Below are positions 1 through 64,000 of a stretch of DNA of 64,000 bases, piece by piece. Position 1 is the stretch's first letter. Every line of letters starts with the position of its first letter. The DNA is taken from positions 7,782,501-7,846,500 of the forward strand of contig NZ_JAQNDO010000001.1 of the NCBI RefSeq assembly GCF_028369105.1, written 5' to 3'. Under the pieces are notes generated by a model. It was not told the origin of the DNA, searched no databases, and was given only the letters and a program-made list of their open reading frames with translations. Position numbers and translations under genes: made by a program. Origin of the DNA: Polyangium mundeleinium. Lineage in GTDB: Bacteria; Myxococcota_A; Polyangia; Polyangiales; Polyangiaceae.

Positions 1-2
1 AC

Positions 3-458
3 GAGCTGACGGCGCTGGGCGCGGATCCGGAGCCCGAGGCGCTGGCCAAGGCGCCGTATCTGGAAGCGGTGTGTAACGAGACGCTGCGCCTGCGCCCGCC
101 CAGCCCGGGGGTGGGACGCAAGCTGAATGCGCCGATGCAGATCGCGGGCTGCGCGTTGCCGGCCGGAGCAGGCGTGTTCGCGCAAATCATCTGGGCCCAC
201 CACGATCCCACGGTATTTCCGGAGCCGGAGGTATTTCGTCCCGAGCGATTCCTGGAGCGAACCTATTCCCCCTTCGAATTCCTGCCGTTTGGCGGCGAGC
301 ATCGGCGCTGCATCGGGGCCGCCTTTGCGCTGTACGAGATGAAGCTCGTCCTGGGCACGCTGCTGCGGCGCTACAGCTTCGAGCTCGTGTCCAAGAAGCC
401 GGTGCGGGTGGGGCTGCAGGGTCTGCCCGGCTCTCCGGTGCGCGTGATCGTCCGTTGA
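3..458 (+). CDS. Cytochrome P450, C-terminal part (cut by window start)
   Basis: The last 151 residues of a cytochrome P450 monooxygenase, a haem enzyme that hydroxylates or epoxidises small molecules using electrons from a redox partner. The K-helix ExxR motif is seen as ETLR at residues 26-29 of the visible part. The PERF motif follows at about 80-83 and the haem-binding loop FGGEHRRCIG at about 96-105, with Cys103 as axial haem ligand. The reading frame is open to the window edge, so the start and substrate-recognition half lie outside. The substrate cannot be inferred. Nothing recognisable follows in the 180 bases before the next gene. Confidence 0.95.
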   Translation, partial: ELTALGADPEPEALAKAPYLEAVCNETLRLRPPSPGVGRKLNAPMQIAGCALPAGAGVFAQIIWAHHDPTVFPEPEVFRPERFLERTYSPFEFLPFGGEHRRCIGAAFALYEMKLVLGTLLRRYSFELVSKKPVRVGLQGLPGSPVRVIVR

Positions 459-638
459 TTCCTGCCGCAGCGGGAGCTCGGAAGCCTTGGCGGAAAAGCG
501 GAACAGCTTGCCCATCGAGCCGATGCTGATGAGGGCTGGAGTCGCTCACGCCGGCACCCGCAGATGAGGCTGGCGTGCGGCCCCCGCACGTGCCGCTCCT
601 CGCTTCCCATCCAACCTCGATCGTGGCACGCTGACCCG

Positions 639-1199
639 ATGCGACCCCTTCGGTATTCCATCAACGTCACGTTGGACGGGTGCTGCGATCATCGAGCGGG
701 GGTCCCGGACGAAGAGTTGCATCGTCACGCGGCCGAAATCCTCGCGCAGGCCGATGCCCTCATCTTTGGCCGCACAACCTACGAAATGATGGAGGCCGGG
801 TGGCGGTCGATGGCGCAGACGGGTCAGAGGCCTGACGGGATGCCCCCATGGACGGAGCCGTTCGCCCGGACGATCGACGCGGCAAAGAAGTACGTCGTGT
901 CGAGCACCCTGGACCGGGTGGATTGGAACGCGGAGCTCCTGCGCGGGGATCTGGCCACGGCCGTTCAAGAGCTAAAGCAGCAGCCGGGCAAGGGCCTCTA
1001 CGTGGGAGGCGTGACGCTCCCGCTGGCCCTGGCGGAGCTGGGCTTGATCGACGAGTACGAGTTCGTGGTGCAGCCCAGGCTAGCCGGCCACGGTCCGACG
1101 CTCTTCGCGGGCCTATCGAAGTACATCGATCTGAAACTCGTGGGCCGGCAGGAGTTCAGCTCTGGGGCCGTGGCGATGCGGTATGTGCCGAGAAGGTAG
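639..1199 (+). CDS. Dihydrofolate reductase family (RibD C-terminal-like) protein
   Basis: A 186-residue protein of the RibD_C/dihydrofolate-reductase-like family (YwjB/YyaP type), whose members are NADPH-dependent reductases of mostly unknown substrate. Family marks are the N-terminal SINVTLDG strand, the FGRTTYEMM turn that follows a predicted nucleotide-contacting helix, and the glycine-rich LYVGGVTLPLALAELGLIDEY segment near the C-terminus. The frame is open further upstream, but the ATG at 639 gives the family's usual N-terminus, so I prefer it. The gene stands alone between the P450 end and a transposase scrap. A role in folate or riboflavin synthesis should not be assumed, since these paralogues are usually not DHFR itself. 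Confidence 0.85.
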   Translation: MRPLRYSINVTLDGCCDHRAGVPDEELHRHAAEILAQADALIFGRTTYEMMEAGWRSMAQTGQRPDGMPPWTEPFARTIDAAKKYVVSSTLDRVDWNAELLRGDLATAVQELKQQPGKGLYVGGVTLPLALAELGLIDEYEFVVQPRLAGHGPTLFAGLSKYIDLKLVGRQEFSSGAVAMRYVPRR

Positions 1200-1296
1200 C
1201 CTCCTGTTCGGACGCCGGCCCCAGTTCGTCGGCCTTGGGCTCGACGTGGGCCTCGTGCTCGCCGGCCTCGGGCATCGAGGCGGACGGCGCGGCACC

Positions 1297-1380
1297 TTTG
1301 CAGTTGCCTCTGTTCGGTGAGCTTTTCAATATGGATGACGCCACTCCGGCGAAAGCGCGACGCAAGCCGTGTGATCTTCC
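1297..1380 (+). pseudogene. IS91-like transposase remnant, C-terminal fragment
   Basis: Translation gives LQLPLFGELFNMDDATPAKA followed by RRKPC. This aligns almost residue for residue with LQLPLFGEHFDVDEATGGKA plus RRKPW in the IS91-like transposase copy at 20.2-20.7 kb. The remnant is on the opposite strand to that copy and has no intact frame around it. It is a dead fragment that ends about 25 bases before the start of the next gene. Confidence 0.75.
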
Positions 1381-1403
1381 TGTGGAACTGGTAGGTTTCC
1401 GCA

Positions 1404-3263
1404 ATGCGTCGCAGGTCTCTCTCCTCCGCCCTCCCCTGGCTCGCCTCCGCGCTCCTTGCGGCGTGCACCGGCAGTGCGCCTCCGGCGCGCGAGGCCTCAC
1501 CTGCGTCGACCCCGAACTCGCCGCCTCCGCCCGCGGCTCCTACGCTCCCGCCGGGCGTGCTCGCAGAGGGGGCCGGCGCGCAGGGAGTCGTACGCGTCGA
1601 GGAGCGCGATGGACTGCGGCTGCTGACCATTGACGGCGTCGTACAAGCAGCCGTGCCGGCGGGCAGGCGGGATATCGTCGCGTCCCCAGATCCCCTGGTC
1701 ACGCTGGTGCGCGCGGCCCGGCCAAACGCGAGGACCGTGTTGGTCATTGGGCTCGGGAGCGGGCGGACCGCCGCCGCGCTCGCGACCGAGGGGCTCGAGG
1801 TCGAGGTCGCGGAGCTGGAGCCCGCCGTCATCGATTTCGCGCGCCGGTTTTTCGGCTATCAAGGGCACGCCGCCGCGTCCGATGGACTCGACTATCTCGC
1901 GCGTGCCCGCAAGATGTACGATATCGTCGTCGTCGACGCATTCAACGGGAAAGAGCCGCCGCGGCGCTTTCTCACGCGCGATGCGCTCCTGAAGATGGGC
2001 CTGCGGAGCGGCAGCGCAACGCTCATCGCCGCGCGTTGGCGGGGTTCGCCCCACGGATCGTCTTCCCCCGCGGTGCCCCATCTCATGGGCGATATCCGCG
2101 TCTTCTCGCAGCTATTCGGTAGCGGTGTGGGGGACGAGGAGCAGAATCTTTATCTCATCGCGTCCGCGACCCCGGCGAATCTGATTGGCCCGCAGGGGAT
2201 CGCCGCCTGGCCGATCCCCGGAGCCTTGCCGGAGCACGCGCGCCCGGCCGCCACGGCTGTACCCGGCTCGCCAGCGTCGCGCCGGGTGACATTGCTCGGT
2301 TATCTGGTGCGCACACGAGAGGACGGAGCGCTTTGCATCGATTTGCCGCACTACGAGATGGGAGCGCAGCGCTATCGGCTCTCAGGCCCCGCCGTCGATG
2401 CGCTCACGAAGCTCCTGCCAAGCGGCGAGGCTGCGCCCACCGACGGAGATATCGGATCGGACGGCGATACGAAGGCGACGCTCCGTGATCTGCTCGGCGG
2501 CGGAGGGTTCAAGCGCTCTGACGTGAGGTTCTCGTCCGTGGTTGTCGCGGTCGAGGGGGACGCGGCGCTCGCCGCTGTCGTGCACCCGGACGCTGCGAGT
2601 GGCGTTCCGAAGGAGATCCGCGGGGACGCCCCGACCGACCCCCGCCTGCCCTTTGGCGGTGCGCTCTACGATCTCGTGGTCGACAAGGTGCTTTTCACGT
2701 TCGATCGCTCTGCGTGGTCGAAGCAAAAAACAAAGCTATCACCAATCGCCGCCCGCGCTGTGAAGGCGATCGGGGCGCATGACTTCGATGCCGCCGGAAA
2801 GAGCATCGTCGAGTACCTCGCGATCATGCGGCGCGACCTCGGCCCGTTCGCGGAACAGCTCGCGGCCTTTGCGGAGGTGTCGCGCGTGCAGAGGCAGATC
2901 GAACGCGAGAGCGCGGCGGTGCGGGCGGAGTCTGCGTTCGTGATCGCGAAGGCGTGCGACCGCGCCGGTAACGCCGCCGGGATCGATCGATTCACGAGCG
3001 CGAGCGAAGACGCGAAGGCGTTCGTGAGCGCGCTGCGTGGCTGCGCGCGGCGAGGCTACCGAGAGGCGCGGCAAAAGGAGAGCGGAGAGGGAGCGCGTAC
3101 CGCGACGGCGCGTCTGTACGCGTTGCTGCAGGACGATATGCTCGAGGTACAACCGAACTCGGTAGATGGGCGTCGGATCGAGGCCGAAATAGCCGCGATC
3201 GAGAAGAGTGTGCCCGAAGTTCAGCCATTGCAAGAACCGCCCAGGGAGACATTGGGCCCGTGA
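1404..3263 (+). CDS. Spermidine-synthase-like lipoprotein
   Basis: A 619-residue protein with a lipoprotein signal: basic start, hydrophobic stretch and LLAAC lipobox with Cys21. Residues about 70-220 form a Rossmann methyltransferase/spermidine-synthase-like domain: VLVIGLGSGRTAAAL is the nucleotide loop, VEVAELEPAVIDFAR carries the acidic ribose-binding residue, and YDIVVVDAF the following acidic strand. The remaining ~380 residues are not recognised. Spermidine synthases are normally soluble and ~300 residues, so an envelope-anchored version with a long C-terminal extension is unlikely to make polyamines. Such fused forms occur widely with unknown function. The start codon lies just past an IS91-like scrap, so the native promoter may be altered. 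Confidence 0.75.
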   Translation: MRRRSLSSALPWLASALLAACTGSAPPAREASPASTPNSPPPPAAPTLPPGVLAEGAGAQGVVRVEERDGLRLLTIDGVVQAAVPAGRRDIVASPDPLVTLVRAARPNARTVLVIGLGSGRTAAALATEGLEVEVAELEPAVIDFARRFFGYQGHAAASDGLDYLARARKMYDIVVVDAFNGKEPPRRFLTRDALLKMGLRSGSATLIAARWRGSPHGSSSPAVPHLMGDIRVFSQLFGSGVGDEEQNLYLIASATPANLIGPQGIAAWPIPGALPEHARPAATAVPGSPASRRVTLLGYLVRTREDGALCIDLPHYEMGAQRYRLSGPAVDALTKLLPSGEAAPTDGDIGSDGDTKATLRDLLGGGGFKRSDVRFSSVVVAVEGDAALAAVVHPDAASGVPKEIRGDAPTDPRLPFGGALYDLVVDKVLFTFDRSAWSKQKTKLSPIAARAVKAIGAHDFDAAGKSIVEYLAIMRRDLGPFAEQLAAFAEVSRVQRQIERESAAVRAESAFVIAKACDRAGNAAGIDRFTSASEDAKAFVSALRGCARRGYREARQKESGEGARTATARLYALLQDDMLEVQPNSVDGRRIEAEIAAIEKSVPEVQPLQEPPRETLGP

Positions 3264-3468
3264 GCCGCTTGTAGAGCAGGCAAAACCCCGTGCGATCCCA
3301 CCAGGGGATCTTCACCCGATCCGCGCTCTTGTTGAAGAACATGAACAGCGCACCGGAGAGCGGATTGGCCCGCTGCACCTCGCGCACGACACCCGCGAGC
3401 CCATCGAACGAACACCGCAAATCGCGCCGCTCGGTCGCCACGTGGATCGCCATTCGCGCCGGAATCAC
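3250..3468 (-). pseudogene. IS66 family TnpB (Orf2) remnant
   Basis: The peptide contains CSFDGLAGVVREVQ, NPLSGALFMFFNKSADRVKI and PWWDRTGFCLLYKRL, the conserved body of IS66 TnpB. Its GTG start overlaps the TGA of the tnpA remnant (GTGA at 3465-3468), the usual coupled arrangement in IS66. Homology is lost after about residue 70, where TnpB normally runs to ~115, so the gene is truncated. Confidence 0.85.
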
Positions 3469-3610
3469 GCGGCACCCCCGCGCAGCGCCGCGACGACGCG
3501 GCCGAGCTGGGTGAGGTCCGCGCCCGGCGAAACGCGAATGACTTCGCCCCGCGGCAGAACACCTCGAGCATGGCGGAGCGCTCCGGCGAAACGGTGGGCG
3601 TCTCCTCGAT
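3465..3610 (-). pseudogene. IS66 family TnpA (Orf1) remnant
   Basis: The C-terminal end of an IS66 accessory protein: GEVIRVSPGADLTQLGRVVA in one frame is preceded by ERSAMLEV in another, so a frameshift near 3550 splits it. It is translationally coupled to the tnpB remnant. The N-terminal helix-turn-helix part is not present here; an N-terminal TnpA fragment of another copy sits at 14.0 kb. The 270 bases upstream, up to the sigma-factor gene, hold nothing recognisable. Confidence 0.7.
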
Positions 3611-3883
3611 GAGCGGGGAAGACGACCCTGGGGGGGGCCGCGCATCGTGAACCACACGGCGGGCCGTCCTCCACCAGGACGGCCCGCCGCCTCGCCTGGA
3701 TCACGGCGTCCATTGCGGTGCCCGCTCCACCATTCTCAGCGGATCGTGGGGTTCTCCCGCGACGAACCAATCTCACATTGCAGATTGCCTTCCGCCACGC
3801 TTCGTGAGACAAGAAGAAGCGACGCCAGCCGGCGCACCTAACACCGACCGGCGTCTCCCCACAACCCCGCGCAACCCGGAGTC

Positions 3884-4432
3884 ATGAGTATGGCAACGAT
3901 ACCGCTCCATCTTCCGCCGGCAAACTTTACGGCGGCGCACGCCCTGCTCGGGCGGCTCTACCTCGAACACCGCGCTTTCCTTCGCCGCCTCCTTCTCACG
4001 CAGGCCATCCCTTTCCGTGATGTGGAGGATATCGTCCAGGAGGTCTTCCTCACGGCCTGGCGCCGCCTCGAATGCCTCCTCACGCCGGAGCAGGCCCGCC
4101 CGTGGCTCGTGGTGATCGGGCTCAACCGTGCGAGCAACTATCGAAAGCTTGCGCGTCACGAGCGAGAGGTCTTCACGGGGCTCGCGGAGGACGGCCCCGC
4201 GCAGGAACACGCGTCGTCGTCGCCTGAGGAACTCATGCAGGCGATGTATGGGTGGTTCCGGCTGAAGCGGTTCCTCTGGAAGGTCGGCCCGCGCATCCGG
4301 GCGGTGGTCATGCCGTACCTGGAGGGTCGGTCGGTCCGGGAGATCGCCGAAGCGCTCGGCATCAAAACGAAAACCGCCTACTCCCGCCTGTCCCTCGCTC
4401 GACGGCACCTGCAAACGCTCGCGCTCGCCTGA
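3884..4432 (+). CDS. ECF-type RNA polymerase sigma factor
   Basis: A 182-residue sigma-70 family protein of extracytoplasmic-function size. Region 2 is at residues 22-92, with DVEDIVQEVFLTAWRRLE matching the core-binding helix. Region 4 is at 130-178, with the helix-turn-helix EGRSVREIAEALGIKTKTA followed by YSRLSLARRHLQ. No region 1 or 3 is present, as expected. An ATG at 3890 is an alternative start. No anti-sigma gene lies beside it: upstream are IS66 scraps and downstream a convergent dehydrogenase. Its regulation and regulon are not evident. Confidence 0.9.
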   Translation: MSMATIPLHLPPANFTAAHALLGRLYLEHRAFLRRLLLTQAIPFRDVEDIVQEVFLTAWRRLECLLTPEQARPWLVVIGLNRASNYRKLARHEREVFTGLAEDGPAQEHASSSPEELMQAMYGWFRLKRFLWKVGPRIRAVVMPYLEGRSVREIAEALGIKTKTAYSRLSLARRHLQTLALA

Positions 4433-4525
4433 GCCCGCTCCCGCTCCCGCCCCCGCTCCCGTCTCCGCCGCCGCTGCCGTTCCCGTGTCTCCGGCCGAGA
4501 TCCACGGGCGTCCCCCCCGCGGAGC
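4433..4525. repeat. GC-rich hexamer-like repeat between convergent genes
   Basis: Degenerate CCCGCT/CCGCTC hexamers fill the gap between the sigma-factor stop and the dehydrogenase stop. It is the same base pattern as the longer arrays at 6.4, 9.4 and 21.4 kb. No simple stem-loop terminator with a T-run is seen. Confidence 0.6.
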
Positions 4526-5506
4526 TCACGCCTTCAGGAGCCGCTCGCTCAACTCCCAGAGCCGCTGTGCGGATTGCGGGTCGATGGAGTGGGACGCGAC
4601 GTCGGAAGGGATGCTGTCCGCGGTCAGGGGCTTCGGCGCGTCGTCCAGCGACGAAATGTCGTTGTCCTTGAGATAGACCCCGCCGATTTCCGCGAGCAGC
4701 GGGCTCGTGGCGGCGAATACGATCGTGCTTGCACCTTGCGGCAACGTCTTCTTCCCACGTCCCGGATCGATGATCGGCTTGCCGTCCGCGTCGATCAGCC
4801 CCATGGCCCGCAGCGCCTCCGGTCCGGCCGAGGCGTTCAGGTTCGTACCGACGACGACGCCTGGATGGACGGCATAACCGCGGATCCCGTCTTTGGCATA
4901 GCGCCGATCCAGCTCGACAGCGAAGAGTACGTTCGCCTTCTTCGACTGCGCATAGGCGAGCCGGGAGTCGTAGCCCGTCGCAAAGTTCGGATCGTCCCAC
5001 CGGATGTGGCCGAAGCGTTGCGCGCCGGACGACACGTTGACGACCCGCGCTCCGTGAGCCGCGCGCAGGGCCGGCAAGAGACCGAGGGTGAGCTGGAAGT
5101 GACCGAGATGGCTGGTCGCGAATTGTAATTCGTAGCCGCGCGCGTCGCGAACGATCTCTTTGGGCGATGGCGGCGCGGCGTTGTTGATGAGGATGTGAAG
5201 TGGACGATGCGACGCGAGCCAGCGGTTTGCGAACGCGTCGATGGACGTTGGGTCGACGAGGTCCAGCCGACTCGCCTCGACACGTTCGAGCCCGGCGATC
5301 GCGAGGGCGGCACGATCTGGCTCGCGAGAACCGACGGTGACCGACGCGCCAGCCTTGGCCAGCGCGCGCGTGGTTTCGAGACCGAGTCCGGCGTGGCCGC
5401 CCGTGACGATGACATTCTTGCCGGTCAGGTCGATGCCCCTGAGGACGTCGTCGGTCGTCGATGCGGCGGTGAAGCCCGTTCCGATGGGATGTTGCATGTG
5501 CGTCAT
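4526..5506 (-). CDS. Short-chain dehydrogenase/reductase
   Basis: A 326-residue NAD(P)-dependent oxidoreductase of the extended retinol-dehydrogenase-like SDR group. The cofactor loop TGGHAGLG is at 35-42, the NNA motif at 108-110, the catalytic Ser at about 159-160 and Tyr185-x3-Lys189. The ATG at 5506 is chosen because GGAAG lies 5 bases upstream and family members start with a similar (M)xxQHPIGxGF segment. ATGs at 5518 and 5557 are possible. It is divergent from an AraC-type regulator 100 bases away, which probably controls it. The substrate is unknown. Confidence 0.9.
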   Translation of the reverse strand: MTHMQHPIGTGFTAASTTDDVLRGIDLTGKNVIVTGGHAGLGLETTRALAKAGASVTVGSREPDRAALAIAGLERVEASRLDLVDPTSIDAFANRWLASHRPLHILINNAAPPSPKEIVRDARGYELQFATSHLGHFQLTLGLLPALRAAHGARVVNVSSGAQRFGHIRWDDPNFATGYDSRLAYAQSKKANVLFAVELDRRYAKDGIRGYAVHPGVVVGTNLNASAGPEALRAMGLIDADGKPIIDPGRGKKTLPQGASTIVFAATSPLLAEIGGVYLKDNDISSLDDAPKPLTADSIPSDVASHSIDPQSAQRLWELSERLLKA

Positions 5507-5608
5507 GCGAGCTTCCATATCCCTTGCCACGGAGCTTGGATTGGAAGGATCGGACATTTCGGCATTCCGCTCCGCGTCGGCTTGAAAGCCCGGGCGGATC
5601 GTGTACGG

Positions 5609-6397
5609 ATGAGTTCCCGCGTGATGACAGATGCCGACCCGACCTTGGTGCTTTCGCGCTTCGTCTCGAGCGTTCGAACCGTAGCGCCGATCGGCGGTGG
5701 TGCGTGTCGCGTCGATCGTCTCCCCGATGGGAGGACGGCGCTGATCTTCCGGGTCCTCGAGAGGGGCCGTCGGGGAGACGTGAGCGTCGTGGGGCCACGG
5801 ACCCGCGCGATGTTGAAGGATGCGACTGGCTTCGTGCAGGCCGTGATGCTCGAATTCAAGCCGGGCTGGTCGACGCCGCTGCTCGGCGTGGCCGCCAACG
5901 AGCTTTGCGACGCGTTCGTCACGCTGGAAGACATCTGGGGCCGTTCGGGCCGAGATCTTTGCGAGGAGCTCCTCGGCGCGAGGGGCGTGCCGGAGGTGCT
6001 TGACCGCCTCGCGCGTGCGTTCGCTGTGCGCGCGCATCAAAACTTCGAGTCCGCATCGGCCCGGCTCGCGCGTCGCGCGGCACGATGGATGGAAGGAGAA
6101 GAGATGCGCGTCGAGAGCGTCGCAGAACGACTCGGCGTCACGACGCGACATCTCCGTCGAGCGTTCGTGGAGAACATCGGCATCGGACCGAAGGATTTCG
6201 CGAGATCGGTTCGTCTGCAGCGTGCCTTGCGAATGGCGGCGACGTCGGGCGATTGGGCGAGGATCGCCACCGACGCTGGCTATTACGACCAATCGCATCT
6301 GATTGCCGACTTCCGGGCTCTCGTCGGGCTCACCCCAGCGGCATTCTTGGAGCGAGGAAGCGAGATACGCCCTCTGCGCGGCGCCCCCGAGGTGTAA
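5609..6397 (+). CDS. AraC family transcriptional regulator
   Basis: A 262-residue regulator. The last ~95 residues form the double helix-turn-helix of AraC/XylS: MRVESVAERLGVTTRHLRRA and the second motif ATDAGYYDQSHLIADFRALV, ending in the typical GLTPAAF. The N-terminal ~160 residues resemble the AraC-type sensing region with no cupin motif I can name. An ATG at 5624 is an alternative start. It faces the dehydrogenase gene, a common pairing of regulator and target, so local control of that gene is likely (inference). Confidence 0.9.
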   Translation: MSSRVMTDADPTLVLSRFVSSVRTVAPIGGGACRVDRLPDGRTALIFRVLERGRRGDVSVVGPRTRAMLKDATGFVQAVMLEFKPGWSTPLLGVAANELCDAFVTLEDIWGRSGRDLCEELLGARGVPEVLDRLARAFAVRAHQNFESASARLARRAARWMEGEEMRVESVAERLGVTTRHLRRAFVENIGIGPKDFARSVRLQRALRMAATSGDWARIATDAGYYDQSHLIADFRALVGLTPAAFLERGSEIRPLRGAPEV

Positions 6398-6429
6398 ACG
6401 TCGTTCTTCTTCCAGCACCCCAAGGGACC

Positions 6430-6500
6430 CGTTGAACAAATTCCGCTTTCCGCTTCCGCAGCCGCTCCCGCTCTCAAGCCCGCTCCCGCTCCCGCTCATC
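6430..6500. repeat. Hexamer repeat element with conserved flank (copy C)
   Basis: A gaacaaattccgctt flank is followed by degenerate CCGCTT/CCGCTC hexamers. The flank and repeat match the elements at 9.415 and 21.397 kb. The rest of the gap to 6824 (about 320 bases) holds no recognisable gene, only short open frames without a ribosome-binding site. Confidence 0.6.
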
Positions 6501-6824
6501 CGGATGCGTATTCATCGGCCTCGTCCGGGCTCTTCCCTTCTGCCCGCGTGCTCGGAAGCCAAAAGGCAGGCCGCCGCCGCATGCGTTCGTCCGCTTGCTC
6601 CCATAGCTCGCGGGCCCTAGGCACTTGAGCGGGGAAGGATCATGGAGGAGGCATTCGACGACTCCGTGATGCCGGATTCCGACGGCCTGGGGTGAGGCCA
6701 TCCGCGTCGCGGAGGGGCTCGTGCGCAAGCATTCGCACAGCACGCTCGTCGTCACCGACGAGCCCCCTCTGCTCACGTCGGTCGTGCTCCAGCATCGTCG
6801 CTTTGCCGAGGGGGGAACGAGGCG

Positions 6825-8378
6825 ATGGATCGGGCAACCAGGGACATCTTCGTCATCAGCGATCTGCACCTCGGTGACGGCGGTGCGCGCGACAACTTCG
6901 AGGCAGGCAAGAAGACGGGAGAGCTGCGCGCGTTTATCGACCACGTCGGCGCCGAGGGAGGCGAGCTCTTCATCCTCGGCGATCTCTTCGAGCTCTGGCA
7001 GATGAACATGAGCCGCCTCTTCGTGAAGCGGCGGGAGCTGCTCGACCACCTGGCTGCCGTGGAAACCATCTATGTGCCAGGCAATCACGACGTCGACCTC
7101 GTCCACTTCGCCGGTACGGACCTCCTCGCTCATCCCTTGTTCGCCCACATGCGCACGCCGTTCGAGCGGGAGATCGCGGGCAGGCGATTCCTCTTCTGCC
7201 ACGGGCACGAGACCGATCCCTTCAACGCAGGGGACGACCCCGGTTTCGGCCGTATGCTCGCCATCTTCGGCGGCGTCTTCGAGGACGAGAACGGCTCTCC
7301 GCTGCTGCCGAGCGGCGAGAGCGCAGAGGACGTGCTCGAGCAGTTCGGCGATTCGATGTTGTTGATCTGGAGGTGCGCCCTCGGAGCCATGAAAAAGCAC
7401 GCGACGCGCGAGGATCTGCGCCCCAACGCGACCCTGACCCCAGCGCAGAACCCGGATCGGCTCGGCGAGCACGTGGCCGGCGTTCGCGCCAATCGCCAGA
7501 AAGGCGGTTACGACGTGGTGGTGCTCGGGCACACCCACAAGGTGGGTCGAATCGGAGATTGGTATTTCAACAGCGGATCGTGGACGGGCCCTCTCAACCA
7601 CTTCCTGCGTATCTCGCCGGACGGCCACGTTCGTCATCTCGAGTGGAAGAGCGGCCGCGCCATCGAGCACGAGATGCCCGTCGTGGCGCCCGACGAGCCG
7701 CTCCGCGCCGAGCCGCCCGCGGTGAAGAACCCGTTTCAATCGGCCAGGTTCGCCGTCAAGACGCTCTTTCCCAGGCCGAAGAAGCCGGAGCCGGCGCGGT
7801 GGATCCTCCTCGCTCAGGGCGCGCTGGCGTTCGCCTTAGGTATCGGCACCTTGAGCGTCTCCATCGGTCAGGGGGCGACCGCGGGGTGGCGCGTGCTCGT
7901 GACGGCCTTCGGCCTCTACGTCCTCGTCGACGGGGTCATCTCGCTGATGGCCGCGCGGCCCGAGGCACCCATCAAGCGCCTCTTCTCCCGCCTACGCGGC
8001 GCGGCTGGAATCCTGCTCGGGCTCGTGGTGCTCCGCCGCGGCTATGCGGCAGAGATCTTCGTCGTCTTGGTCGGCATCTGGGCGTTCATCTCGGGTGCGC
8101 TGCGCGCCGCGGCGTCGGTGGTGTTCAAGGGAATGGTCGACTCGCGTTGGCTCTTCATCGTTGGCGTCGGGTTGATGATCGCCGGCCTCATCCTGCTCTT
8201 GTGGCCGCCATCGGCTCCGCTGGTCAAATACGTGCTTGCCGGATACCTCTGTTATTACGGTCTAGGGGAGATGCTGGCCGGCGTCTTCGGGCAAAGATTG
8301 CCGAAGAAGTCCGGACTCATCCGGGCGTTCGTCCCGCCGCGACCCGGCGACCCCGCCTCGGCGGCGCCTCTCCGATAG
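6825..8378 (+). CDS. Metallophosphoesterase fused to HdeD-like membrane domain
   Basis: A 517-residue protein. Residues 1-270 are a calcineurin-type metallophosphoesterase resembling LpxH-like UDP-diacylglucosamine hydrolases: D13 and H15 in SDLHLGD, D53 in GDLFE, GNHD at 86-89 and GHTH at 235-238 supply the di-metal site. After a linker, residues ~330-495 contain about six hydrophobic segments in the paired pattern of DUF308/HdeD membrane proteins. The enzyme domain would face the cytoplasm, anchored to the membrane. A role in lipid A or phospholipid headgroup hydrolysis is possible but the substrate is not shown. An envelope protein gene follows 38 bases downstream and may be co-transcribed. 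Confidence 0.85.
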   Translation: MDRATRDIFVISDLHLGDGGARDNFEAGKKTGELRAFIDHVGAEGGELFILGDLFELWQMNMSRLFVKRRELLDHLAAVETIYVPGNHDVDLVHFAGTDLLAHPLFAHMRTPFEREIAGRRFLFCHGHETDPFNAGDDPGFGRMLAIFGGVFEDENGSPLLPSGESAEDVLEQFGDSMLLIWRCALGAMKKHATREDLRPNATLTPAQNPDRLGEHVAGVRANRQKGGYDVVVLGHTHKVGRIGDWYFNSGSWTGPLNHFLRISPDGHVRHLEWKSGRAIEHEMPVVAPDEPLRAEPPAVKNPFQSARFAVKTLFPRPKKPEPARWILLAQGALAFALGIGTLSVSIGQGATAGWRVLVTAFGLYVLVDGVISLMAARPEAPIKRLFSRLRGAAGILLGLVVLRRGYAAEIFVVLVGIWAFISGALRAAASVVFKGMVDSRWLFIVGVGLMIAGLILLLWPPSAPLVKYVLAGYLCYYGLGEMLAGVFGQRLPKKSGLIRAFVPPRPGDPASAAPLR

Positions 8379-8416
8379 AAACGAGCGCGGGAGATGGGGA
8401 AAGCGGGAGAGGATCT

Positions 8417-9163
8417 ATGAAGGGTATTCCACATCTCGTCGCCTCTCTGTGCAGACATGCTCTGATGATCGTCCTCGTATCTCAAGCAGGGTGTGGCGTC
8501 GCGCAGCGCGCGGGCCGGGGCGCAGCCGAGGGGGCGATAGGCAAGGTGGCCGGGAAGATCGGCGATCACGAGCGCATCAAGGAGCTGGCGGAGGGCGTGA
8601 AACGGCGCGCCATCGGCAGCGCGACGGAGGAGCTCGGCCAGCCGCAGCGACTCGCCGAAATCCACCGGATCGCGGCGGCGTTCGGGGCAGGCATCGTCTT
8701 CGGCGCGTCGAGCGCGGCATTAGGGGGGCCGCACGTCGTCGAGCGCGTGAGCGAGGGCGGCAGGCGCGAGGCGCAGAGCGCGACGCCGGTCGAGTCGATC
8801 GCGGGCCAGGCGGCGCGCGCATTTTCGCAGGGGATCTCTGCCGAGCTGGGCCGCGCGGGCGAGGGGCCGCTCACGACGAGCCTCTCCGCAACGACAGAGC
8901 AGGTGACCGCATCCATGGCGCGCGGAGTGCGGGGCGAGCTCGGCGTGCTCTTCCCCGAGTGCGACGGCAGGGACGCGGCGAAGTGCCTGGATCGCTCCGT
9001 CGAGCGCGTCAGCCGCGCCAGCGCCGCCGGCGTCGCCGCGGGGATCCGTGAGTCGCTCGGCGTATGGCCGGTCGTCCTCGCGTTCGGCGTCGGCGCGTTC
9101 TCCATGCTCGCGCTTGCGTGGGCGCGGGCGATCTACCGCGCGGGACAGCTCGCCCGCAGATAG
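8417..9163 (+). CDS. Predicted envelope protein, unknown function
   Basis: A 248-residue protein, not recognised. It starts with a hydrophobic signal ending SQAGC (possible lipoprotein, though the -3 residue is atypical). An Ala/Gly/Glu-rich helical middle follows, and it ends with a transmembrane segment near 218-240 followed by basic residues. The start has a good GGGAGAGG ribosome site. It follows the phosphoesterase gene closely, so an operon is likely. The region after the stop is mobile-element debris. Confidence 0.6.
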   Translation: MKGIPHLVASLCRHALMIVLVSQAGCGVAQRAGRGAAEGAIGKVAGKIGDHERIKELAEGVKRRAIGSATEELGQPQRLAEIHRIAAAFGAGIVFGASSAALGGPHVVERVSEGGRREAQSATPVESIAGQAARAFSQGISAELGRAGEGPLTTSLSATTEQVTASMARGVRGELGVLFPECDGRDAAKCLDRSVERVSRASAAGVAAGIRESLGVWPVVLAFGVGAFSMLALAWARAIYRAGQLARR

Positions 9164-9204
9164 GCCAGGTGGATTCTGTCCTTCATGCCCTGGGGCGGCG
9201 GAGG

Positions 9205-9305
9205 AACGATGGCGCCATCCATTTGACCGAAAACGTATTGCCAGAGGTACAGCTTCGCCAATGGGTATGCTCGCTCCCGTGGGGCCTGCGCGTGGTCGTG
9301 GGATA
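9205..9305 (+). pseudogene. IS91-like transposase remnant, N-terminal middle fragment
   Basis: Translation includes NVLPEVQLRQWVCSLPWGLR followed by VVVGY. This is the conserved RQWVLSLP-type segment found after the zinc-binding region of IS91-family transposases. The frame breaks on both sides. It lies on the + strand and is joined head-on to a minus-strand fragment of the same transposase family. Confidence 0.7.
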
Positions 9306-9311
9306 CGCTTC

Positions 9312-9421
9312 ACGCGTTTTCGACCCCGACCATTCATCGCCGCTGCTGTGTGGAGATTGAATCCCATCACAAAAGCCACGCGCTCATCGTTACCTATTCG
9401 GCTCGGAGCCACCATACACAA
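9312..9421 (-). pseudogene. IS91-like transposase remnant, central fragment
   Basis: The peptide SRIGNDERVAFVMGFNLHTA followed by AAMNGRGRKRVKRI matches SRIREDERVAVVMGFNVHAG and the next residues in the two larger copies (15.5 and 20.7 kb). It is on the opposite strand to the fragment just to its left, so two pieces of one gene have been joined by rearrangement. Confidence 0.75.
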
Positions 9422-9630
9422 ACAGATCCCGCTTCCCGCCTCCGCTTCCGCTCCCGCTTCCGCTTCCGCTTCCGCTTCCGCTTCCGCTTCCGCTTCCGCT
9501 TCCGCTTCCGCTTCCGCTTCCGCTTCCGCTTCCGCTTCCGCTTCCGCTTCCGCTTCCGCTTCCGCTTCCGCTTCCGCTTCCGCTTCCGCTTCCGCTTCCG
9601 CTTCCGCTTCCGCTTCCGCTTCCGCTTCCG
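9415..9630. repeat. Hexanucleotide microsatellite (CGCTTC)n, about 29 perfect units
   Basis: From about 9455 to 9630 the sequence is an unbroken run of CGCTTC units, preceded by a few imperfect ones and the flank acaaacagatcccgctt. It reads open in several frames (Ser-Ala or Gly-Ser repeats), but it has no start context, so I do not call a gene. Similar shorter elements occur at 4.4, 6.4, 10.2, 21.4 and 45.1 kb. Copy number is likely to vary between strains. Confidence 0.95.
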
Positions 9631-9831
9631 GGGCGCGCCTTCAGGCTCTTTCGTCCGGGGTCGTTCAGCATGCCCGCGTGCTCGGGTGGCGCAAGGCCGA
9701 GCCGTGCTCGCCGTCCTCGCGCTTCGCGCTCCGGGCGGCTGCGCGCGGTGCGAGGCTTCGCCTCGCAGCCTTGCACCACCCTCCGCGCGCGGGCCCGGGA
9801 CAAGGGTCCCCGGTCGGGGAAGGAGGATGCA

Positions 9832-10155
9832 ATGGCTCTCAGGATCTACAGCGTCACGATCGAAATGCTGCGGCGGTTGCGGCCGGTCATCGAAAAGATC
9901 GGCAGGAAAGATGCGAACCTGGCGGATCAGCTACGGCGTGCAGCTACCAGCGTGCCGCTGAATCTGCACGAAGGCGCCTATTCGCAGGGGCGGAACGTGC
10001 GGGCGCGGTGGCATACCGCCATGGGCTCGGCGGCGGAGGTGCGCGCGTGCTTGGACGCGGCGGAAGCGCTGGGCTACGTCGAATCGGTCGATGATGGCCT
10101 GCGCGATGCGCTCGACCATATCATAGCCACCTTGTACCGGCTGGCGCGGCGGTGA
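9832..10155 (+). CDS. Four-helix bundle protein of the S23 / 23S-rRNA-intervening-sequence family
   Basis: A 107-residue helical protein. The family pattern is clear: ADQLRRAATSVPLNLHEGAY in the second helix, RARWHTAMGSAAEVRACLDA in the third and a final LYRLARR helix. Homologues were first seen inside 23S rRNA intervening sequences, but many, like this one, are free-standing and of unknown function. AGGAGG lies 6 bases before the ATG. The gene sits directly after the hexamer array and is followed by a strong hairpin. Confidence 0.88.
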   Translation: MALRIYSVTIEMLRRLRPVIEKIGRKDANLADQLRRAATSVPLNLHEGAYSQGRNVRARWHTAMGSAAEVRACLDAAEALGYVESVDDGLRDALDHIIATLYRLARR

Positions 10156-10162
10156 GGCGCAC

Positions 10163-10190
10163 AGCGGGCCGTGCCTCGCCGCGGCCCGCT
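10163..10190 (+). terminator. Hairpin after the S23-family gene
   Basis: An 8-bp perfect stem (AGCGGGCC with GGCCCGCT) and 12-base loop sit 7 bases after the stop, followed by GCTTTCG. The short T-run makes it only a moderate intrinsic terminator. Confidence 0.5.
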
Positions 10191-10278
10191 GCTTTCGCGG
10201 GAGCGGGAGCGGGGGCGGAGGCGTTAGCGGGGGGCGCAGAGCGCGAGGCGGTTCCGGGCCAGGTGCAGGCGGGCGTAG

Positions 10279-10422
10279 GCGGTTTTCAGGCGGATTCGTA
10301 GTGCGCGGGGCCTCGACGGGCGCCTCGACGCCTCGCGCAACTGTCCTCGCTGCGGCTATCCCGTGCAGGCTTCTCGGAAGAGCTGCTACGTCTGCTCTCA
10401 CGAGCTCGGCCGAGCGGAATAG
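10279..10422 (+). pseudogene. Zinc-ribbon fragment without a start codon
   Basis: The frame carries two Cys pairs, NCPRCGYPV and CYVCSHEL, 10 residues apart, the spacing of a small zinc ribbon. It ends at a TAG at 10420-10422. No ATG, GTG or TTG start lies between this motif and the upstream in-frame stop, so it is probably the 3' end of a broken gene. It could instead be a real small protein if the upstream stop is a sequencing error. Confidence 0.35.
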
Positions 10423-10450
10423 GGTCCGCTCAGCGAGCGTCTTCGAAACC

Positions 10451-11041
10451 ATGCGCAGCCGTTCGTCTCTTCTCGCGCTCGGCGCTCTCATGACCTGCTG
10501 CTCTCACGGCGGCCCGCCGCCTCCACGAGAGGCCGCCTCGAGCTCGCCCAGCGCCTGCGACGAGCTCCCGTTGTTTCGCGTCTACGAGGAGCACGGTGCC
10601 TCTCATCGACGAAGCGCTCACCGACTCGAGCTCGATCTGCCGGTGGATCTCCACTCCCTCGATTGTGGAGCGCCCGACAGCTACGGACACGAAATGACGC
10701 TCACGCTCGTGCTCGGCAGCGCCGCGGATCGTTGCGTGATCGAGGAAGCGTTCGCGGTCGGAAAAGCCTACGGTCCCCCTGGCTTCCCGTCGGGTTCCTG
10801 GAAAAACACCTTCACGGTAACCGGCGCTCCAGATCTTGCGTCCGCCGATCTGCAGCAGGTCGAGCTCCGAGATCCGACCCGCCAGGAGGCGCTCCTGCTC
10901 CTCGGGACCATTTACTACTTCTACGCGGGCGTCGTCGACGGAGGTCGATTGAAGCCAGAGCTCATACCCGAGGAGGCGAGCGACTGCTGCTACGGCTTCA
11001 CGAGCGCCGAAGCACTGCGCTGGTCGTATCCGAGCCCCTGA
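10451..11041 (+). CDS. Predicted lipoprotein, unknown function
   Basis: A 196-residue protein, not recognised. It starts MRSRSSLLALGALMTCCSHG, a lipoprotein signal with Cys16 or Cys17 as the modified residue, followed by a Pro/Ser-rich linker. The body holds several acidic and aromatic segments and a CC pair near residue 179, with no catalytic motif. The ATG at 10451 is chosen because it begins the signal peptide. It ends 51 bases before an IS91-like terminal fragment. Confidence 0.65.
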   Translation: MRSRSSLLALGALMTCCSHGGPPPPREAASSSPSACDELPLFRVYEEHGASHRRSAHRLELDLPVDLHSLDCGAPDSYGHEMTLTLVLGSAADRCVIEEAFAVGKAYGPPGFPSGSWKNTFTVTGAPDLASADLQQVELRDPTRQEALLLLGTIYYFYAGVVDGGRLKPELIPEEASDCCYGFTSAEALRWSYPSP

Positions 11042-11092
11042 ACGGACCGATCTCTCATCGAGATCAGCCGTATCTCGATGGTCTCCGCGTCA

Positions 11093-11222
11093 GCGCTTAG
11101 GGCAAATAACCAGCCAATTTCACCCTCGAGCAGGAACCGTCGCCCCGCCGCCCCCCGCCGCGGCCGTATCCCCGACTACGGCATGACGCCACCACGCGTG
11201 GGCCTCGCGCGGAAAGTCGAGC
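11093..11222. mobile_element. Solo IS91-like element end (copy 1)
   Basis: These 130 bases, from GCGCTTAGGGCAAATAACC to CGGAAAGTCGAGC, are nearly identical to the left ends of the two larger copies at 14890 and 20014. They lie downstream of the transposase frame in those copies, where IS91-family elements carry oriIS. Here the rest of the element is missing and the sequence changes at once to a beta-helix gene. Confidence 0.85.
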
Positions 11223-12346
11223 GACTGACCATCGAGCCCTGCGCGGTGGTGCGCTTCGCCGATCGCGTCGGCATGCAGATCGAAGGGGAGCTGATTGCCG
11301 AGGGCGCCGCCGACAAACCCATCGTCTTCGAGCGGGCCGGTGCCGCCGCCTGGGACAGCCTCCGCGTCACCGAAACGGGCCGTGTACGCCTGGCCCACGC
11401 CTCGCTGCGTGGTGGCGGCGCGCTCGGCAACTCGCGCATCGACGGCACCGGCACCCTGGTCCTGGTCGGCGATCCGCACTCGGCCCAGGGACGGATGCCG
11501 CTGGCGAGCGTGCAGCACGTGACCATCGAAGGCTCGGCCTCGCTCGGCGTGCTGCTGAGCCAAAACGCCACGTTCAGCGACGATTCGCGCGAGCTCACCG
11601 TCACCGGCAGTGGCTCGGCGCCGCTGCGCCTGTGGCAACGTGCAGCAAGCAGCGTGCCCAGTGGTCATTACACCGACAACCAGGCCGATGAGATCGCTAT
11701 CGAGGAGGGGGGCTTCGGCAACTCGGCGATCGTCGGTGAGGCCACCCTGCACGATCGCGGCGTGCCCTATCATCTGGTCGCCGGCATGCTGGTGGTCGGC
11801 AGCAGCGGCGACGATCGCACACCCGGCAGCTTGACCATCGAGCCGGGCGTGCAGCTGCGCCTCCAGCAGGGCTCGCGGCTGCTGGTGCAGGCCTACGACA
11901 CCGACGAAGCCGCCACCGGCAGCTTGCGCGCGCTCGGCACCGCGGAGAGACCCATCGTGCTCACCTCGGCGGCCGACACACCGGCGCCGGGCGACGGGGT
12001 GGGCATCACCTTCAAGGGCGCACCCGCCGCCGACAACCGCATCGAGCACACCACCATCGCCTACGCCGGCGGCGACTCGGGGATCTCCAGCTACGACTGC
12101 GCGCTGTCGGAGGACACGTTCTCCAACCACGGCGCGGTGGTGTTCTATGGCCAGCAGCCGGCTTCGGTGTTCCTCACGGACAGCCGCATCGAGCACAGCG
12201 CCCGCGACAGTGTGGTGCGCGGCTGGACCGGCGATCCGCTCGACTTCACCGCGACCAACACCTTCGTCGATGTCGCGCGCTGCCTACAGACCTTCCCCAA
12301 GCCGCCGAACGACTCGTGTCCGGCGGATCCGCCCTGCCCGAAGTGA
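11222..12346 (+). pseudogene. Beta-helix surface protein, 5' end lost to IS91-like end
   Basis: About 374 residues of a right-handed parallel beta-helix-like protein. Repeats such as LTIEPCAVVRF, GSLTIEPGVQLRLQQGSRLL and the IEHTTIAYAGGDSGI turn are typical, with periodic short strands and a Cys-rich tail ending PPCPK. The frame starts exactly at the element junction, and no native start or signal peptide remains. The upstream frame runs into element DNA, so a fused product is possible but unlikely to be secreted. Such proteins are usually cell-surface lipoproteins in myxobacteria (family knowledge). Confidence 0.75.
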
Positions 12347-12459
12347 GCGGCTGGGCCGAGCGATACGGCAAGATCGACGAGCACAGTGGGAAGCTCCCGC
12401 GCGCTCACGACTCCTCTGGACCCACACGAGCCAGGGGTACCGTTCGCTGGTGGACGCAC

Positions 12460-12693
12460 CCCGGCTGTGTCGGCGGCGGCGGCGGTTACGGGGGCGACGG
12501 CGGTCACGCTGGCGGCGGGCTCGGCGGCTCGTCGCTGGCCATTGCCTACGTGGGCGGCCAGGCGCCGAGTCACGTCGGCGGCACACTCAATTTCGGGTCG
12601 TTCGGTGATGGCGGTGTTGGCAGTGATTCCCGCCTGAGCAGCAGCCGCGGGCAAAACGGCGAGAGCGGCGAAGTCCAGGCGCTGTCCCCGTAA
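12460..12693 (+). pseudogene. Glycine-rich surface-protein C-terminal fragment
   Basis: The frame reads CVGGGGGYGGDGGHAGGGLG followed by GSSLAIAYVGG and ends at a TAA. This is the style of the glycine-rich ends of large myxobacterial secreted proteins. No start or upstream domain is attached. It lies 100 bases after the truncated beta-helix gene and may be the displaced end of a related protein. Confidence 0.35.
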
Positions 12694-12814
12694 TCGGCGC
12701 CGGCCCAATGCAAAGAAAGAAAAAGCCGGCTCTCGTCCTTTCGATGCGACCACAGCGACAAAGGAATGTACCGACTCCTGCTAAAGCCCGACTACGTATG
12801 TAAGTGACGCATTG

Positions 12815-13113
12815 ATGACGGGCATGAAGGCCGTCGCCCGCTTCATTGACGACACGTTGAAGAACGGGACCAATGATGACAAGGCTGCGCTCGAGGAGCT
12901 CAAAGCTGGCGCGGCCCGCTCGGACGGGCGGTGCTCGTGCTGGTGGACATGATCCACAGGGCTTTCCGCCTGGCGCGCCGGTCTGACAAGTCAATCCTGA
13001 TGCCCGAGCTCAATCGACTGGCTTCCATGTACGACGCGGGCTCGAGCGCACCCGTCGCAAAAGACACCGCCGCTCCCAACGGGGAGCCCCCGAAGGCCGT
13101 CGCCACCTCTTGA
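12815..13113 (+). pseudogene. Small helical protein split by a frameshift
   Basis: The first frame starts MTGMKAVARFIDDTLKNGTN at 12815 and stops near 12952. The second, overlapping frame continues VLVLVDMIHRAFRLARRSDK to a stop at 13113. Joined near 12925 they give one ~98-residue amphipathic protein with a Pro/Ala tail. Either a real one-base frameshift or an assembly error would explain it. No family is recognised. Confidence 0.4.
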
Positions 13114-13283
13114 GGTGACGTCAATCAGGGGGGTAGGGGGAGAGTCCCGGGCTGCCTGGGTAGGAGCGCCGCGAGAGCCTGAGTCCGGCCCACTGGGTCG
13201 GCCCCTGGGATCTGCGCGCAGGAGGTGGGGGTCAGCGCTGGGAACTTTGAAATTTCCACGAGTGCCGGTATCCTCCCGGCTCG

Positions 13284-13772
13284 ATGAGCTCGTATCCGTC
13301 AATCCTTCTCCATCCTGCCCTCTTGCTGGTCGCCATCGCATCCATCGGCTGCCAGTCCAAGGGCGTCTGCACCTACACCGAGCCCTCTTCCGACAACATC
13401 GATGTTTGCCACGTGAACTTCTCGAAGTCGGAGTGTGCGAGCAAGAGCGGCGAGTTCCTGAACGTCGACGACGAGAAGAGCGGAGAGATCCTCTGCCGTA
13501 CGCGCGGCTACGAGGGGAAAGGCAAGCAGGAGAGCGACAAGCCCGGGGAGGCGTACTCGTTGTCGAAATTGCGCCAGGGTAGCTGCGTCGTCGGCGCCGC
13601 GGACGAGTGTGTTCCGGACGAGAGCAAGAGCACCTGCGAGAAGACGGCGAAGGGCACCTGGACGTTCGGCGACACCCGCGAGCAGCGCGACGCCGCGTGC
13701 AAGGCCGCGGGCTACACGAAGTTCGACTCGGGCGGGGGAATCGGCATCGACCGATGGAAGCGCCCGAATTGA
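13284..13772 (+). CDS. Cys-rich predicted lipoprotein, unknown function
   Basis: A 162-residue protein, not recognised. Signal peptide ends IASIGC with the lipid-modified Cys at position 23. Eight further cysteines are spread in pairs over the body (CTYTE, VCHVNFSKSEC, LCRTRGY, SCVVGAADEC, TCEKT, ACKAAGY), suggesting two disulfide-linked repeats of about 55 residues. AT-richer DNA (aactttgaaatttcc) just upstream may hold the promoter. It is intact although surrounded by broken genes. Confidence 0.65.
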   Translation: MSSYPSILLHPALLLVAIASIGCQSKGVCTYTEPSSDNIDVCHVNFSKSECASKSGEFLNVDDEKSGEILCRTRGYEGKGKQESDKPGEAYSLSKLRQGSCVVGAADECVPDESKSTCEKTAKGTWTFGDTREQRDAACKAAGYTKFDSGGGIGIDRWKRPN

Positions 13773-14005
13773 CGACGAAGCCGGTGGGCCCCACCGCTAC
13801 GACTTTGAGCTTGTGTTCCCAGACGGCCACTCCCCGCCGTGGATTCGCTTCGACCGTAACCGTGCGGCGAACCGCGTCGTGACGGGCTCGGCCCCGAGGA
13901 GCTACCAAGCGCCTCGGAGGTTCGAGGATGGACGACGACGAGAACTTGGACGAGCGCAAGGACGCTCCGCGAGCAGGTGGAGCTCTGGCGCAGAAAGTGG
14001 GGCCT

Positions 14006-14220
14006 ATGACGACTCAGGAGCGCTGGCGGGCCCACGTGGATGTGTGGAAGTCGAGCGGGCTGTGGTGCACGGCTTACCCGCGAGGGCCGGCATCAACCAG
14101 CGGACGCTGACGTGGTGGAAGTCGAGGCTGGCGAGCGCCGGCGCGTCGGAGTATGCACCGTGGACTTCGTCGAGATCCCGACACCGGCGGCGTGTTCCAG
14201 GGAATCGTTCGGGGTCGTCA
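14006..14220 (+). pseudogene. IS66 family TnpA N-terminal remnant
   Basis: MTTQERWRAHVDVWKSSGLW is followed, after shifts through the other two frames, by ARAGINQRTLTWWKSRLAS and VDFVEIPTP. Together these give the helix-turn-helix half of an IS66 accessory protein. At least two frameshifts make it non-functional. The 220 bases before it show nothing else recognisable. Confidence 0.65.
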
Positions 14221-14299
14221 TGGCTCGCTTCCTTTCGGGCCGGGTCTCCGGCCGTGAAGGAGGAGTGCAGGCTCCGTCACGGGTGACGACGCGGATCGG

Positions 14300-14620
14300 C
14301 GCAGTCGTGCATGTTGGGCCCTCGAGGTGCGACCGAAGCCGCGCTCGACATGATCGTCGTCACCGGCGGCGGTTCGTGCACTCCCGGTTCGAACCGCCGC
14401 ATCACTCGGCGGCCCAGCATGCTCGTCGAGGTAGGTCGAGAACCAGTGCGCGGCACGATCGTAGTCGGCCGCGAGATCGAAGGCGATGCGGCCGAGCATG
14501 TACCCCGGCCTTGCCGGCCTCCGGCGCGTCGGGAAATCGCCGGCGCAGCTCGGTGAGCGCCTTCTGGGCTCGCCCGGAGTTGCGCGCGAAGCGAGCCACT
14601 TCGGACTCCTCGTCGGGCAA
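14300..14620 (-). pseudogene. TPR-protein fragment
   Basis: Two frames on this strand join to give ALTELRRRFPDAPEAGKAG then YMLGRIAFDLAADYDRAAHW plus FSTYLDEHAG. This is the C-terminal TPR-like pattern often found after FecR-type domains in myxobacteria. A frameshift near 14515 and the absence of a start make it a remnant. A short duplicated segment (actcctcgtcgggcaaa, at 14601 and 14643) lies at its upstream edge. The DNA from 14670 to 14890 holds nothing recognisable. Confidence 0.5.
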
Positions 14621-14889
14621 ATGACAAGGGGCACGCCGAGACGAACTCCTCGTCGGGCAAACGACAAGGGAGGCCGAGCGCGGCGCGGGAGGCCGGCGCG
14701 GTCAACCGGTGAACAGCAGGAGCGGCGCTCGTGGTGGGCCATGCAGGGCCTCACGCGCGGCCAGGAAGCTGCCGCGGGTGGCCGACCGCCCGGTGCGCCA
14801 TCGGCGGGACGCGACTCTCGCACGCTGCGGTCGCTGGCACGACGATGGTCTGCGAATTCGGTAACGGCCGCATCGCGCGGAATACGCGG

Positions 14890-16028
14890 GCGCTTAGGGC
14901 AAATAACCAGCCAATTTCACCCTCGAGCAGGAACCGTCGCCCCGCCGCCCCCGCCGCGGCCGTATCCCCGACTACGGCATGACGCCACCACGCGTGGGCC
15001 TCGCGCGGAAAGTCGAGCTCGTCATCGAATTCTCTGGCACTGCGGGTACACGTACGCATCGGCGCCGGCAGACAGCGAGCGCGAGACGTCCACCGAAGGC
15101 GCCGCCTCAGGGCTGCTCTCGCCGGTGCGCTTTCGGGAATGGCAGCGAGAGTTGCCACAGGGGCACACGCTTACGCATCGGCGGTCCACGCGCCGAGAGC
15201 CCCGCGCGGGCCAACCCTTCGCGAATCGCATCCGGTGTAAGCGCAACGTTTCGCCACCGCATCGTGCTCGCACACTTCGGACACGCTGTCACATCGATGG
15301 CGAACACATGTCGCAAAAGCCACGCCCACGGCTTGCGTCGCGCTTTTCCTCCGGTGGCGTCGTCCACTCACCGAATAGCAACTGCAAAGGCGCTCGGGGT
15401 GGCGCGACGTTCGGCGCTGCCGATGACCGTGCCGACGAAACGACTTCTCTTCGCAATGCCGCATTCGGCGCGAGCACGCCGTGAAACCGCACCCTATGAA
15501 AACGCGGCGGCGGCACCTCACCAGGTACCGGCACACCCGCTCCACGCGTTTCCGATCCCGACCATCGATCGCCGCTCCCGCGTGGACGTTGAAACCCATC
15601 ACGACAGCTACACGCTCATCCTCACGTATTCGGCTCGGCTCCACCACGCGCAGCGCAGGCGCTCGCGCCGCCACGTCATAACAAGCCATAAGCGCAGGCT
15701 CGATATCGTCTCCCACTTCACCGCCAGATAGGCCTTCGATCGAGCGGCCCCGGTTCTTCAATATCGCCGCCACCCGCTTTGCGGTCCGCTCGGCGACATT
15801 CTGGACCTCACCCTCCGTCGGCGCTGACAGCCGCAGAAACGACAAGCATTCTCCATCCATACCCGCGCGCCGCACGTACACACCATCCAGCACGAGCGTA
15901 TGCGCATGCACGTTCAGCCGCAGCGCCAAGTCGAATCGCTGGATGACTGTCACGGCTCCGGGAAACGCATCTTCAACGCTCGAAAGGCCAAACATACGCT
16001 TCGCGCGGCGTTGGTGCACTAAATTCAA
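14890..16028 (-). mobile_element. Defective IS91-like element, copy A
   Basis: Bases 14890-15969 are nearly identical to 20014-21106 (copy B), in the same orientation. Copy A lacks 13 bases found in B, as a 10- and a 3-base gap near 15363-15381. It keeps slightly more of the transposase on the right side (to ~16028), where it abuts an acetolactate-synthase-like fragment. The left end carries the conserved 130-base terminal segment also found alone at 11093. Confidence 0.9.
15107..16028 (-). pseudogene. IS91-like transposase, frameshifted (copy A)
   Basis: The visible order is HQRRAKRMFGLSSVEDAFPG, then the HUH motif as LNVHAHTLVLDGVYV. A YL-containing segment RVCRYLVR follows; it likely holds the catalytic Tyr. 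After a frame break come FHRVRFHGVLAPNAALRREV, the LFGE segment, and a cysteine pair in the tail (ACPKCASTMRW). Copy A has an extra 13-base net loss that shifts the LFGE region. It also shares with copy B a missing segment after the CRYL motif. It cannot make active rolling-circle transposase. Confidence 0.85.
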
Positions 16029-16029
16029 A

Positions 16030-16350
16030 TGAGCTTGAGGGCTTCGCTTCGGTCCAGGCCGTATCCGCAGGAAGGATTAACGTGGCGATGCGGCCCGGCA
16101 GCGTGTTAGCTTGCTTGATTGCCTCCGCCGTGTCTCCCGCGATGTTGTCTGCAGACGTGGTCGTTCGTACCCAGTGAGACATGGTGTGGGCCAAGCTCTC
16201 GATATCCCCGGTTAACGGCGAATCCGTTGCCTTGTGGCCTTGCCGGTGCTCCCCCACGATGTTGACCATCGGCACCTGCGCACGCTTGGCATTGTGAAGG
16301 TTGGCGAGCCCGTTTGCTAGCCCGGGTGCCAGGTGCAACGTAAGCGTCCG
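16030..16350 (-). pseudogene. Acetolactate-synthase-like (TPP enzyme) N-terminal fragment
   Basis: The peptide TLTLHLAPGLANGLANLHNA, NIVGEHRQGHKATDSPLTGD, SLAHTMSHWVRT and GRIATLILPADTAWTEAKPS matches the N-terminal pyrimidine-binding domain of thiamine-pyrophosphate enzymes of the acetolactate-synthase/benzoylformate-decarboxylase group. Only about 107 of ~550 residues remain. Its downstream part is cut off by IS91-like copy A, and its start is missing too. Confidence 0.8.
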
Positions 16351-16443
16351 GCGAACCCGTCTTGACGACTTGGACCGGGTCATGTCTGGAGAAGGCCTCG
16401 TCGCGGCGCGGGCCCAATGTGCCCGCACCGCGACGGCGGATAG

Positions 16444-16899
16444 TCAGGAAGCGGTGACGCTGGCGGTCCAGGTCACGCCGAAGCGATCCGTGAGCATGCC
16501 GAAGCCTGCGCTCCACGCCGACGCGGCGAGCGGCTCCACGACCGTGGCGTCGACGACCAGCGCGTTCCAGTGGCGCTGTATCTCTTCGAGGCTGTCGGCG
16601 CTGATCGAGACAAAGAGCGCCTGGTCGGTGATCGTGACGCCGTTCTCGCGACGGGTCGAACCGCCGGAGGCGATGCCACCCTCGGTCTGACCGGGGATGT
16701 CGTAGCCCATCACACGGAAACCGTTCTCGGCGGCGATGAGACCGAACACGACCTTGTCGGCGCCGGGCACGTGGGCCGGCATGCCGAAGTCTGCGTAGGT
16801 CTTGATGACCAGGTGGCCGCCGAAGACGGACTGGTAGAACTCCAGCGCATGGCGCGCGTCGCCACGAAAGTTGAGGTGGGTGGTCGTCTGGATGGACAT
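16444..16899 (-). CDS. VOC family (PhnB/glyoxalase-like) protein
   Basis: A 151-residue vicinal-oxygen-chelate protein of the PhnB-like group: HLNFRGDARHALEFYQSVFG at the start and GMLTDRFGVTWTASV at the end are characteristic. AAGGAG sits 5 bases before the ATG. It is divergent from a WYL-type regulator with a 100-base gap; the same pairing is common in actinobacteria and some proteobacteria (family knowledge). That suggests the two genes moved together. The biochemical role is unknown; many relatives are bleomycin-resistance or 3-demethylubiquinone-like proteins by annotation only. Confidence 0.9.
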   Translation of the reverse strand: MSIQTTTHLNFRGDARHALEFYQSVFGGHLVIKTYADFGMPAHVPGADKVVFGLIAAENGFRVMGYDIPGQTEGGIASGGSTRRENGVTITDQALFVSISADSLEEIQRHWNALVVDATVVEPLAASAWSAGFGMLTDRFGVTWTASVTAS

Positions 16900-16999
16900 T
16901 TCTGCTCCTTGGATGAAGTCGGCCTGATCGGCGCGATGACGCCAGTCTCCCATCCGTGTAGGTCCACTTCTGTCCTAAACATGCGCTAAAGTAAAAAAC
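16900..16999. promoter_or_regulatory. Divergent control region between VOC and WYL genes
   Basis: The 100-base gap contains an AT-richer stretch, tcctaaacatgcgctaaagt, directly before the regulator start. It is lower in GC than everything around it and is the likely promoter/operator for both genes. No clear inverted repeat is seen. Confidence 0.4.
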
Positions 17000-18001
17000 A
17001 TGACGACGACAGAACGACTGCTCTACCTGTTGTCGCTGCTGCAGACCCGCCGCGACTGGCCAGGTTCGCTGCTGGCATCCCGCCTCAACATCAGCGACCG
17101 CACGGTTCGCAGAGACATCGACCGTCTCCGCGACATGGGCTACAACATCCAGGCCACCATGGGCCCTGAGGGCGGATACCGCCTCGACGCCGGCCATGCG
17201 TTGCCGCCGCTCCTCTTCGACGACGACCAGGCCGTGGCGGTGGCCATCGCACTGCGTGCGGCCACGACCCTCGGCGCGGGAATCGAAGAGGCTGCCATCC
17301 GCGCGCTCGGCACGATCCGCCAGGTGATGCCATCGCCGCTACGGCACCGCCTCGACGCCCTAGAGCTCACGGCCATCGGCCGTCCCGGTGATGCCGCCCC
17401 CGTGACTGCGTCGCTCGACGTGCTCGTGACCCTTGCACAGACCATCCGCGACCGTCAGACCCTTCACTTCGACTACGCCCCCCGTGACGGTGCCGATGAC
17501 AGCGAGCCGCGCCCACCGCGGCGCGTGGAACCTCACCACCTGGTTATCTCGCACGGCCGGTGGTACCTCGTCGCCTGGGACCTGGGCCGTGAGGACTGGC
17601 GCCTCTTCAGCGTCGACCGCGTCCACCCAAGCGTCCCCCTCGGTGCCCGGTTCATTCCGCGCATGGTGCCAGGCGGCGATGTCAAGGAATTCGTCTCCGC
17701 CCGGTTCAAAGGATCGAATGTCAACGACTGGGCATGCCGCGGCACCGTCCGCCTTCACTTGCCAGCGCGCGCGGTCCTTCCCTTCGCCGGCGACGGAAAG
17801 GTCACCGCTGTCGATTTGCATACCTGCACGCTCGAATCGGGCTCGTGGTCCTGGGGCTCACTGGCCGCCTTCTTCGGAAGGTTCGAGGTGGCGATGGAGG
17901 TCATCGGCCCGCCCGAGCTAGCGGCAGCCTTCGCGGCGCTCGCGGAGCGCTACGCGCAGACCGGCAAGACAGGGCCGATCGGAACGGCCGTCCGCACGTG
18001 A
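17000..18001 (+). CDS. WYL-domain transcriptional regulator (YafY-like)
   Basis: A 333-residue regulator. Residues 1-55 form a DeoR-type winged helix-turn-helix (LLASRLNISDRTVRRDIDRL), and 60-75 the GPEGGYRLDAG wing. The WYL domain spans about 140-225, with HLVISHGRWYLVAWDLGRED and RLFSVDRV as the ligand-binding signature. A WCX C-terminal region follows. WYL domains sense nucleotides or other small ligands. It faces the VOC gene and probably represses or activates it. The gene is intact and ends just 3 bases before an IS66 transposase scrap. Confidence 0.92.
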   Translation: MTTTERLLYLLSLLQTRRDWPGSLLASRLNISDRTVRRDIDRLRDMGYNIQATMGPEGGYRLDAGHALPPLLFDDDQAVAVAIALRAATTLGAGIEEAAIRALGTIRQVMPSPLRHRLDALELTAIGRPGDAAPVTASLDVLVTLAQTIRDRQTLHFDYAPRDGADDSEPRPPRRVEPHHLVISHGRWYLVAWDLGREDWRLFSVDRVHPSVPLGARFIPRMVPGGDVKEFVSARFKGSNVNDWACRGTVRLHLPARAVLPFAGDGKVTAVDLHTCTLESGSWSWGSLAAFFGRFEVAMEVIGPPELAAAFAALAERYAQTGKTGPIGTAVRT

Positions 18002-18004
18002 GCC

Positions 18005-18610
18005 TCAGGGCACGGGCGACCAGCGATGCGGCAGCAACTCTTCGATGCGGCTGGCCGGGTGCGTCGGCAGCCGCTCCAGCACGTCTTTGAGGTACGCATA
18101 GGGCTCGTGCCCGTTGATGCGCGCCGAGTGCAGCAGGCTCATGATCGCCGCGGCGCGCTTGCCCGCGCGCAGGCTGCCGGCGAACAACCAGTTCGATCGC
18201 CCGATGGCAATCGGCCGGATGTGGTTCTCCACCCAGTTGTTCGAGATCGGCACGTCGCCGTCCTCGACGAAGCGGGTGAGTTGCCCCCAGCGCTTGAGGC
18301 TGTAGTCGATGGCCTTCATCGTGGCCGAGCCGGTCGGTACCAGTTGGCGCTGCGCGAGCAGCCAGCGGTGAAAGACGGCCAACACCCGCCGTGACTTGCG
18401 CTGGCGTATCCCTCGTCGCTCATCGCTGGGCAGCTCTTCGATCTCGCGCTCGATTCTGAACAGGCACTGGTGGTACCGTAGCGCTTGGCGGCCGACCTCG
18501 CTGCGATGGTTGGTCCACAGGTCGTTGAACTTCCTGCGGGCATGCGCCATGCACTGCGCCGACGTCACGCCTTTGTCGAAGCAGGCGGTGTAGCCACTGA
18601 ACCCGTCGGT
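18005..18610 (-). pseudogene. IS66 family transposase (TnpC), C-terminal remnant
   Basis: About 190 residues of the IS66 DDE transposase: DGFSGYTACFDKG, CMAHARRKFNDLW, the catalytic-Glu region SNNWVENHIRPIAIGRSNWL, and the C-terminal LLPHRW box. Homology stops abruptly at about 18610, upstream of the DGFSGY motif, so the N-terminal half with the first catalytic Asp region is gone. It cannot be active. Confidence 0.92.
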
Positions 18611-18867
18611 TGTTCTGCCTCAGCTGCATCGGTCCCCCACCTGTGGAAGTCGATCTCGCGGCCCATGGAGCCCGCTGCGACGCAGGCCGCTGCGCTGTCG
18701 TCCGGCGCTCTGGCGGGTAGGCCGGGCGCAAAGCTCATCAGGCGGGGCCTCGTGGCTAGAGGTCTGCTCCCTGGAGGAGCTGGTCCACGAAGGGTTCGCC
18801 CTCCTGACCAGCAAGCGAGCCTGACCCGTCCCGGTTCAGGGGGTCAGCCACGGGGGCTCAGGCGCCC

Positions 18868-18890
18868 CGGGATTGTTTACAAAGCTCATC
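18868..18890 (-). repeat. Inverted copy of a 23-bp repeat (GATGAGCTTTGTAAACAATC type)
   Basis: It is the exact reverse complement of the 23-mer present at 19790 and 19822. Together with those copies it brackets about 0.9 kb that carries a 153-residue gene. The DNA from 18611 to 18867 shows no gene, only short related words such as ctcatcagg. Confidence 0.85.
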
Positions 18891-18918
18891 AGGGCCGCCT
18901 GAGCCCTCCTGGCTGACG

Positions 18919-19077
18919 CTAGGCCTTCCCCTGGGCGAGGGGCCACCACACGAGACGCGCTCCCGCTGCGATGACCTCCTGGCGGAAAAGGAGACCGAAG
19001 AGCGCGGGGCTTGGGATGGTGATCGGGGTGAGGGTTGGGGCGAGGAAGACCGCGACGAGAGCAAGCTTGGGAGCCAT
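18919..19077 (-). CDS. Possible 52-residue hydrophobic peptide
   Basis: The frame starts MAPKLALVAVFLAPTLTPIT and continues as a second hydrophobic stretch (ALFGLLF) to a TAG at 18919. It could be a small membrane protein. It is on the same strand as, and 120 bases after, the 153-residue gene, within the same repeat-bracketed segment. There is no clear ribosome site, so support is weak. Confidence 0.3.
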   Translation of the reverse strand: MAPKLALVAVFLAPTLTPITIPSPALFGLLFRQEVIAAGARLVWWPLAQGKA

Positions 19078-19197
19078 GCTCGGAACATCGACGCAGACCG
19101 GGTCGCTGTTGCGTGAAATCCTCGGCGGAGCTCATCAGCGGGCGATCCGAGGGACCTTCTGTGGCCTTGAAACGGTTGGCTCTCAGCGTCGCTCCGG

Positions 19198-19659
19198 TCA
19201 GGCGACGGGCTTTCCGGTCATACCTCGCACGACCCTGCCGCTCGGCGTCCGTGTCTCGACGACAGGCAGCGGGGCTCCCTCGGCAATACTGTACACGGCG
19301 AAGCCGAGCGACTTGAGCAAGTGCACGAGCGCGTCGAACCCGCCGCCCGTGCCCTCGAGCACGGCGACCTGTGCTGCCGGTTGGCCAGCGTCGGTCAGAA
19401 CGGCACCCACGTTGGCGAGATCGGTGATGAAGCGTGACCCTTGCGCCGGCTCGACGAATACCTTCACGGGGATCACCCACACGACCATCTGGGACGGCGG
19501 ACCAACCCGCTCGAGCTCGGCCTTCGCCGTCGATGCCGCTCCCGCAACGATGGTGTCGGCAGGCAACTGCCGAAAATCCACGACGACGGTACCCTCGCGC
19601 ATGCGCGACACCCAGCCCGGACGAGATGATTTGCCGGTGACCCAGTCCCAGAATCCCAT
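19198..19659 (-). CDS. Conserved-looking protein of unknown function (repeat-bracketed)
   Basis: A 153-residue soluble protein, not recognised. It starts MGFWDWVTGKSSRPGWVSRM, has alternating strand/helix pattern (TVVVDFRQLP, MVVWVIPVKVFVEP, AAQVAVLEGTGGGFDALVHL) and ends GKPVA. No signal peptide or membrane segment is present. The ATG at 19659 is preferred to one 36 bases upstream because the added residues look random. It is the only clear gene inside the segment flanked by the 23-bp repeats, and may be cargo of a small mobile unit. Confidence 0.6.
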   Translation of the reverse strand: MGFWDWVTGKSSRPGWVSRMREGTVVVDFRQLPADTIVAGAASTAKAELERVGPPSQMVVWVIPVKVFVEPAQGSRFITDLANVGAVLTDAGQPAAQVAVLEGTGGGFDALVHLLKSLGFAVYSIAEGAPLPVVETRTPSGRVVRGMTGKPVA

Positions 19660-19720
19660 GGGTCGCAAACTAGAAGGTAGTTTACGCCAAGGCAAGCGTG
19701 CCGTGGCATCACCCGGTGAC

Positions 19721-19736
19721 CTGAGAGCGCTCTCAG
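19721..19736. promoter_or_regulatory. Perfect 16-bp palindrome upstream of the 153-residue gene
   Basis: CTGAGAGCGCTCTCAG is a perfect dyad 62 bases upstream of the minus-strand start at 19659. It could be an operator or the end of a mobile unit. The DNA on either side is GC-rich with no gene. Confidence 0.4.
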
Positions 19737-19789
19737 GGGTCAGCCAGGGGGCTCAGGCTGCCCTCCGGGGGGCCGTCACGCGGCCGGCC

Positions 19790-19898
19790 GATGAGCTTTG
19801 TAAACAATCCCGAGGCGCCCTGATGAGCTTTGTAAACAATCCCGCCGCGGAGCCGCCGTTGGCACGGTTCTGGTGGACGAGCTTTGTAAACAATCCCG
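19790..19898 (+). repeat. Three direct copies of a 23-bp repeat
   Basis: GATGAGCTTTGTAAACAATC plus CCG occurs at 19790-19812 and 19822-19844, and with one mismatch at 19876-19898. With the inverted copy at 18868 this gives the 'several direct repeats at one end, one inverted at the other' layout seen at the ends of IS21- or Tn7-like elements. No matching transposase is present. Confidence 0.85.
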
Positions 19899-20013
19899 CT
19901 TGCGAGGCCTGCGGAACCGGCCGTGTCACTGCTGGTTCTACTGGTTCCACCACGTTCTGTAAGAGGAATAGGGGTGAGAGGTCGTGCCGGGGAAAGTTGA
20001 GGAAAACTGGTAG

Positions 20014-21210
20014 GCGCTTAGGGCAAATAACCAGCCAATTTCACCCTCGAGCAGGAACCGTCGCCCCGCCGCCCCCGCCGCGGCCGTATCCCCGACTACG
20101 GCATGACGCCACCACGCGTGGGCCTCGCGCGGAAAGTCGAGCTCGTCATCGAATTCTCTGGCACTGCGGGTACACGTACGCATCGGCGCCGGCAGACAGC
20201 GAGCGCGAGACGTCCACCGAAGGCGCCGCCTCAGGGCTGCTCTCGCCGGTGCGCTTTCGGGAATGGCAGCGAGAGTTGCCACAGGGGCACACGCTTACGC
20301 ATCGGCGGTCCACGCGCCGAGAGCCCCGCGCGGGCCAACCCTTCGCGAATCGCATCCGGTGTAAGCGCAACGTTTCGCCACCGCATCGTGCTCGCACACT
20401 TCGGACACGCTGTCACATCGATGGCGAACACATGTCGCAAAAGCCACGCCCACGGCTTGCGTCGCGCTTTTCCTCCGGTGGCTTCGTCCACATCGAAATG
20501 CTCACCGAATAGAGGCAACTGCAAAGGCGCTCGGGGTGGCGCGACGTTCGGCGCTGCCGATGACCGTGCCGACGAAACGACTTCTCTTCGCAATGCCGCA
20601 TTCGGCGCGAGCACGCCGTGAAACCGCACCCTATGAAAACGCGGCGGCGGCACCTCACCAGGTACCGGCACACCCGCTCCACGCGTTTCCGATCCCGACC
20701 ATCGATCGCCGCTCCCGCGTGGACGTTGAAACCCATCACGACAGCTACACGCTCATCCTCACGTATTCGGCTCGGCTCCACCACGCGCAGCGCAGGCGCT
20801 CGCGCCGCCACGTCATAACAAGCCATAAGCGCAGGCTCGATATCGTCTCCCACTTCACCGCCAGATAGGCCTTCGATCGAGCGGCCCCGGTTCTTCAATA
20901 TCGCCGCCACCCGCTTTGCGGTCCGCTCGGCGACATTCTGGACCTCACCCTCCGTCGGCGCTGACAGCCGCAGAAACGACAAGCATTCTCCATCCATACC
21001 CGCGCGCCGCACGTACACACCATCCAGCACGAGCGTATGCGCATGCACGTTCAGCCGCAGCGCCGAGTCGAATCGCTGGATGACTGTCACGGCTCCGGGA
21101 AACGCACGCGCTCCCGAAACGAGTCCCAATACGAACGCACGACTCGGTAGAGAACCGTCTCCTCAGGTCGATGCCGCTCGTAGCGGTCGCCGTCGCCATG
21201 CAGTGCAGAA
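20014..21210 (-). mobile_element. Defective IS91-like element, copy B
   Basis: Bases 20014-21106 match copy A at 14890-15969. The right side continues into an N-terminal piece of the same transposase (YERHRPEETVLYRVVRSYWD, read at about 21110-21200). It is fused directly to the later FPGAVTVIQRF region, so the zinc-binding part and following segment have been deleted. The left end keeps the shared 130-base terminal sequence. Confidence 0.88.
20231..21210 (-). pseudogene. IS91-like transposase with internal deletion (copy B)
   Basis: From the N-terminus: YERHRPEETVLYRVVRSYWD and SFRERV, then directly FPGAVTVIQRFDSALRLNVH with the HAH form of the HUH motif, LVLDGVYVRRAG, RVCRYLVRC, then a frame break. 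After it come VPGEVPPPRFHRVRFHGVLA, LQLPLFGEHFDVDEATGGKA and the Cys tail ACPKCASTMRW. Two lesions (N-terminal deletion and the break after CRYL) make it inactive. The break is shared with copy A, so it predates their duplication. Confidence 0.88.
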
Positions 21211-21396
21211 AGCGAACCGGAAGGCCCCACGCGCGTCCCCATCGCGCGCGCCATGCCAAACGAAAGGGACGCCGATTACCGAGCACTTCCCCGATCTTCC
21301 CTGGCGGCCGCCACCCTCCGCCATGGCGGTCGCCACACCTGGCAAGGTCCACCGCCCACCTGACGCTCGACCTGCCCCCGCCGTTCCTCAAGAACG

Positions 21397-21445
21397 GTAC
21401 ACAAACAGATTCCCGTTGCCAAGCCCGCTACCGCAACCGCTCCCG
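21397..21445. repeat. Hexamer repeat element with conserved flank (copy B)
   Basis: The flank gtacacaaacagattcccg is nearly the same as at 9414 and is followed by CCGCTACCG-type hexamers. The DNA from 21211 to 21396 contains no gene that I can recognise. Confidence 0.6.
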
Positions 21446-21480
21446 TGCGTCGAGGTTTGTTGAGCCGCGGACGCTTGCGC

Positions 21481-21830
21481 CTTCATTTGGTGGGACGATT
21501 CGCCTGTACAATGGGCTTTCCCGTAAAGGGGTTGATACCTCTTGGCTTCGGCTCCTCGGGGAGTTCGGGCGAGCCGGGCCAGGTGATGCCCACCTTCTGA
21601 AGCATGCGTTGAGCGCCAAGCAGGCTGGAGCTTCCCCTTCGGTCCCGTGGTCGTATCCCCGCCCCGGGACCGCGGGATTGCATGATCGGCCTCTTGAGCT
21701 GCCTTGCCGCAGAACACGCAGTTGCCATCGTTCTCCCCGCCCTGGGCCTTCTCGGTTGCCTGACGCTCTCGCTCATACCGCTTGGCTGCTCGTCGGCCAA
21801 GATCTACCGCCCTTCGGTGCCCGATGGCCG
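21481..21830 (-). pseudogene. HNH-nuclease-like C-terminal fragment
   Basis: The frame reads CVFCGKAAQEADHAIPRSRG and GD, a Cys2/His HNH core with a DH(A/V)IPRSRGG active-site strand as in toxin-type HNH nucleases. After a frameshift near 21625 it continues QRMLQKVGITWPGSPELPEE and INPFTGKPIVQANRPTK to a stop at 21481-21485. No start or delivery domain is attached. It may be the displaced C-terminal toxin tip of a polymorphic toxin (inference). Confidence 0.5.
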
Positions 21831-22260
21831 GCCGCGCGTCCCTGAAGCCACCGCAGAGCGCCTCAGGGCGTGTGTGGATGAGCTCCGCGGCACCATCGAG
21901 CCCGGATACTACACGCTCGACGCCTCGGTGAAGGTCGACCAGGAAGGTCGTGTCGTGGAGGTGGAGACGACGGGCCAGCCCAATCCGGACGTCGGGGGTT
22001 GCATGCGGGTCGCCCTGCGAGGCATGACGCTCCCCGAGGATGTCCTCGCGAGGGGCCTCTTTCGAACGTCCGCGTCGGCGAACAAGCAGGTGATGCCGGA
22101 TCGGGGGCCGATCGGGGAGGTCGTGACCGTCGTGGTCGTCACGATCGTCTTCACCGAGGTCATCATCGAGGCATTCGCGATCGCCGTCGGCGTGACGGTC
22201 ACGGCAACGGTCGCGGCGGGGGTAAGATTGTGGGGCATGCTTTCGACATTGCAAAAATGA
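21682..22260 (+). CDS. Predicted envelope protein with C-terminal hydrophobic segment
   Basis: A 192-residue protein. The first ~40 residues look like a signal peptide ending LIPLGC, but this stretch is antisense to the HNH fragment and may be accidental. The body (ERLRACVDELRGTIEPGYYT, VKVDQEGRVVEVET, CMRVALRGMTLPEDVL) is a compact domain I recall from myxobacterial lipoproteins, without a known function. It ends with a long hydrophobic run (VVTVVVVTIVFTEVIIEAFA) and stops soon after, where relatives often carry a variable C-terminal domain. The product may therefore be truncated. A TPR protein gene follows 72 bases on. Confidence 0.5.
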   Translation: MIGLLSCLAAEHAVAIVLPALGLLGCLTLSLIPLGCSSAKIYRPSVPDGRPRVPEATAERLRACVDELRGTIEPGYYTLDASVKVDQEGRVVEVETTGQPNPDVGGCMRVALRGMTLPEDVLARGLFRTSASANKQVMPDRGPIGEVVTVVVVTIVFTEVIIEAFAIAVGVTVTATVAAGVRLWGMLSTLQK

Positions 22261-22332
22261 AGGATACTGGCCCGAAGACAAGTGTCCTCGACCGTGAGAT
22301 TCATGACGACCATGGTCCATGGAAAGCGACTC

Positions 22333-23043
22333 ATGACGCATTCACCTCCACAGCTCTGTTTCTACTGTCGCGAAAAAGAGGCGACCGCGCCATACGTTCA
22401 CGCGGGTATTGATGAGGTGGTTTGTTCCGTCTGCCTGAAGAGGCTGACGGCTCGGGACGCGCTCGAAGATCGCCTCATGGAAATCGTAACCTTGGCGTCA
22501 CAGGGGCGATATGATGATGCGCTCGCTTGTCTGAATGAGATCTTCGAAGCCAACCGTCATCTCGACGATGACCAATGGCTCGCGCGGAGCATCGCCATGC
22601 ATCGCTGTGCGATTTTGGTCGACGCAGAGCGGTTCACCGAGGCGGAACAGGCTTGTCGAGCCTGGGCGGCGCTTGGATTCGAAACCGTGGATGCGCGATG
22701 GTTGCAGGCCTCCTACCTCGCGCAGGCGCTGGATGCGCTCGGGCGGCCGCGCGAGGCTTTGGGCGTATTGGAGGAAGCGCTCGGTCATCGTGACCCCAGA
22801 TATCTACCTTTGGCGCGGGGTCTCCTGCGTCAGTTGGCAGAGCTGTCCGAGGAGCTTGACCAGATCGTCGCCCCAGAATGGCGGCACCTCGCCGAAGCCG
22901 TGGCGAGACGTTTTCGCGTGGAGTTGCCGGTAGCCGATATGCTCGCCGATTCCATCATCGGACTGGCGAAAACCACCAGGGACTTACGACCGGCGTCCCT
23001 CGATGAATGGGAAAAGGACGAGGGCAAAACCAGCGCCCCCTGA
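22333..23043 (+). CDS. TPR-like protein with N-terminal CxxC zinc site
   Basis: A 236-residue protein. The N-terminus carries CFYCREKEATAP and VCSVCLKRL, two Cys pairs likely to bind zinc. Residues ~45-180 form three to four helical TPR-like hairpins (ALACLNEIFEANRHLDDDQW, AEQACRAWAALG, EALGVLEEALGHRDP). No signal peptide is present, so it should be cytoplasmic. The ATG at 22333 is chosen since GGAAAG lies 7 bases upstream and the Cys motif follows at once. Its position after a possible truncated surface/toxin gene makes an immunity or partner role conceivable, but nothing shows this. Confidence 0.65.
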   Translation: MTHSPPQLCFYCREKEATAPYVHAGIDEVVCSVCLKRLTARDALEDRLMEIVTLASQGRYDDALACLNEIFEANRHLDDDQWLARSIAMHRCAILVDAERFTEAEQACRAWAALGFETVDARWLQASYLAQALDALGRPREALGVLEEALGHRDPRYLPLARGLLRQLAELSEELDQIVAPEWRHLAEAVARRFRVELPVADMLADSIIGLAKTTRDLRPASLDEWEKDEGKTSAP

Positions 23044-23136
23044 ATGCATCCATCTCCGAGAGGCGCGCCCGCCGAGCAATACGGCGCGACGGTCGAGTGA
23101 GGCGGCACGTCGGAAGGGCTGTGTCGACGGAGCATC

Positions 23137-23612
23137 CGGCCCTTGCCGGCAACCGCAGCGAGCCCGTCGACGAAGCCCCCGACCGTTGCCGGCAACCGCG
23201 GGCGACCATGTCGACAAAGACCCCAGCCGTTGCCAGCAACCACGGCGAGCATCTCGACCAAGCCCCCGACCGTTGCCAGCAACCGCGGACGACCATGTCG
23301 ACAAAGACCCCAGCCGTTGCCAGCAACCACGGCGAGCATCTCGACGAAGCCCCCGATCGTTGCCAGCAACCGCGGCGAGCATCTCGACCAAGCCCCCGAC
23401 CGTTGCCGGCAACCATGGCGACCATGCCGACAAGGACCCCACCCGTTGCCGACAAGCACGGCGAGCATCTCGACAAAGACCCCGACCGTTGCCAGCAACC
23501 ACGGCGACCATGCCAACAACCCCCCCGACCGTTGCCAGCAACCGCAGCGAGCCTGTCGACGGAGCCCCCGGCCCTTGCCGACGAGCCCAGCGAGCATGCC
23601 TTCCTCGCGCCC
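23137..23612. repeat. Array 1: 11 tandem units of 43-44 bp with a GTTGCCRGCAAC dyad
   Basis: TTGC of each dyad begins at 23142, 23185, 23229, 23272, 23316, 23359, 23402, 23445, 23488, 23532 and 23575. Most units contain GTTGCCAGCAAC or the perfect palindrome GTTGCCGGCAAC, and the intervening ~31 bases (gagcatctcgac..aagccccgac) are also conserved, in two or three alternating variants. Because 43 is not a multiple of 3 the array reads open in several frames, none with gene-like context. It fills the gap between the convergent TPR gene and binding-protein gene. Confidence 0.95.
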
Positions 23613-23632
23613 CCTCCCCGCCCCCCGCAGCA

Positions 23633-24583
23633 TCACTCGATGATCTCGCCGCCCTTCTTCACGTCCTCCTTCGTGAACCGGCGTGATCCAAGCGTGATCG
23701 TCTTCGGCACCGGCTCCCCCTTCAAAATCCGCAACGCCGTCTCGACCGCCTCGCGCCCGCCCGTCGGATACTGGAACGTCGCATCCAGGATCCCCTGCTC
23801 CACGTAGCTCACGCCCTCGTGGGGCAACGCGTCGATCCCCACGAACTTCATCTCCTTCTCGCGGCCCGCCGCCCGCGCCGCGAGGTAGGCGCCGTGCGCG
23901 CCCGGATCGTTGTGCGCGTAGACGAGGTCGATCTTCGGCAGCCGCGCGAGCGCCGAATCCATTTCCTTGCGCGCCTCCGGTTCGAGCCATTTCATGTCGG
24001 CCTCGAACGCAATCTCGATCTCGGACCCGGCAATCGCCTCGCGAAAGCCCGCGCTCCGGTCCTGCCCCGGCGTCGAGGTCATGAGCCCCTTCAGCTCGAC
24101 GACCTTCCCCTTGCCGCCAAGGACCTTTTTGATCCATTCGCCAGCCGCGCGCCCGATCTTCTTGTTGTCCGCACCAATGAACGTCGTGTACCGCTCCCCG
24201 AGCACGGCCCGATCGAGCACGAGGACGGGGATGCCCGCGTCAAACGCTTTCCCGATCGGCTCGGTGAGCGGCTGGGCCTCCTTGGGGCTCACGAAGAGCA
24301 CGTCGACCTTCGCGGAGGCGAGCTCTTCCACGTGCGCCCGCTGCTTGAGCGTGTCGTTCTGCGCGTCCTTGAAGATCACCTCGATCTCGGGGTGCTCCTT
24401 GGCCGCGGCGGCGATGTCGGCGTTCATCTGCACACGCCAGGGCTCGCCGAGGTTGCATTGCGACATCCCGATCACGAACCGGGCCTTTTTGGGTCCCTTT
24501 GGTTCCCGCTCGCAGCCCGAGGCGAGGACGAGGGACGTGAAGAGAAACGAGCGACGTGTGAAGAAAGGCCCATCGAGCGACAT
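23633..24583 (-). CDS. Sugar ABC transporter substrate-binding lipoprotein
   Basis: A 316-residue periplasmic binding protein of the ribose/galactose type (Peripla_BP_4). The lipobox ends LASGC with Cys24, and an RR pair at 10-11 sits before the hydrophobic core. Typical segments follow: FVIGMSQCNLGEPWRVQMNA, the hinge strand VDVLFVSPKEAQPL, and DLVYAHNDPGAHGAYLAA near the ligand site. It is the third gene of an operon after the ATPase and permease, and would deliver a sugar or related polyol to them. Loss of specificity residues cannot be judged by eye. Downstream is the 43-bp array. Confidence 0.92.
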   Translation of the reverse strand: MSLDGPFFTRRSFLFTSLVLASGCEREPKGPKKARFVIGMSQCNLGEPWRVQMNADIAAAAKEHPEIEVIFKDAQNDTLKQRAHVEELASAKVDVLFVSPKEAQPLTEPIGKAFDAGIPVLVLDRAVLGERYTTFIGADNKKIGRAAGEWIKKVLGGKGKVVELKGLMTSTPGQDRSAGFREAIAGSEIEIAFEADMKWLEPEARKEMDSALARLPKIDLVYAHNDPGAHGAYLAARAAGREKEMKFVGIDALPHEGVSYVEQGILDATFQYPTGGREAVETALRILKGEPVPKTITLGSRRFTKEDVKKGGEIIE

Positions 24584-24619
24584 ATCCTTGTGACCTCCGG
24601 GCGGCCCTCCGCGCGCCCC

Positions 24620-25645
24620 TCAAGTGTTTTTCTGCGCCACCGCCGCGACAATCACGATGGCGCCCGTGAGCATCAGTCGGCTCGCCTCCGGCACGGCATT
24701 GATGCTGAGGATCTTGTCGAGGTACCCGATGGTCAGCACGCCGAGCAGCGTGAGTCCCATGCCCCCGCGGCCGCCTTTGAGGCTCGTGCCGCCGATGACG
24801 ACCATTGCAATCGCCGTGAGCTCGTAGGTGACGCCGGCCTCGGGGTCGCCCTGCTGCTCCTGCGCGGCCTGGCAAATGCCCGCGGCGGCCGCGCAGACGC
24901 CGGAGATCACGTAGGCGAGGATCTTCGTGGCGCGCACGGGGACCCCGGACAATCGCGCGGCCTCCTCGTTCCCCCCGACGGCATAAAGGTACCGGCCGAG
25001 CCGATGGCGGGCGCACACGACGCCCACGATCGCGGCGATGGCGAGGAAGACCAGCGTGACGGCGGCGACGTGGCCGCCGAGGACCTGGGCGTCGAGCGCG
25101 CGAAAGAGCGGCGGGACCTCGACGTACCGGAGGACGCCGTCCGGTCCGGGGACGGCCGTCGCGACCTTCGTGCCTCCGCTCGTCGTCTTCGCGAGGCCAC
25201 GGGCGAAGACCATCATCGCAAGCGTCGCGACGAAGGGCTGCACCCGGGCAAACGCGACGACGGAGCCCGAAGCCGCCCCGCACGCGGCGCCCATCCCGAG
25301 CACGAGGAGCACGGAGAGCCACGCCGGCTCGCCCGCGTGAATGCTGAGTTTCGCGGCGACGACGGCCGAGAGGCCGAGCACGCTGCCGACGGAGAGATCG
25401 ATCCCGCCCGCGAGGATCACGGGGAGCAGGCCACAAGCGAGGATGCCGACGACCGAGGCCTGCCGGAGCGCGCCCTGGTGCGTGCCGAGGCGGAAGAAGG
25501 CGCCTTCCGCGGGGAAGAGGACGCCGAGGGCGAGGACGAGCGCGAGCGAGAACAGGGCACGCGCGAGGGAGGCGTGGTGCCACGCACCGGGTTTTCCGGG
25601 CGAACGCGGGGCGGGCGTTTCGAGGCTTTGGGGGGTTTCGCTCAT
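24620..25645 (-). CDS. Ribose-type ABC transporter permease
   Basis: A 341-residue membrane protein of the RbsC/BPD_transp_2 family with about eight to ten hydrophobic helices. Diagnostic segments are LLPVILAGGIDLSVGSVLGL near residue 80 and the ATPase-contact loop AVGGNEEAARLSGVPVRATK near 225. IGGTSLKGGRGG near 290 is also typical. The first 30 residues are Pro-rich and cytoplasmic. Its ATG overlaps the TGA of the ATPase gene (ATGA), showing translational coupling. Confidence 0.95.
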   Translation of the reverse strand: MSETPQSLETPAPRSPGKPGAWHHASLARALFSLALVLALGVLFPAEGAFFRLGTHQGALRQASVVGILACGLLPVILAGGIDLSVGSVLGLSAVVAAKLSIHAGEPAWLSVLLVLGMGAACGAASGSVVAFARVQPFVATLAMMVFARGLAKTTSGGTKVATAVPGPDGVLRYVEVPPLFRALDAQVLGGHVAAVTLVFLAIAAIVGVVCARHRLGRYLYAVGGNEEAARLSGVPVRATKILAYVISGVCAAAAGICQAAQEQQGDPEAGVTYELTAIAMVVIGGTSLKGGRGGMGLTLLGVLTIGYLDKILSINAVPEASRLMLTGAIVIVAAVAQKNT

Positions 25646-27186
25646 GCGCGCGCCTCGTCGTGGCCCATGGCGAGGGCGAGCAGCGCGGCCGGGGTCGCTT
25701 CGGCCCGCGCCACGTCGGCCGCGATCCGGCCTCGTCGGAGCACGAGGACGCGGTCCGCGAGCGCGGCAATCTCGCGCGCGTCCGAGCCCGCCACGAGGAC
25801 GGCCGCGCCCGCGGCGGCGAGCGCGCGGAGCTTTGCGTGAATCTCGGCCTTCGCGCCGATGTCGACGCCGCGCGTGGGTTCGTCGCAAAGCAGGACGCGG
25901 GGCGCTTCGAGCAGCCATTTCCCGAGCACGACCTTTTGCTGGTTGCCGCCCGAGAGCGTGGCCGCGTCCATGGCGAGGGCCTCGGGCCGGAGGCCCACGT
26001 CCGCCGCCATCGCGAGGGCCGCGCGGCGCTCGCGCGCCGGGCGCAGCCATCCGAGCGGCGAGAGCGCAGGGAGCTTGACGAGGGTCCCATTGTGCTCGGC
26101 CGTCATGCCAGGCACGAGGCCCATGGTTTTCCGGTCCGCGGGGACGAACGCGACGCCGAGCGCCCTCGCCTCGCGCGGGGATCCCATCCGCACGGGCACG
26201 GACGAGAGCCGCACCACTTTCGCCCGCGCGCGCGCGCCGAGCGCCCCCGAGAGCCCGAGCAAGAGCTCACTCGCGCCCGCGCCCGAGAGCCCAAAGAGCC
26301 CGACGATCTCGCCCGCGAACACCACGAACGAGGCCCGATCGACGAGGGGCCTTTCGCCGTCGGTCGAATCCACGGAAAACGCCTCGACCGCGAGCCGCTC
26401 TTCACGCGTCGACGGTGAAACCGGCAACCCCTCGGCCGGCGCATGCCGCGGTCCGAGCATCCAAGCGACGACCTGATCGAGCGGGACCTCGCCCACCCGC
26501 GCGGAGCCAACGACACGGCCGTCGCGCAGGACCGTGAGTCGATCGGCAATCCGCTCGATCTCTTCCATGCGATGCGAGACATACACGAGGGCGACGCCGC
26601 GCGCGCGGAGGCCGGCGATGAGCTCGAAGAGCCGATCGATCGCAGGCCCCGCGAGCGAGCTCGTCGGCTCGTCCATGATGAGCACCCGCGCGCCACGGCC
26701 GAGGGCCCGCGCGACTTCAACGAGCTGCCGCTCGGGGAGCGAGAGGCGCTCGACGAGCATGTCGGGGTCGAGATCGAGGCCGACCTCGGCAAGAATCCGC
26801 GCGGCGCGGGCGCGCTCTTGCCGGCGGTCGATGAAGCCAAACCGACCGAGCGGTCGCTCGACGAAGAGGTTTTCCGCGATCGAGAGCGCCGGCAGGAGCG
26901 AGAGCTCCTGATGAATGACGGCGATCCCGAGCGCGCCCGCGTGCGCCGGGGAGCGGGGACGAGCGGGCCGGCCGTCGAGGGAAATCGAGCCTCCGTGGTC
27001 CGTGTACACACCGGCGAGGATCTTGAGCAGCGTGCTCTTGCCCGCGCCATTCTCCCCGAGGAGCGCGTGGACTTCGCCTGCGTGGAGGTCGAGCGAGACC
27101 CCGTCGAGGACGGTGGCCCGGCCAAATCGCTTGGAGATGTGCTCCATGCGGACGACGGGGGCGGAAGCTCGATCGGGCTCAGCCAT
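25642..27186 (-). CDS. Ribose-type ABC transporter ATPase (two nucleotide-binding domains)
   Basis: A 514-residue double ATPase of the RbsA/MglA type. Domain 1 has Walker A GENGAGKST at 44-52, signature LSLPERQLVEVARAL and Walker B VLIMDEPTSSL. Domain 2 has a degenerate Walker A (GLSGAGASELL, Lys lost) but an intact LSGGNQQKVVLGKWL signature and VLLCDEPTRGVDIGAK. This asymmetry is normal for the family. The ATG at 27186 gives the usual N-terminus; the frame is open upstream without homology. First gene of a three-gene import operon; no local regulator or sugar enzyme is present to reveal the substrate. Confidence 0.95.
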   Translation of the reverse strand: MAEPDRASAPVVRMEHISKRFGRATVLDGVSLDLHAGEVHALLGENGAGKSTLLKILAGVYTDHGGSISLDGRPARPRSPAHAGALGIAVIHQELSLLPALSIAENLFVERPLGRFGFIDRRQERARAARILAEVGLDLDPDMLVERLSLPERQLVEVARALGRGARVLIMDEPTSSLAGPAIDRLFELIAGLRARGVALVYVSHRMEEIERIADRLTVLRDGRVVGSARVGEVPLDQVVAWMLGPRHAPAEGLPVSPSTREERLAVEAFSVDSTDGERPLVDRASFVVFAGEIVGLFGLSGAGASELLLGLSGALGARARAKVVRLSSVPVRMGSPREARALGVAFVPADRKTMGLVPGMTAEHNGTLVKLPALSPLGWLRPARERRAALAMAADVGLRPEALAMDAATLSGGNQQKVVLGKWLLEAPRVLLCDEPTRGVDIGAKAEIHAKLRALAAAGAAVLVAGSDAREIAALADRVLVLRRGRIAADVARAEATPAALLALAMGHDEARA

Positions 27187-27510
27187 ACGGACGTGGGAAG
27201 GGTAGTGCGAGGTGGAGCGGTACGGAAGGGGCGAAGGGCACGGCGCGGCGAGGACGCTGCAATGCCCAGGGCGGTATGCCGACCGAGGAAGCGAGACGGG
27301 GGGAGGATCGGGTCCGCGACGCAAGGTCGTACGACCTGAGGGGAGACCCTTGCCAATGCTGCACGTGCATTGCGACGTCTGCGTGCATCCGGCCGACGGA
27401 GAAACGCGAGCGAGGCCGCGAGGCGCAGTGGGGGGATTGACGTGCTCCGTGCGGACGTGTAAGGGAAGTGCGCGTAGAAATCGAATGGCTTGTGAACGTG
27501 GGGGTCTGAA
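27187..27510. promoter_or_regulatory. Divergent intergenic region (ABC operon / glycosyltransferase)
   Basis: No gene is visible in these 324 bases. They must hold the promoters of the ABC operon (left) and the GT39-like gene (right). A TTGACG at 27437-27442 could be a -35 box for the rightward gene, but the expected -10 region (TAAGGG) is poor. Confidence 0.35.
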
Positions 27511-29112
27511 ATGCTTTCTACGCCCAAGCGCCTGCTCTTGGCTGCGCTGCTCGTGCACGCGGCTTTACATCTCCCGGCGGCCTTCACGCGGCAGCACATG
27601 GAATTCGACGATGCTTGTAGCTACGTCGAGGCAGCCGGTCACCAGGGGGACTACGCGCGCACCGTTCCTCAGGGGCTCCCGCCCGCGGGATCCTGGGTGC
27701 CGGCGGCCACGTGGAAGCAAATGCTCACGCCGGACGAGCCGCTCGTGTTCCGCACGATCGCCGAGGATCTCGGTCGTTATGACATTCATCCGCCGCTCTA
27801 TTTCTGGCTTCTGCACCTTGGATTGCTCGGGGCCGGGTTTCATCTGTGGGTGGGGCCGCTCGTCAACCTCGGGTTCGACATCCTTTCCATCTTCGCACTG
27901 TACGCATTGGCCCGCCGCGTCCTCGGCGACGAAAGGAAGGCCGGGCTCGCGGCGCTGTTGTGGAGCGTGAGCCCAGGCCCTCTTCTGGCCGCTCTCGAGG
28001 CGCGGCAATACAGTCTTTTCGCTTTGGTCAGCATTTTGTTCGTCAGGAGCGTGCTCGATTTTCTCGAGGACGGCGCGCGGCTACGTCCTCGCTCGGCCTT
28101 GTGGCTCTGCTTCGTGACGTGGCTCGGGTTGCTCACGCAGTACCAGTTCGCGATCCTCGTCGGCGCGGCAGGCGTCCTGCTCGTCCTGAAGCAAGCGAGG
28201 CGGGACCCGAGACGCCTCGCCGTGGCGCTCGGCGCGCTCGCGGCAGGCGCCGCGCTGATGCTGCCGATGCACGAGCTCGTGCTCGCGTCCTTCCAACAGC
28301 AGCAACGCCAGCTCCTTCCCTTCGATTGGAACGCGCTGTTCGTGCGAATCACCAGCGTGTTCGCCGCGCCGAGCACGTTCTTCGTCATGGGTTTGGCCCA
28401 GCAGGTCCTTTGGGTGGCGGCCGCATCGGCGGGCTTGGTCGGGCTGCGGCGTTCGCTGCGGCGGCGAAACGAGACGTTTCGCGCGGCGTTCTCCCGCCTC
28501 GAACCGCCGGTGCAGCATGTCTTTCTGCTGCTGTCCGTCTCGCTCGGAGTCGCCACGATCGCCTTCCTCGGCTTTCGAACGCCGGCCTGGGTGATGCAAG
28601 GGAAATACCTCGCCTGGGCGCATCCCATGATCGCCTGCTTGCTCGTTCGCGCCCTTCACGCGTTCCAGCCGTCGTCGATACGGCGGTTTTTGTATCTCGT
28701 GGGGCTGATTCTCCTGGGCAATGCCCTCTGGCTCGACGGGCAGCGCATCCGGCAGGCCCATAGGATCGCCGAGGCCCGGCGCAACGTCGCGAGCGTGGAT
28801 CGGGTCGTCTTCGATTCGGGCTCGCGTGGGCTTTTTTTCCCTGCGATGTTGCAATTGCCTGACGACACGCTCGTCTTTGCGGCCCCGGCGAAGGTGCTGC
28901 TGGATGCGCCGGAGCGCTGGCTGCCGGAGCTCTCGGAGCGTTCCCTCTGGATCCACGACCCTGGCGGCGCAGCGATGATGACCCCAGCGCGCATGGAGGG
29001 GTTGCTCCAGGGTCGACTCGGCTTCGCCCCGAAGGAGGGGCCGTTATGGCCCCGCCAAGTGGCCTATCCCTTTGGTCCGCCCCCGGCGCGAAAGGCGCAG
29101 CAGGAGCCGTAG
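27511..29112 (+). CDS. GT39/PMT-like membrane glycosyltransferase
   Basis: A 533-residue multipass protein of the GT-C fold, resembling glycosyltransferase family 39 (ArnT/PMT type), which moves sugars from polyprenyl-phosphate donors at the outer face of the inner membrane. A hydrophobic helix at 7-24 is followed by the loop with EFDDACSYVE (Asp33, Asp34), the position of the catalytic acidic residue. The HPPLYFW motif comes at 93-99. About ten further helices follow, then a soluble periplasmic tail from ~440. Acceptor unknown. Stands alone and ends 31 bases before the convergent ferritin-like gene. Confidence 0.82.
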   Translation: MLSTPKRLLLAALLVHAALHLPAAFTRQHMEFDDACSYVEAAGHQGDYARTVPQGLPPAGSWVPAATWKQMLTPDEPLVFRTIAEDLGRYDIHPPLYFWLLHLGLLGAGFHLWVGPLVNLGFDILSIFALYALARRVLGDERKAGLAALLWSVSPGPLLAALEARQYSLFALVSILFVRSVLDFLEDGARLRPRSALWLCFVTWLGLLTQYQFAILVGAAGVLLVLKQARRDPRRLAVALGALAAGAALMLPMHELVLASFQQQQRQLLPFDWNALFVRITSVFAAPSTFFVMGLAQQVLWVAAASAGLVGLRRSLRRRNETFRAAFSRLEPPVQHVFLLLSVSLGVATIAFLGFRTPAWVMQGKYLAWAHPMIACLLVRALHAFQPSSIRRFLYLVGLILLGNALWLDGQRIRQAHRIAEARRNVASVDRVVFDSGSRGLFFPAMLQLPDDTLVFAAPAKVLLDAPERWLPELSERSLWIHDPGGAAMMTPARMEGLLQGRLGFAPKEGPLWPRQVAYPFGPPPARKAQQEP

Positions 29113-29143
29113 GGGTGCGGGGCCAAGCCCCGCGCTTCGCCTC

Positions 29144-30334
29144 TCAACCCTCTCGAACCGCCGCTTCCACGAGCGCGCGGCCGAGCGGCATCACGACGTC
29201 GTCCATCGCCCGGACGAAGGCAGCGCGGGCGTCCGCGCAGGGCACGTGGCCATGCGCCGCAGCCACGTCAGGCGCGAGCTGGGGCTCCGCGGGCGGCGAC
29301 GGCAGGCGGCCCGCGGCGTCGCGGAACGCTCGCGCGACGGCGTCGCGCACGGGCGCCCCGCCTGCCGCAATCGCGAAGGAGACGACGCGGAACGCGAGCT
29401 CTGCGTGGCGCGCCTCGTCCTCCGCGATGCCCGCGAGCACGCGGCGCACGGCTGGATCCGACGCGCGCTCGGCCTGCTCGGCCGCGAGCACCGCCGCGAG
29501 CGTCTCGCCCACGGCGCCCTCGATCACGGTGGAGACCGCGAGCTCCACGAGGCCCTCGTCGAGCGGGAGCGAGAGCGCCTCGGGCAAACCCCGGGGCGCG
29601 ACGGGCGCGCCGCGATACGCCGCCGCGAGCGAGAGCGAGAGCCGCGCATGCCGCACCTCGTCGAGCGCGGCTTCATGTGCGGCTCGCACGAGCGACGCGT
29701 CGGCCCCGTGCGCGAGCAGCGCGAGGGCGAGGCGCGAGAATGCGGCGACCGAGGCGTGCTCGAAGAGCCCGTCGCGGATCCAGCGCTCCGCGAGCACCTC
29801 GCGCGCCTCGGCGGAGAGGCCCTCGACGTTCGGCGCGAGCGGCTCGTCGGACCAACCCCGCCGCGCAGCCTCGACGGGCGCGACCACGGGGCCATCCTCG
29901 GCGCGGAGCGGCCGGCCGACGGCGCATGCGACCTCGATCGTGGTGTCGTAACAGCAGAAGCCATTGCCGCTCGGATCGGGCTTCGGGCCAGCGTCGACCG
30001 AGTGCAGGCAGGAGCAGATGTCGAGGGTTTCCGCGATGGCGCCGTGGGCCTCGTTCGTCGAGGGGCAGGTCAAGCCTGTCGAAGGGAAGCACGCGAGGAA
30101 CGACGTGAGCGTTCCAGTGCCCTCGCACGCGGGGATACCCGTGGAGCTCGACGTCGCGTCCGTCGTCGAGTTGGTGCTGCTCGTGCCACCTGCGCCGCCT
30201 GCGCCCGTGGACTCACTGTCGACGACGACCTTCGCGCCGCAGCCGACGAACGCGACAGGCGCGGCGAGCGTGATTCCGAGCGCGGCCGCGACGCGGTACG
30301 CGAGTGTTCTCCGAAAGATAAGCGAGCTGTCCAT
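29144..30334 (-). CDS. Ferritin-like-domain lipoprotein
   Basis: A 396-residue envelope protein. The signal peptide ends PVAFVGC (lipid-modified Cys32). Then comes a Gly/Ser/Thr-rich linker with several cysteines (PACEGTG, FLACFPSTGLTCPS, ICSCLHS, GFCCYD) and a C-terminal helical bundle from ~170. The bundle carries FEHASVAAFSRLALALLAHG, EAALDEVRHARLSL and AGIAEDEARHAELAF. These E...ExxH motifs are the di-iron ligands of ferritin-like proteins. Role in iron or redox handling in the periplasm is inferred only. Its start is only 27 bases from the divergent GST gene. Confidence 0.8.
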   Translation of the reverse strand: MDSSLIFRRTLAYRVAAALGITLAAPVAFVGCGAKVVVDSESTGAGGAGGTSSTNSTTDATSSSTGIPACEGTGTLTSFLACFPSTGLTCPSTNEAHGAIAETLDICSCLHSVDAGPKPDPSGNGFCCYDTTIEVACAVGRPLRAEDGPVVAPVEAARRGWSDEPLAPNVEGLSAEAREVLAERWIRDGLFEHASVAAFSRLALALLAHGADASLVRAAHEAALDEVRHARLSLSLAAAYRGAPVAPRGLPEALSLPLDEGLVELAVSTVIEGAVGETLAAVLAAEQAERASDPAVRRVLAGIAEDEARHAELAFRVVSFAIAAGGAPVRDAVARAFRDAAGRLPSPPAEPQLAPDVAAAHGHVPCADARAAFVRAMDDVVMPLGRALVEAAVREG

Positions 30335-30361
30335 CGCCGCATGATACATGACGAGGCGCCC

Positions 30362-31126
30362 ATGCAACGTCCTCTGCTCGTCACGATCACGTTCAGCCAC
30401 TACTGCGAGAAGGCCCGGTGGACGCTTGATCACGCGGGCATCCCCTACCGCGAGTCCGGGCACCTGCCCGCGTTCCACATGCTCGCCGTGCGCCGCGCGG
30501 GCGGGCATCGCAGCGTGCCCGCGCTCATCACGGACGAGGGCGCGATCAACGACTCGACGGACATCGCGAAGTGGGCCGCTCAAAAAGCGCCCGCCGCGCA
30601 GCTCTACGGGACGAACGACGCCGAGCGCCGGGAGATCGAGGCGCTCGAGGATCACTTCGACGAGCATTTCGGGCCGCACACCCGGCGATGGATGTACTTC
30701 CACATGCTGCCGGACAAGGGCCTCGTGCTCGGCCTCTCGGCCAAGCAAAACGCGCCGGCGCTGGAGAAACGCCTGCTCCCGGTTTTCTTCCCCGTCGTCC
30801 GCCCCGCGATGCGCAAGGCCATGCGCATCACACCCGACGGCGCCGCGCGTTCGCTCCGCAAGATCGAGGCGATGTTCGCCGAGGTCGGCAAGAAGCTCGA
30901 AGACGGTCGACCCTTCCTGGTGGGCGACACGCTCACGATGGCGGACATCACGTTCGCGAGCCTCGCAGCGGTGGTCCTGGCCCCTCCGGAGTACGGCGCG
31001 CCGCTCTGCCCGATCGAGACGCTGCCGCAGGAGCCCGGCTCGCACATGCGCGCCTGGCAAGAGCTGCCCGCGGGGAAGTTCGTGGCGCGCATGTTTCGGG
31101 ACCACCGAGCCCCCGCGCGCGCTTGA
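30362..31126 (+). CDS. Glutathione S-transferase family protein
   Basis: A 254-residue thioredoxin-fold plus helical protein. The N-terminal strand TITFSHYCEKARWTLDHAGI contains the SxYCxKxR site expected of GSTs. Next come the substrate cis-Pro turn (SVPALITDEG) and NDSTDIAKWA. The C-terminal half has VGDTLTMADITFASLAAVV, the N-capping/ADI motif. An ATG at 30341 is an alternative start. It is divergent from the ferritin-like gene with almost no room for separate promoters. Function in stress or conjugation chemistry is not further resolved. Confidence 0.88.
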   Translation: MQRPLLVTITFSHYCEKARWTLDHAGIPYRESGHLPAFHMLAVRRAGGHRSVPALITDEGAINDSTDIAKWAAQKAPAAQLYGTNDAERREIEALEDHFDEHFGPHTRRWMYFHMLPDKGLVLGLSAKQNAPALEKRLLPVFFPVVRPAMRKAMRITPDGAARSLRKIEAMFAEVGKKLEDGRPFLVGDTLTMADITFASLAAVVLAPPEYGAPLCPIETLPQEPGSHMRAWQELPAGKFVARMFRDHRAPARA

Positions 31127-31247
31127 AGGTCGACGCCTGACCCGTCCCGCGTGACAAGCCGTACCCCCCGTACCGGCGCGCATGGTAACGTCAAAGTGCA
31201 GACGCTCGCAGGGATCCCCTTCCCGTTGACGGAGCCACGGTCCCCCC

Positions 31248-32612
31248 ATGCCCCGCCGCTACCTCGTCCTTCGCACCGATCGCACCCAGCGCACGTTCCT
31301 CACCCGGGAGCTCGAGCAGGGCCGCCTGCGCCAGGGCTTCGGGTGGCGACGCGAGCACGATCTGCGGCTCCTGCGCGACCAGGTGCGCGCCGGAAAAAAG
31401 CTCACCGAGGAGGAAGCAAGCGTCTGGCGAAACCGGCGCCTGCTCGACACCGAGCCCGACGGTCTGAAGCCAGGCAACGTGCTGATCCTCCCGAACCTGC
31501 TCGATCAGGGTCGATGGGCCCTGGCGCGCGTGAAAGGCGGATACGAGTACGCGCCCATCGTCGCACCCGGGCGGGAGGGGCCCGATTACGGCCATATCAT
31601 CGCCGTAGATCCCATCCGCACGCCCGGCGGGAAGGTCGGCAGCGTGGAGGCGGAGAACACCCACGTCGACGCAGAGCTGCGCGCCACGATGCGGAACCCA
31701 TCGAGGATGTGGTCGATCGACGCACTCGGCTCCACCGTGGAAGCGCTCGTCCACGCGATCGAGTCCGGCAAGGATACGTGGACGCCCGACCCGGAGACGC
31801 AAAAAGCCGAAGGGTTCTTCACAGCCGTACGCGACGCGGCGTGGAAGCACATCCTGACGAAATACAAGGGCAACGAGCTCGCGCACCTCGTACATCACCT
31901 GTTCATGTGCATCTACGAGGGCGGGCGCGTCGAGCATTGGGGCGGAGCCGGCGAGAGGGGGACAGATCTCATCGTCTACACGCGCGATCCGCTGGGGCTC
32001 GAATACAAAGTCGCCGTCCAGATCAAGCAAAACGACGGGCTGCTCGACGACGAGCGGACGCTCGGCCAGATCGAGCAAGCCAAGGAGCTGCACAAGATCG
32101 ACGCAGGCGTGATCGTGACGACCGCCGAGGTGACGAGCAGCGCATTCGAGGAAAAGTGCGCCGCCCTCGAAGGCCGTCTCGGCATCGACATTCGCGTGAT
32201 CGGAAGAGGCGAGCTCATCGAGCTCGTGATGAAGTACCTCGGCAAAGCCCGAATGACCGTCCGCGAGGCGCTCATCGACCTCCTGCGCGCAAGCACACCC
32301 ACCCCCGAACCACGGGAGCACACGGCCGTCACCGATCGCATCTACGACGAGCTGCAACGTCTCCCCGAGCTCGAACGGCAAATCGCCGGGACCAAGGTCG
32401 CCCACCAGAACCGCGGCAGCGGCGCTCATTTGATCCGGGTCGAACTACCCCAGGAAATGATCGGCGCCGTCGTCGAGCCCATCGCCCAAAGCATCGTCTC
32501 CTGTCTACGGCGCATGGTCCCAAGCGCAAAATGCCAGCGAGGCAAACCAAGCGGCAGCGGCGGCAGCGGCACGAAATGGATGGTCGTGGATACTCTGCTC
32601 GAGCTTGCTTGA
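31248..32612 (+). CDS. Mrr-like restriction endonuclease-fold protein
   Basis: A 454-residue protein. Residues 205-330 fit the PD-(D/E)xK fold of Mrr-type enzymes: GNELAHLVHHLFM helix, GERGTDLIVY with Asp240, and KVAVQIKQND with the QxK pair (Gln258, Lys260). DAGVIVTTAEVTSSAFEEK follows, as in Mrr. The first 200 residues are not recognised and may sense the target. The C-terminus has a Ser/Gly-rich linker. No methyltransferase gene lies nearby, so a type IV-like, modification-dependent nuclease or a DNA-repair role is possible. Alternative: a non-defence nuclease. Confidence 0.75.
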   Translation: MPRRYLVLRTDRTQRTFLTRELEQGRLRQGFGWRREHDLRLLRDQVRAGKKLTEEEASVWRNRRLLDTEPDGLKPGNVLILPNLLDQGRWALARVKGGYEYAPIVAPGREGPDYGHIIAVDPIRTPGGKVGSVEAENTHVDAELRATMRNPSRMWSIDALGSTVEALVHAIESGKDTWTPDPETQKAEGFFTAVRDAAWKHILTKYKGNELAHLVHHLFMCIYEGGRVEHWGGAGERGTDLIVYTRDPLGLEYKVAVQIKQNDGLLDDERTLGQIEQAKELHKIDAGVIVTTAEVTSSAFEEKCAALEGRLGIDIRVIGRGELIELVMKYLGKARMTVREALIDLLRASTPTPEPREHTAVTDRIYDELQRLPELERQIAGTKVAHQNRGSGAHLIRVELPQEMIGAVVEPIAQSIVSCLRRMVPSAKCQRGKPSGSGGSGTKWMVVDTLLELA

Positions 32613-32619
32613 TGGGAGA

Positions 32620-33005
32620 GGCGCCGCGCTGGGGCTTTGCCCCAGGCCCCACCCGGGGCTGTCCGCCCCGGGACCCGGACCAGCGCAAGCGCTGGACGCG
32701 GGGTCGATGAACTGCGCTCCGCGCAGTTCATCGAACAGCCAGGGTCAAGACCCGTGACGACCTTGCCAACCACCACGGCAGCGCCGCAGGTTCAGCCGGC
32801 AGCGTGCCCGCTGCCAGCTTGAGACGCACCTCCATGGTCTTGCCACGGGCCCGTTGGAAGAACTGCGCACCGCGCAGTTCTTCCAGCCTCGGTCCAGGCC
32901 GTGCCTGGTCCGGGGTCGAGGGGGCGGACAGCCCCCCGCGGGGTCCGGGGCAGCGCCCCGGCGCGACGCCCTGACGCCCGGCGCGACGCCCTGGTGAGGC
33001 GGAGA
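32620..33005. repeat. Inverted pair of REP-like elements with long hairpins
   Basis: Element 1 carries GATGAACTGCGC/GCGCAGTTCATC (32706-32717 and 32721-32732), and element 2 carries GGAAGAACTGCGC/GCGCAGTTCTTCC (32856-32884). Both have 3-base loops. Around them lie matching GC-rich blocks (gggctgtccgcccc, ggaccag..ctgga, gggtcaagacc) in opposite order and strand, so the two are inverted copies of one element. At the right end GGCGCGACGCCCTG is repeated twice. No gene is seen here; the long antisense frame across it is not credible. Confidence 0.8.
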
Positions 33006-33087
33006 ACCCCTCTTCGACATCGACGTAGCGCATCGCGGCGAACCTCCCGTTCCGGAAATTCCCTGATCGGGTATCCTCCGTTTCGCC

Positions 33088-35796
33088 ATGCCTCTGCCTT
33101 CTGCCCGAGAGCACGCCGCACGTCGCGTCGGCAGAACGCTCCGGGACAAGTACCGCATCGAGCGTGTGCTTGGGGTGGGTGGCATGGCGACGGTGTATCT
33201 CGCGGTGCATCGCAACGGGCACCGGGTTGCCGTCAAGATCCTTCACCCGGAGCTTTCTGCCAGCGTTACCCAGCGCGACCGCTTTGTCCGTGAGGGGTAC
33301 GTTGCGAACTCGATCGAGCACCCGGGTGCGGTGCGCGTCCTTGATGATGACGTCTCGGATGACGGCTGCCCGTTCCTCGTGATGGAGCTGCTCGAGGGCG
33401 AGACCCTCGACCAGCGCCGCAGACGTGCTGGCGGCAAGATTGCTTGCCGCGAGGTCCTCGTCATCGGCCATGCGCTCTGTGATGCGCTTGCGGCTGCTCA
33501 TGACAAGGGCATCGTGCATCGCGACATCAAGCCGGAGAACGTGTTCATCACGTCGGACGGCGCCTTGAAGATCCTCGACTTCGGCATCGCGCGTGTCGCC
33601 GACGAGGAAGGCGGGCCCGGCGGCGTCGCTGGCACCCCTGCGTACATGCCGCCTGAGCAGGCCCTTGGGGATCGGGGCGCCATCGACGCGCGCACCGACC
33701 TTTGGGCTGCGGGCGCGACGATGTTCACGCTCCTCACGGGCAGGCTCGTGCATGACGCGAGCCGCGCGACCGAGCTCCTCGCGAGCACGGCGACCAAGCC
33801 TGCGCCGCGCCTCGTCGACGTCGCGCCCGATGCCCCGCGCGACGTCGCCCGCGTCATTGACCAGGCCCTCGCTTACTCGCGCCACGACAGGTTCGAGGAT
33901 GCGCGCGAGATGCGGGATGCGATTGGCTCTGCCCACATCGCGGTCTTCGGCGAGCCCCTCTCCGTCGTCCCTCGCCACAGCGGCAGCGCCCTCGCTTTTG
34001 CGCCTTCGTCGTCGGGGCGCATCTCGCTCCAGCCTGCTTCGGGGCGTGTTGTTGCCTCGCGGCCGCGGGCAGAGCTCGTCGAGACTGTGCTCGACGTGCC
34101 CCCTGGACACGAAGGCACGCCGCGCCCGCCCTCGCTTGCGCCGGCGGCTGCGCCTGTGGACGGCGCGCCGCAGAACACGGTGAGCGAGCCTCTCTCGTCG
34201 AGTCCGACCGAGGAGCACCCTTCCCGGGCGCGCGCCCTGCTCATGATGTCGGCGGGCCTCGGCATGCTCGCCACCCTGCTCGTCCTCTTCGTGGCGCGGG
34301 CGAGCCGCACCGCGCCGACCGACGTCCCGCCGCCCCCGCCGACGCCGCGGAACACGTGCGTGACGAACGCCGACTGCACGGCCCCGGGGGATGACAGGCA
34401 CGCCATCTGCCGCAAGGATCGCGGCGCCTGCGTCACGCTCGAGACCGATCAATGCCGCGTCCTCGCCGACGCGGGTGACATCCAGAACGACGGCACGATC
34501 TGGATCGGCGCGATGTACCCGCACGACGAGAAAAAGGGCACGACGTACGGCCGGCAAGCCGCGCGCGCCGTGGACCTCGCCCGCCGCGATTTTGCGAGCC
34601 TCACCGGCGGCCTGCCACCCGTGAGTGGTGCGGGGAAACCACGCCCGATCGGGATCGTCCTCTGCGACGACACCGAGGCGGCCGAGCGCGCGGCGTCCCA
34701 CCTCGTCGACGACGTTGGTGTCCCCGCGGTCCTCGGCTTTGCGCGCAGCAAGGAGGTCCTCGACCTCGCGCGAGCGTACTTCTTGCCGAAGGGCGTGCTC
34801 GCGCTCGCCTCGAACACCGCCTCGATGCTCACGGACATCGCGCATGCGCCGGACGATCCGCGCCTCGTCTTGCGCGTGACCACGAGCGCGACCATGTCGA
34901 CGGGCGCGAAGGCCGCGTTCCTCGAGAACGTGCTCGAACCGGAGATCCGCAAGCGCCCCGGGCTCCGACCAGGCGAACCGCTGCGCGTGGCCATCGTCCG
35001 CGTGGACAATGCCTCCGGCATGAGCCACGCGGACCAGCTCGTCTCGGTGTTGCGCTGGAACGGCAAGAGCGCCGCCGAGAACGGCGACGATCTGCGCCAG
35101 TTCGTGGTGAAGGACGAGCTCGCCGGTGCGCAGACCGATGAAGCGGTCGCGCCCTTGATCACGTCGATCGGCGCCTTCGCGCCGCACGTCGTCTTCGAGG
35201 CCGGCGCGGGCGCGCAGTTCCTCGTCGAGCTCGAACGGCGCTGGCCGAAGAACCGCCTCTTCCGGCCGCATTACGTCATGTCGGGCTCGCTCGCGTCCGA
35301 CGACTTCTTCAAGCTCGTCTCCGAGCGCCCCGACGCCTCGCGCCGGCTGCTCAGCATCGACGCCGCGGTGAACCCCGCGCTTGCGAAGTTCGTCGTGCAC
35401 CACAACGAGATCTTCCCGGACAAGGTCACCCCGTACGACTCGACGAGCGCCCCGTACGACGCGTTTTACGCCGTCGCGTACGCTGCGCTCGCGCTCGGCG
35501 ACGAGCCGATCACGGGCCGCGGGCTCGCGCGCGCCGTGCGCCGCCTCGTGCCCCCGGGCGAGCCGGTCGAGGTCGGCCAGGGCGGGATCTACTCGGCGAT
35601 CAAGGTCCTGCGCGGCGGTAAAAATATCGACCTCGCGGGCTCGCAGACCTCGCTCGACTTCAACCCGGAGACCGGCGACGCCACGGTCGATTTCGCCGTG
35701 TATTGCCTCGATCCGAAGCGCCGCGTCGCGGCCGAATCGGGCCTCGTCTACCGCGCGAAGACCGGCAAGCTCGAAGGCGCGATGCGCTGTCCCTGA
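33088..35796 (+). CDS. Ser/Thr protein kinase fused to a periplasmic-binding-protein-like sensor
   Basis: A 902-residue transmembrane kinase. Residues 20-285 are a Hanks-type kinase: LGVGGMATVYLAV loop, Lys50, HRDIKPEN at 144-151, DFG at 164-166 and a PPE activation-segment end. A Pro/Ser/Ala linker leads to a transmembrane helix at ~383-403. A short Cys-containing piece (CVTNADC, CRKDRGAC) follows. From ~455 to 885 comes a type 1 periplasmic-binding fold (IWIGAMYPHDEKKG, PIGIVLCDDTEAAERAASHL, APYDAFYAVAYAALAL) like Leu/Ile/Val-binding receptors. Ligand binding outside may control the cytoplasmic kinase. It leads a run of co-directional genes. Confidence 0.92.
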   Translation: MPLPSAREHAARRVGRTLRDKYRIERVLGVGGMATVYLAVHRNGHRVAVKILHPELSASVTQRDRFVREGYVANSIEHPGAVRVLDDDVSDDGCPFLVMELLEGETLDQRRRRAGGKIACREVLVIGHALCDALAAAHDKGIVHRDIKPENVFITSDGALKILDFGIARVADEEGGPGGVAGTPAYMPPEQALGDRGAIDARTDLWAAGATMFTLLTGRLVHDASRATELLASTATKPAPRLVDVAPDAPRDVARVIDQALAYSRHDRFEDAREMRDAIGSAHIAVFGEPLSVVPRHSGSALAFAPSSSGRISLQPASGRVVASRPRAELVETVLDVPPGHEGTPRPPSLAPAAAPVDGAPQNTVSEPLSSSPTEEHPSRARALLMMSAGLGMLATLLVLFVARASRTAPTDVPPPPPTPRNTCVTNADCTAPGDDRHAICRKDRGACVTLETDQCRVLADAGDIQNDGTIWIGAMYPHDEKKGTTYGRQAARAVDLARRDFASLTGGLPPVSGAGKPRPIGIVLCDDTEAAERAASHLVDDVGVPAVLGFARSKEVLDLARAYFLPKGVLALASNTASMLTDIAHAPDDPRLVLRVTTSATMSTGAKAAFLENVLEPEIRKRPGLRPGEPLRVAIVRVDNASGMSHADQLVSVLRWNGKSAAENGDDLRQFVVKDELAGAQTDEAVAPLITSIGAFAPHVVFEAGAGAQFLVELERRWPKNRLFRPHYVMSGSLASDDFFKLVSERPDASRRLLSIDAAVNPALAKFVVHHNEIFPDKVTPYDSTSAPYDAFYAVAYAALALGDEPITGRGLARAVRRLVPPGEPVEVGQGGIYSAIKVLRGGKNIDLAGSQTSLDFNPETGDATVDFAVYCLDPKRRVAAESGLVYRAKTGKLEGAMRCP

Positions 35797-35859
35797 CGGA
35801 TGCGGCAAGCCGTTGCGCGTGCGGGCCGAGTGCGGATACCGTGCGGATCCCCCCGCGCC

Positions 35860-37524
35860 ATGCGAACGCCCGCCGCCCTCCTCGCCTCGGTCCCTTCGGC
35901 CCTCGCCCTCACGCTCGCGCTCTTTACGGGCGACGCGCACGCGCAAACGGAGGCGTGGTCGGATCCGGATCCGAAGGGCCAGGGGACGCGGTATGCGCTC
36001 GACAAGTTCGGCTTCCGCGCCGGCGCCGAGTACCGCGCGAACCTGCTCTACGTGAACCCGATCGCGCTGAACAGCGAGTCGAACCGGCGCGTGAGCTGGA
36101 TCGAGCACCGCCTGCGCCTCGACGTCGGCGTCGACTACCTCGACAAGGTGCGCCTCTACGCCTCGGCCGACATGCTCGACGGCGTGCTCTGGGGCGACAA
36201 CGGCACGCTCGCCTCCGGCCCCAAGCCGAACTTCGGGACGAACATCAACGCGCGCAGCCCCAACGTCACCACGCCCTGCGTGGGCCTGCGCGGCACCGAC
36301 CCTTTGAACGCCGAAGACTACGGCTACACGCTCTGCTCGCAGGAGCAGATCCGGTTCCGCAAGGCCTACGGCGACGTCGTGCTCCCGATCGGCCTGCTCC
36401 GCGTGGGCCGCCAGTCCGCGAACAGCGGCACCGGCATCCAGGCCGCGGACGGCGATGGACGGCCGAACCGCTTCGGCTTCAGCCGCCAGGGCAACCTCGT
36501 CGACCGTGTCCTCTTCGCGACGAAGCCCCTCGAAGCCTTCAAGCCCAAGGAAGAGCGCGACACCTCGGAGAACCGCGGGCTCATCCTCGCCCTCGCCTAC
36601 GATCGCTGGGTCACCGACAGCGTGCAGCTCTTCGCCGACGACGTGCAGCAGTTCGACGTGGCCGTGCGTTTCCTCGCGCCGAAGCTCGGCCCCGCCCGCG
36701 ACCTCTTCCTCGGCACGTACTACGTGCATCGCTGGGACGACGCGAACAGCTCCAGCATCAACAGCTTCGGCCTGAAGGCGATGTCCCGCTTCGGCGACTT
36801 CCACATCACCGCCGAGGCCGCGATGAACGTCGGATCGACCCGCGAGATCGCCCAGGCGAACAGTTACATCTCGAACGATCCCGTCGTCGATCAGCGCATC
36901 CTGCAAGGCGGCGCGCGTGCCGTCGTGCGCTACGACCGGCCCCTTTACACCGCGTACCTCGAGTTCGATTACGCCTCGGGTGACGCCGATCCGAACAACC
37001 GCACGCCGCTCACGCAGTTCGTCTTCGCCGAGGACGCGAACGTGGGCCTCTTGCTCTTCGAGCACGTCGTCGCGTTCCAGACCGCGCGCGTCGCGGCCGC
37101 GGGCACCGAGCTCTTGAACCGCCTCGGCGCCCCGAGTTTTCCCTCGGACTCGGTCTACAACCGCGGCGCCTTCACGAACGCGCTCGCGCTCTTCCCGCAG
37201 TTCGACATCCGCCCCGTCCGCGGCCTCACGCTGCGCGGCGGCGTGCTCTTCGCGTTCGCGGCCTCGCCCGTCGTCGATCCGGTCAACTCGCTCCTCGCCC
37301 GCGACGGCCTCACGATCGAGGACGACCTCGTGAACTTCGCCGGCGGCAAGCCCGGTCGTTACTGGGGCACCGAGCTCGACGGGCGCATCTCCTACCGCTA
37401 CCTCGATCACTTCCTCTTCGACCTCGAGGGCGCGGTGCTCTTCCCTGGCGACGCTCTGCGAAACGAGGACGGCTACGCCGTGCGCAGCGTCCTCGTCCAG
37501 GGCCGCACCACGTTTTTCTTCTAG
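35860..37524 (+). CDS. Predicted outer-membrane beta-barrel protein
   Basis: A 554-residue secreted protein with signal peptide cleaved after DAHA (about residue 27). The body alternates short strands with polar turns (FRAGAEYRANLLYVNPIALN, VSWIEHRLRLDVGVDYLDKV, RLYASADML) and ends in RTTFFF. A C-terminal Phe is the usual insertion signal of outer-membrane barrels. I cannot name a family. ATG 35860 starts a good signal peptide. It lies 63 bases after the kinase gene and 18 before a lipoprotein gene, so the three are probably co-transcribed. Confidence 0.7.
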   Translation: MRTPAALLASVPSALALTLALFTGDAHAQTEAWSDPDPKGQGTRYALDKFGFRAGAEYRANLLYVNPIALNSESNRRVSWIEHRLRLDVGVDYLDKVRLYASADMLDGVLWGDNGTLASGPKPNFGTNINARSPNVTTPCVGLRGTDPLNAEDYGYTLCSQEQIRFRKAYGDVVLPIGLLRVGRQSANSGTGIQAADGDGRPNRFGFSRQGNLVDRVLFATKPLEAFKPKEERDTSENRGLILALAYDRWVTDSVQLFADDVQQFDVAVRFLAPKLGPARDLFLGTYYVHRWDDANSSSINSFGLKAMSRFGDFHITAEAAMNVGSTREIAQANSYISNDPVVDQRILQGGARAVVRYDRPLYTAYLEFDYASGDADPNNRTPLTQFVFAEDANVGLLLFEHVVAFQTARVAAAGTELLNRLGAPSFPSDSVYNRGAFTNALALFPQFDIRPVRGLTLRGGVLFAFAASPVVDPVNSLLARDGLTIEDDLVNFAGGKPGRYWGTELDGRISYRYLDHFLFDLEGAVLFPGDALRNEDGYAVRSVLVQGRTTFFF

Positions 37525-37542
37525 GTCTCGCGGAGCACGGAC

Positions 37543-38607
37543 ATGCGACGTCTTCCTCTCTCGCTCCTCTTGCTCTCCCTCGCGGCCCCGCTCGGCGCTG
37601 GCTGCGAGCTCTACGATGGCCCCCCGCAGCCGCGTATCGTCGGCGCCGAGGACGGCGTGCTCGAAGACGCGTCGGCGCCGATCGTCCTCGCCTTCTCCGA
37701 GCCCGTGGATCCCACGACGCTCCACGTCTCGATCATCCGCCTCGAGACCGACGTCGAGGGCAACCTCCTCGACGAGGACGACGATCCCGAGAGCACGCCC
37801 GACGAGTTCTTCTCGTTCACGACGAGCCTCACGTCGGGCGGCACGGCCGAGCTCGTGGACGGCAACGCGACGCTCGTGATCAAGCCGAGCGCGCCGCTGC
37901 CCGTGGGCCCGAAGCTCGCGCTCGTGATCGAGTCGGGCCTCGCGGATGTCGAGGGCCACGTCACGAAGACCCGCAAGCGCCTGCTCTTCGGCTACGCGTT
38001 CAAGCTCGAGTGCGACAAACCCTCGACGATCTTCCCGACGGGAAAGTACTTCCTGCTCGCGGACATCGAGAAGCCGCTGCAGACGCAGGTCCAGCTCTGG
38101 GCCGCGTTTTACGTCGATCCGGAGACGGGGCGCGTGCGCGGGCAGGCCACGAACGCCGATCGCGACAAGACCCAGGTTTGTCCGATGTCGTGCGCGACCG
38201 GCGAAGTCTGCCGGCTCCTGCCCGTGCCCCAGTGCGTCGCGCAATCCGAGCGCGCGGGCACGGTGGACGAGCACTCGGATTACGTGCCGTATGGCACGCC
38301 GCCGACCGGATACTCGTTCACGATCGAGGGCTGCGCCGTGGACCAGCCCGGCGGCAAGGTCGTGTTCGCCACGGCGCCGACGGACATCGTCGTGCAGATC
38401 CCGCCGGTGACGCTGCGCAACGTGACGCTCACGGCCGAGTTCGCCCCGGACGCGAACGGCGTGCTGCGCGGCACGGGCACGCTGGCGGCGGACACGGTGC
38501 TCCTCGGCACGACGACGAGCGGCAAGGGCGAAGGGAACATCGTCGGTCGGATCGTCGCTGCGGACGAGGCGCCGCCGGGCATCCCGGATCCGCCGCCGGC
38601 GCCGTAG
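37543..38607 (+). CDS. Ig-like-domain lipoprotein, unknown function
   Basis: A 354-residue lipoprotein: signal ends PLGAGC (Cys21). Residues ~30-145 look like a bacterial Ig-like (SbsA/Big_5) domain, with the motif DASAPIVLAFSEPVDPTTLH and PVGPKLALVIESGLADVEGH. The C-terminal half has two Cys pairs (CPMSCATGEVC, PQC) and a beta-rich region ending in a Pro-rich tail. It follows the barrel gene by 18 bases. A joint role in the outer membrane is likely but undefined. Confidence 0.72.
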   Translation: MRRLPLSLLLLSLAAPLGAGCELYDGPPQPRIVGAEDGVLEDASAPIVLAFSEPVDPTTLHVSIIRLETDVEGNLLDEDDDPESTPDEFFSFTTSLTSGGTAELVDGNATLVIKPSAPLPVGPKLALVIESGLADVEGHVTKTRKRLLFGYAFKLECDKPSTIFPTGKYFLLADIEKPLQTQVQLWAAFYVDPETGRVRGQATNADRDKTQVCPMSCATGEVCRLLPVPQCVAQSERAGTVDEHSDYVPYGTPPTGYSFTIEGCAVDQPGGKVVFATAPTDIVVQIPPVTLRNVTLTAEFAPDANGVLRGTGTLAADTVLLGTTTSGKGEGNIVGRIVAADEAPPGIPDPPPAP

Positions 38608-38685
38608 AGCATCGAACCGGACGGTGGCCGATTCGTGACACGGGAGCGGGCGGCTTCGCGGCGGAAATTTGGTAAAACCGAGACC

Positions 38686-39570
38686 ATGACCACGACGACC
38701 TTCGAAGCTCCCGAGGCACCGGCGAAACCGACGAGCGCGGCCGCGCTGCCGCCGATGAACCGCTGCATCGACATGCCGCGCTTCGAGCTCGGCGAGCGGC
38801 TGACGCCGGAGCAGATCGAGTTCCTCGACACGTTCGGGTTCATCCGCTTCAAGAGCTTCCTGCCGCGCGCCGAGGTCGCCAAGCTCGTCGAGGAGGTCGA
38901 GGCCATCGACGCGCGCCTCGTCGCCGAGGGGCGGACGGTCATCAACGGCGTGCCGCTCATCCTCGGCAAGCGAAAGGACGGCCGCGGCTTCGTGCAGCGC
39001 ATGTGCTTCTCGTCGACCTTCGGCGAGCGGCTCCACGCGTTCCTGCAGGATCCTCGCTTCAAGGCGATCCTGGAGATCGCGGGGCCCGGGTATCGGATCG
39101 GCGAGCGGGAGCGGGACGGGCTCGTCATCAACCATTACCGCCGCGAGGAGGGGTCGAGCTACAAGCGGCTCGGCTGGCATACGGACAGCCTGCGGGATCT
39201 CTTCTATTTCGAGATGCCGCGGCGGTACCTGAACGTCGGGTTTTACCTGGACGACTCGCCCATCGAGAAGGGCGGGGTGCGGCTGATTCCGTTCTCGCAC
39301 CAGCAGGGGCTCTGGCCGATGCTGACGCGGAAGGCGCATTTCATGGATACGGACGCGGATCCGGCCGAGTATGCGCTCGTGGCCGAGGCGGGGGATCTGA
39401 CGATCCACGACGGCCGCATCTGGCATCGGGTCGCGGAGGCGAGCGCGACGGGCGACGCGAGCCAGCGGCGCGTGATGTACGTGCCCCTGATGGAGGGGCC
39501 GGAGAAGCTGAAGGACGAGAACAGCCCGACGCCGGTGTACTTCCGGCTCCGGCGATTCGCGCGGTTCTGA
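38686..39570 (+). CDS. Phytanoyl-CoA dioxygenase (PhyH) family protein
   Basis: A 294-residue Fe(II)/2-oxoglutarate oxygenase. The facial triad is seen as H165-x-D167 (GWHTD) and distal His247 (GRIWHRVAEA), with Arg261 or Arg262 to bind 2-oxoglutarate. YRREEGSSYK before the triad and NVGFYLDDSPIEKGGVRLIP after it are typical of PhyH enzymes. Members hydroxylate lipids, ectoine or secondary metabolites, so the substrate is open. ATG 38686 is chosen as the first codon before the domain. The next gene starts 9 bases after its stop. Confidence 0.9.
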   Translation: MTTTTFEAPEAPAKPTSAAALPPMNRCIDMPRFELGERLTPEQIEFLDTFGFIRFKSFLPRAEVAKLVEEVEAIDARLVAEGRTVINGVPLILGKRKDGRGFVQRMCFSSTFGERLHAFLQDPRFKAILEIAGPGYRIGERERDGLVINHYRREEGSSYKRLGWHTDSLRDLFYFEMPRRYLNVGFYLDDSPIEKGGVRLIPFSHQQGLWPMLTRKAHFMDTDADPAEYALVAEAGDLTIHDGRIWHRVAEASATGDASQRRVMYVPLMEGPEKLKDENSPTPVYFRLRRFARF

Positions 39571-39578
39571 GGCAACAC

Positions 39579-40376
39579 GTGACGCCGCGACGCACGGATT
39601 CATCCCTGCAGCTCCTCGCACGCGCGGCAGGGAGCCCGGCGGCGCTCGCCGGGAAAATCGCACGTTTCGGCAGGATGCTGGCGGCGTACGGCAATGGGCG
39701 CGAGCTCGACGCGCGGCTCGCGCGCCTCCTTCGAGCGGGGATCCTCGACGCGGCGCCGACGCGGATCCAGCTCGTCGTGGGCTCGATCGACATGCTGCGG
39801 TTCTGGATCTCGCCCGCGTCGACCGAGTATTACCAGACCATCGGCATCGATTACACGTTCCACCAGATCCTGCGATTCCTCGAAGAGCCGGCCTCGCTCG
39901 CCGATCCCGTCGGGTTCTTCAGCACCCGGGACAACGTGATTGGCCACCTGATGCAGGTCGTGCACGCGAATCCGCGGTACGATCTGGAGCTGCTCACGAT
40001 GTGGGACGACGGGCTCGCCGAGCTCGAACGGCAGGTCGAATCGATGATCGCCGGGACACATCCGCGGGGCGAGGCGATCGCGGCCATCGTGGAGGAGCCC
40101 GAATACCACGCGCGGCTGCTCGCGTACGTGCGCGTCTTCCGCAAGGACCCGGCCGCGCCCCCTCCCCTGCGCGCGAACGTGGAAGGAAGCGCCCACTGGG
40201 AGGATCTCGAGCGCACGTTTGGCTCGCTCCGGACCTCGATGCGGTACTTCTGCAGGCTGCCGACGGATCCGATGTCGGCGGCGCGGCATCTCCTCACGGT
40301 GAAGGAATTCCCGCGGCACCTCGGGGAGCCAAATCCAAGCAAGGACGAGGGAGGGACCCTTTCATGCCCATCGTAG
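39579..40376 (+). CDS. Protein of unknown function in the PhyH-VOC operon
   Basis: A 265-residue, mostly helical soluble protein that I do not recognise. Segments such as SIDMLRFWISPASTEYYQTI, TFHQILRFLEEPASLADPVG and PRYDLELLTMWDDGLAELER are rich in aromatic and acidic residues. No membrane segment or signal is present. The start is a GTG at 39579, 8 bases after the PhyH stop, and the gene overlaps the next ATG by 13 bases. This tight coupling suggests the three products act together. Confidence 0.7.
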   Translation: MTPRRTDSSLQLLARAAGSPAALAGKIARFGRMLAAYGNGRELDARLARLLRAGILDAAPTRIQLVVGSIDMLRFWISPASTEYYQTIGIDYTFHQILRFLEEPASLADPVGFFSTRDNVIGHLMQVVHANPRYDLELLTMWDDGLAELERQVESMIAGTHPRGEAIAAIVEEPEYHARLLAYVRVFRKDPAAPPPLRANVEGSAHWEDLERTFGSLRTSMRYFCRLPTDPMSAARHLLTVKEFPRHLGEPNPSKDEGGTLSCPS

Positions 40377-40732
40377 CCATCGATCACGTGCAGCTCGCCA
40401 TGCCCGCGGGGCGCGAGGACGAGGCGCGCGTGTTTTACGGAAAGCTCCTCGGGCTCGCGGAGGTGCCGAAGCCGGCCGACATGGCCAAGCGCGGCGGCGC
40501 GTGGTTCGAGGCGGGCGCCGTGAAGATCCACCTCGGGGTGGAGGCCGAGTTTCACCCGGCGCGAAAGGCGCATCCAGGCCTGCGCGTGGAGGGGCTCGCC
40601 GCGCTCGTCGAGGGCTTGCGGGCCGCGGGCGTGACGGTGGCCGACGGGCAGCCGCTCGACGGCATCGCGCGGGTCTTCGTGGAGGATCCGTTCGGCAATC
40701 GCATCGAGCTTCTGGAGCACACGCCGGGCTGA
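40364..40732 (+). CDS. VOC family (glyoxalase/bleomycin-resistance-like) protein
   Basis: A 122-residue single-module VOC protein: AIDHVQLAMPAGREDEARVF at the start contains the first metal-ligand position (His8). VKIHLGVE and DPFGNRIELLE near the end give the others (final Glu in IELLE). Proteins of this size usually work as dimers. It is the last gene of the kinase-to-VOC run and stops 3 bases before the convergent cytochrome gene. Confidence 0.88.
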   Translation: MPIVAIDHVQLAMPAGREDEARVFYGKLLGLAEVPKPADMAKRGGAWFEAGAVKIHLGVEAEFHPARKAHPGLRVEGLAALVEGLRAAGVTVADGQPLDGIARVFVEDPFGNRIELLEHTPG

Positions 40733-40735
40733 CGT

Positions 40736-41305
40736 TCATTGCCCCGGGCCGGTGCACGCGCCCGGCTGCGCGGGCGGGATGGCGCGCAGGTATTCGTACA
40801 TGGCGAGGAGGTCCTCGTCGGCCATGATCCTGTAAAGGGCCCAGGGCATGATCTTGAGGATTCGCTCCGGGTTCTCGGGATCCTTCCCCGTGCGCATGAC
40901 CGACATGAATTGCTCGCGCGTGAGCCCGCCGGGCAAGCCCTTCGCGTCGGGCGCGAGGCTCGGCGCCTTGAGGTTCTGCCCGAAGGGCACGCCACCCGCG
41001 AGGTAATGCGCGGCGTCGAGGCGTCCGCGTCCGCCGGTGAACGGGGACTCGCCGGGTCGATACGTCGGGCAGCTATGACAATCGACGCACCCGGACGCGG
41101 CGTTGACGAAATAACTTCCGAGCCCGACGAGGGCCCGATCCGCGTTCTCCAGGTTCAGCGGCACGGGGGCGAATCGCAGCCCGATCACGACCCGCGGGTC
41201 GAGCGGCGCAGGCGCCTCTCCGGGGTCTCCGGTTCCCATCTCCTCGGAGGCGCAGGAGAGGAGGAGCCCCACGAATCCGAGCGTGATGAAATGCCGCCAT
41301 TGCAT
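40736..41305 (-). CDS. Monohaem cytochrome c lipoprotein
   Basis: A 189-residue lipoprotein (signal ends GLLLSC, Cys18) with one haem site CVDCH in SGCVDCHSCP. A later PWALYRIMADEDLLAMYEYL helix, with Met as the likely sixth ligand, matches class I cytochrome c. The ATG at 41305 begins the signal peptide. It is probably exported and linked to haem by the cytochrome c maturation system. It lies 107 bases downstream of a tetrahaem cytochrome gene on the same strand, and the pair may form an electron-transfer chain. Confidence 0.85.
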   Translation of the reverse strand: MQWRHFITLGFVGLLLSCASEEMGTGDPGEAPAPLDPRVVIGLRFAPVPLNLENADRALVGLGSYFVNAASGCVDCHSCPTYRPGESPFTGGRGRLDAAHYLAGGVPFGQNLKAPSLAPDAKGLPGGLTREQFMSVMRTGKDPENPERILKIMPWALYRIMADEDLLAMYEYLRAIPPAQPGACTGPGQ

Positions 41306-41412
41306 GGATGAACCCCTCCCCCGGAGCCCGCGGCTCCGCCTCGGCCCATGCAAGCGTGGCGCCCGTCCGTCCGTGCGCGGGGAGCACGAACGGCGGCCCC
41401 TGGAGTCGGGCG

Positions 41413-42690
41413 TTATTGCGGCCGGCCCTGCGCGATCCAGGTCTCGACGAGCTGGATGTCCTCGGGCGTGACGGGCGGAAGCGCGAGCGGCATTCCGCGG
41501 ACGACCGGATCGGTTTGTCCCGCCTCTTCGCGGTACCGGGCGAGCATGGCGTACACGAGGCGCGGCGTGCCGTCGGGCATCGGCGAGAAGATGCTGCGGC
41601 GTTCGCCCTTGTCGTCGACGTACCCCGCCTGGATGCCCTCGTACTCGGCGAGGTTCAGCCCGCGGGGCCGATAGCCGAAGCCACCCGTGTTGCCAGGCCC
41701 GCCGTCGCCGATCGCATAATCCGGTTCGGCATGGCAATGCCAGCACGTGTTGCGGAAGACGCGGCGGCTGACCTCCTCGTACGTCACCTTGCGGTCGAGC
41801 ACCGGCAGGCGCGGCGGAATGATCTTGGCCATCTTGGGCGCGAGATCGGCGCGCAAAAGGAAAGCGGAAAGGTCTCGCTGCTCGTCGGGCGTGAGCGGCG
41901 TCTTCGGCATGAGCGTGTCGGGCTTCTGCGCCTTCGGATCGTCGAGCCAGCGGACGAGCTCGCCCGGGGCCATGCGCTCCCGGACGTACCGCAGATCCGG
42001 CGCGAGCGCGCGGGCCATGCGCTCGCCTTTGCCTTCGAGATCGGCCACGCCGGCCGGGAGCGCCGCGCGCGGCGCGCCAGAGTATTCGTGGCACTGGCGG
42101 CAGCCCTTCGCCTCGAAGAGCGCGCTGCCCTTCTCGACGCTGGCACCTTCGAGCGCGACCGCCGGGGCCGGCGTCGCCGAGGACGTGAGCCACGCGGCGA
42201 CGTCACGCGCCTCCTCCGGGGTGATCGCGAGGCGCGGCATCGTCGTGTCGAGGTGCGGGCGCACGTCGTGTGGTTCGAGGAGGAATGTTTCGAGGAAGCC
42301 GCGGCGCAACCGGCCGCCGATATTGGCGAGCGACGGGGTCTCGCGGAAATGGACGATGCTCTTTTGCCACTTCGCGAGCGACGTGGCCGAGGCCTGGTAC
42401 GTGCCGGCGTGAATCTCCTGGTGGCAGCGGACGCAATCCTGGTCGAGCGCGGGTTTATCGAGGCCGGTGCCCTCGTGGCAACGGTTGCACTGGAACTTGG
42501 CGACGAGGCTTTTCCCTTTTGCGGGGTCGCCGAGCGGCGGCTCGGGGCTCGGGGCGGAATGCGCGAGGGTGGTGGAGCTCGAACTCGCGGAAGGAGCGGC
42601 AGAAGGTGCCTCCGCGCGCTCGTCCTTGCGACAGCCGAGAAGGAGGAGGACTAGACTGACAAGGACGAGCGCGCGGGGCACGGAGGACAT
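41413..42690 (-). CDS. Multihaem cytochrome c lipoprotein (four CxxCH)
   Basis: A 425-residue lipoprotein (signal ends LLLLGC, Cys20), then an Ala/Ser/Pro-rich linker. Four haem-binding motifs are seen: CNRCH, CVRCH, CRQCH and CWHCH, each in a small cytochrome c-like unit. Other marks are GKSLVAKFQCNRCHEGTGL and MPRLAITPEEARDVAAWL. It resembles periplasmic electron-transfer proteins rather than a peroxidase. First gene of the two-cytochrome unit. Its start lies just outside the MITE-like element at 42706. Confidence 0.88.
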   Translation of the reverse strand: MSSVPRALVLVSLVLLLLGCRKDERAEAPSAAPSASSSSTTLAHSAPSPEPPLGDPAKGKSLVAKFQCNRCHEGTGLDKPALDQDCVRCHQEIHAGTYQASATSLAKWQKSIVHFRETPSLANIGGRLRRGFLETFLLEPHDVRPHLDTTMPRLAITPEEARDVAAWLTSSATPAPAVALEGASVEKGSALFEAKGCRQCHEYSGAPRAALPAGVADLEGKGERMARALAPDLRYVRERMAPGELVRWLDDPKAQKPDTLMPKTPLTPDEQRDLSAFLLRADLAPKMAKIIPPRLPVLDRKVTYEEVSRRVFRNTCWHCHAEPDYAIGDGGPGNTGGFGYRPRGLNLAEYEGIQAGYVDDKGERRSIFSPMPDGTPRLVYAMLARYREEAGQTDPVVRGMPLALPPVTPEDIQLVETWIAQGRPQ

Positions 42691-42705
42691 CCTTTCGAGC
42701 GGACA

Positions 42706-42829
42706 AGCAGGCTGTTGAGAAACGCCGCGAGCGCCCTGGAGCTAGGGAGGAGGACGCAGGAATACGAGAGTATTCCGAGGACGACGACCGACGATCCAGG
42801 GCTCTCCGCAAGTTTATCAACAGCCTGCT
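42706..42829. mobile_element. MITE-like element with 18-bp terminal inverted repeats
   Basis: The ends AGCAGGCTGTTGAGAAAC and GTTTATCAACAGCCTGCT pair at 17 of 18 positions. Inside are a perfect hairpin GGAATAC-gaga-GTATTCC (42760-42777) and further imperfect pairing (gcgccctggagc with gatccagggctc). At 124 bp with no coding capacity it fits a miniature inverted-repeat element. Its right end overlaps the stop codon of the next gene. Confidence 0.75.
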
Positions 42830-43487
42830 AGCTTTGGCCCCCCTGGCTCGTGGGCACCTGGCAGACGGAGCTGTCCTTGGCCATCGTGTTGCAGCGCTGG
42901 ACGGCGGCGTCACGGGCCGTCGTGTTGCCGGCCTCCTGCTGGAGGCGGCCGAGGGCGGCGTAGCCCTGCGGCGTGGCCATGAGGTCACGGTCGGCGAGGC
43001 CCTGGAGCAAGCTGCGCGCCTCGTCCTTGCGGCCCTCGACCTTGGCGAGCGCCTCGCCGAGATCCGTGTCGACGGAAGGATCGTTCTTGCGCTGCTCGCG
43101 GAGCCGCTCGAGGGCCGCGACGGCCCAGGCGACGTTCTTGGCGCGCTGCTCGGGCGACTTGCCCCGCCACGTCGGGTCGAGGTCGATGCCGCCGTCGGCG
43201 CGGACGAGGGCGACGGCGAGCGTGCGCTGGGCGCGCTGGAGCATGCCGTCCCGGCCCGGGTTGATGCTGCGGATCTCGGGGAACATGCGCACGACCGACT
43301 GGGCCGAGGCCACGATCTTGCCGTCACGCATGGTCTTCTCGGCGTTCGCGAGGCCCTGGATGCGGTGGTCGATCTCGGGGATGAAGACGTCGCCGCAGGC
43401 CGCCGCGTCGTTCGACACGGCCGGAATGGCGGCGAGGGCAGCGAGACCGAGGGCGAAACGAACGGCGAGACCCTTGATGGTGAGCAT
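42828..43487 (-). CDS. Secreted TPR-like protein
   Basis: A 219-residue exported protein with signal peptide (LTIKGLAVRFALGLAALAAI, cleaved near AVSNDAAA). The body has helical repeats (AQRTLAVALVRADGGIDLDP, NVAWAVAALERLREQRKNDP, LGEALAKVEGRKDEARSLLQ) of TPR type and two cysteines near the C-terminus. GGAGGAGG precedes the ATG at 43487. Its TAG stop lies in the terminal inverted repeat of the MITE-like element, so the last residues may be changed by that insertion. Confidence 0.78.
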   Translation of the reverse strand: MLTIKGLAVRFALGLAALAAIPAVSNDAAACGDVFIPEIDHRIQGLANAEKTMRDGKIVASAQSVVRMFPEIRSINPGRDGMLQRAQRTLAVALVRADGGIDLDPTWRGKSPEQRAKNVAWAVAALERLREQRKNDPSVDTDLGEALAKVEGRKDEARSLLQGLADRDLMATPQGYAALGRLQQEAGNTTARDAAVQRCNTMAKDSSVCQVPTSQGGQS

Positions 43488-43687
43488 CGAAACCTCCTCC
43501 TGGTGCGACGAGCGGTTCAACCCGGGTATCGGGGCGGGCGGTTCTTCTGTGACAGCGGCCGACGAAAAAAGTTTTGCGAGAAGTTCCGGCTTCCGCGAGC
43601 ACGGGGTTCGGGGCGAAGGGCGCCGAAGGCGACCCGAAGCCCTGAGCGTTGAACGACAAACGCCGCTCGGGGGCAGGATCTTTCAGG

Positions 43688-45106
43688 TCAGGCCGATGGA
43701 AGAGAGGCGAGCGAGAGGCGGGCGACGGCGGCGAAGAGGAGGTTTCCGTCGAGGACGACAGCCTCCTGGTAGAGGCGAATGCGCTCGGCGGGGTCGTCGA
43801 CGAGGTTGCCGAGCTTGACGAGGAGCTGGGTGCGGACGTCGGGCTCCTCGGCGACGTCGAGGCCGCGGCGGTAGGCGGCGCGCGCTTCGATCGGTTTTCG
43901 CTGGGCCGCGAGGGCGTCACCGAGGCCGACGTGGAGCAAGCCGAGGTCGGCCTTCGTGAGGGCCTCCCGGGCGCGTCGGACCTTTTCCGCGGGGTCGAGG
44001 TCGGGGCGGTCGAAGTCGGAGACGAGGGCGAAGACGGCCGGTTCGACGGCGCCGGCGGCGATCCGTTCGGCGAGGAAGCGGTAGGCCCGGCAGCGGAACC
44101 AGCCGGGGGCGAGCTCTTCCGTTTTGCGGAAGAGCCCCGCGGCCTCGGCGGCGCGGCCCATGAAGAGGCACGTCACGCCGGCCTGGTAGACGGGCGACGG
44201 GGCGTGCCGATCGGCGACGGCGCCGCGGCGGAAGGCTTCGAGCGCGCGGACGAACTCGCCGGCCGCGCCGAGGCGCTCCCCTTCCTCGGTGGCGATGGAC
44301 GAGGCGCGAAGCTCGGGCCGATCGCGCTCGTAGATGAACTGGACGGAGCCTTGGAGGCCGCCGAGCTCGTCAATCTCGGCGGGCTTGCCGTCGACGAGGG
44401 CGACGACGCGGCAGCGGGGCTCGCCGGCCCGGACACGCTCGGCGCGGCGGCGGAAGGCGCGGGCCTCGTCGGCGTCGCCGAGTCGGTCGAGGACGGAGGC
44501 GATTCGCTCGGCCCTCCCCGCGGCCTCGGCCGTCTCGCCGAGGTACCGGTGCACCTCGAAGAGGGAGAAGAGGGCGGCGAGGGCGCCCTGGTCGTCGCCC
44601 GACTCTTCGCAAAGGGTGAGGGTCTGCTCGAAGGGCGCGCGGGCCTCGGCGACGCGGCCGGTGTGGAAGAGGCACTCGCCGAGGCGGCCGACGAGCATGG
44701 CCTGATGGCCGCTCTTGGAGCCCTCGGTCTCGGCGAGCGCGGCGCGGGCCTGGACCTCGGCCTCGGCATACCGGCCCTCCGCGGCGAGGGCGTCGATGTC
44801 GGCGAGGGCCTGTTCGAGGCGCCGGAGGAGGGCCTGGGTGCCCTCGGGGACGGTGGTGAGGGCCGCGAAGAGCTCGGGCCGCCCTCGCATCGCGGCCATG
44901 TGCTGCGCGACGGAGGTCATGCCCTGGATGTACCAGCGCAGCGACGGGCCTTCGCGAAACGGCTCGGGGACGGTGCGCCAGCCGGGGAAGGCGTCGCAGA
45001 TGGCTTGCTCGTGCGCCTCGCAGAGGGAGGAGAGGCGGTCGAGGTCGCCTTCGTCGACGGCGTTGAAGAGGGCCTCGCGGAGGGCGTCGGGGGAGAGCGG
45101 CTGCAT
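43688..45106 (-). CDS. TPR-repeat protein, cytoplasmic
   Basis: A 472-residue soluble protein made mainly of TPR hairpins, for example AEAEVQARAALAETEGSKSG, EARAPFEQTLTLCEESGDDQ, PSPVYQAGVTCLFMGRAAEA and IEARAAYRRGLDVAEEPDVR. The N-terminal ~100 residues (DALREALFNAVDEGDLDRLS) are helical too. No signal peptide or enzymatic domain is present. A protein-protein scaffold role is likely. A short GAGCGC hexamer repeat lies just upstream of its start. The 200-base gap before the next minus-strand gene shows nothing clear. Confidence 0.8.
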   Translation of the reverse strand: MQPLSPDALREALFNAVDEGDLDRLSSLCEAHEQAICDAFPGWRTVPEPFREGPSLRWYIQGMTSVAQHMAAMRGRPELFAALTTVPEGTQALLRRLEQALADIDALAAEGRYAEAEVQARAALAETEGSKSGHQAMLVGRLGECLFHTGRVAEARAPFEQTLTLCEESGDDQGALAALFSLFEVHRYLGETAEAAGRAERIASVLDRLGDADEARAFRRRAERVRAGEPRCRVVALVDGKPAEIDELGGLQGSVQFIYERDRPELRASSIATEEGERLGAAGEFVRALEAFRRGAVADRHAPSPVYQAGVTCLFMGRAAEAAGLFRKTEELAPGWFRCRAYRFLAERIAAGAVEPAVFALVSDFDRPDLDPAEKVRRAREALTKADLGLLHVGLGDALAAQRKPIEARAAYRRGLDVAEEPDVRTQLLVKLGNLVDDPAERIRLYQEAVVLDGNLLFAAVARLSLASLPSA

Positions 45107-45269
45107 CGGGCGCGAAGGTAGTCGAGGGGGGACGGGAGCGGAAGCGCGAGCGCGAGCGCGAGCGAATTCAGGTCGTCGTCAGTCCCCCATCGGCCGCGGA
45201 AAGGGCGAAGGGACTCGGCGGCGGCGGATGCGTCGAGCTCTGCCTTCAAGAACGCGGCCATTTTCGTGT

Positions 45270-48200
45270 TCATACCGGATCCGAAGCCTTTGGGGTCATG
45301 GGTTTGCCGCCGCCGAAGCTCACGTAAAGCGCCGGCAAGACCAGGAGGGTGAGGAGCGTCGAGGAGAGGACCCCGCCGATGACGACTGTCGCCAGCGGAC
45401 GTTGCACCTCCGCGCCCACCCCGGTGTTGAGCGCCATCGGCAAGAACCCGAGGCTCGCGACGAGGGCCGTCATCAGGACCGGACGAAGCCTCCGCTCCGC
45501 GGCCTGCTCGACGGCCTCGCGTACGGGCATGCCGGTCGCGAGGAGCTGCCGCACGGTCGACACGAGCACCATGTCCGCGAGGACCGAGACCCCGGACAGG
45601 GCGACGAAGCCCACGCCCGCCGAGATGCTGAACGGAAGCCCGCGCAGCCACAACGCGACGATCCCGCCAATGGCGGCAAACGGAACGCCCGTGAACACCC
45701 GCGCCGCGTCGAGGAGGCGCCCGTAGGTGAAATGAAGCAGCACGAAGATCAGCGCGAGCGCCGCGGGCACGACGACGAGGAGCCGCCCCTGGGCGCGCTC
45801 GAGGTGCTCGAACTGGCCGCCATAACGCACGTAATAACCGGACGGCAACACGACCTTCTCGTCGATGCGAGTGCTCGCCTCCTGCACGAACGAACCCACG
45901 TCCCGGCCTCGCACGTTGGCTTGCACGACGATCCGCCGTTTGGCCCACTCCCGTTGGATGGAGGAAGGCCCCTCGACGAGGCGCAGGTGGGTCACGCTCG
46001 AAAGGGGGATCTGCGTGCCATTCGCGGCCGTGATCAGGATGCGCCCGACAGCTTCGACGTCGGTCCGATATCGATCGTCGAGCCGCAGCGTGATCGGGAA
46101 GCGTTTTTCCCCCTCCTGCATCTGGCCGACCTCACGCGTCCCGAGCGACGCGACGACATCCAGCACCTCGTGCGCCGGAATCCCGTGCCGCGCAATCGCC
46201 GCGCGATCCACCTCGACCTGGAGCAGCGGTTGTCCCGTCACTTGCTCCGTCACCACGTCGGCGGCGCCCGGAATCGCCTTCAGGACCGCCTCGATCGCAC
46301 GCGCCTTCTCCTTCAGGATCTCGAAGTCTTCCCCGAAGAGCTTCACCCCGACGTCCGATCGAACCCCGGCGATCATCTCGTTCACCCGCATCTCGATGGG
46401 CTGGGTGAACACCATTCGCATCCCGGGCAAGCTTTCGAGCTCGCCCTGCATGGCACGCACGAGCTCGTCCTGCGTCGCCCCGCGCTTCCATCGATCCCGC
46501 GGCGTGAGCGTGACGAACACGTCCGAGAGCTCGATCCCCATCGGATCCGTGGCCACCTCCGCCGTGCCCGTGCGCGTCCAGACGCGCTCGATCTCGTCCG
46601 GAAACTTCTCCCGCAGCGTCTTCTCGATCTGGAGGCCATACCGCGTCGACTCTTCCACGGAGACACCCGCGAGGCGGATCGTATTGACCACGATGGCGCC
46701 TTCATTCAGCCGCGGGACGAACTCCGAGCCGAGCCGCGTGGAGAGGGCCATGGCCCCGCCCAGCATCGCCACGGCCGCGGCCATCACGAACCGTCGCCGG
46801 CGCAGGGCGAACTGGAGCGCCGGTCGATACACGCGCAAAAGTGCCCGCACCACCACGTTCTCCCGCTCCACGATCCGGCGCGGCAGGAGGAAGCTCGCCA
46901 GCACCGGCATCAACGTGAGCGAGAGCAACATCGAACCCGCGAGCGCGAAGATCACCGTCAGCGCCATCGGCCGGAAGAGCTTTCCCTCGACCCCTTCGAG
47001 GAAAAGAATCGGCAGATAAACGATCATGATGATGAGCTCGCCGAACATCGTCGGTTTGCGCACTTCGAGCGCCGCTTCCCGCACGACTTCGATCACAGGC
47101 CGCGCGCCCTTGTCCTCCGCGAGCCGCCGCGTCGCGTTCTCGACCATGATCACGGAGCTGTCGACGACGAGGCCGAAGTCGATCGCGCCGAGGCTCATGA
47201 GGCTCCCCGCGATCCCGAACCGCAGCATGAGGTTCGACGCGAAGAGCATCGAGAGCGGAATGGCCGAAGCGACCACGAGCCCCGCGCGCAGGTTGCCGAG
47301 GAAGACGAAGAGGACCGCGATGACGAGGATCGCGCCTTCGAGGAGGTTCGTTCGAACCGTCCGTAGTACGTGGTCCACGAGCTCCGTGCGGTCGTAGACC
47401 GTGGCGACCTCGATCCCGGGCGGGAGGCTCTTCTTGATCTCGTCGAGCCGCACCTTGAGCCGGCTCGTCACGTCATGGCTGTTCTCGCCCATCAGCATGA
47501 AGCCGAGACCGAGGACCACTTCGCCTTTCCCATCCGCCGTCACCGCGCCGCGCCGGATCTCGCGCCCCTCGACGACCTTCGCCACGTCGCGGACCCGGAC
47601 CGGCACGCCCTCGTGCGCCGTGATCACCATGTCCTCGATGTCGCTCGGGCGCGTCGCAAGGGCGATCCCCTGGACGAGCGTCGCTTCGCCGGCGCGATCG
47701 AGGCTGCCGCCGCCGACATTCGTGTTGTTGTGCTCGATCGCCTCGGCGAGATCCGCGAGCGTGAGGCCACGGCGCTGGAGATTCTTGGGGTCGACGACCA
47801 CGTGGATCTGCCGCTCGTCGCCGCCCCAGGCGTTCACCTCGGCGACGCCGCGGACCGAGCGGAGCTGCGGCTTGACGATCCAGTCGTGCGCGGTGCGCAG
47901 CTCGCTCAGGCTCTTGTCCTCGCCGGACACGATGTAATGGAAGACCTCGCCGAGCCCCGTCGCGACGGGCCCGAGGGTCGGCCGCTCGATCTGCGGCGGA
48001 AGCGAGACGCTTTGCAGCCGCTCCATGGCGACCTGCCGCGCGAGGTAAATGTCCGTCCCGTCCTCGAACACGACCGTCACCTGCGACAGACCAAATCGCG
48101 AGATCGAGCGCACCTCGTCGAGCCCCGGGAGCCCCGCAATGGCTTGCTCGATCGGCGCCGTGATCTGCCGCTCGATCTCCAGCGGCGAGAGCGCGGGCGC

Positions 48201-48356
48201 CACGGTGTTGATCTGCACCTGCACCGGCGTCGTGTCGGGGAAGGCGTCGATCGGCAGGCGTCGAAAAGAGAGCGCCCCCAGGATCGCGACCACGAGCGTC
48301 GCGAGAAGGACGAGGGTGCGGTGGCCGAGCGACCACGTGATGATGCGACTCAGCAT
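45270..48356 (-). CDS. CusA/CzcA-type heavy-metal efflux RND pump
   Basis: A 1028-residue inner-membrane proton-driven pump of the heavy-metal RND group, close to the usual ~1040. The start MLSRIITWSLGHRTLVLLAT gives helix 1, the first periplasmic loop follows, and GAIDFGLVVDSSVIMVENAT in helix 4 carries the acidic proton-relay residue of metal-exporting members. The second half repeats the layout (LARAFTGVP-like region, SVLADMVLVSTVRQLL). It pairs with the adaptor gene 6 bases upstream. The metal (copper/silver or cobalt/zinc/cadmium) cannot be fixed by eye. No outer-membrane TolC-type gene lies here. Confidence 0.95.
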   Translation of the reverse strand: MLSRIITWSLGHRTLVLLATLVVAILGALSFRRLPIDAFPDTTPVQVQINTVAPALSPLEIERQITAPIEQAIAGLPGLDEVRSISRFGLSQVTVVFEDGTDIYLARQVAMERLQSVSLPPQIERPTLGPVATGLGEVFHYIVSGEDKSLSELRTAHDWIVKPQLRSVRGVAEVNAWGGDERQIHVVVDPKNLQRRGLTLADLAEAIEHNNTNVGGGSLDRAGEATLVQGIALATRPSDIEDMVITAHEGVPVRVRDVAKVVEGREIRRGAVTADGKGEVVLGLGFMLMGENSHDVTSRLKVRLDEIKKSLPPGIEVATVYDRTELVDHVLRTVRTNLLEGAILVIAVLFVFLGNLRAGLVVASAIPLSMLFASNLMLRFGIAGSLMSLGAIDFGLVVDSSVIMVENATRRLAEDKGARPVIEVVREAALEVRKPTMFGELIIMIVYLPILFLEGVEGKLFRPMALTVIFALAGSMLLSLTLMPVLASFLLPRRIVERENVVVRALLRVYRPALQFALRRRRFVMAAAVAMLGGAMALSTRLGSEFVPRLNEGAIVVNTIRLAGVSVEESTRYGLQIEKTLREKFPDEIERVWTRTGTAEVATDPMGIELSDVFVTLTPRDRWKRGATQDELVRAMQGELESLPGMRMVFTQPIEMRVNEMIAGVRSDVGVKLFGEDFEILKEKARAIEAVLKAIPGAADVVTEQVTGQPLLQVEVDRAAIARHGIPAHEVLDVVASLGTREVGQMQEGEKRFPITLRLDDRYRTDVEAVGRILITAANGTQIPLSSVTHLRLVEGPSSIQREWAKRRIVVQANVRGRDVGSFVQEASTRIDEKVVLPSGYYVRYGGQFEHLERAQGRLLVVVPAALALIFVLLHFTYGRLLDAARVFTGVPFAAIGGIVALWLRGLPFSISAGVGFVALSGVSVLADMVLVSTVRQLLATGMPVREAVEQAAERRLRPVLMTALVASLGFLPMALNTGVGAEVQRPLATVVIGGVLSSTLLTLLVLPALYVSFGGGKPMTPKASDPV

Positions 48357-48362
48357 CCCTTC

Positions 48363-49754
48363 TCAGTCGGCGTCGCAGCAGCCGGCGCCGATGCTCTCCT
48401 TCAACGTCTCGGTCTTCAGCAGGAAGCTGCCCGTCGTCGCGACGTCCTCGCCGGGGCGTATGCCTTTGCGGATCTCGACGAGGTTGCCCTCGCGAAGGCC
48501 CATCTCGACGCGCCGCGCCTCGTATTCGTCCTCCGCGAGCCGAATGAAGACGAGGTGCACGTCCTTCGCGCGCTGCACGGCCGCGTCCGGGACCATGACG
48601 CTCGCGCGCGCCGCGCCGACGTCGACACGCGCCCGCCCGAACATATTGCCTCGCAACACCCCATCCACGTTTTCCAGCGGAACACGCGCCCGGACCGTGC
48701 GCGTCGCGAGGTCGATCTGCGGGCTCAGATACGTGATCTTCCCGCGGAAGGTGCGCCCCACGAGCCCGTCGACGTCGAGCGTCACGGATTGCCCCACGGC
48801 GACCGCCGCGAGCTCGGCCTCCGGGACGTCGAGCTCCGCCCACATCGCGGACGTGTCCACGACCTCGAAGAGCATCTCTTCGAGCCCGACGAGCTTGCCC
48901 ACGGTGGCGCTTCGCTGCGTCACGACGCCGTCGATGGGCGAAGTGAGCGTGTACGAACCCCCTGCCCCGGCGCCCGCCCCGATGATGGAGAGCGCCGTGG
49001 CGAGCGCCGCTTGCTCTGCCTTGGCGGTTTCGAGCTCCTGCTCTGCCGCGAGCACGTCCTTTTCGGAGCTAAAGCCCGACTTCTGGAGCGCCGCGAGCCG
49101 CTCGTGGTTCTTCTGCGCAATGCCGACGCGCGCCCGCGCGGCCTGGAGCTTGGAGCGGTCCGCCCCGACCTCCGCGCTGTCGAGGACGGCGAGCGCATCC
49201 CTCTTTTTGACCTGCGAGCCGATGTCGACCTTCATGGCCCGCACGACGCCGGGCGCCCGCGCATTGATGTGTGCGAGGCGCGTGGCGTCGTACACGACCC
49301 GGGCCGTGACGAGGATGCCGCCCGCGTTTTTCCGCTCTTCGGCCTTCACCGTCTGGATGCCGGCGAGCCGCGCGGTCTCCTTCGTCTTGAAGCGGACCTT
49401 GGTCCCATCGGCGGGCGCTTCCGCCTCGGGGGCGCTCTTGCCTCCGCTCTTGCCGCTCACGTCGGCGGCGGGGCGTCCGCCGCGCGTTGGGTGGCAGACC
49501 GGGCAAAACGACGCCGGAAAGCCATGCTCGGCGCACCAATCGCCCTTCGCCTGGAACACGGCCGCGAGCTTCGGGTGGCACTTGGGACACACCACGTCGA
49601 GCACGCCGTGCGCGCAGAGCTTCCCTTCGCCGTCCGCCTTCGCGGACGCCGGCTGCGTGGAGCTCGCGGGACCCGCGGGCGACGCCTTCGGATCTCGGCC
49701 GCACCCGGCGAGCCCCAGGAGGAGCGCCAGGAGGGCCACGAGGAGGGGACGCAC
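48363..49754 (-). CDS. CusB/CzcB-type RND periplasmic adaptor with Cys-rich N-terminus
   Basis: A 463-residue membrane-fusion lipoprotein (LAGC, Cys18). After a linker, residues 45-90 carry LCAHGVLDVVCPKCHP and DWCAEHGFPASFCPVCHP, two Cys/His modules likely to bind metal. The adaptor body follows: barrel-sandwich hybrid with HINARAPGVVRAMKVDIGSQ, a coiled-coil hairpin (KLQAARARVGIAQKNHERLA), lipoyl half SYTLTSPIDGVVTQRSATVG and beta-barrel. The tail ends GCCDAD. The start is GTG at 49754, 2 bases from the upstream stop. It links the pump to an outer-membrane channel and may pass metal to it. Confidence 0.92.
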   Translation of the reverse strand: MRPLLVALLALLLGLAGCGRDPKASPAGPASSTQPASAKADGEGKLCAHGVLDVVCPKCHPKLAAVFQAKGDWCAEHGFPASFCPVCHPTRGGRPAADVSGKSGGKSAPEAEAPADGTKVRFKTKETARLAGIQTVKAEERKNAGGILVTARVVYDATRLAHINARAPGVVRAMKVDIGSQVKKRDALAVLDSAEVGADRSKLQAARARVGIAQKNHERLAALQKSGFSSEKDVLAAEQELETAKAEQAALATALSIIGAGAGAGGSYTLTSPIDGVVTQRSATVGKLVGLEEMLFEVVDTSAMWAELDVPEAELAAVAVGQSVTLDVDGLVGRTFRGKITYLSPQIDLATRTVRARVPLENVDGVLRGNMFGRARVDVGAARASVMVPDAAVQRAKDVHLVFIRLAEDEYEARRVEMGLREGNLVEIRKGIRPGEDVATTGSFLLKTETLKESIGAGCCDAD

Positions 49755-49755
49755 G

Positions 49756-50091
49756 TCAGCTCCCCTTGGGAGGTCGAACGATCTTCAGGCCCGGGTTGCA
49801 CTTCAAGCATTGCGACTCGGGGAGGCCGTGCTCGGGGCACCAATCCCCCGTGGCCTTGAAGGCGGGGACGAGCTCGGGGTTGCACCGGGTGCACTGCGAC
49901 TCGGGGACCGCATGCTCCCCGCACCAGTCCTCGTGCGAGCCGGGCTTGACGGTGCTCGGCGCGTGGGCGCCGTCCTGCTTCGCGGACGCGGCCGCGGCCG
50001 GCTCGGGCTTGGCCGTCGAGCCCACGTCCTTGGAGCACGCGGCGAGGGAGAGGGCGGCGAGGAGCGGAAGGATCAGGGAACGATGCATCAT
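49756..50091 (-). CDS. Small Cys/His-rich lipoprotein, probable metal-binding partner
   Basis: A 111-residue lipoprotein (SLAAC, Cys19) with two copies of one module: DWCGEHAVPESQCTRCNP and DWCPEHGLPESQCLKCNP, about 34 residues apart. The same WCxEHxxPxSxCxxC module appears in the adjoining adaptor. By position and ligand content it is a candidate periplasmic metal carrier comparable in role, not sequence, to CusF. The start is at the first of two ATGs (50091/50088) after GAAGAGG. It is translationally close to the adaptor gene. Confidence 0.8.
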   Translation of the reverse strand: MMHRSLILPLLAALSLAACSKDVGSTAKPEPAAAASAKQDGAHAPSTVKPGSHEDWCGEHAVPESQCTRCNPELVPAFKATGDWCPEHGLPESQCLKCNPGLKIVRPPKGS

Positions 50092-50219
50092 GATGAGCCT
50101 CTTCGAATTCGTCTTTGCCAACTGCGGACATGTCGCCCCGCGCGCGCCACGAGAACGCGAGCTCGCGCGCCGGAACGACCGATCGATGGAGCCTCCTCCG
50201 GTGGTGCCGGGGGCTCCGA

Positions 50220-50681
50220 TCAGCAGTGGAAGACTTGAAGGGCGATGCAACGCTCCGCCGAGGAGCGTGGTCCTGCACGAGGGAGCGCGGGGCGAGCGAC
50301 GATCCGCGGCAATGGCGCGAGGTACCGGGATCCGCGCGGAGGGCCGAACGCGGCCGGCACCCCCTCGCCTGGGAGCGTCGTGACGGGCGCCGGAGGTACT
50401 TGCGGCAGCTCGACGCGCTTGTGCGCGGGGGGCAACTCGCCGACCTGATGTTCCTCGCAGCAGTCTTCTCCGACGCTGGGACCTTGGTCGTCCTCCGCGC
50501 CGTGGGCGGAGCAGTCGTCGGATTCGCAGGCGTGCTCGACGACCTCCTGGACCGCGACGCAGAAGTAGTAGCTCCGGCCGGAGAAGAACACGGCGAGCGC
50601 GACGACGGCGACGAGGAGCACCGCGAACACACGGCGAGGCCCAGGGGCCTGCGTGGAGAGCGCGAGGGCTCGGCGCGTCAT
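50220..50681 (-). CDS. Membrane-anchored Cys/His-rich protein at the head of the efflux operon
   Basis: A 153-residue protein with one membrane helix near the N-terminus (VFAVLLVAVVALAVFFSG) and a periplasmic part rich in possible metal ligands: CESDDCSAHGAEDD and GEDCCEEHQVGE. The rest is Pro/Arg-rich, with a last CIALQVFHC segment. I do not recognise a family. As the first gene of the metal-efflux unit, 128 bases upstream of the small lipoprotein, it may sense or bind metal. The frame could start elsewhere; 50681 is the first ATG before the helix. Confidence 0.55.
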   Translation of the reverse strand: MTRRALALSTQAPGPRRVFAVLLVAVVALAVFFSGRSYYFCVAVQEVVEHACESDDCSAHGAEDDQGPSVGEDCCEEHQVGELPPAHKRVELPQVPPAPVTTLPGEGVPAAFGPPRGSRYLAPLPRIVARPALPRAGPRSSAERCIALQVFHC

Positions 50682-50762
50682 CACGGGGCGGGAGCCTACC
50701 CGCGGCGGAAGAGCACGTCCAGGGTCGCGTTTCTGGGAGAGGACGCAAGGAGAGGTGCCGCC

Positions 50763-51249
50763 ACGCGTGCACGCGGGCAAGCCGGTCGACCCCGGACGAG
50801 GCCCATTGCACGCGCGTCGCATCCGCAGCGGAAGCGAGAAAAGCAGCGGCTGCGGAGCGCAGAAGCCCCTCCGCCAGGTGCGCGACGCGCCTTGCATGCA
50901 CGCAAAAAGCCCGAGGGCGGTCGCTCGGTGGGTGTTGCACGCGTGCAAGGCACACCAAACGATCTGCACAGCGTGCCTTGCACCTGTTCAAGGAACGTCG
51001 AGCCCGCGGCGCGGGAGCGCTTGCGTCGATGCAAACGCCGCCGTGACGTGGTCCTGTCGGCGTTTGCATCGACGCAAGCGCTCCGATCCCACCGTCACAG
51101 CCGCCTTTGCGCCGATGCATCCCCCGCTGTGCACATGTCCCGGTCGCCTTTGCGCCGATGCAAGGACGACCGCGCAAGCGGCACGCGCCCCGTCGCGCGC
51201 GTGCCGCAGCGGCCATCGGGACACGCGCGCGCATGTCGCATCGACGCAC
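50763..51249. repeat. Array 2: exact 43-bp period of TTGC-N6-GCAA dyads with unlike spacers
   Basis: Fourteen-base dyads TTGC-N6-GCAA start at 50892, 50935, 50978, 51021, 51064, 51107 and 51150, each exactly 43 apart (50978 reads TTGC..TCAA and 51107 ends GCAT). Weaker matches continue in phase at 50806, 50849, 51193 and 51236. The 29-base intervals share no sequence. Dyads 4 and 5 with their flanks form a 27-bp perfect inverted repeat (51014-51040 and 51058-51084). No credible gene lies here; the long frames on both strands come from lack of stops in GC-rich DNA. Confidence 0.9.
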
Positions 51250-51521
51250 GCGATTCCGGAGCGACGCGCCGCCGCGTGACGTCCCTCCCCTGTGTCCCAT
51301 GCGATGATTTCGCAAGGACGGGTTCCTGAACGCAACGCCGCCCCATCCGAGCGCGCACATGCCTTCGTGTGAAAGCACGAAATCGCCGCAGCCCTGCCGC
51401 GATGTTTTTTTCTTCCACACCTGTACGAACCGTCGAAACGTCCGCGATTGACGCAGCCCCCCCAAACCGCTTGTGCAACAGGGTGGCACATCGGCGCGTG
51501 TGAGCGCGGCACGTAGGCGCC

Positions 51522-51585
51522 TTGACCCTCCCGGAGGCGTCGGTTAGGTAAGAATGCTTTTATTCCTTCATCTTGTGTGAAGGAA
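51522..51585 (+). promoter_or_regulatory. Leader with possible promoter and hairpin before the beta-propeller gene
   Basis: A TTGACC at 51522-51527 and AT-rich ttaggtaagaatgctttt downstream may form a promoter. TTCCTTCA (51563-51570) pairs with TGAAGGAA (51578-51585) around a 7-base loop, 15 bases before the ATG. The hairpin could mask or set the ribosome site GAAGAAGGGA. The remaining DNA from 51250 to 51520 holds no gene. Confidence 0.4.
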
Positions 51586-51600
51586 GAAGGGAACGAATCG

Positions 51601-54600
51601 ATGCGCAGCTTTTTGAATCGTGGTCCCACGGCACGAACGGCGGGTCTCTTGACCGCGCTCCTGTTCGTGGCGGGGCAAGGATGCGCCACGAATACAGGCG
51701 ACGGGGAAGAGAATACGGGCGAGAGCAAGGAGGCCGCAAAGGCGACGACCTCGTTCCTCTCGGCCGACGAGCCGACCTACCGGTTCTACTGGGGCGAGGA
51801 GGAGGAAGAGGAAGAAGAGGAGGAAGAGGAGGAGGAAGAAGAGGAGCAGGAGCTCGAGGAGGGCGACATCTACCGTGTCATGAACAATGGCACCCTCCTG
51901 AACCTCAACGCGTATCGCGGCCTGCAGGTGATCGACGTCAGTGACGTGACCGCGCCCAAGGTCGTCGGCCAGCTCCAGGTGGCCGGCGCGCCGGTCGAAA
52001 TGTACGTCGACGGGACACGCGCGATCCTCTTGATGAACGGCTGGAACGGCTTCAAGGGCAGGCCGAACAGCCTCGAAGTCGACCAACTCTCGGGCAGCAC
52101 CGCCCTGCTCGTCGACATCTCGAACCCGTCAAAGCCCGTCGTGCTCTCGCAGCACGCCGTGCCGGGCAACATCCAGACGAGCCGCTACGCGAACGGCGCG
52201 ACCGAGGACGCGCTCTTCATCGCGTCGAGCTACTACGACTGGTTCATCAATGCCCAGAACGACTGGGAGTGGGTCATGGGCAGCACGGTGAAGAGCTTCG
52301 ACGTCGGCCCGACGGGCTTGACGGAGAAGAGCGAGTTGCCCCTCGGCGGCTACGTCTCGGCCATTCACGCGGAGAACGAGGTGCTCCTCGTGGCGCGCCA
52401 GAGGGACTGGTGGTCGCAACATCAGAGCGACGTCGCGATCATCGACATCTCCGACAACGGCGGCACGATGGTCCAGCGCGACGAGGTGACCGTCAATGGC
52501 TACATCCGGTCGCAATTCCACATGGACTACCGGAACGACCAGCTCCGGATCTTCTCGGGCCCGCAATGGGGCTGGGGCCAGCATAGCTACCTCCAGACGT
52601 TCGACGCGACGAACCTCGACAACGTCACGCCCGTCGACTCCGTGCCCTTCGGCGCGGACATGAACCTCTTCGCCGCGATCTTCCTCGACGATCGGGCGTT
52701 CGCCGTGACGTTCCGGAATGTCGATCCGTTCCACGCCTTCTCGATCGATGCGAACGGCCACGCCGAGGAGAAGAGCGAGTTCATCGTCTCCGGCTGGAAC
52801 GACTTCTTCCGGCCCGCGTTCGACAACACGCGCCTCGTCGGCATCGGCGTCGATACGCAGAACGGCCGCAAGCTCGCCGTCAGCCTCTACGACATCACGG
52901 ACCTCGAAAACCCGAACCCGCTGGTCGCGCGCAAAGAGGTGCAAGGCGATGAGAACGGCTGGAACTGGTCCGAGGCGAACTGGGACCACCGCGCATTCAG
53001 CGTGCTCCACAACGCAGTGAACGTGCAGGCGCCGACGGGCGAGACCGAGACGGGCCTCGTGCTCCTGCCCTTCGCCGGCTACAAGTACACGGACGACACC
53101 TGGAGCAACTGGACCTACGAGTCCGCCGTCCAGATCTTCACGTTCTCGGCGTCGACGATCACGCGTCGCGGCATCATGAACCATCCCGACTCGGTCCGTC
53201 GCACGTTCAAGCTCGACGCGACAAACGGGGCGAACCTGTCCGAGACGCAGCTCCGCATCTGGGATCAATCGAACCTCGACGCGCCCGAGAAGGTCGGCGA
53301 GCTCAGCGTGGCGCCGGATTACACGAAGGTCTGGGTCTACGGCAATTACCGCGCGCGCCTGCGCAGCCCGGACAACGAAGATTACTGGTACTGGTACGAT
53401 CCGAGCGCGAAGGCGAAGGTCGACATCATCCGGAACAACCAGCCCGTCGACACCGGCACGCCCGCGGCGACGATCGAGGTCCCGGCGAACGCGCAGCATT
53501 ACCAGGTGGATGATCTGTTCGTCGCCGTGTCCGGCAAGTGGCTCTCCTACCCGACCTACGAGACGACCCTCAAGGTCTGGGATCTCTCGAACCCGAAGCA
53601 CCCGGTCGAGCGTGGTACGCTCGTCACGACGGAGCTGCCGAGCGACGCCTCTGCTTATTACATCGCCACGGGCGTCGTCGGGAACAAGACCCTCGGATTC
53701 GTCCAGACGAGCCAGGTCACGGAACCGGTGGAGCTCGATATCTGCTCGAGCTACCCCACGAGCTATTCGAGCTGCAACGGCGCGGCGGGCTGCTTCCTCG
53801 CCGGCAGGAAGAACTGCACGAAGGTCAACGGCAGCCTGTCCTGCAACGGCGGCTTCGCCGAATGCGTCATCACGAACAACGAGACGACCTGCACGCCGAT
53901 CACCCCGGAGCAGGGGCAGGTGTATGAATACTGCTACGGCGCCTGGTATGGGACGGAAGGCGAGCACACCCGGCAAAAGGCCCAGGTCAAGCTCGTGAAC
54001 CTGTCGAACCCCTCGCAGCCGACGATCCTGCCCGCGATCGACGTGACGCCGGCGCAGGACGAGGAGTTCGTCGCGATGAGCGGGCACGACGACGACCTCT
54101 ACATCACCGTCAAGAAGCCGGAGCAGGTCGCGGGCGACACGCGGCCGCATGCCCGTTATTTCCTGAAGAAGCTCGAACTGAAGAAGCCCGCGCAGCCGAA
54201 GCTCGAAGCAGGGATCAACGTGCCCGGCACGATCCTCGCGAAGGATGGCTCGACGATCTTCACGCGGGATCAGGTCTGGGGCCCGCAGTACATCGAGACC
54301 GCCGTCTCGAGGCTGAAGCTCAAGAGCAACAAGGCGGAGCTCGAAAACAGGCACCAGTTCGCGAACCGCATCGTGCGCGAGCTGGTCGTCGACGACGACA
54401 GGCCCGTCGCCACGCACGACCTCGTGTGGTACCCGAGCCACTCCCAACGGTTCAGCATCCTCAAGCCGAGGAGCGGCAACAACGATACGTTCCAGGTCCT
54501 GTCGACCGTGAATCGCCCGGCAAACGCGATCTTGCTCAGCGCCGCCGAGCGCCGCGCCTTCTTCTACCTGTACGGCGGCGTCCTCATGGCGGACCTGGAC

Positions 54601-54768
54601 GATCCGACGACGCCGACCTCCACGGCCTACTTCCCGGCGATGTACTCGTACAGCAGCTCGAACCTCAGGCCGATCATCGACGACGACGAGGTGCTGATCC
54701 CGGGCGGTCGTTACGGCATTCATGAGGCCGACCTCGACACGCACAACCTGCTTTCGACCGGCAACTGA
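51601..54768 (+). CDS. Secreted beta-propeller-domain lipoprotein with poly-Glu tract
   Basis: A 1055-residue exported protein (signal ends FVAGQGC, Cys28). After a Thr/Glu linker there is a run of 17 Glu residues (66-82) followed by QELEEGD. The rest matches the beta-propeller domain group of secreted proteins (Beta_propel): repeated blades with LQVIDVSDVTAPKVVGQLQV, ALLVDISNPSKPVVLSQHAV, LKVWDLSNPKHPVERGTLV and VKLVNLSNPSQPTILPAIDV. A Cys-rich insert (ICSSYPTSYSSCNGAAGC, NCTKVNGSLSCN) lies near 720-775. It ends HNLLSTGN. An upstream GTG (51577) is possible but precedes the signal peptide. Likely surface-exposed; ligand unknown. Confidence 0.88.
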   Translation: MRSFLNRGPTARTAGLLTALLFVAGQGCATNTGDGEENTGESKEAAKATTSFLSADEPTYRFYWGEEEEEEEEEEEEEEEEEQELEEGDIYRVMNNGTLLNLNAYRGLQVIDVSDVTAPKVVGQLQVAGAPVEMYVDGTRAILLMNGWNGFKGRPNSLEVDQLSGSTALLVDISNPSKPVVLSQHAVPGNIQTSRYANGATEDALFIASSYYDWFINAQNDWEWVMGSTVKSFDVGPTGLTEKSELPLGGYVSAIHAENEVLLVARQRDWWSQHQSDVAIIDISDNGGTMVQRDEVTVNGYIRSQFHMDYRNDQLRIFSGPQWGWGQHSYLQTFDATNLDNVTPVDSVPFGADMNLFAAIFLDDRAFAVTFRNVDPFHAFSIDANGHAEEKSEFIVSGWNDFFRPAFDNTRLVGIGVDTQNGRKLAVSLYDITDLENPNPLVARKEVQGDENGWNWSEANWDHRAFSVLHNAVNVQAPTGETETGLVLLPFAGYKYTDDTWSNWTYESAVQIFTFSASTITRRGIMNHPDSVRRTFKLDATNGANLSETQLRIWDQSNLDAPEKVGELSVAPDYTKVWVYGNYRARLRSPDNEDYWYWYDPSAKAKVDIIRNNQPVDTGTPAATIEVPANAQHYQVDDLFVAVSGKWLSYPTYETTLKVWDLSNPKHPVERGTLVTTELPSDASAYYIATGVVGNKTLGFVQTSQVTEPVELDICSSYPTSYSSCNGAAGCFLAGRKNCTKVNGSLSCNGGFAECVITNNETTCTPITPEQGQVYEYCYGAWYGTEGEHTRQKAQVKLVNLSNPSQPTILPAIDVTPAQDEEFVAMSGHDDDLYITVKKPEQVAGDTRPHARYFLKKLELKKPAQPKLEAGINVPGTILAKDGSTIFTRDQVWGPQYIETAVSRLKLKSNKAELENRHQFANRIVRELVVDDDRPVATHDLVWYPSHSQRFSILKPRSGNNDTFQVLSTVNRPANAILLSAAERRAFFYLYGGVLMADLDDPTTPTSTAYFPAMYSYSSSNLRPIIDDDEVLIPGGRYGIHEADLDTHNLLSTGN

Positions 54769-54831
54769 TCACGCTCTCCCCGCGGCACGCTCGCGAGCCC
54801 GCCCGGGTTCGCGAGCGCCGCGCCCCGCCCG

Positions 54832-56760
54832 TCACAGATCGATCTGCATTCCCAGCTCGACGACCCGGCCCGGCGGCAGGCCGAAGTAGGCCGTCGCCGG
54901 GCGGGCATTCCGCGAGATGAACGCGAAGAGGTCCTTGCGCCACTTCATCATTCGTGATCTCCCTGTCGGCAACAAGGTCTCGCGGCCGAGGTAATAACTC
55001 GTGTTCCTGAGGTCCACGTCGATGCCGTGGTCCTTGCAGGCGGCGAGCACGCTCGGCACGTGGGGCGTCTGCATGAAGCCGTACCGCGCCGTCACCCGGT
55101 AAAACCCGTGGCCCATGTCGTCCACGGAGACGCGCGCCTCGGGCGCGATCTCGGGGACACGCTCGTTCACCACGGAGAGGAGCACGACCTGCTCGTGGAG
55201 GATCTTGTTGTGGATGAAATGGTGGAGCAGCACGGGCGGCGTGCCCTGCGGGTTCGACGCCATGAACACGGCCGTGCCCGACACGCGGTGGGGCTTTTTC
55301 TCTTCCACGTCACGCAGGAACGATTCGAGCGGGAGGAGGTTCGCCTTGAAGGCCTCGCCGAGGATGCGGCGGCCCGTCTTCCAGGTCGTCATCACGGCGT
55401 AGATCCCGGCGCCCATCACGATGGGGAACCAGCCGCCGTGGAAAAACTTCGCCGCGTTCGCGCCGAAGAACGCGAGATCGATGCTGAGGAAGAGCAGGAC
55501 GGGCGGGAGCGCCTTCCAGAGCGGCCACTTCCAGCGCTGCGTCACGACGACGAAATAAACGACCGTCGTGATGCCCATCGTGCCCGTGACCGCGATGCCG
55601 TACGCGGCGGCGAGCGCGCTGGAGTTCTGGAACCAGAGCACGAGGAAGACACAGGCGACGCAGAGCGCGCGGTTGATCTCGGGGATGAAGATCTGGCCTT
55701 CGGTCTCCTTCGAGGTGTGGACGATGGTCACGCGCGGGAAATAGCCGAGCTGGACGGCCTGCTGCGTGAGGGAGAAGGCCCCGGAGATGAGCGCCTGCGA
55801 GGCGACGATCGTGGCCGCGGTCGCGATGGCGACCGTCGGATAGAGGGCCCAGGAGGGGACGAGGGCATAAAAGGGGTTCGCCGCCGCCGAGGGATTCCGG
55901 AGGAGGCACGCGCCCTGGCCGAAGTAGTTGAGGAGCAGCGCCGGCCAGACGACCGCATACCAGACCGTGCGGATCGGGCCCCGGCCGAAATGCCCCATGT
56001 CGGCATACAGCGCCTCACCGCCGGTGATGCAAAGGACGACGGCGCCGAGCAGCAAGAAGCCGTGGGTCTTGTGCGAAAGGAAAAACGCGAAGGCGTGCCG
56101 CGGGTCGACCGCCGCGAGCACCGAGGGCTCGAGCCAGATCCAGCGGACGCCGAGCGCCGCGATTGTCACGAACCAGACCAGCGTGATCGGACCAAAGATG
56201 TTGCCAATGCCCGCCGTGCCGCGTTTCTGCACGAAAAAGAGCGAGAGCAAGACCACGACGGTCAGCGGGACGACGGCCGGTTTGAGGGACGTCGTCGCGA
56301 CCTCGAGCCCTTCCATCGCGGAGAGCACCGAGATGGCCGGCGTGATGACGCCGTCCCCATAAAGAAGGGCCGCGCCGAAGAGGACGAGGAGCACGAGCGG
56401 GCCCGCAATGGCGCTGCCGTCCTTGCGCGGGGGGACGAGCGCGAGCAGCGCGAGGATGCCGCCCGAGCCTTGGTTGTCGGCCTTGAGGATGAAGGTCAGG
56501 TACTTGACCGTCACGACCATCAAGAGGGACCAGAAGACGAGCGACAGGACGCCGAGGACGTTCTCCGGCGTGGCGTCCACCCGGTGCGTGCTCGCGGGGC
56601 TGAAGCATTCTTTGATGGCGTAAAGCGGGCTCGTGCCGATGTCGCCGAACACGACGCCGAGGGCGCCGAGGAGGAGCGGCCAGCGAGCTGCGTGCGCTGC
56701 ATGCGCCACGGACGGCGCATGCACGCTCGTAGATGGCACCTGGGAGGGGTCGATCGTCAT
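54832..56760 (-). CDS. kup: KUP/HAK/KT-type potassium uptake protein
   Basis: A 642-residue low-affinity potassium transporter. The N-terminal GALGVVFGDIGTSPLYAIKE is the family signature, followed by KYLTFILKADNQGSGGILAL and FGAALLYGDGVITPAISVLS. About twelve membrane helices cover residues 28-450, and a cytoplasmic C-terminal domain ends FGLPPGRVVELGMQIDL. The ATG at 56760 is preferred; the long upstream frame lacks homology. It is divergent from a porin gene that begins the kdp cluster, so both potassium systems sit side by side. Confidence 0.96.
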   Translation of the reverse strand: MTIDPSQVPSTSVHAPSVAHAAHAARWPLLLGALGVVFGDIGTSPLYAIKECFSPASTHRVDATPENVLGVLSLVFWSLLMVVTVKYLTFILKADNQGSGGILALLALVPPRKDGSAIAGPLVLLVLFGAALLYGDGVITPAISVLSAMEGLEVATTSLKPAVVPLTVVVLLSLFFVQKRGTAGIGNIFGPITLVWFVTIAALGVRWIWLEPSVLAAVDPRHAFAFFLSHKTHGFLLLGAVVLCITGGEALYADMGHFGRGPIRTVWYAVVWPALLLNYFGQGACLLRNPSAAANPFYALVPSWALYPTVAIATAATIVASQALISGAFSLTQQAVQLGYFPRVTIVHTSKETEGQIFIPEINRALCVACVFLVLWFQNSSALAAAYGIAVTGTMGITTVVYFVVVTQRWKWPLWKALPPVLLFLSIDLAFFGANAAKFFHGGWFPIVMGAGIYAVMTTWKTGRRILGEAFKANLLPLESFLRDVEEKKPHRVSGTAVFMASNPQGTPPVLLHHFIHNKILHEQVVLLSVVNERVPEIAPEARVSVDDMGHGFYRVTARYGFMQTPHVPSVLAACKDHGIDVDLRNTSYYLGRETLLPTGRSRMMKWRKDLFAFISRNARPATAYFGLPPGRVVELGMQIDL

Positions 56761-56810
56761 GGGGCCCGAGGGTAACCCCATTCCGGCAGTCCCCGACGTC
56801 ACCCAGGCAA

Positions 56811-56830
56811 TCTTGATACTTTCTTGATAC
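56811..56830. promoter_or_regulatory. Direct repeat TCTTGATAC x2, 11 bp apart, between kup and porin/kdp genes
   Basis: TCTTGATAC occurs at 56811-56819 and 56822-56830. Two half-sites one helical turn apart are typical of OmpR/PhoB-family response-regulator boxes, so KdpE binding is a reasonable guess. A TTGACG (56845) and TATACC (56872) lie downstream but 21 bases apart. The gap is the shared control region of both divergent units. Confidence 0.5.
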
Positions 56831-56883
56831 GGGGCTGCGGGACCTTGACGTCCCCCTGACACGGAACGCCGTATACCCTGTGC

Positions 56884-58065
56884 ATGCAGCTCGCCGGCAT
56901 GTTCCCAGCTCCTCGCGCCGTCCTCGGCGTGACGGCCCTGCTCCTCGGCTCCGTCCCGGAAGCCCGCGCGGACGAGGCCCAGGCCCCCGCCACGTTCCAG
57001 CTCGGCGGATATGCAGAGGCGTTCTACCAGTGGAATTTCGAGCGGCCCTCGAATGGCATCACGCACTACCGAGGGTTCGACAACCGACACAATACGTTCA
57101 CGCTCTCGAATGTCGCGCTCTCCGCGGCCTGGGACGTGCAGCGGCTCTCGGGCCTGGTGACGCTCCAGGTGGGGCACACGCCGAGCACGTATTACCTCGC
57201 CGAGCCGGCGCTCGCGGGCGCGAGCGGGACGAACGCCACGGGCGCGGAGCTCTGGAAGTACGTCCAGCAAGCGTACGCCGGGTATCGGTTTGATCTCGGG
57301 CGCGGGCTCCTCGTCCAGGCCGGCCTCTTCCTCTCGCCGATCGGCCCCGAGGGGATGGCCGTGCGCGACAACTGGAACTTCTCCCGCTCGAACCTGTTTT
57401 TCGGGCTTCCGTTCTACCACACCGGCGCGCGCGTCACGTATCCGCTGAGCGACGCCTGGGCCTTGACGGTCGCCTGTTACAACGGCTGGAACAGCGTCGT
57501 CGACAACAACGAGGAGAAATCGCTCTCCGCGCAGGTCACGTATACACGGCCGGACCAGCTCGCGCTCTCGTTCCTCTATTTCACGGGCGTGGAGCGGCCC
57601 CGCGGCGCTCCCGAGGGGCGCGCGTGGCGGCACCTCGTGGACGTGCACGCCACGGTCCACCCGACGAACCGGCTCTCGTTCCTCGCGCACGTCAATGGCG
57701 GGACGGAGCCCAACCGGTTTGGCACGAGCGCCTGGATCGCGGGCGCGCTTTATGCGCGGTTTCGCGTCTCGGACAAGCTCTTCCTCGCGGCGCGGGGGGA
57801 CGTGTTCCACGAGCGCGTGCCGAGCAGCGCCGAGGGCACGGCCGCCGCGCTCTTCTGGCCGGTCTCGTGGGTCGCGTCCGGTACGGCGACGGCGGACGTC
57901 CGCCCGCACGAGCGAGCCTCCTTCCGGCTCGAATACCGCCACGATCACGCGGCGGGAGACATGTATTTCAGCGGCGACGTCTCTGGAAATGGCGTGGATA
58001 CGCCGTTCGTGCCGAACCGCAACACACAGGACACCGTCACGCTCGGCGCGACGACGTGGTTTTGA
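56884..58065 (+). CDS. Predicted outer-membrane porin-like protein of the kdp cluster
   Basis: A 393-residue protein with signal peptide cleaved after EARA (about residue 30). The mature part is beta-rich (FQLGGYAEAFYQWNFERPSN, HNTFTLSNVALSAAWDVQRL, LLVQAGLFLSPIGPEGMAV, RVTYPLSDAWALTVACYNGW) and ends TLGATTWF. A terminal Phe is the insertion signal of beta-barrels. It resembles the putative beta-barrel OmpL-type porins often annotated next to kdp genes. It begins the rightward run; the next gene starts 2 bases after its stop, so a role in letting potassium reach the inner membrane is likely (inference). Confidence 0.8.
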   Translation: MQLAGMFPAPRAVLGVTALLLGSVPEARADEAQAPATFQLGGYAEAFYQWNFERPSNGITHYRGFDNRHNTFTLSNVALSAAWDVQRLSGLVTLQVGHTPSTYYLAEPALAGASGTNATGAELWKYVQQAYAGYRFDLGRGLLVQAGLFLSPIGPEGMAVRDNWNFSRSNLFFGLPFYHTGARVTYPLSDAWALTVACYNGWNSVVDNNEEKSLSAQVTYTRPDQLALSFLYFTGVERPRGAPEGRAWRHLVDVHATVHPTNRLSFLAHVNGGTEPNRFGTSAWIAGALYARFRVSDKLFLAARGDVFHERVPSSAEGTAAALFWPVSWVASGTATADVRPHERASFRLEYRHDHAAGDMYFSGDVSGNGVDTPFVPNRNTQDTVTLGATTWF

Positions 58066-58067
58066 CC

Positions 58068-58316
58068 ATGAATCCCTACCGACGAAACGAAACGGCTGGA
58101 GTCGATCGAGATCCCGACGGGAGCGCCGAGCAGAGGAGCCTCCTCTGGATAGGGCTCGGGCTCGGGCTCTTGCTCGTGGTGTACGACGCCGGCCGGCCGG
58201 GGCCCTGGGGCGCCGTGGGCTCGGTCGGCATGTTGATGTCGTTCTTCGCGCTGAAGGGCCTGTTCGGCCCCTGCATCACGCGCCTCCGCAGCCGCGGACG
58301 GCGCGGGAGGAGTTGA
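58068..58316 (+). CDS. Small membrane protein in the kdp operon, unknown
   Basis: An 82-residue protein, not recognised. A polar N-terminus (NPYRRNETAGVDRDPDG) is followed by two hydrophobic segments, LLWIGLGLGLLLVVYDAG and AVGSVGMLMSFFALKGLFG, and a basic tail RLRSRGRRGRS. It starts 2 bases after the porin stop and ends 3 bases before the next short frame, so it is clearly part of the operon. It may modulate or stabilise Kdp. Confidence 0.65.
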   Translation: MNPYRRNETAGVDRDPDGSAEQRSLLWIGLGLGLLLVVYDAGRPGPWGAVGSVGMLMSFFALKGLFGPCITRLRSRGRRGRS

Positions 58317-58319
58317 GCC

Positions 58320-58400
58320 ATGGACGCCGTGTTTCTGGCCCTCACCGCAGCGTTTTTCCTCGTGTCGTGGGGCCTCGTGCGGCTCTGCGAGAAAGTCTGA
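58320..58400 (+). CDS. 26-residue membrane peptide upstream of kdpF
   Basis: The frame encodes MDAVFLALTAAFFLVSWGLV plus RLCEKV: one transmembrane helix with a short charged tail. Peptides of this look occur directly before kdpF in many kdp operons (recalled, not searched). Start and stop fit tightly between the neighbours. Too short for routine gene finders, but the pattern and position support it. Confidence 0.7.
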   Translation: MDAVFLALTAAFFLVSWGLVRLCEKV

Positions 58401-58404
58401 CGCC

Positions 58405-58497
58405 ATGGCGACCCTGACGAACGTCGGCGGCGTGCTCGCCGTCCTTCTTTTTGGCTACCTCCTGTTCGCGCTCCTCTATCCGGAGAAGTTGTCGTGA
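58405..58497 (+). CDS. kdpF: KdpF, small subunit of the Kdp potassium ATPase
   Basis: The 30-residue product has one transmembrane helix, GGVLAVLLFGYLLFALLYPE followed by KLS. The GYLLFALLYPEKL end is the KdpF signature. It stabilises the KdpABC complex. Its stop overlaps the GTG start of kdpA (GTGA at 58494-58497). Confidence 0.88.
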   Translation: MATLTNVGGVLAVLLFGYLLFALLYPEKLS

Positions 58498-60239
58498 TCG
58501 AGAATGCCGTCTTCCGGGGCGGGCTTTTCCTGCTCGTGCTCGTCGCGCTCGCCGTTCCGCTCGGCTCGTACATGGCCCGCGTGTACGAGGGGAACGCGAA
58601 GATCGCCGCGCGCGTGTTTGGGCCGATCGAGCGCCTCTTCTATCGCGCCGCGGGGATTCGTGTCGACGAGGACATGCCTTTTCCTCGGTATGCCGCGGCC
58701 GTCCTCCTCTTCAATTTGTTCGGCCTGCTCGTGGTGTACGGCCTCGAGCGATTCCAGGCCCTCTTGCCCGTGAACCCGGCCGGGTTCGGCGCGGTGTCGC
58801 CGGAGGTCGCCTGGAACACGGCCGTGAGCTTCGCGAGCAACACGAACTGGCAAGCGTACGCAGGGGAAACGACGCTCTCGCACCTCACGCAGATGCTCGG
58901 GCTCACCGTGCAGAACTTCGTCTCCGCGGGCACGGGAATGGCCGTCCTCGTCGCGTTGATACGAGGGTTTACGCGGCGCACGGCCGAGGGCATCGGAAAC
59001 TTCTGGGTCGACCTGACGCGGAGCACGCTCTACGTGCTCGTGCCGCTTTCGTTCGTGCTCGCCCTCTTGCTCGTGTCGCAGGGCGTCGTGCAGACGTTCG
59101 CCGCGCATCACGTCGCGGAGCTGCTCGATCCGACGAGCACCGGCGACGGGACCGGCGTCGCCCGGCAGATCCTCGCGCTCGGGCCCGCGGCTTCGCAGGT
59201 CGCCATCAAGCAGCTCGGGACGAACGGCGGCGGCTTTTTCAATGTGAACTCGGCGCACCCGTTCGAGAACCCGAACGCCCTCACGAACCTGCTGGAGGTG
59301 ATCTCGATCGTCCTCGTCCCCGCGTCGCTCTGCTTCACGTTCGGGGCGATGGTGAAGGACAAACGGCAGGGCTTTGCCGTCTTCGCGGCGATGCTCGTGA
59401 TCTTCGTGCCCCTGCTTTTCGTCGCGGTGGCGGCCGAGCAGCACGGAAATCCCATCCTTTCGAGCCTCGGCGTCGATCAGGGCGCGAGCGTGCTCCAGCC
59501 CGGCGGGAACATGGAGGGCAAGGAGGCGCGCTTCGGCATCGTCGACAGCGCGCTCTGGGCGACCGCGACGACGGCGGCCTCGAATGGATCCGTGAATGCG
59601 ATGCACGACAGCTTCACGCCGCTCGGCGGGCTCGTCCCGATGTGGCTCATGCAGCTCGGCGAGATCGTGTTCGGCGGCGTGGGCTCGGGGCTCTACGGGA
59701 TGCTGATGTACGCGGTGATCGCCGTGTTCATCGCCGGCCTGATGGTCGGGCGCACACCGGAGTACCTCGGCAAGAAGATCGAGGCGTTCGAGATGAAAAT
59801 GGCCTCGCTCGTCATCCTGATCCCGGCCGCGGCCACGCTCATCGGCACGGCCCTCGCGAGCGCCACGCCCGCAGGCACGGCGGCCCTCGGAAACCCTGGC
59901 GCCCATGGCTTCAGCGAGATGCTTTATGCCTTCTCGTCCGGCGCGAACAACAATGGATCCGCCTTCGGCGGGCTGACCGTGAGCGGGATGTTTTACACGA
60001 CGGCGATCGGCCTCTGCATGCTGATCGGTCGTTACTGGGTCCTCGTCCCCGTCCTCGCCCTTGCGGCGTCCCTCGCACGTAAAAAATCGGTCCCCGCGAG
60101 CGCCGGGACGTTGCCGACGCACACGCCGCTCTTCGTGCTTTTGCTCGTCGGGACGATTCTGCTCGTCGGTGCGCTCACGTTCGTCCCGGCGCTCGCGCTC
60201 GGCCCGGTGGTCGAGCATCTCTCCCTGTTTGCAAGGTGA
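58494..60239 (+). CDS. kdpA: KdpA, potassium-translocating subunit
   Basis: A 581-residue channel-like subunit of the high-affinity potassium P-type ATPase. Selectivity-filter loops after the paired helices are visible: [50 protein letters not shown] and [15 protein letters not shown]. The length is near the usual ~560. The start is GTG overlapping kdpF. Expression is expected under potassium limitation through KdpDE, of which kdpD lies at the window end. Confidence 0.97.
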
Positions 60240-60252
60240 ATGGAGCCCCCCC

Positions 60253-62328
60253 ATGACGACCCGAACCCAGGCTCGTCCGCTCTTCGAGACCGCCATCGTC
60301 GGCCGCGCTGCCGTCGACGCATTCCGCAAGCTCGATCCGCGGCGCATGATCAAAAACCCGGTCATGTTCGTGGTGGAGATCGGCAGCGCCTTCACGACGG
60401 TGCTCTTCCTCCACGCGGCGATCACCGGACGCGGCGAAGCGCCCGCCGGTTTCATTCTTGCGGTTTCGCTCTGGCTCTGGTTCACCGTCCTGTTTGCCAA
60501 TTTCGCCGAAGCGATGGCCGAAGGGCGCGGCAAGGCGCAGGCGGACGCGCTCCGGAAGACGCGGAAGAACGTGAGCGCGAAGCGGCTGGAGGCGCCGCGG
60601 CTCGACGCGCGGCGCGAGGAGGTCGATTCCTCGACGCTCCGCCGCGGCGACATCGTGCTGGTCGAGGCCGGAGATACCCTGCCCAGCGACGGCGAGGTGA
60701 TCGAGGGGGTCGCGTCGGTCGACGAGAGCGCCATCACGGGCGAGAGCGCCCCCGTCATTCGCGAGAGCGGCGGGGATCGCAGCGCCGTCACGGGCGGGAC
60801 ACGCGTGCTCTCGGATTGGCTGCTCGTGCGCATCACGGAGAACGCGGGCGAGACCTTTCTCGACCGCATGATCGCCATGGTCGAGGGCGCCAAACGGAAA
60901 AAGACACCGAACGAGATCGCGCTCGACATCCTGCTCGCGGCGTTGACGATCGTGTTTTTGCTCGCGACCGTGACGCTGCTGCCCTTCTCGAAGTATGCCG
61001 TCGCGAGCTCCGGGCAAGGCGCGCCCGTGGGCCTCACCGTGCTCTGCGCGTTGCTCGTTTGCCTCATTCCCACGACGATCGGCGGGCTGCTCTCCGCGAT
61101 CGGCATCGCGGGGATGGATCGAATGGTCCAGGCAAACGTGATCGCGACCTCGGGCCGCGCTGTCGAGGCGGCCGGGGACGTGACCGTGCTCTTGCTCGAC
61201 AAGACGGGCACGATCACGCTCGGCAATCGGCAGGCGACGGCCTTCTTGCCCGCGCCGGGCGTCAAAGAAAGCGAGCTCGCGGATGCGGCGCAGCTCTCGT
61301 CCCTCGCCGACGAGACGCCGGAGGGCCGCAGCATCGTGGTGCTGGCGAAGGAGCGTTTTGCATTGCGGGCGCGGGACGTGCACGCGCTCGGCGCGACGTT
61401 CGTGCCGTTCACCGCGCAGACGCGGATGAGCGGGGTCGATCTCGACGGGCGCCTCATCCGGAAGGGCGCGACCGACGCGGTCACGAAGTTCATCGAGGCG
61501 CAGGGCGGCAGCCTCCCGGCCGAAGTGAAGGCGCTCGTGGACGAGGTCGCGAAGCAGGGATCGACGCCGCTCGTCGTCGCGGACGGGGCGCGGGTGCTCG
61601 GCGTGGTCGAGCTCAAGGACATCGTGAAGGGCGGGATCCAGGAGCGATTCGCGGAGCTGCGCCACATCGGCATTCGCACGGTGATGATCACGGGCGACAA
61701 CCCGCTCACCGCCGCGGCGATCGCGGCCGAGGCGGGCGTCGACGATTTCCTCGCCGAGGCCACGCCCGAGCAAAAGCTCGCGATGATCCGCTCGTATCAG
61801 CAAGAAGGGCACCTCGTCGCGATGACCGGCGACGGGACGAACGATGCGCCGGCGCTCGCGCAGGCCGACGTGGCCGTGGCGATGAATACGGGCACGCAGG
61901 CCGCGAAGGAGGCGGGGAACATGGTGGATCTCGACTCCAACCCGACGAAGCTGCTCGCCATCGTGGAGATCGGAAAGCAGATGCTGATGACGCGCGGCGC
62001 ATTGACGACGTTCAGCATCGCGAACGACGTGTCCAAATACTTCGCCATCATCCCGGCCGCGTTCGCCGCGACCTACCCGGCGCTCGGCGCGCTGAACGTG
62101 ATGCGGCTGCATTCGCCGGCCACGGCCATCCTTTCGGCCGTGATCTTCAATGCGCTCGTCATCATCGCGCTCGTCCCCATCGCGCTCCGCGGCATCCGGT
62201 ACCGCCCGGCGCCCGCGCCCGCGCTGCTGCGGCGGAATTTGCTCGTGTATGGGCTCGGCGGCGTGGTGCTGCCCTTCCCGTGCATCAAGGTCATCGACCT
62301 CGTGCTCGCGGCCCTCGGCGTCGGCTGA
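60253..62328 (+). CDS. kdpB: KdpB, ATP-hydrolysing subunit
   Basis: A 691-residue P-type ATPase (class IA). The phosphorylated Asp316 lies in [16 protein letters not shown]. The actuator loop is [20 protein letters not shown] near 159-178, and the hinge is [40 protein letters not shown] is the late P-domain motif, and [20 protein letters not shown] is the segment near the ion site. All key residues are present. The ATG at 60253 follows GGAG and lies 13 bases after kdpA. Confidence 0.97.
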
Positions 62329-62340
62329 AAGGAATCGACG

Positions 62341-62922
62341 ATGAAATCGCTCCTCCGTCCCGCGATCACGTTGCTCGCCGCATTCACGCTCCTCACGGGC
62401 GTGCTGTATCCGCTGCTCGTCACCGCCGTCGCGCAGGCGGCCTTCCCGGCACGCGCGAACGGCAGCCTGATTCGCGAAAGCGGGCGGGTCATCGGCTCCG
62501 AGCTGATCGGGCAGCCGTTCGACGATCCGCGGTACTTCTGGGGTCGCCCGTCCGCGACGCCGAGCCATCCCTACAATGCGGCGGCGTCGAGCGGATCGAA
62601 CCTCGGGCCGACGAACGGCGCGCTCCGGGACGCCGTCGCGGCACGGATCACGGCGCTCCGCGAGGCGGATCCGGGCAATGCCGCGCCCATCCCCGTCGAC
62701 CTCGTCACGGCCTCGGGCAGCGGCCTCGACCCGCACATCTCGCCAGCCGCCGCCTCTTTCCAAATCGCCCGTGTCGCGCGGGCCCGCGGGCTCGACGAGG
62801 CCCGCGTCCGTGCCCTCGTCGACGCGCACGTGGAGGGCCGTGTCCTCGGCGTCCTCGGCGAACCACGCGTGAACGTGTTACGCCTGAACCTCGCGCTCGA
62901 CCAGGCGGCAGCTCATCCATGA
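62341..62922 (+). CDS. kdpC: KdpC, chaperone-like subunit
   Basis: A 193-residue subunit with one N-terminal membrane helix ([20 protein letters not shown]) and a soluble periplasmic domain. [20 protein letters not shown] and [15 protein letters not shown] are typical, as is the C-terminal YDP-like loop [20 protein letters not shown]. Its TGA overlaps the ATG of the sensor kinase gene (ATGA). Confidence 0.96.
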
Positions 62923-64000
62923 CCGATCCCGAAAGCCGACCCGATCCCGACGCGCTCGTCCGAAGGGCGCACGCCGAAGAGGGGCGCGAACAACGCGCGC
63001 GGCTCCGCGTCTTCTTCGGGTTCGCCCCCGGCGTCGGAAAGACGTACCGCATGCTCCAGGTCGCGCGGGAGCGGGCGATCGAGCAGAAGGTCGACGTCGT
63101 CGCCGGGATCGTGGAGACACACGGGCGCGCGGAGACGGAAGCCCTGCTCGAAGGGCTCGACGTGCTGCCGCGGCGCAAGGTGGAGTATCGCGGGCGCGCC
63201 CTCGACGAGCTCGACCTCGACGCCGCGCTCGCGCGAAGGCCCAAGATCCTCCTGCTCGACGAGCTCGCGCACACGAACGTCTCGGGATCACGGCACGCGA
63301 AGCGCTGGCAAGACGCGATCGAGCTGCTCGACGCGGGCATCGACGTCTACACGACCGTCAACGTGCAGCACGTCGAGAGCCTGAACGACGTGGTCGCGCA
63401 GATCACGGGCATCCAGGTCCGCGAGACGATCCCTGATTCGATCCTCGATCGCGCCGACGAGATCGAGCTCGTGGACATCGCGCCCGAGGAGCTGCTCGCG
63501 CGCCTGCGCGAAGGAAAAGTGTATCTACCGGAGCAGGCGAAACGCGCGGCCGCGCATTTCTTCCAGCGCGGCAACCTGCTCGCGCTGCGCGAGCTCGCGC
63601 TGCGGCGGACGGCGGAGCGCGTCGACGTGGACATGCGCGAGTATCGCGAGCAGCACGGCGTGATCACGCCCTGGCCTGCCGGCGAGCGGATCCTCGTGTG
63701 CATCAGCCCCGCGCCGAGCTCGGGCCGGCTTTTGCGCGCGGCGGCGCGGATGGCCGCGGGCCTGCGCGCGCCGTGGGTCGCCGCGTACGTCGCGTCGCCG
63801 GCGGCGAAGGCGCCGAGCGAGGCCGATCGGGCGCGGCTCGAAGCCCATTTGCGCCTCGCGGAGACGCTCGGCGGCGCCGTGACGCGGCTCTCCGGGGCGA
63901 GGATCTCCGAGTCGCTCCTGCGTTATGCGCGCAAGCACAACGTCACGCGCATCATCATCGGCAAGCCGACCCATTCTCGCCTCCGCGACCGGCTGCGCGG
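62919..64000 (+). CDS. kdpD: KdpD, osmosensitive/potassium sensor kinase (N-terminal part, cut by window end)
   Basis: The first 360 residues of KdpD. The KdpD domain shows Walker [10 protein letters not shown] at 34-42, [20 protein letters not shown] and the following [21 protein letters not shown] universal-stress-protein-like domain begins near 245 ([20 protein letters not shown]). The membrane helices, GAF-like part and histidine kinase lie beyond the window, as presumably does kdpE. It senses low potassium or turgor and drives the operon. Start overlaps kdpC by 4 bases. Confidence 0.95.

What the first reader, a model, noticed from the sequence alone, without database searches (positions are those of the whole stretch)
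50763..51249. Array of TTGC-N6-GCAA dyads at an exact 43-bp pitch with unlike spacers
Seven 14-bp dyads start at 50892, 50935, 50978, 51021, 51064, 51107 and 51150; every step is exactly 43. Decayed matches continue in phase at 50806, 50849, 51193 and 51236. The 29-bp intervals share no sequence, so the phase is kept while the DNA between is free to change, which is not how ordinary tandem duplication decays. Forty-three bases is about four helical turns, placing every dyad on the same face. A phased binding array for a dimeric protein (nucleoid, insulator or anchoring site) is the simplest idea. It lies between two divergent transcription units. I know of no described element like it.
Basis: partly seen in the sequence, partly recalled or inferred. 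Interest (0 to 1): 0.9.

Follow-up and report, generated by a model that had tools for sequence, protein, structure and literature searches.

The report
Phased 43-bp palindrome arrays in Polyangium
A soil bacterium carries rows of short mirror-image DNA sites spaced exactly 43 letters apart; the sites and the spacing are kept while the DNA between them changes, much like the anchoring site by which the F plasmid is inherited, which suggests an anchor for an unknown DNA-binding protein.

Summary
Seven TTGC-N6-GCAA dyads lie at exactly 43-bp steps at window 50892-51163 (five perfect, two with one mismatch). The element is not unique: the genome (a Polyangium, 13.25 Mb) holds nine such arrays (two partial), three of five congeners have their own, and no such array was seen in 281 other Myxococcota genomes sampled. 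In three array pairs compared between species, outer dyad bases change about three times more slowly than spacers and indels are about seven- to tenfold fewer than expected, so dyad and pitch both appear constrained. Arrays grow by 43-bp tandem duplication and spread.

The TTGC family is one of several. Of 18 non-coding tandem arrays with period >=31 in 1.53 Mb of this genome, 13 have period 43, mostly with unrelated units; another lies in this window at 23122-23579.

Best reading: a chromosomal, sopC-like phased array for a dimeric DNA-binding protein, probably architectural or anchoring; the protein is unknown. Main rival: a selfish satellite whose unit length is set by its duplication mechanism. 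REP/RAYT, CRISPR, canonical parS and operator readings are disfavoured.

The parts
50866..51267 (.). whole array as conserved in phase with the syntenic array of congener G085
   Evidence: BLAST L042:6367-6768 against L047, 83.9% identity; alignment; paralogous copies
50892..50905 (.). dyad 1 TTGCATGCACGCAA (8/8)
50935..50948 (.). dyad 2 TTGCACGCGTGCAA (8/8)
50978..50991 (.). dyad 3 TTGCACCTGTTCAA (7/8)
51021..51034 (.). dyad 4 TTGCGTCGATGCAA (8/8)
51064..51077 (.). dyad 5 TTGCATCGACGCAA (8/8)
51107..51120 (.). dyad 6 TTGCGCCGATGCAT (7/8)
51150..51163 (.). dyad 7 TTGCGCCGATGCAA (8/8)
51193..51206 (.). degenerate dyad in phase (5/8)
   Evidence: within the stretch conserved in G085
51236..51249 (.). 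degenerate dyad in phase (6/8)
   Evidence: within the stretch conserved in G085
51014..51084 (.). long inverted repeat spanning dyads 4 and 5 (27-bp arms around a 17-base centre), a feature of this copy
   Evidence: read from the sequence; DNA and RNA folds of 50892-51192; the arms do not stay complementary in the paralogues (alignment, by eye)
23122..23579 (.). second 43-bp non-coding array of another sequence family in the same window (10.6 units); dyads GTCGAC and GTTGCCRGCAAC seen by eye, not significant in the permutation test (19 of 60)
   Evidence: TRF; sequence

Best explanation
The array is a phased set of binding sites for a dimeric DNA-binding protein. Each 14-bp dyad (consensus TTGC-RY-SS-RY-GCAA) would take one dimer, its two half-sites about one helical turn apart, and the next dimer sits 43 bp (about four turns, 10.75 bp per turn) further along the same face. 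The bound array would act as a nucleoprotein anchor or architectural site, as sopC does with SopB on plasmid F, rather than as an operator for a neighbouring gene. Shown: the dyads, the exact pitch, slower change of the outer dyad bases, depletion of indels, near-restriction of the exact motif to arrays, spread of arrays to several loci, location between genes of any orientation. Inferred: that a protein binds, that it is a dimer, and that the role is chromosomal (anchoring, folding or segregation).
For: 1) Dyad constraint: in three cross-species array pairs, outer dyad bases differ at 13 of 208, inner six at 32 of 156, spacers at 152 of 752 (Fisher 4e-7). After dropping the best adjacent pair of units of each array, to offset the fact that arrays were found by their dyads, 13 of 160 (Fisher 1.7e-4). 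2) Pitch constraint: 3 gap openings for 197 substitutions; other intergenic DNA in seven syntenic comparisons has 94 for 590, so about 31 expected. With the same BLAST scores for both (word size differed), 4 gaps for 172 substitutions, 27 expected. 3) Of 33 exact TTGCRYSSRYGCAA sites in 13.25 Mb, 32 lie in arrays; the other lies inside an ORF. 4) In 145 distinct (not independent) dyads, positions 5, 6, 9 and 10 keep purine/pyrimidine class in 96-100% and the two central ones are G or C in 93-94%; positions 5 and 10 do not covary (0.44 paired, 0.47 expected), though 6-9 and 7-8 do (0.68 against 0.51; 0.78 against 0.44). Lack of covariation at 5-10 fits half-site reading better than a hairpin. 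5) sopC, fetched and measured the same way, has the same pitch, no indels over 10.7 copies and a palindrome in nearly every unit, and SopB/ParB_F binds it as a dimer (passages of PMC6238139, and PMC9178275). 6) Arrays sit in gaps of all orientations beside unrelated genes.
Against: No binding protein was identified. Other 43-bp families have different sequences, so one sequence-specific protein cannot explain the whole class, and dyads beat all 60 column permutations in only 10 of 22 arrays (7 of 17 outside the TTGC family; within it L052 and L038 did not). Presence is patchy between close species and G086 has no TTGC pair at <=1 mismatch, so it is not essential. Spacers show no helical-phase conservation of their own. 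The intergenic indel yardstick varies widely (1.1 to 36.5 substitutions per gap), and pair L042/L047 alone is only weakly significant (p=0.04). L039/L051 aligns over the array and a short flank only, so its orthology is uncertain.
Confidence: 0.5

Rival explanations
1. A selfish or neutral satellite family: the 43-bp unit length is set by a duplication mechanism acting on any sequence, arrays spread by recombination, and dyads persist because they help slippage or recombination, not because a host protein reads them.
For: Several unrelated families share period 43 (13 of 18 non-coding arrays with period >=31; median z 0.18 over 231 pairs); many of them lack a significant dyad; young arrays have near-identical units; the four G088 copies cluster in the tree (support 87/95); patchy at syntenic loci (with 11, 13); no shared family among the neighbour genes scanned.
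Against: Neutral decay does not by itself explain the slow outer dyad bases (13 of 208 against 152 of 752) or the indel deficit in arrays whose spacers have diverged.
Confidence: 0.33
2. A transcribed structured RNA or a DNA hairpin (cruciform) array in which the dyads act as stems.
For: Window 50892-51192 folds more stably than shuffles as RNA (z -5.1) and as DNA (z -5.2); inner pairs 6-9 and 7-8 of the dyads are complementary more often than expected.
Against: The folds are dominated by one long inverted repeat (51014-51084) that paralogues do not keep; inner positions 5 and 10 do not covary; the 15 Rfam matches with E<=1 (13 miRNA families, two sRNAs) are all below their gathering scores. 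No RNA data were available.
Confidence: 0.06
3. A REP/BIME-type element mobilised by a RAYT transposase.
For: BIMEs are regularly spaced extragenic palindromes, and inter-REP segments can be unrelated (passages of PMC2817692).
Against: No Y1_Tnp (PF01797) gene in this genome or in G087, the two with most dyad pairs; inter-REP segments vary in length whereas here the pitch is fixed.
Confidence: 0.03
4. A cluster of operators regulating the divergent genes on either side.
For: In this window the array lies between divergent genes.
Against: 8 of 23 arrays lie between convergent genes; neighbour genes are unrelated; four named congeners keep the sequence just upstream of the right-hand gene without any array in the 1,200 bp examined.
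Confidence: 0.04

Closest known systems
sopC / parS_F, the centromere of plasmid F (type Ia partition, SopB/ParB_F)
   Same: Palindromes at exact 43-bp pitch, about ten units, no indels, non-coding (measured on NC_002483; 'twelve 43-bp tandem repeats' holding ten 16-bp inverted repeats in PMC6238139).
   Different: Different palindrome (TGGGACCACGGTCCCA, 16 bp), nearly identical spacers (0.96 identity at lag 43), one site beside sopA-sopB on a plasmid. Here: 14-bp TTGC dyad, divergent spacers, nine dispersed chromosomal sites, no ParA/ParB among the immediate neighbours scanned.
BIME / REP elements
   Same: Dispersed extragenic palindrome arrays; inter-palindrome segments can be unrelated (PMC2817692 passages).
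   Different: BIME spacer lengths vary; here the pitch is fixed. No RAYT in the two genomes with most pairs.
Non-coding satellite families of Leptospira interrogans (46, 37 and 69 bp) and Methanocella conradii (37 bp)
   Same: Dispersed families of non-coding tandem repeats in a prokaryote; reported as rare, in 2 of 261 species surveyed (PMC6749651, first fifth of the text and passages).
   Different: Different unit lengths; here several unrelated families share one unit length, and some have a second dyad axis 21.5 bp away (7 of 24 arrays).
Neisserial dRS3/NIME arrays (recalled, no call)
   Same: Short inverted repeats alternating with unlike segments.
   Different: Segment lengths vary; no fixed pitch as far as I recall.

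Membership tests
sopC / parS_F-type centromere | tandem 43-bp units carrying a palindrome | tested here: met
   Seven dyads at 43 bp; sopC measured the same way
sopC / parS_F-type centromere | palindrome of the SopB type (TGGGACC..GGTCCCA) | tested here: not met
   Dyad consensus is TTGCRYSSRYGCAA
sopC / parS_F-type centromere | cognate ParB/SopB-type protein encoded in the genome | tested here: inconclusive
sopC / parS_F-type centromere | adjacent parA/parB operon | tested here: not met
   No ParA/ParB among 19 immediate neighbour proteins of the nine own-genome arrays (6 of the 19 have no Pfam family)
Chromosomal parS | GTTYCACGTGRAAC site (pattern recalled) near the origin | tested here: not met
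   It occurs 4 times in this genome, all at 12.90 Mb, none in an array
BIME/REP | RAYT (Y1_Tnp, PF01797) in the genome | tested here: not met
   0 in G000 and G087; found in 3 of 6 genus genomes
CRISPR array | unique spacers between identical repeats of CRISPR length, with cas genes | tested here: not met
   Conserved part is 14 bp and variable; spacers are homologous in order between dispersed copies; no Cas family among 19 immediate neighbours; a genome-wide cas search was not made
Non-coding satellite (prokaryotic) | tandem repeat, non-coding, dispersed family | tested here: met
   Coding fraction 0.00 by my own gene caller for all 22 arrays tested; dispersed copies share spacer order

The most novel reading that the evidence does not exclude
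Polyangium chromosomes carry a genus-level system of many families of phased palindrome arrays, unrelated in sequence but sharing one geometry (a dyad every 43 bp, often a second axis at 21.5 bp). The same pitch arose independently in the F plasmid centromere because it is the spacing at which dimeric HTH partition-type proteins build a stable nucleoprotein complex on supercoiled DNA. Each family would have its own binder, and the arrays would be dispersed chromosomal anchoring sites concentrated away from the origin.
Probability: 0.25. Interest if true: 0.9.

Novelty: new variant of a known kind. Interest (0 to 1): 0.7.

Why it matters
A constrained repeat pitch in chromosomal non-coding DNA, identical to that of the F plasmid centromere, raises a testable question: is 43 bp a general geometric optimum for palindrome-bound protein arrays? 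It would also add a rare case of dispersed non-coding long-repeat satellites in a bacterium; a survey of 261 prokaryotes saw such families in only two species (PMC6749651). If the arrays anchor the chromosome they would be a new kind of site in a 13-Mb bacterial genome; if they are selfish, they show a satellite mechanism with a fixed unit length.

Tried and rejected
Rejected: REP/BIME with RAYT; CRISPR; canonical parS; known Rfam RNA; phage origin (50 viral stretches with the exact two-dyad pattern were returned, each with a single pair, no array; listing only); operator for the neighbouring genes; coding sequence, mainly because all 22 arrays tested have coding fraction 0.00 by my gene caller. 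Column entropy of the 12-copy alignment gave period 3 a power of 3.1 times the mean, ninth of the ten strongest, so that test does not settle it.

Led nowhere: helical periodicity of spacer conservation (10.75 bp: p=0.38 on spacer columns; p=0.01 on all columns, where it comes from the dyads, and p=0.44 over all periods tried); a second axis at 21.5 bp in TTGC arrays other than the window's (window p=0.005; L045, L038, L052 and L039 p=0.16-0.94); an empty insertion site with target duplication (flanks too rearranged); a solitary promoter-type site (the only one lies in an ORF); dnaA as origin marker (11.65 Mb), which disagreed with the parS-like cluster (12.90 Mb) and with the noisy sampled GC skew (extremes near 0/13.2 and about 7.2 Mb), so I used the parS cluster. 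The result that 9 of 9 arrays lie in the half opposite parS (7 of 7 if 8.04-8.06 Mb counts as one, p=0.008) was seen after the fact and is a lead only; for the other 43-bp arrays it is 10 of 15 (p=0.14).

Full report
What is in the window. Seven dyads TTGC-N6-GCAA start at 50892 and follow at exactly 43 bp to 51150. Five are perfect on the eight outer bases and two carry one mismatch. Degenerate dyads follow in phase at 51193 and 51236. Those claimed at 50806 and 50849 are weak (5/8 and 3/8). In 3,000 Markov shuffles no in-phase chain exceeded two. The six spacers are not quite unrelated: mean pairwise identity 0.389 against 0.296 for shuffles.

It is a dispersed family. The window lies at 7.78-7.85 Mb of a 13.25-Mb genome; orthologues of the right-hand gene at 74-77% identity in four Polyangium genomes identify the genus. 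Pairs of dyads at 43 bp number 69 against 4 for the reversed pattern (<=2 mismatches); a few of the 69 lie outside arrays. They form nine arrays, near 3.016, 4.070, 6.461 (partial), 7.385, 7.833 (this window), 8.039, 8.050, 8.060 (partial) and 8.473 Mb. Six of these (6.461 to 8.060 Mb) share spacers in the same order, so they are dispersed copies of one element; the other three have mostly different spacers. In the family (108 genomes; 10 have a match) the congeners G085, G087 and G088 have 14, 26 and 11 pairs at <=1 mismatch against 46 here, G089 two (within another 43-bp array, L060) and G086 none; five genomes of other genera have one each. A three-dyad pattern with up to 3 mismatches in 282 Myxococcota genomes, drawn evenly from a larger group and not including these congeners, gives 52 matches here and one match in each of three others.

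The pitch is specific. With the gap free between 14 and 44, exact dyad pairs in six Polyangium genomes number 46; 35 have a gap of exactly 29, four have 28, one 31 and six 19. The six at 19 are one similar sequence found once in each genome; one of the four at 28 and the one at 31 belong to another repeat at 2.29 Mb.

The dyads and the pitch are constrained. In three pairs of corresponding arrays from different species, outer dyad bases differ at 13 of 208 positions, inner ones at 32 of 156, spacers at 152 of 752 (Fisher p=4e-7). Because arrays were found by their dyads, I dropped the best adjacent pair of units of each array: 13 of 160 remain, p=1.7e-4; if one also assumes that 20% of neutral changes were hidden by requiring intact own dyads, p=0.002. 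There are 3 gap openings for 197 substitutions, whereas seven comparisons of other intergenic DNA give 94 for 590; with the same BLAST scores it is 4 for 172. The yardstick varies between comparisons (1.1 to 36.5 substitutions per gap). Spacers differ more than other intergenic DNA in the same syntenic blocks (about 20% against 5-11%). In a tree of 12 copies the two syntenic pairs stay together (94/94 and 99/97), the G085 member has the longer branch in both, and the four G088 copies cluster (87/95), which suggests amplification within that lineage.

What the dyad looks like. In 145 distinct dyads, many of them homologous copies, the consensus is TTGC-RY-SS-RY-GCAA. Positions 5 and 10 do not covary; 6-9 and 7-8 are complementary more often than expected. 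Exact full-consensus sites number 33 in the genome (7 for the reversed pattern); 32 lie in arrays and one lies within an ORF. I read this as half-site recognition by a dimer; that step is inference.

The wider class. TRF on 77 stretches of this genome (1.53 Mb; 60 roughly evenly spaced, 17 others; two overlap by 1 kb) finds 49 non-coding arrays (period >=14, >=2.4 copies): 13 with period 43, ten with 21, two with 22, one with 64, one with 43/87; of the 18 with period >=31, 13 are 43. None of 160 coding or mixed arrays has 43 as its leading period. All 22 arrays tested have coding fraction 0.00 by my gene caller, which can miss short genes. Dyads exceed all 60 column permutations in 10 of these 22, among them 7 of the 17 outside the TTGC family; the second array of this window does not (19 of 60 permutations reach it). 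Unit profiles of 22 arrays from own and congener genomes are mostly unrelated (231 pairs, median z 0.18), but some families recur at several loci or species, e.g. L094 with L110, and L112 with L167 of G086. In 24 arrays the second-best dyad axis lies exactly 21.5 bp from the best one in 7, against 0.62 expected with the core fixed and other columns permuted (p=1.7e-6); of the TTGC arrays tested only the window's shows it. Small samples of congeners contain further 43-bp non-coding arrays (G086 one in 200 kb, G089 one in 120 kb, G087 none in 120 kb); in 120 kb from two other genera there was none with 43, one with 21, one with 20 and one with 19.

Origin and spread. Some arrays contain near-identical units (own 3.016 and 8.473 Mb, G087 C106), so tandem duplication of 43-bp units is recent there. 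At syntenic loci presence is patchy (for the flanking gene, 11 and 13 for pairs on that contig). The 7.385-Mb array: no pair at <=1 mismatch on the contig of the flanking gene in G085, G086, G088 and G089; in G087 no exact pair there, but its <=1-mismatch list was cut (19 of 26 shown). The 8.473-Mb array is matched in G087 and G088 but not G085, G086 or G089. The 3.016-Mb array is matched in G085 and G087 but not G086, G088 or G089. In this window about 5.7 kb carrying a predicted RND efflux operon (ACR_tran and HlyD_D23) lies immediately left of the array and is missing from the syntenic place in G085.

Where arrays sit. Twenty-three TTGC arrays lie in 9 co-directional, 8 convergent and 6 divergent gaps, syntenic copies counted separately; all gaps of >=500 bp in the sample are 53, 17 and 32. 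The gene caller is my own, and one syntenic pair (L044a/L049) was classed differently. Pfam on 19 immediate neighbours in this genome finds families in 13, unrelated in function, with no ParA, ParB, transposase or Cas. The four parS-like sites of this genome cluster at 12.90 Mb, and all nine arrays lie in the opposite half; this was noticed after the fact.

Closest known thing. A phrase search for 43-bp repeats returned four papers, three of them on plasmid partition. I saw passages of PMC6238139 and PMC9178275 stating that parS_F has twelve 43-bp repeats, with 16-bp inverted repeats bound by dimeric ParB_F/SopB, and the title of the 1986 description in a reference list. I fetched the site from NC_002483: TRF gives period 43, 10.7 copies, 0% indels, and the units read TGGGACCACGGTCCCA plus 27 bp. 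So the anatomy is known from a plasmid centromere; what differs is the dyad, the divergent spacers, the chromosomal dispersal and the absence of par genes among the neighbours. It works like sopC at the level of anatomy; it is not shown to be a member, because the palindrome differs and no cognate protein is known. SopB matches PF18090, which I could not search genome-wide after the cap; SopB itself finds nothing in 1.70 Mb of this genome, and ParB_N gives 2 hits here and 1 in G087.

What is not in print, as far as searched. Seven searches of the paper library on tandem repeats, palindromes, myxobacteria, Polyangium, bacterial satellites and 43-bp repeats showed no paper whose title or abstract start describes such chromosomal arrays; most listings were capped (for example 20 of 941 and 15 of 2,629) and papers under closed licences are not held. 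PMC6749651 (first fifth of the text and passages) reports dispersed non-coding satellite families with long repeats in only two of 261 prokaryotes.

Verdict. A real, constrained feature of part of one genus. I rate a sopC-like phased protein-binding array at 0.5 and a selfish satellite with mechanism-set unit length at 0.33. Either would be of interest because of the preference for one pitch across unrelated sequences.

Noticed in passing
window 23122-23579: A second 43-bp non-coding tandem array of another family; a related array lies at about 6.91 Mb (L070:13490-13932).
   Followed up: partly
window 45164-50862: About 5.7 kb with a predicted RND efflux operon directly left of the array (ACR_tran, HlyD_D23), absent from the syntenic place in G085 (L047); the array marks a variable junction.
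   Followed up: partly
window 9429-9630: CCGCTT hexamer repeated about 33 times, 97% matches.
   Followed up: no
window 51796-51852: GAG-rich tract encoding a run of glutamates near the start of the beta-propeller protein.
   Followed up: no
G000:C1:6198414, 6248395, 6301767, 6316432, 6469405: Another dispersed repeat matched by the dyad pair pattern with 1-2 mismatches, between 6.20 and 6.47 Mb.
   Followed up: no
L043:10825-11115 and similar stretches in L044, L045, L049, L050, L054, L055, L058, L060: A separate dispersed repeat family shared across Polyangium genomes.
   Followed up: no
G000:C1:8383628 and 12901665-12907539: The best ParB_N gene lies at 8.38 Mb while all four parS-like sites cluster at 12.90 Mb and the best DnaA gene is at 11.65 Mb.
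   Followed up: no
L098:9071-11284: A second ParB_N-containing protein (738 codons) about 10 kb from the 43-bp array at L066:1670-1939.
   Followed up: partly
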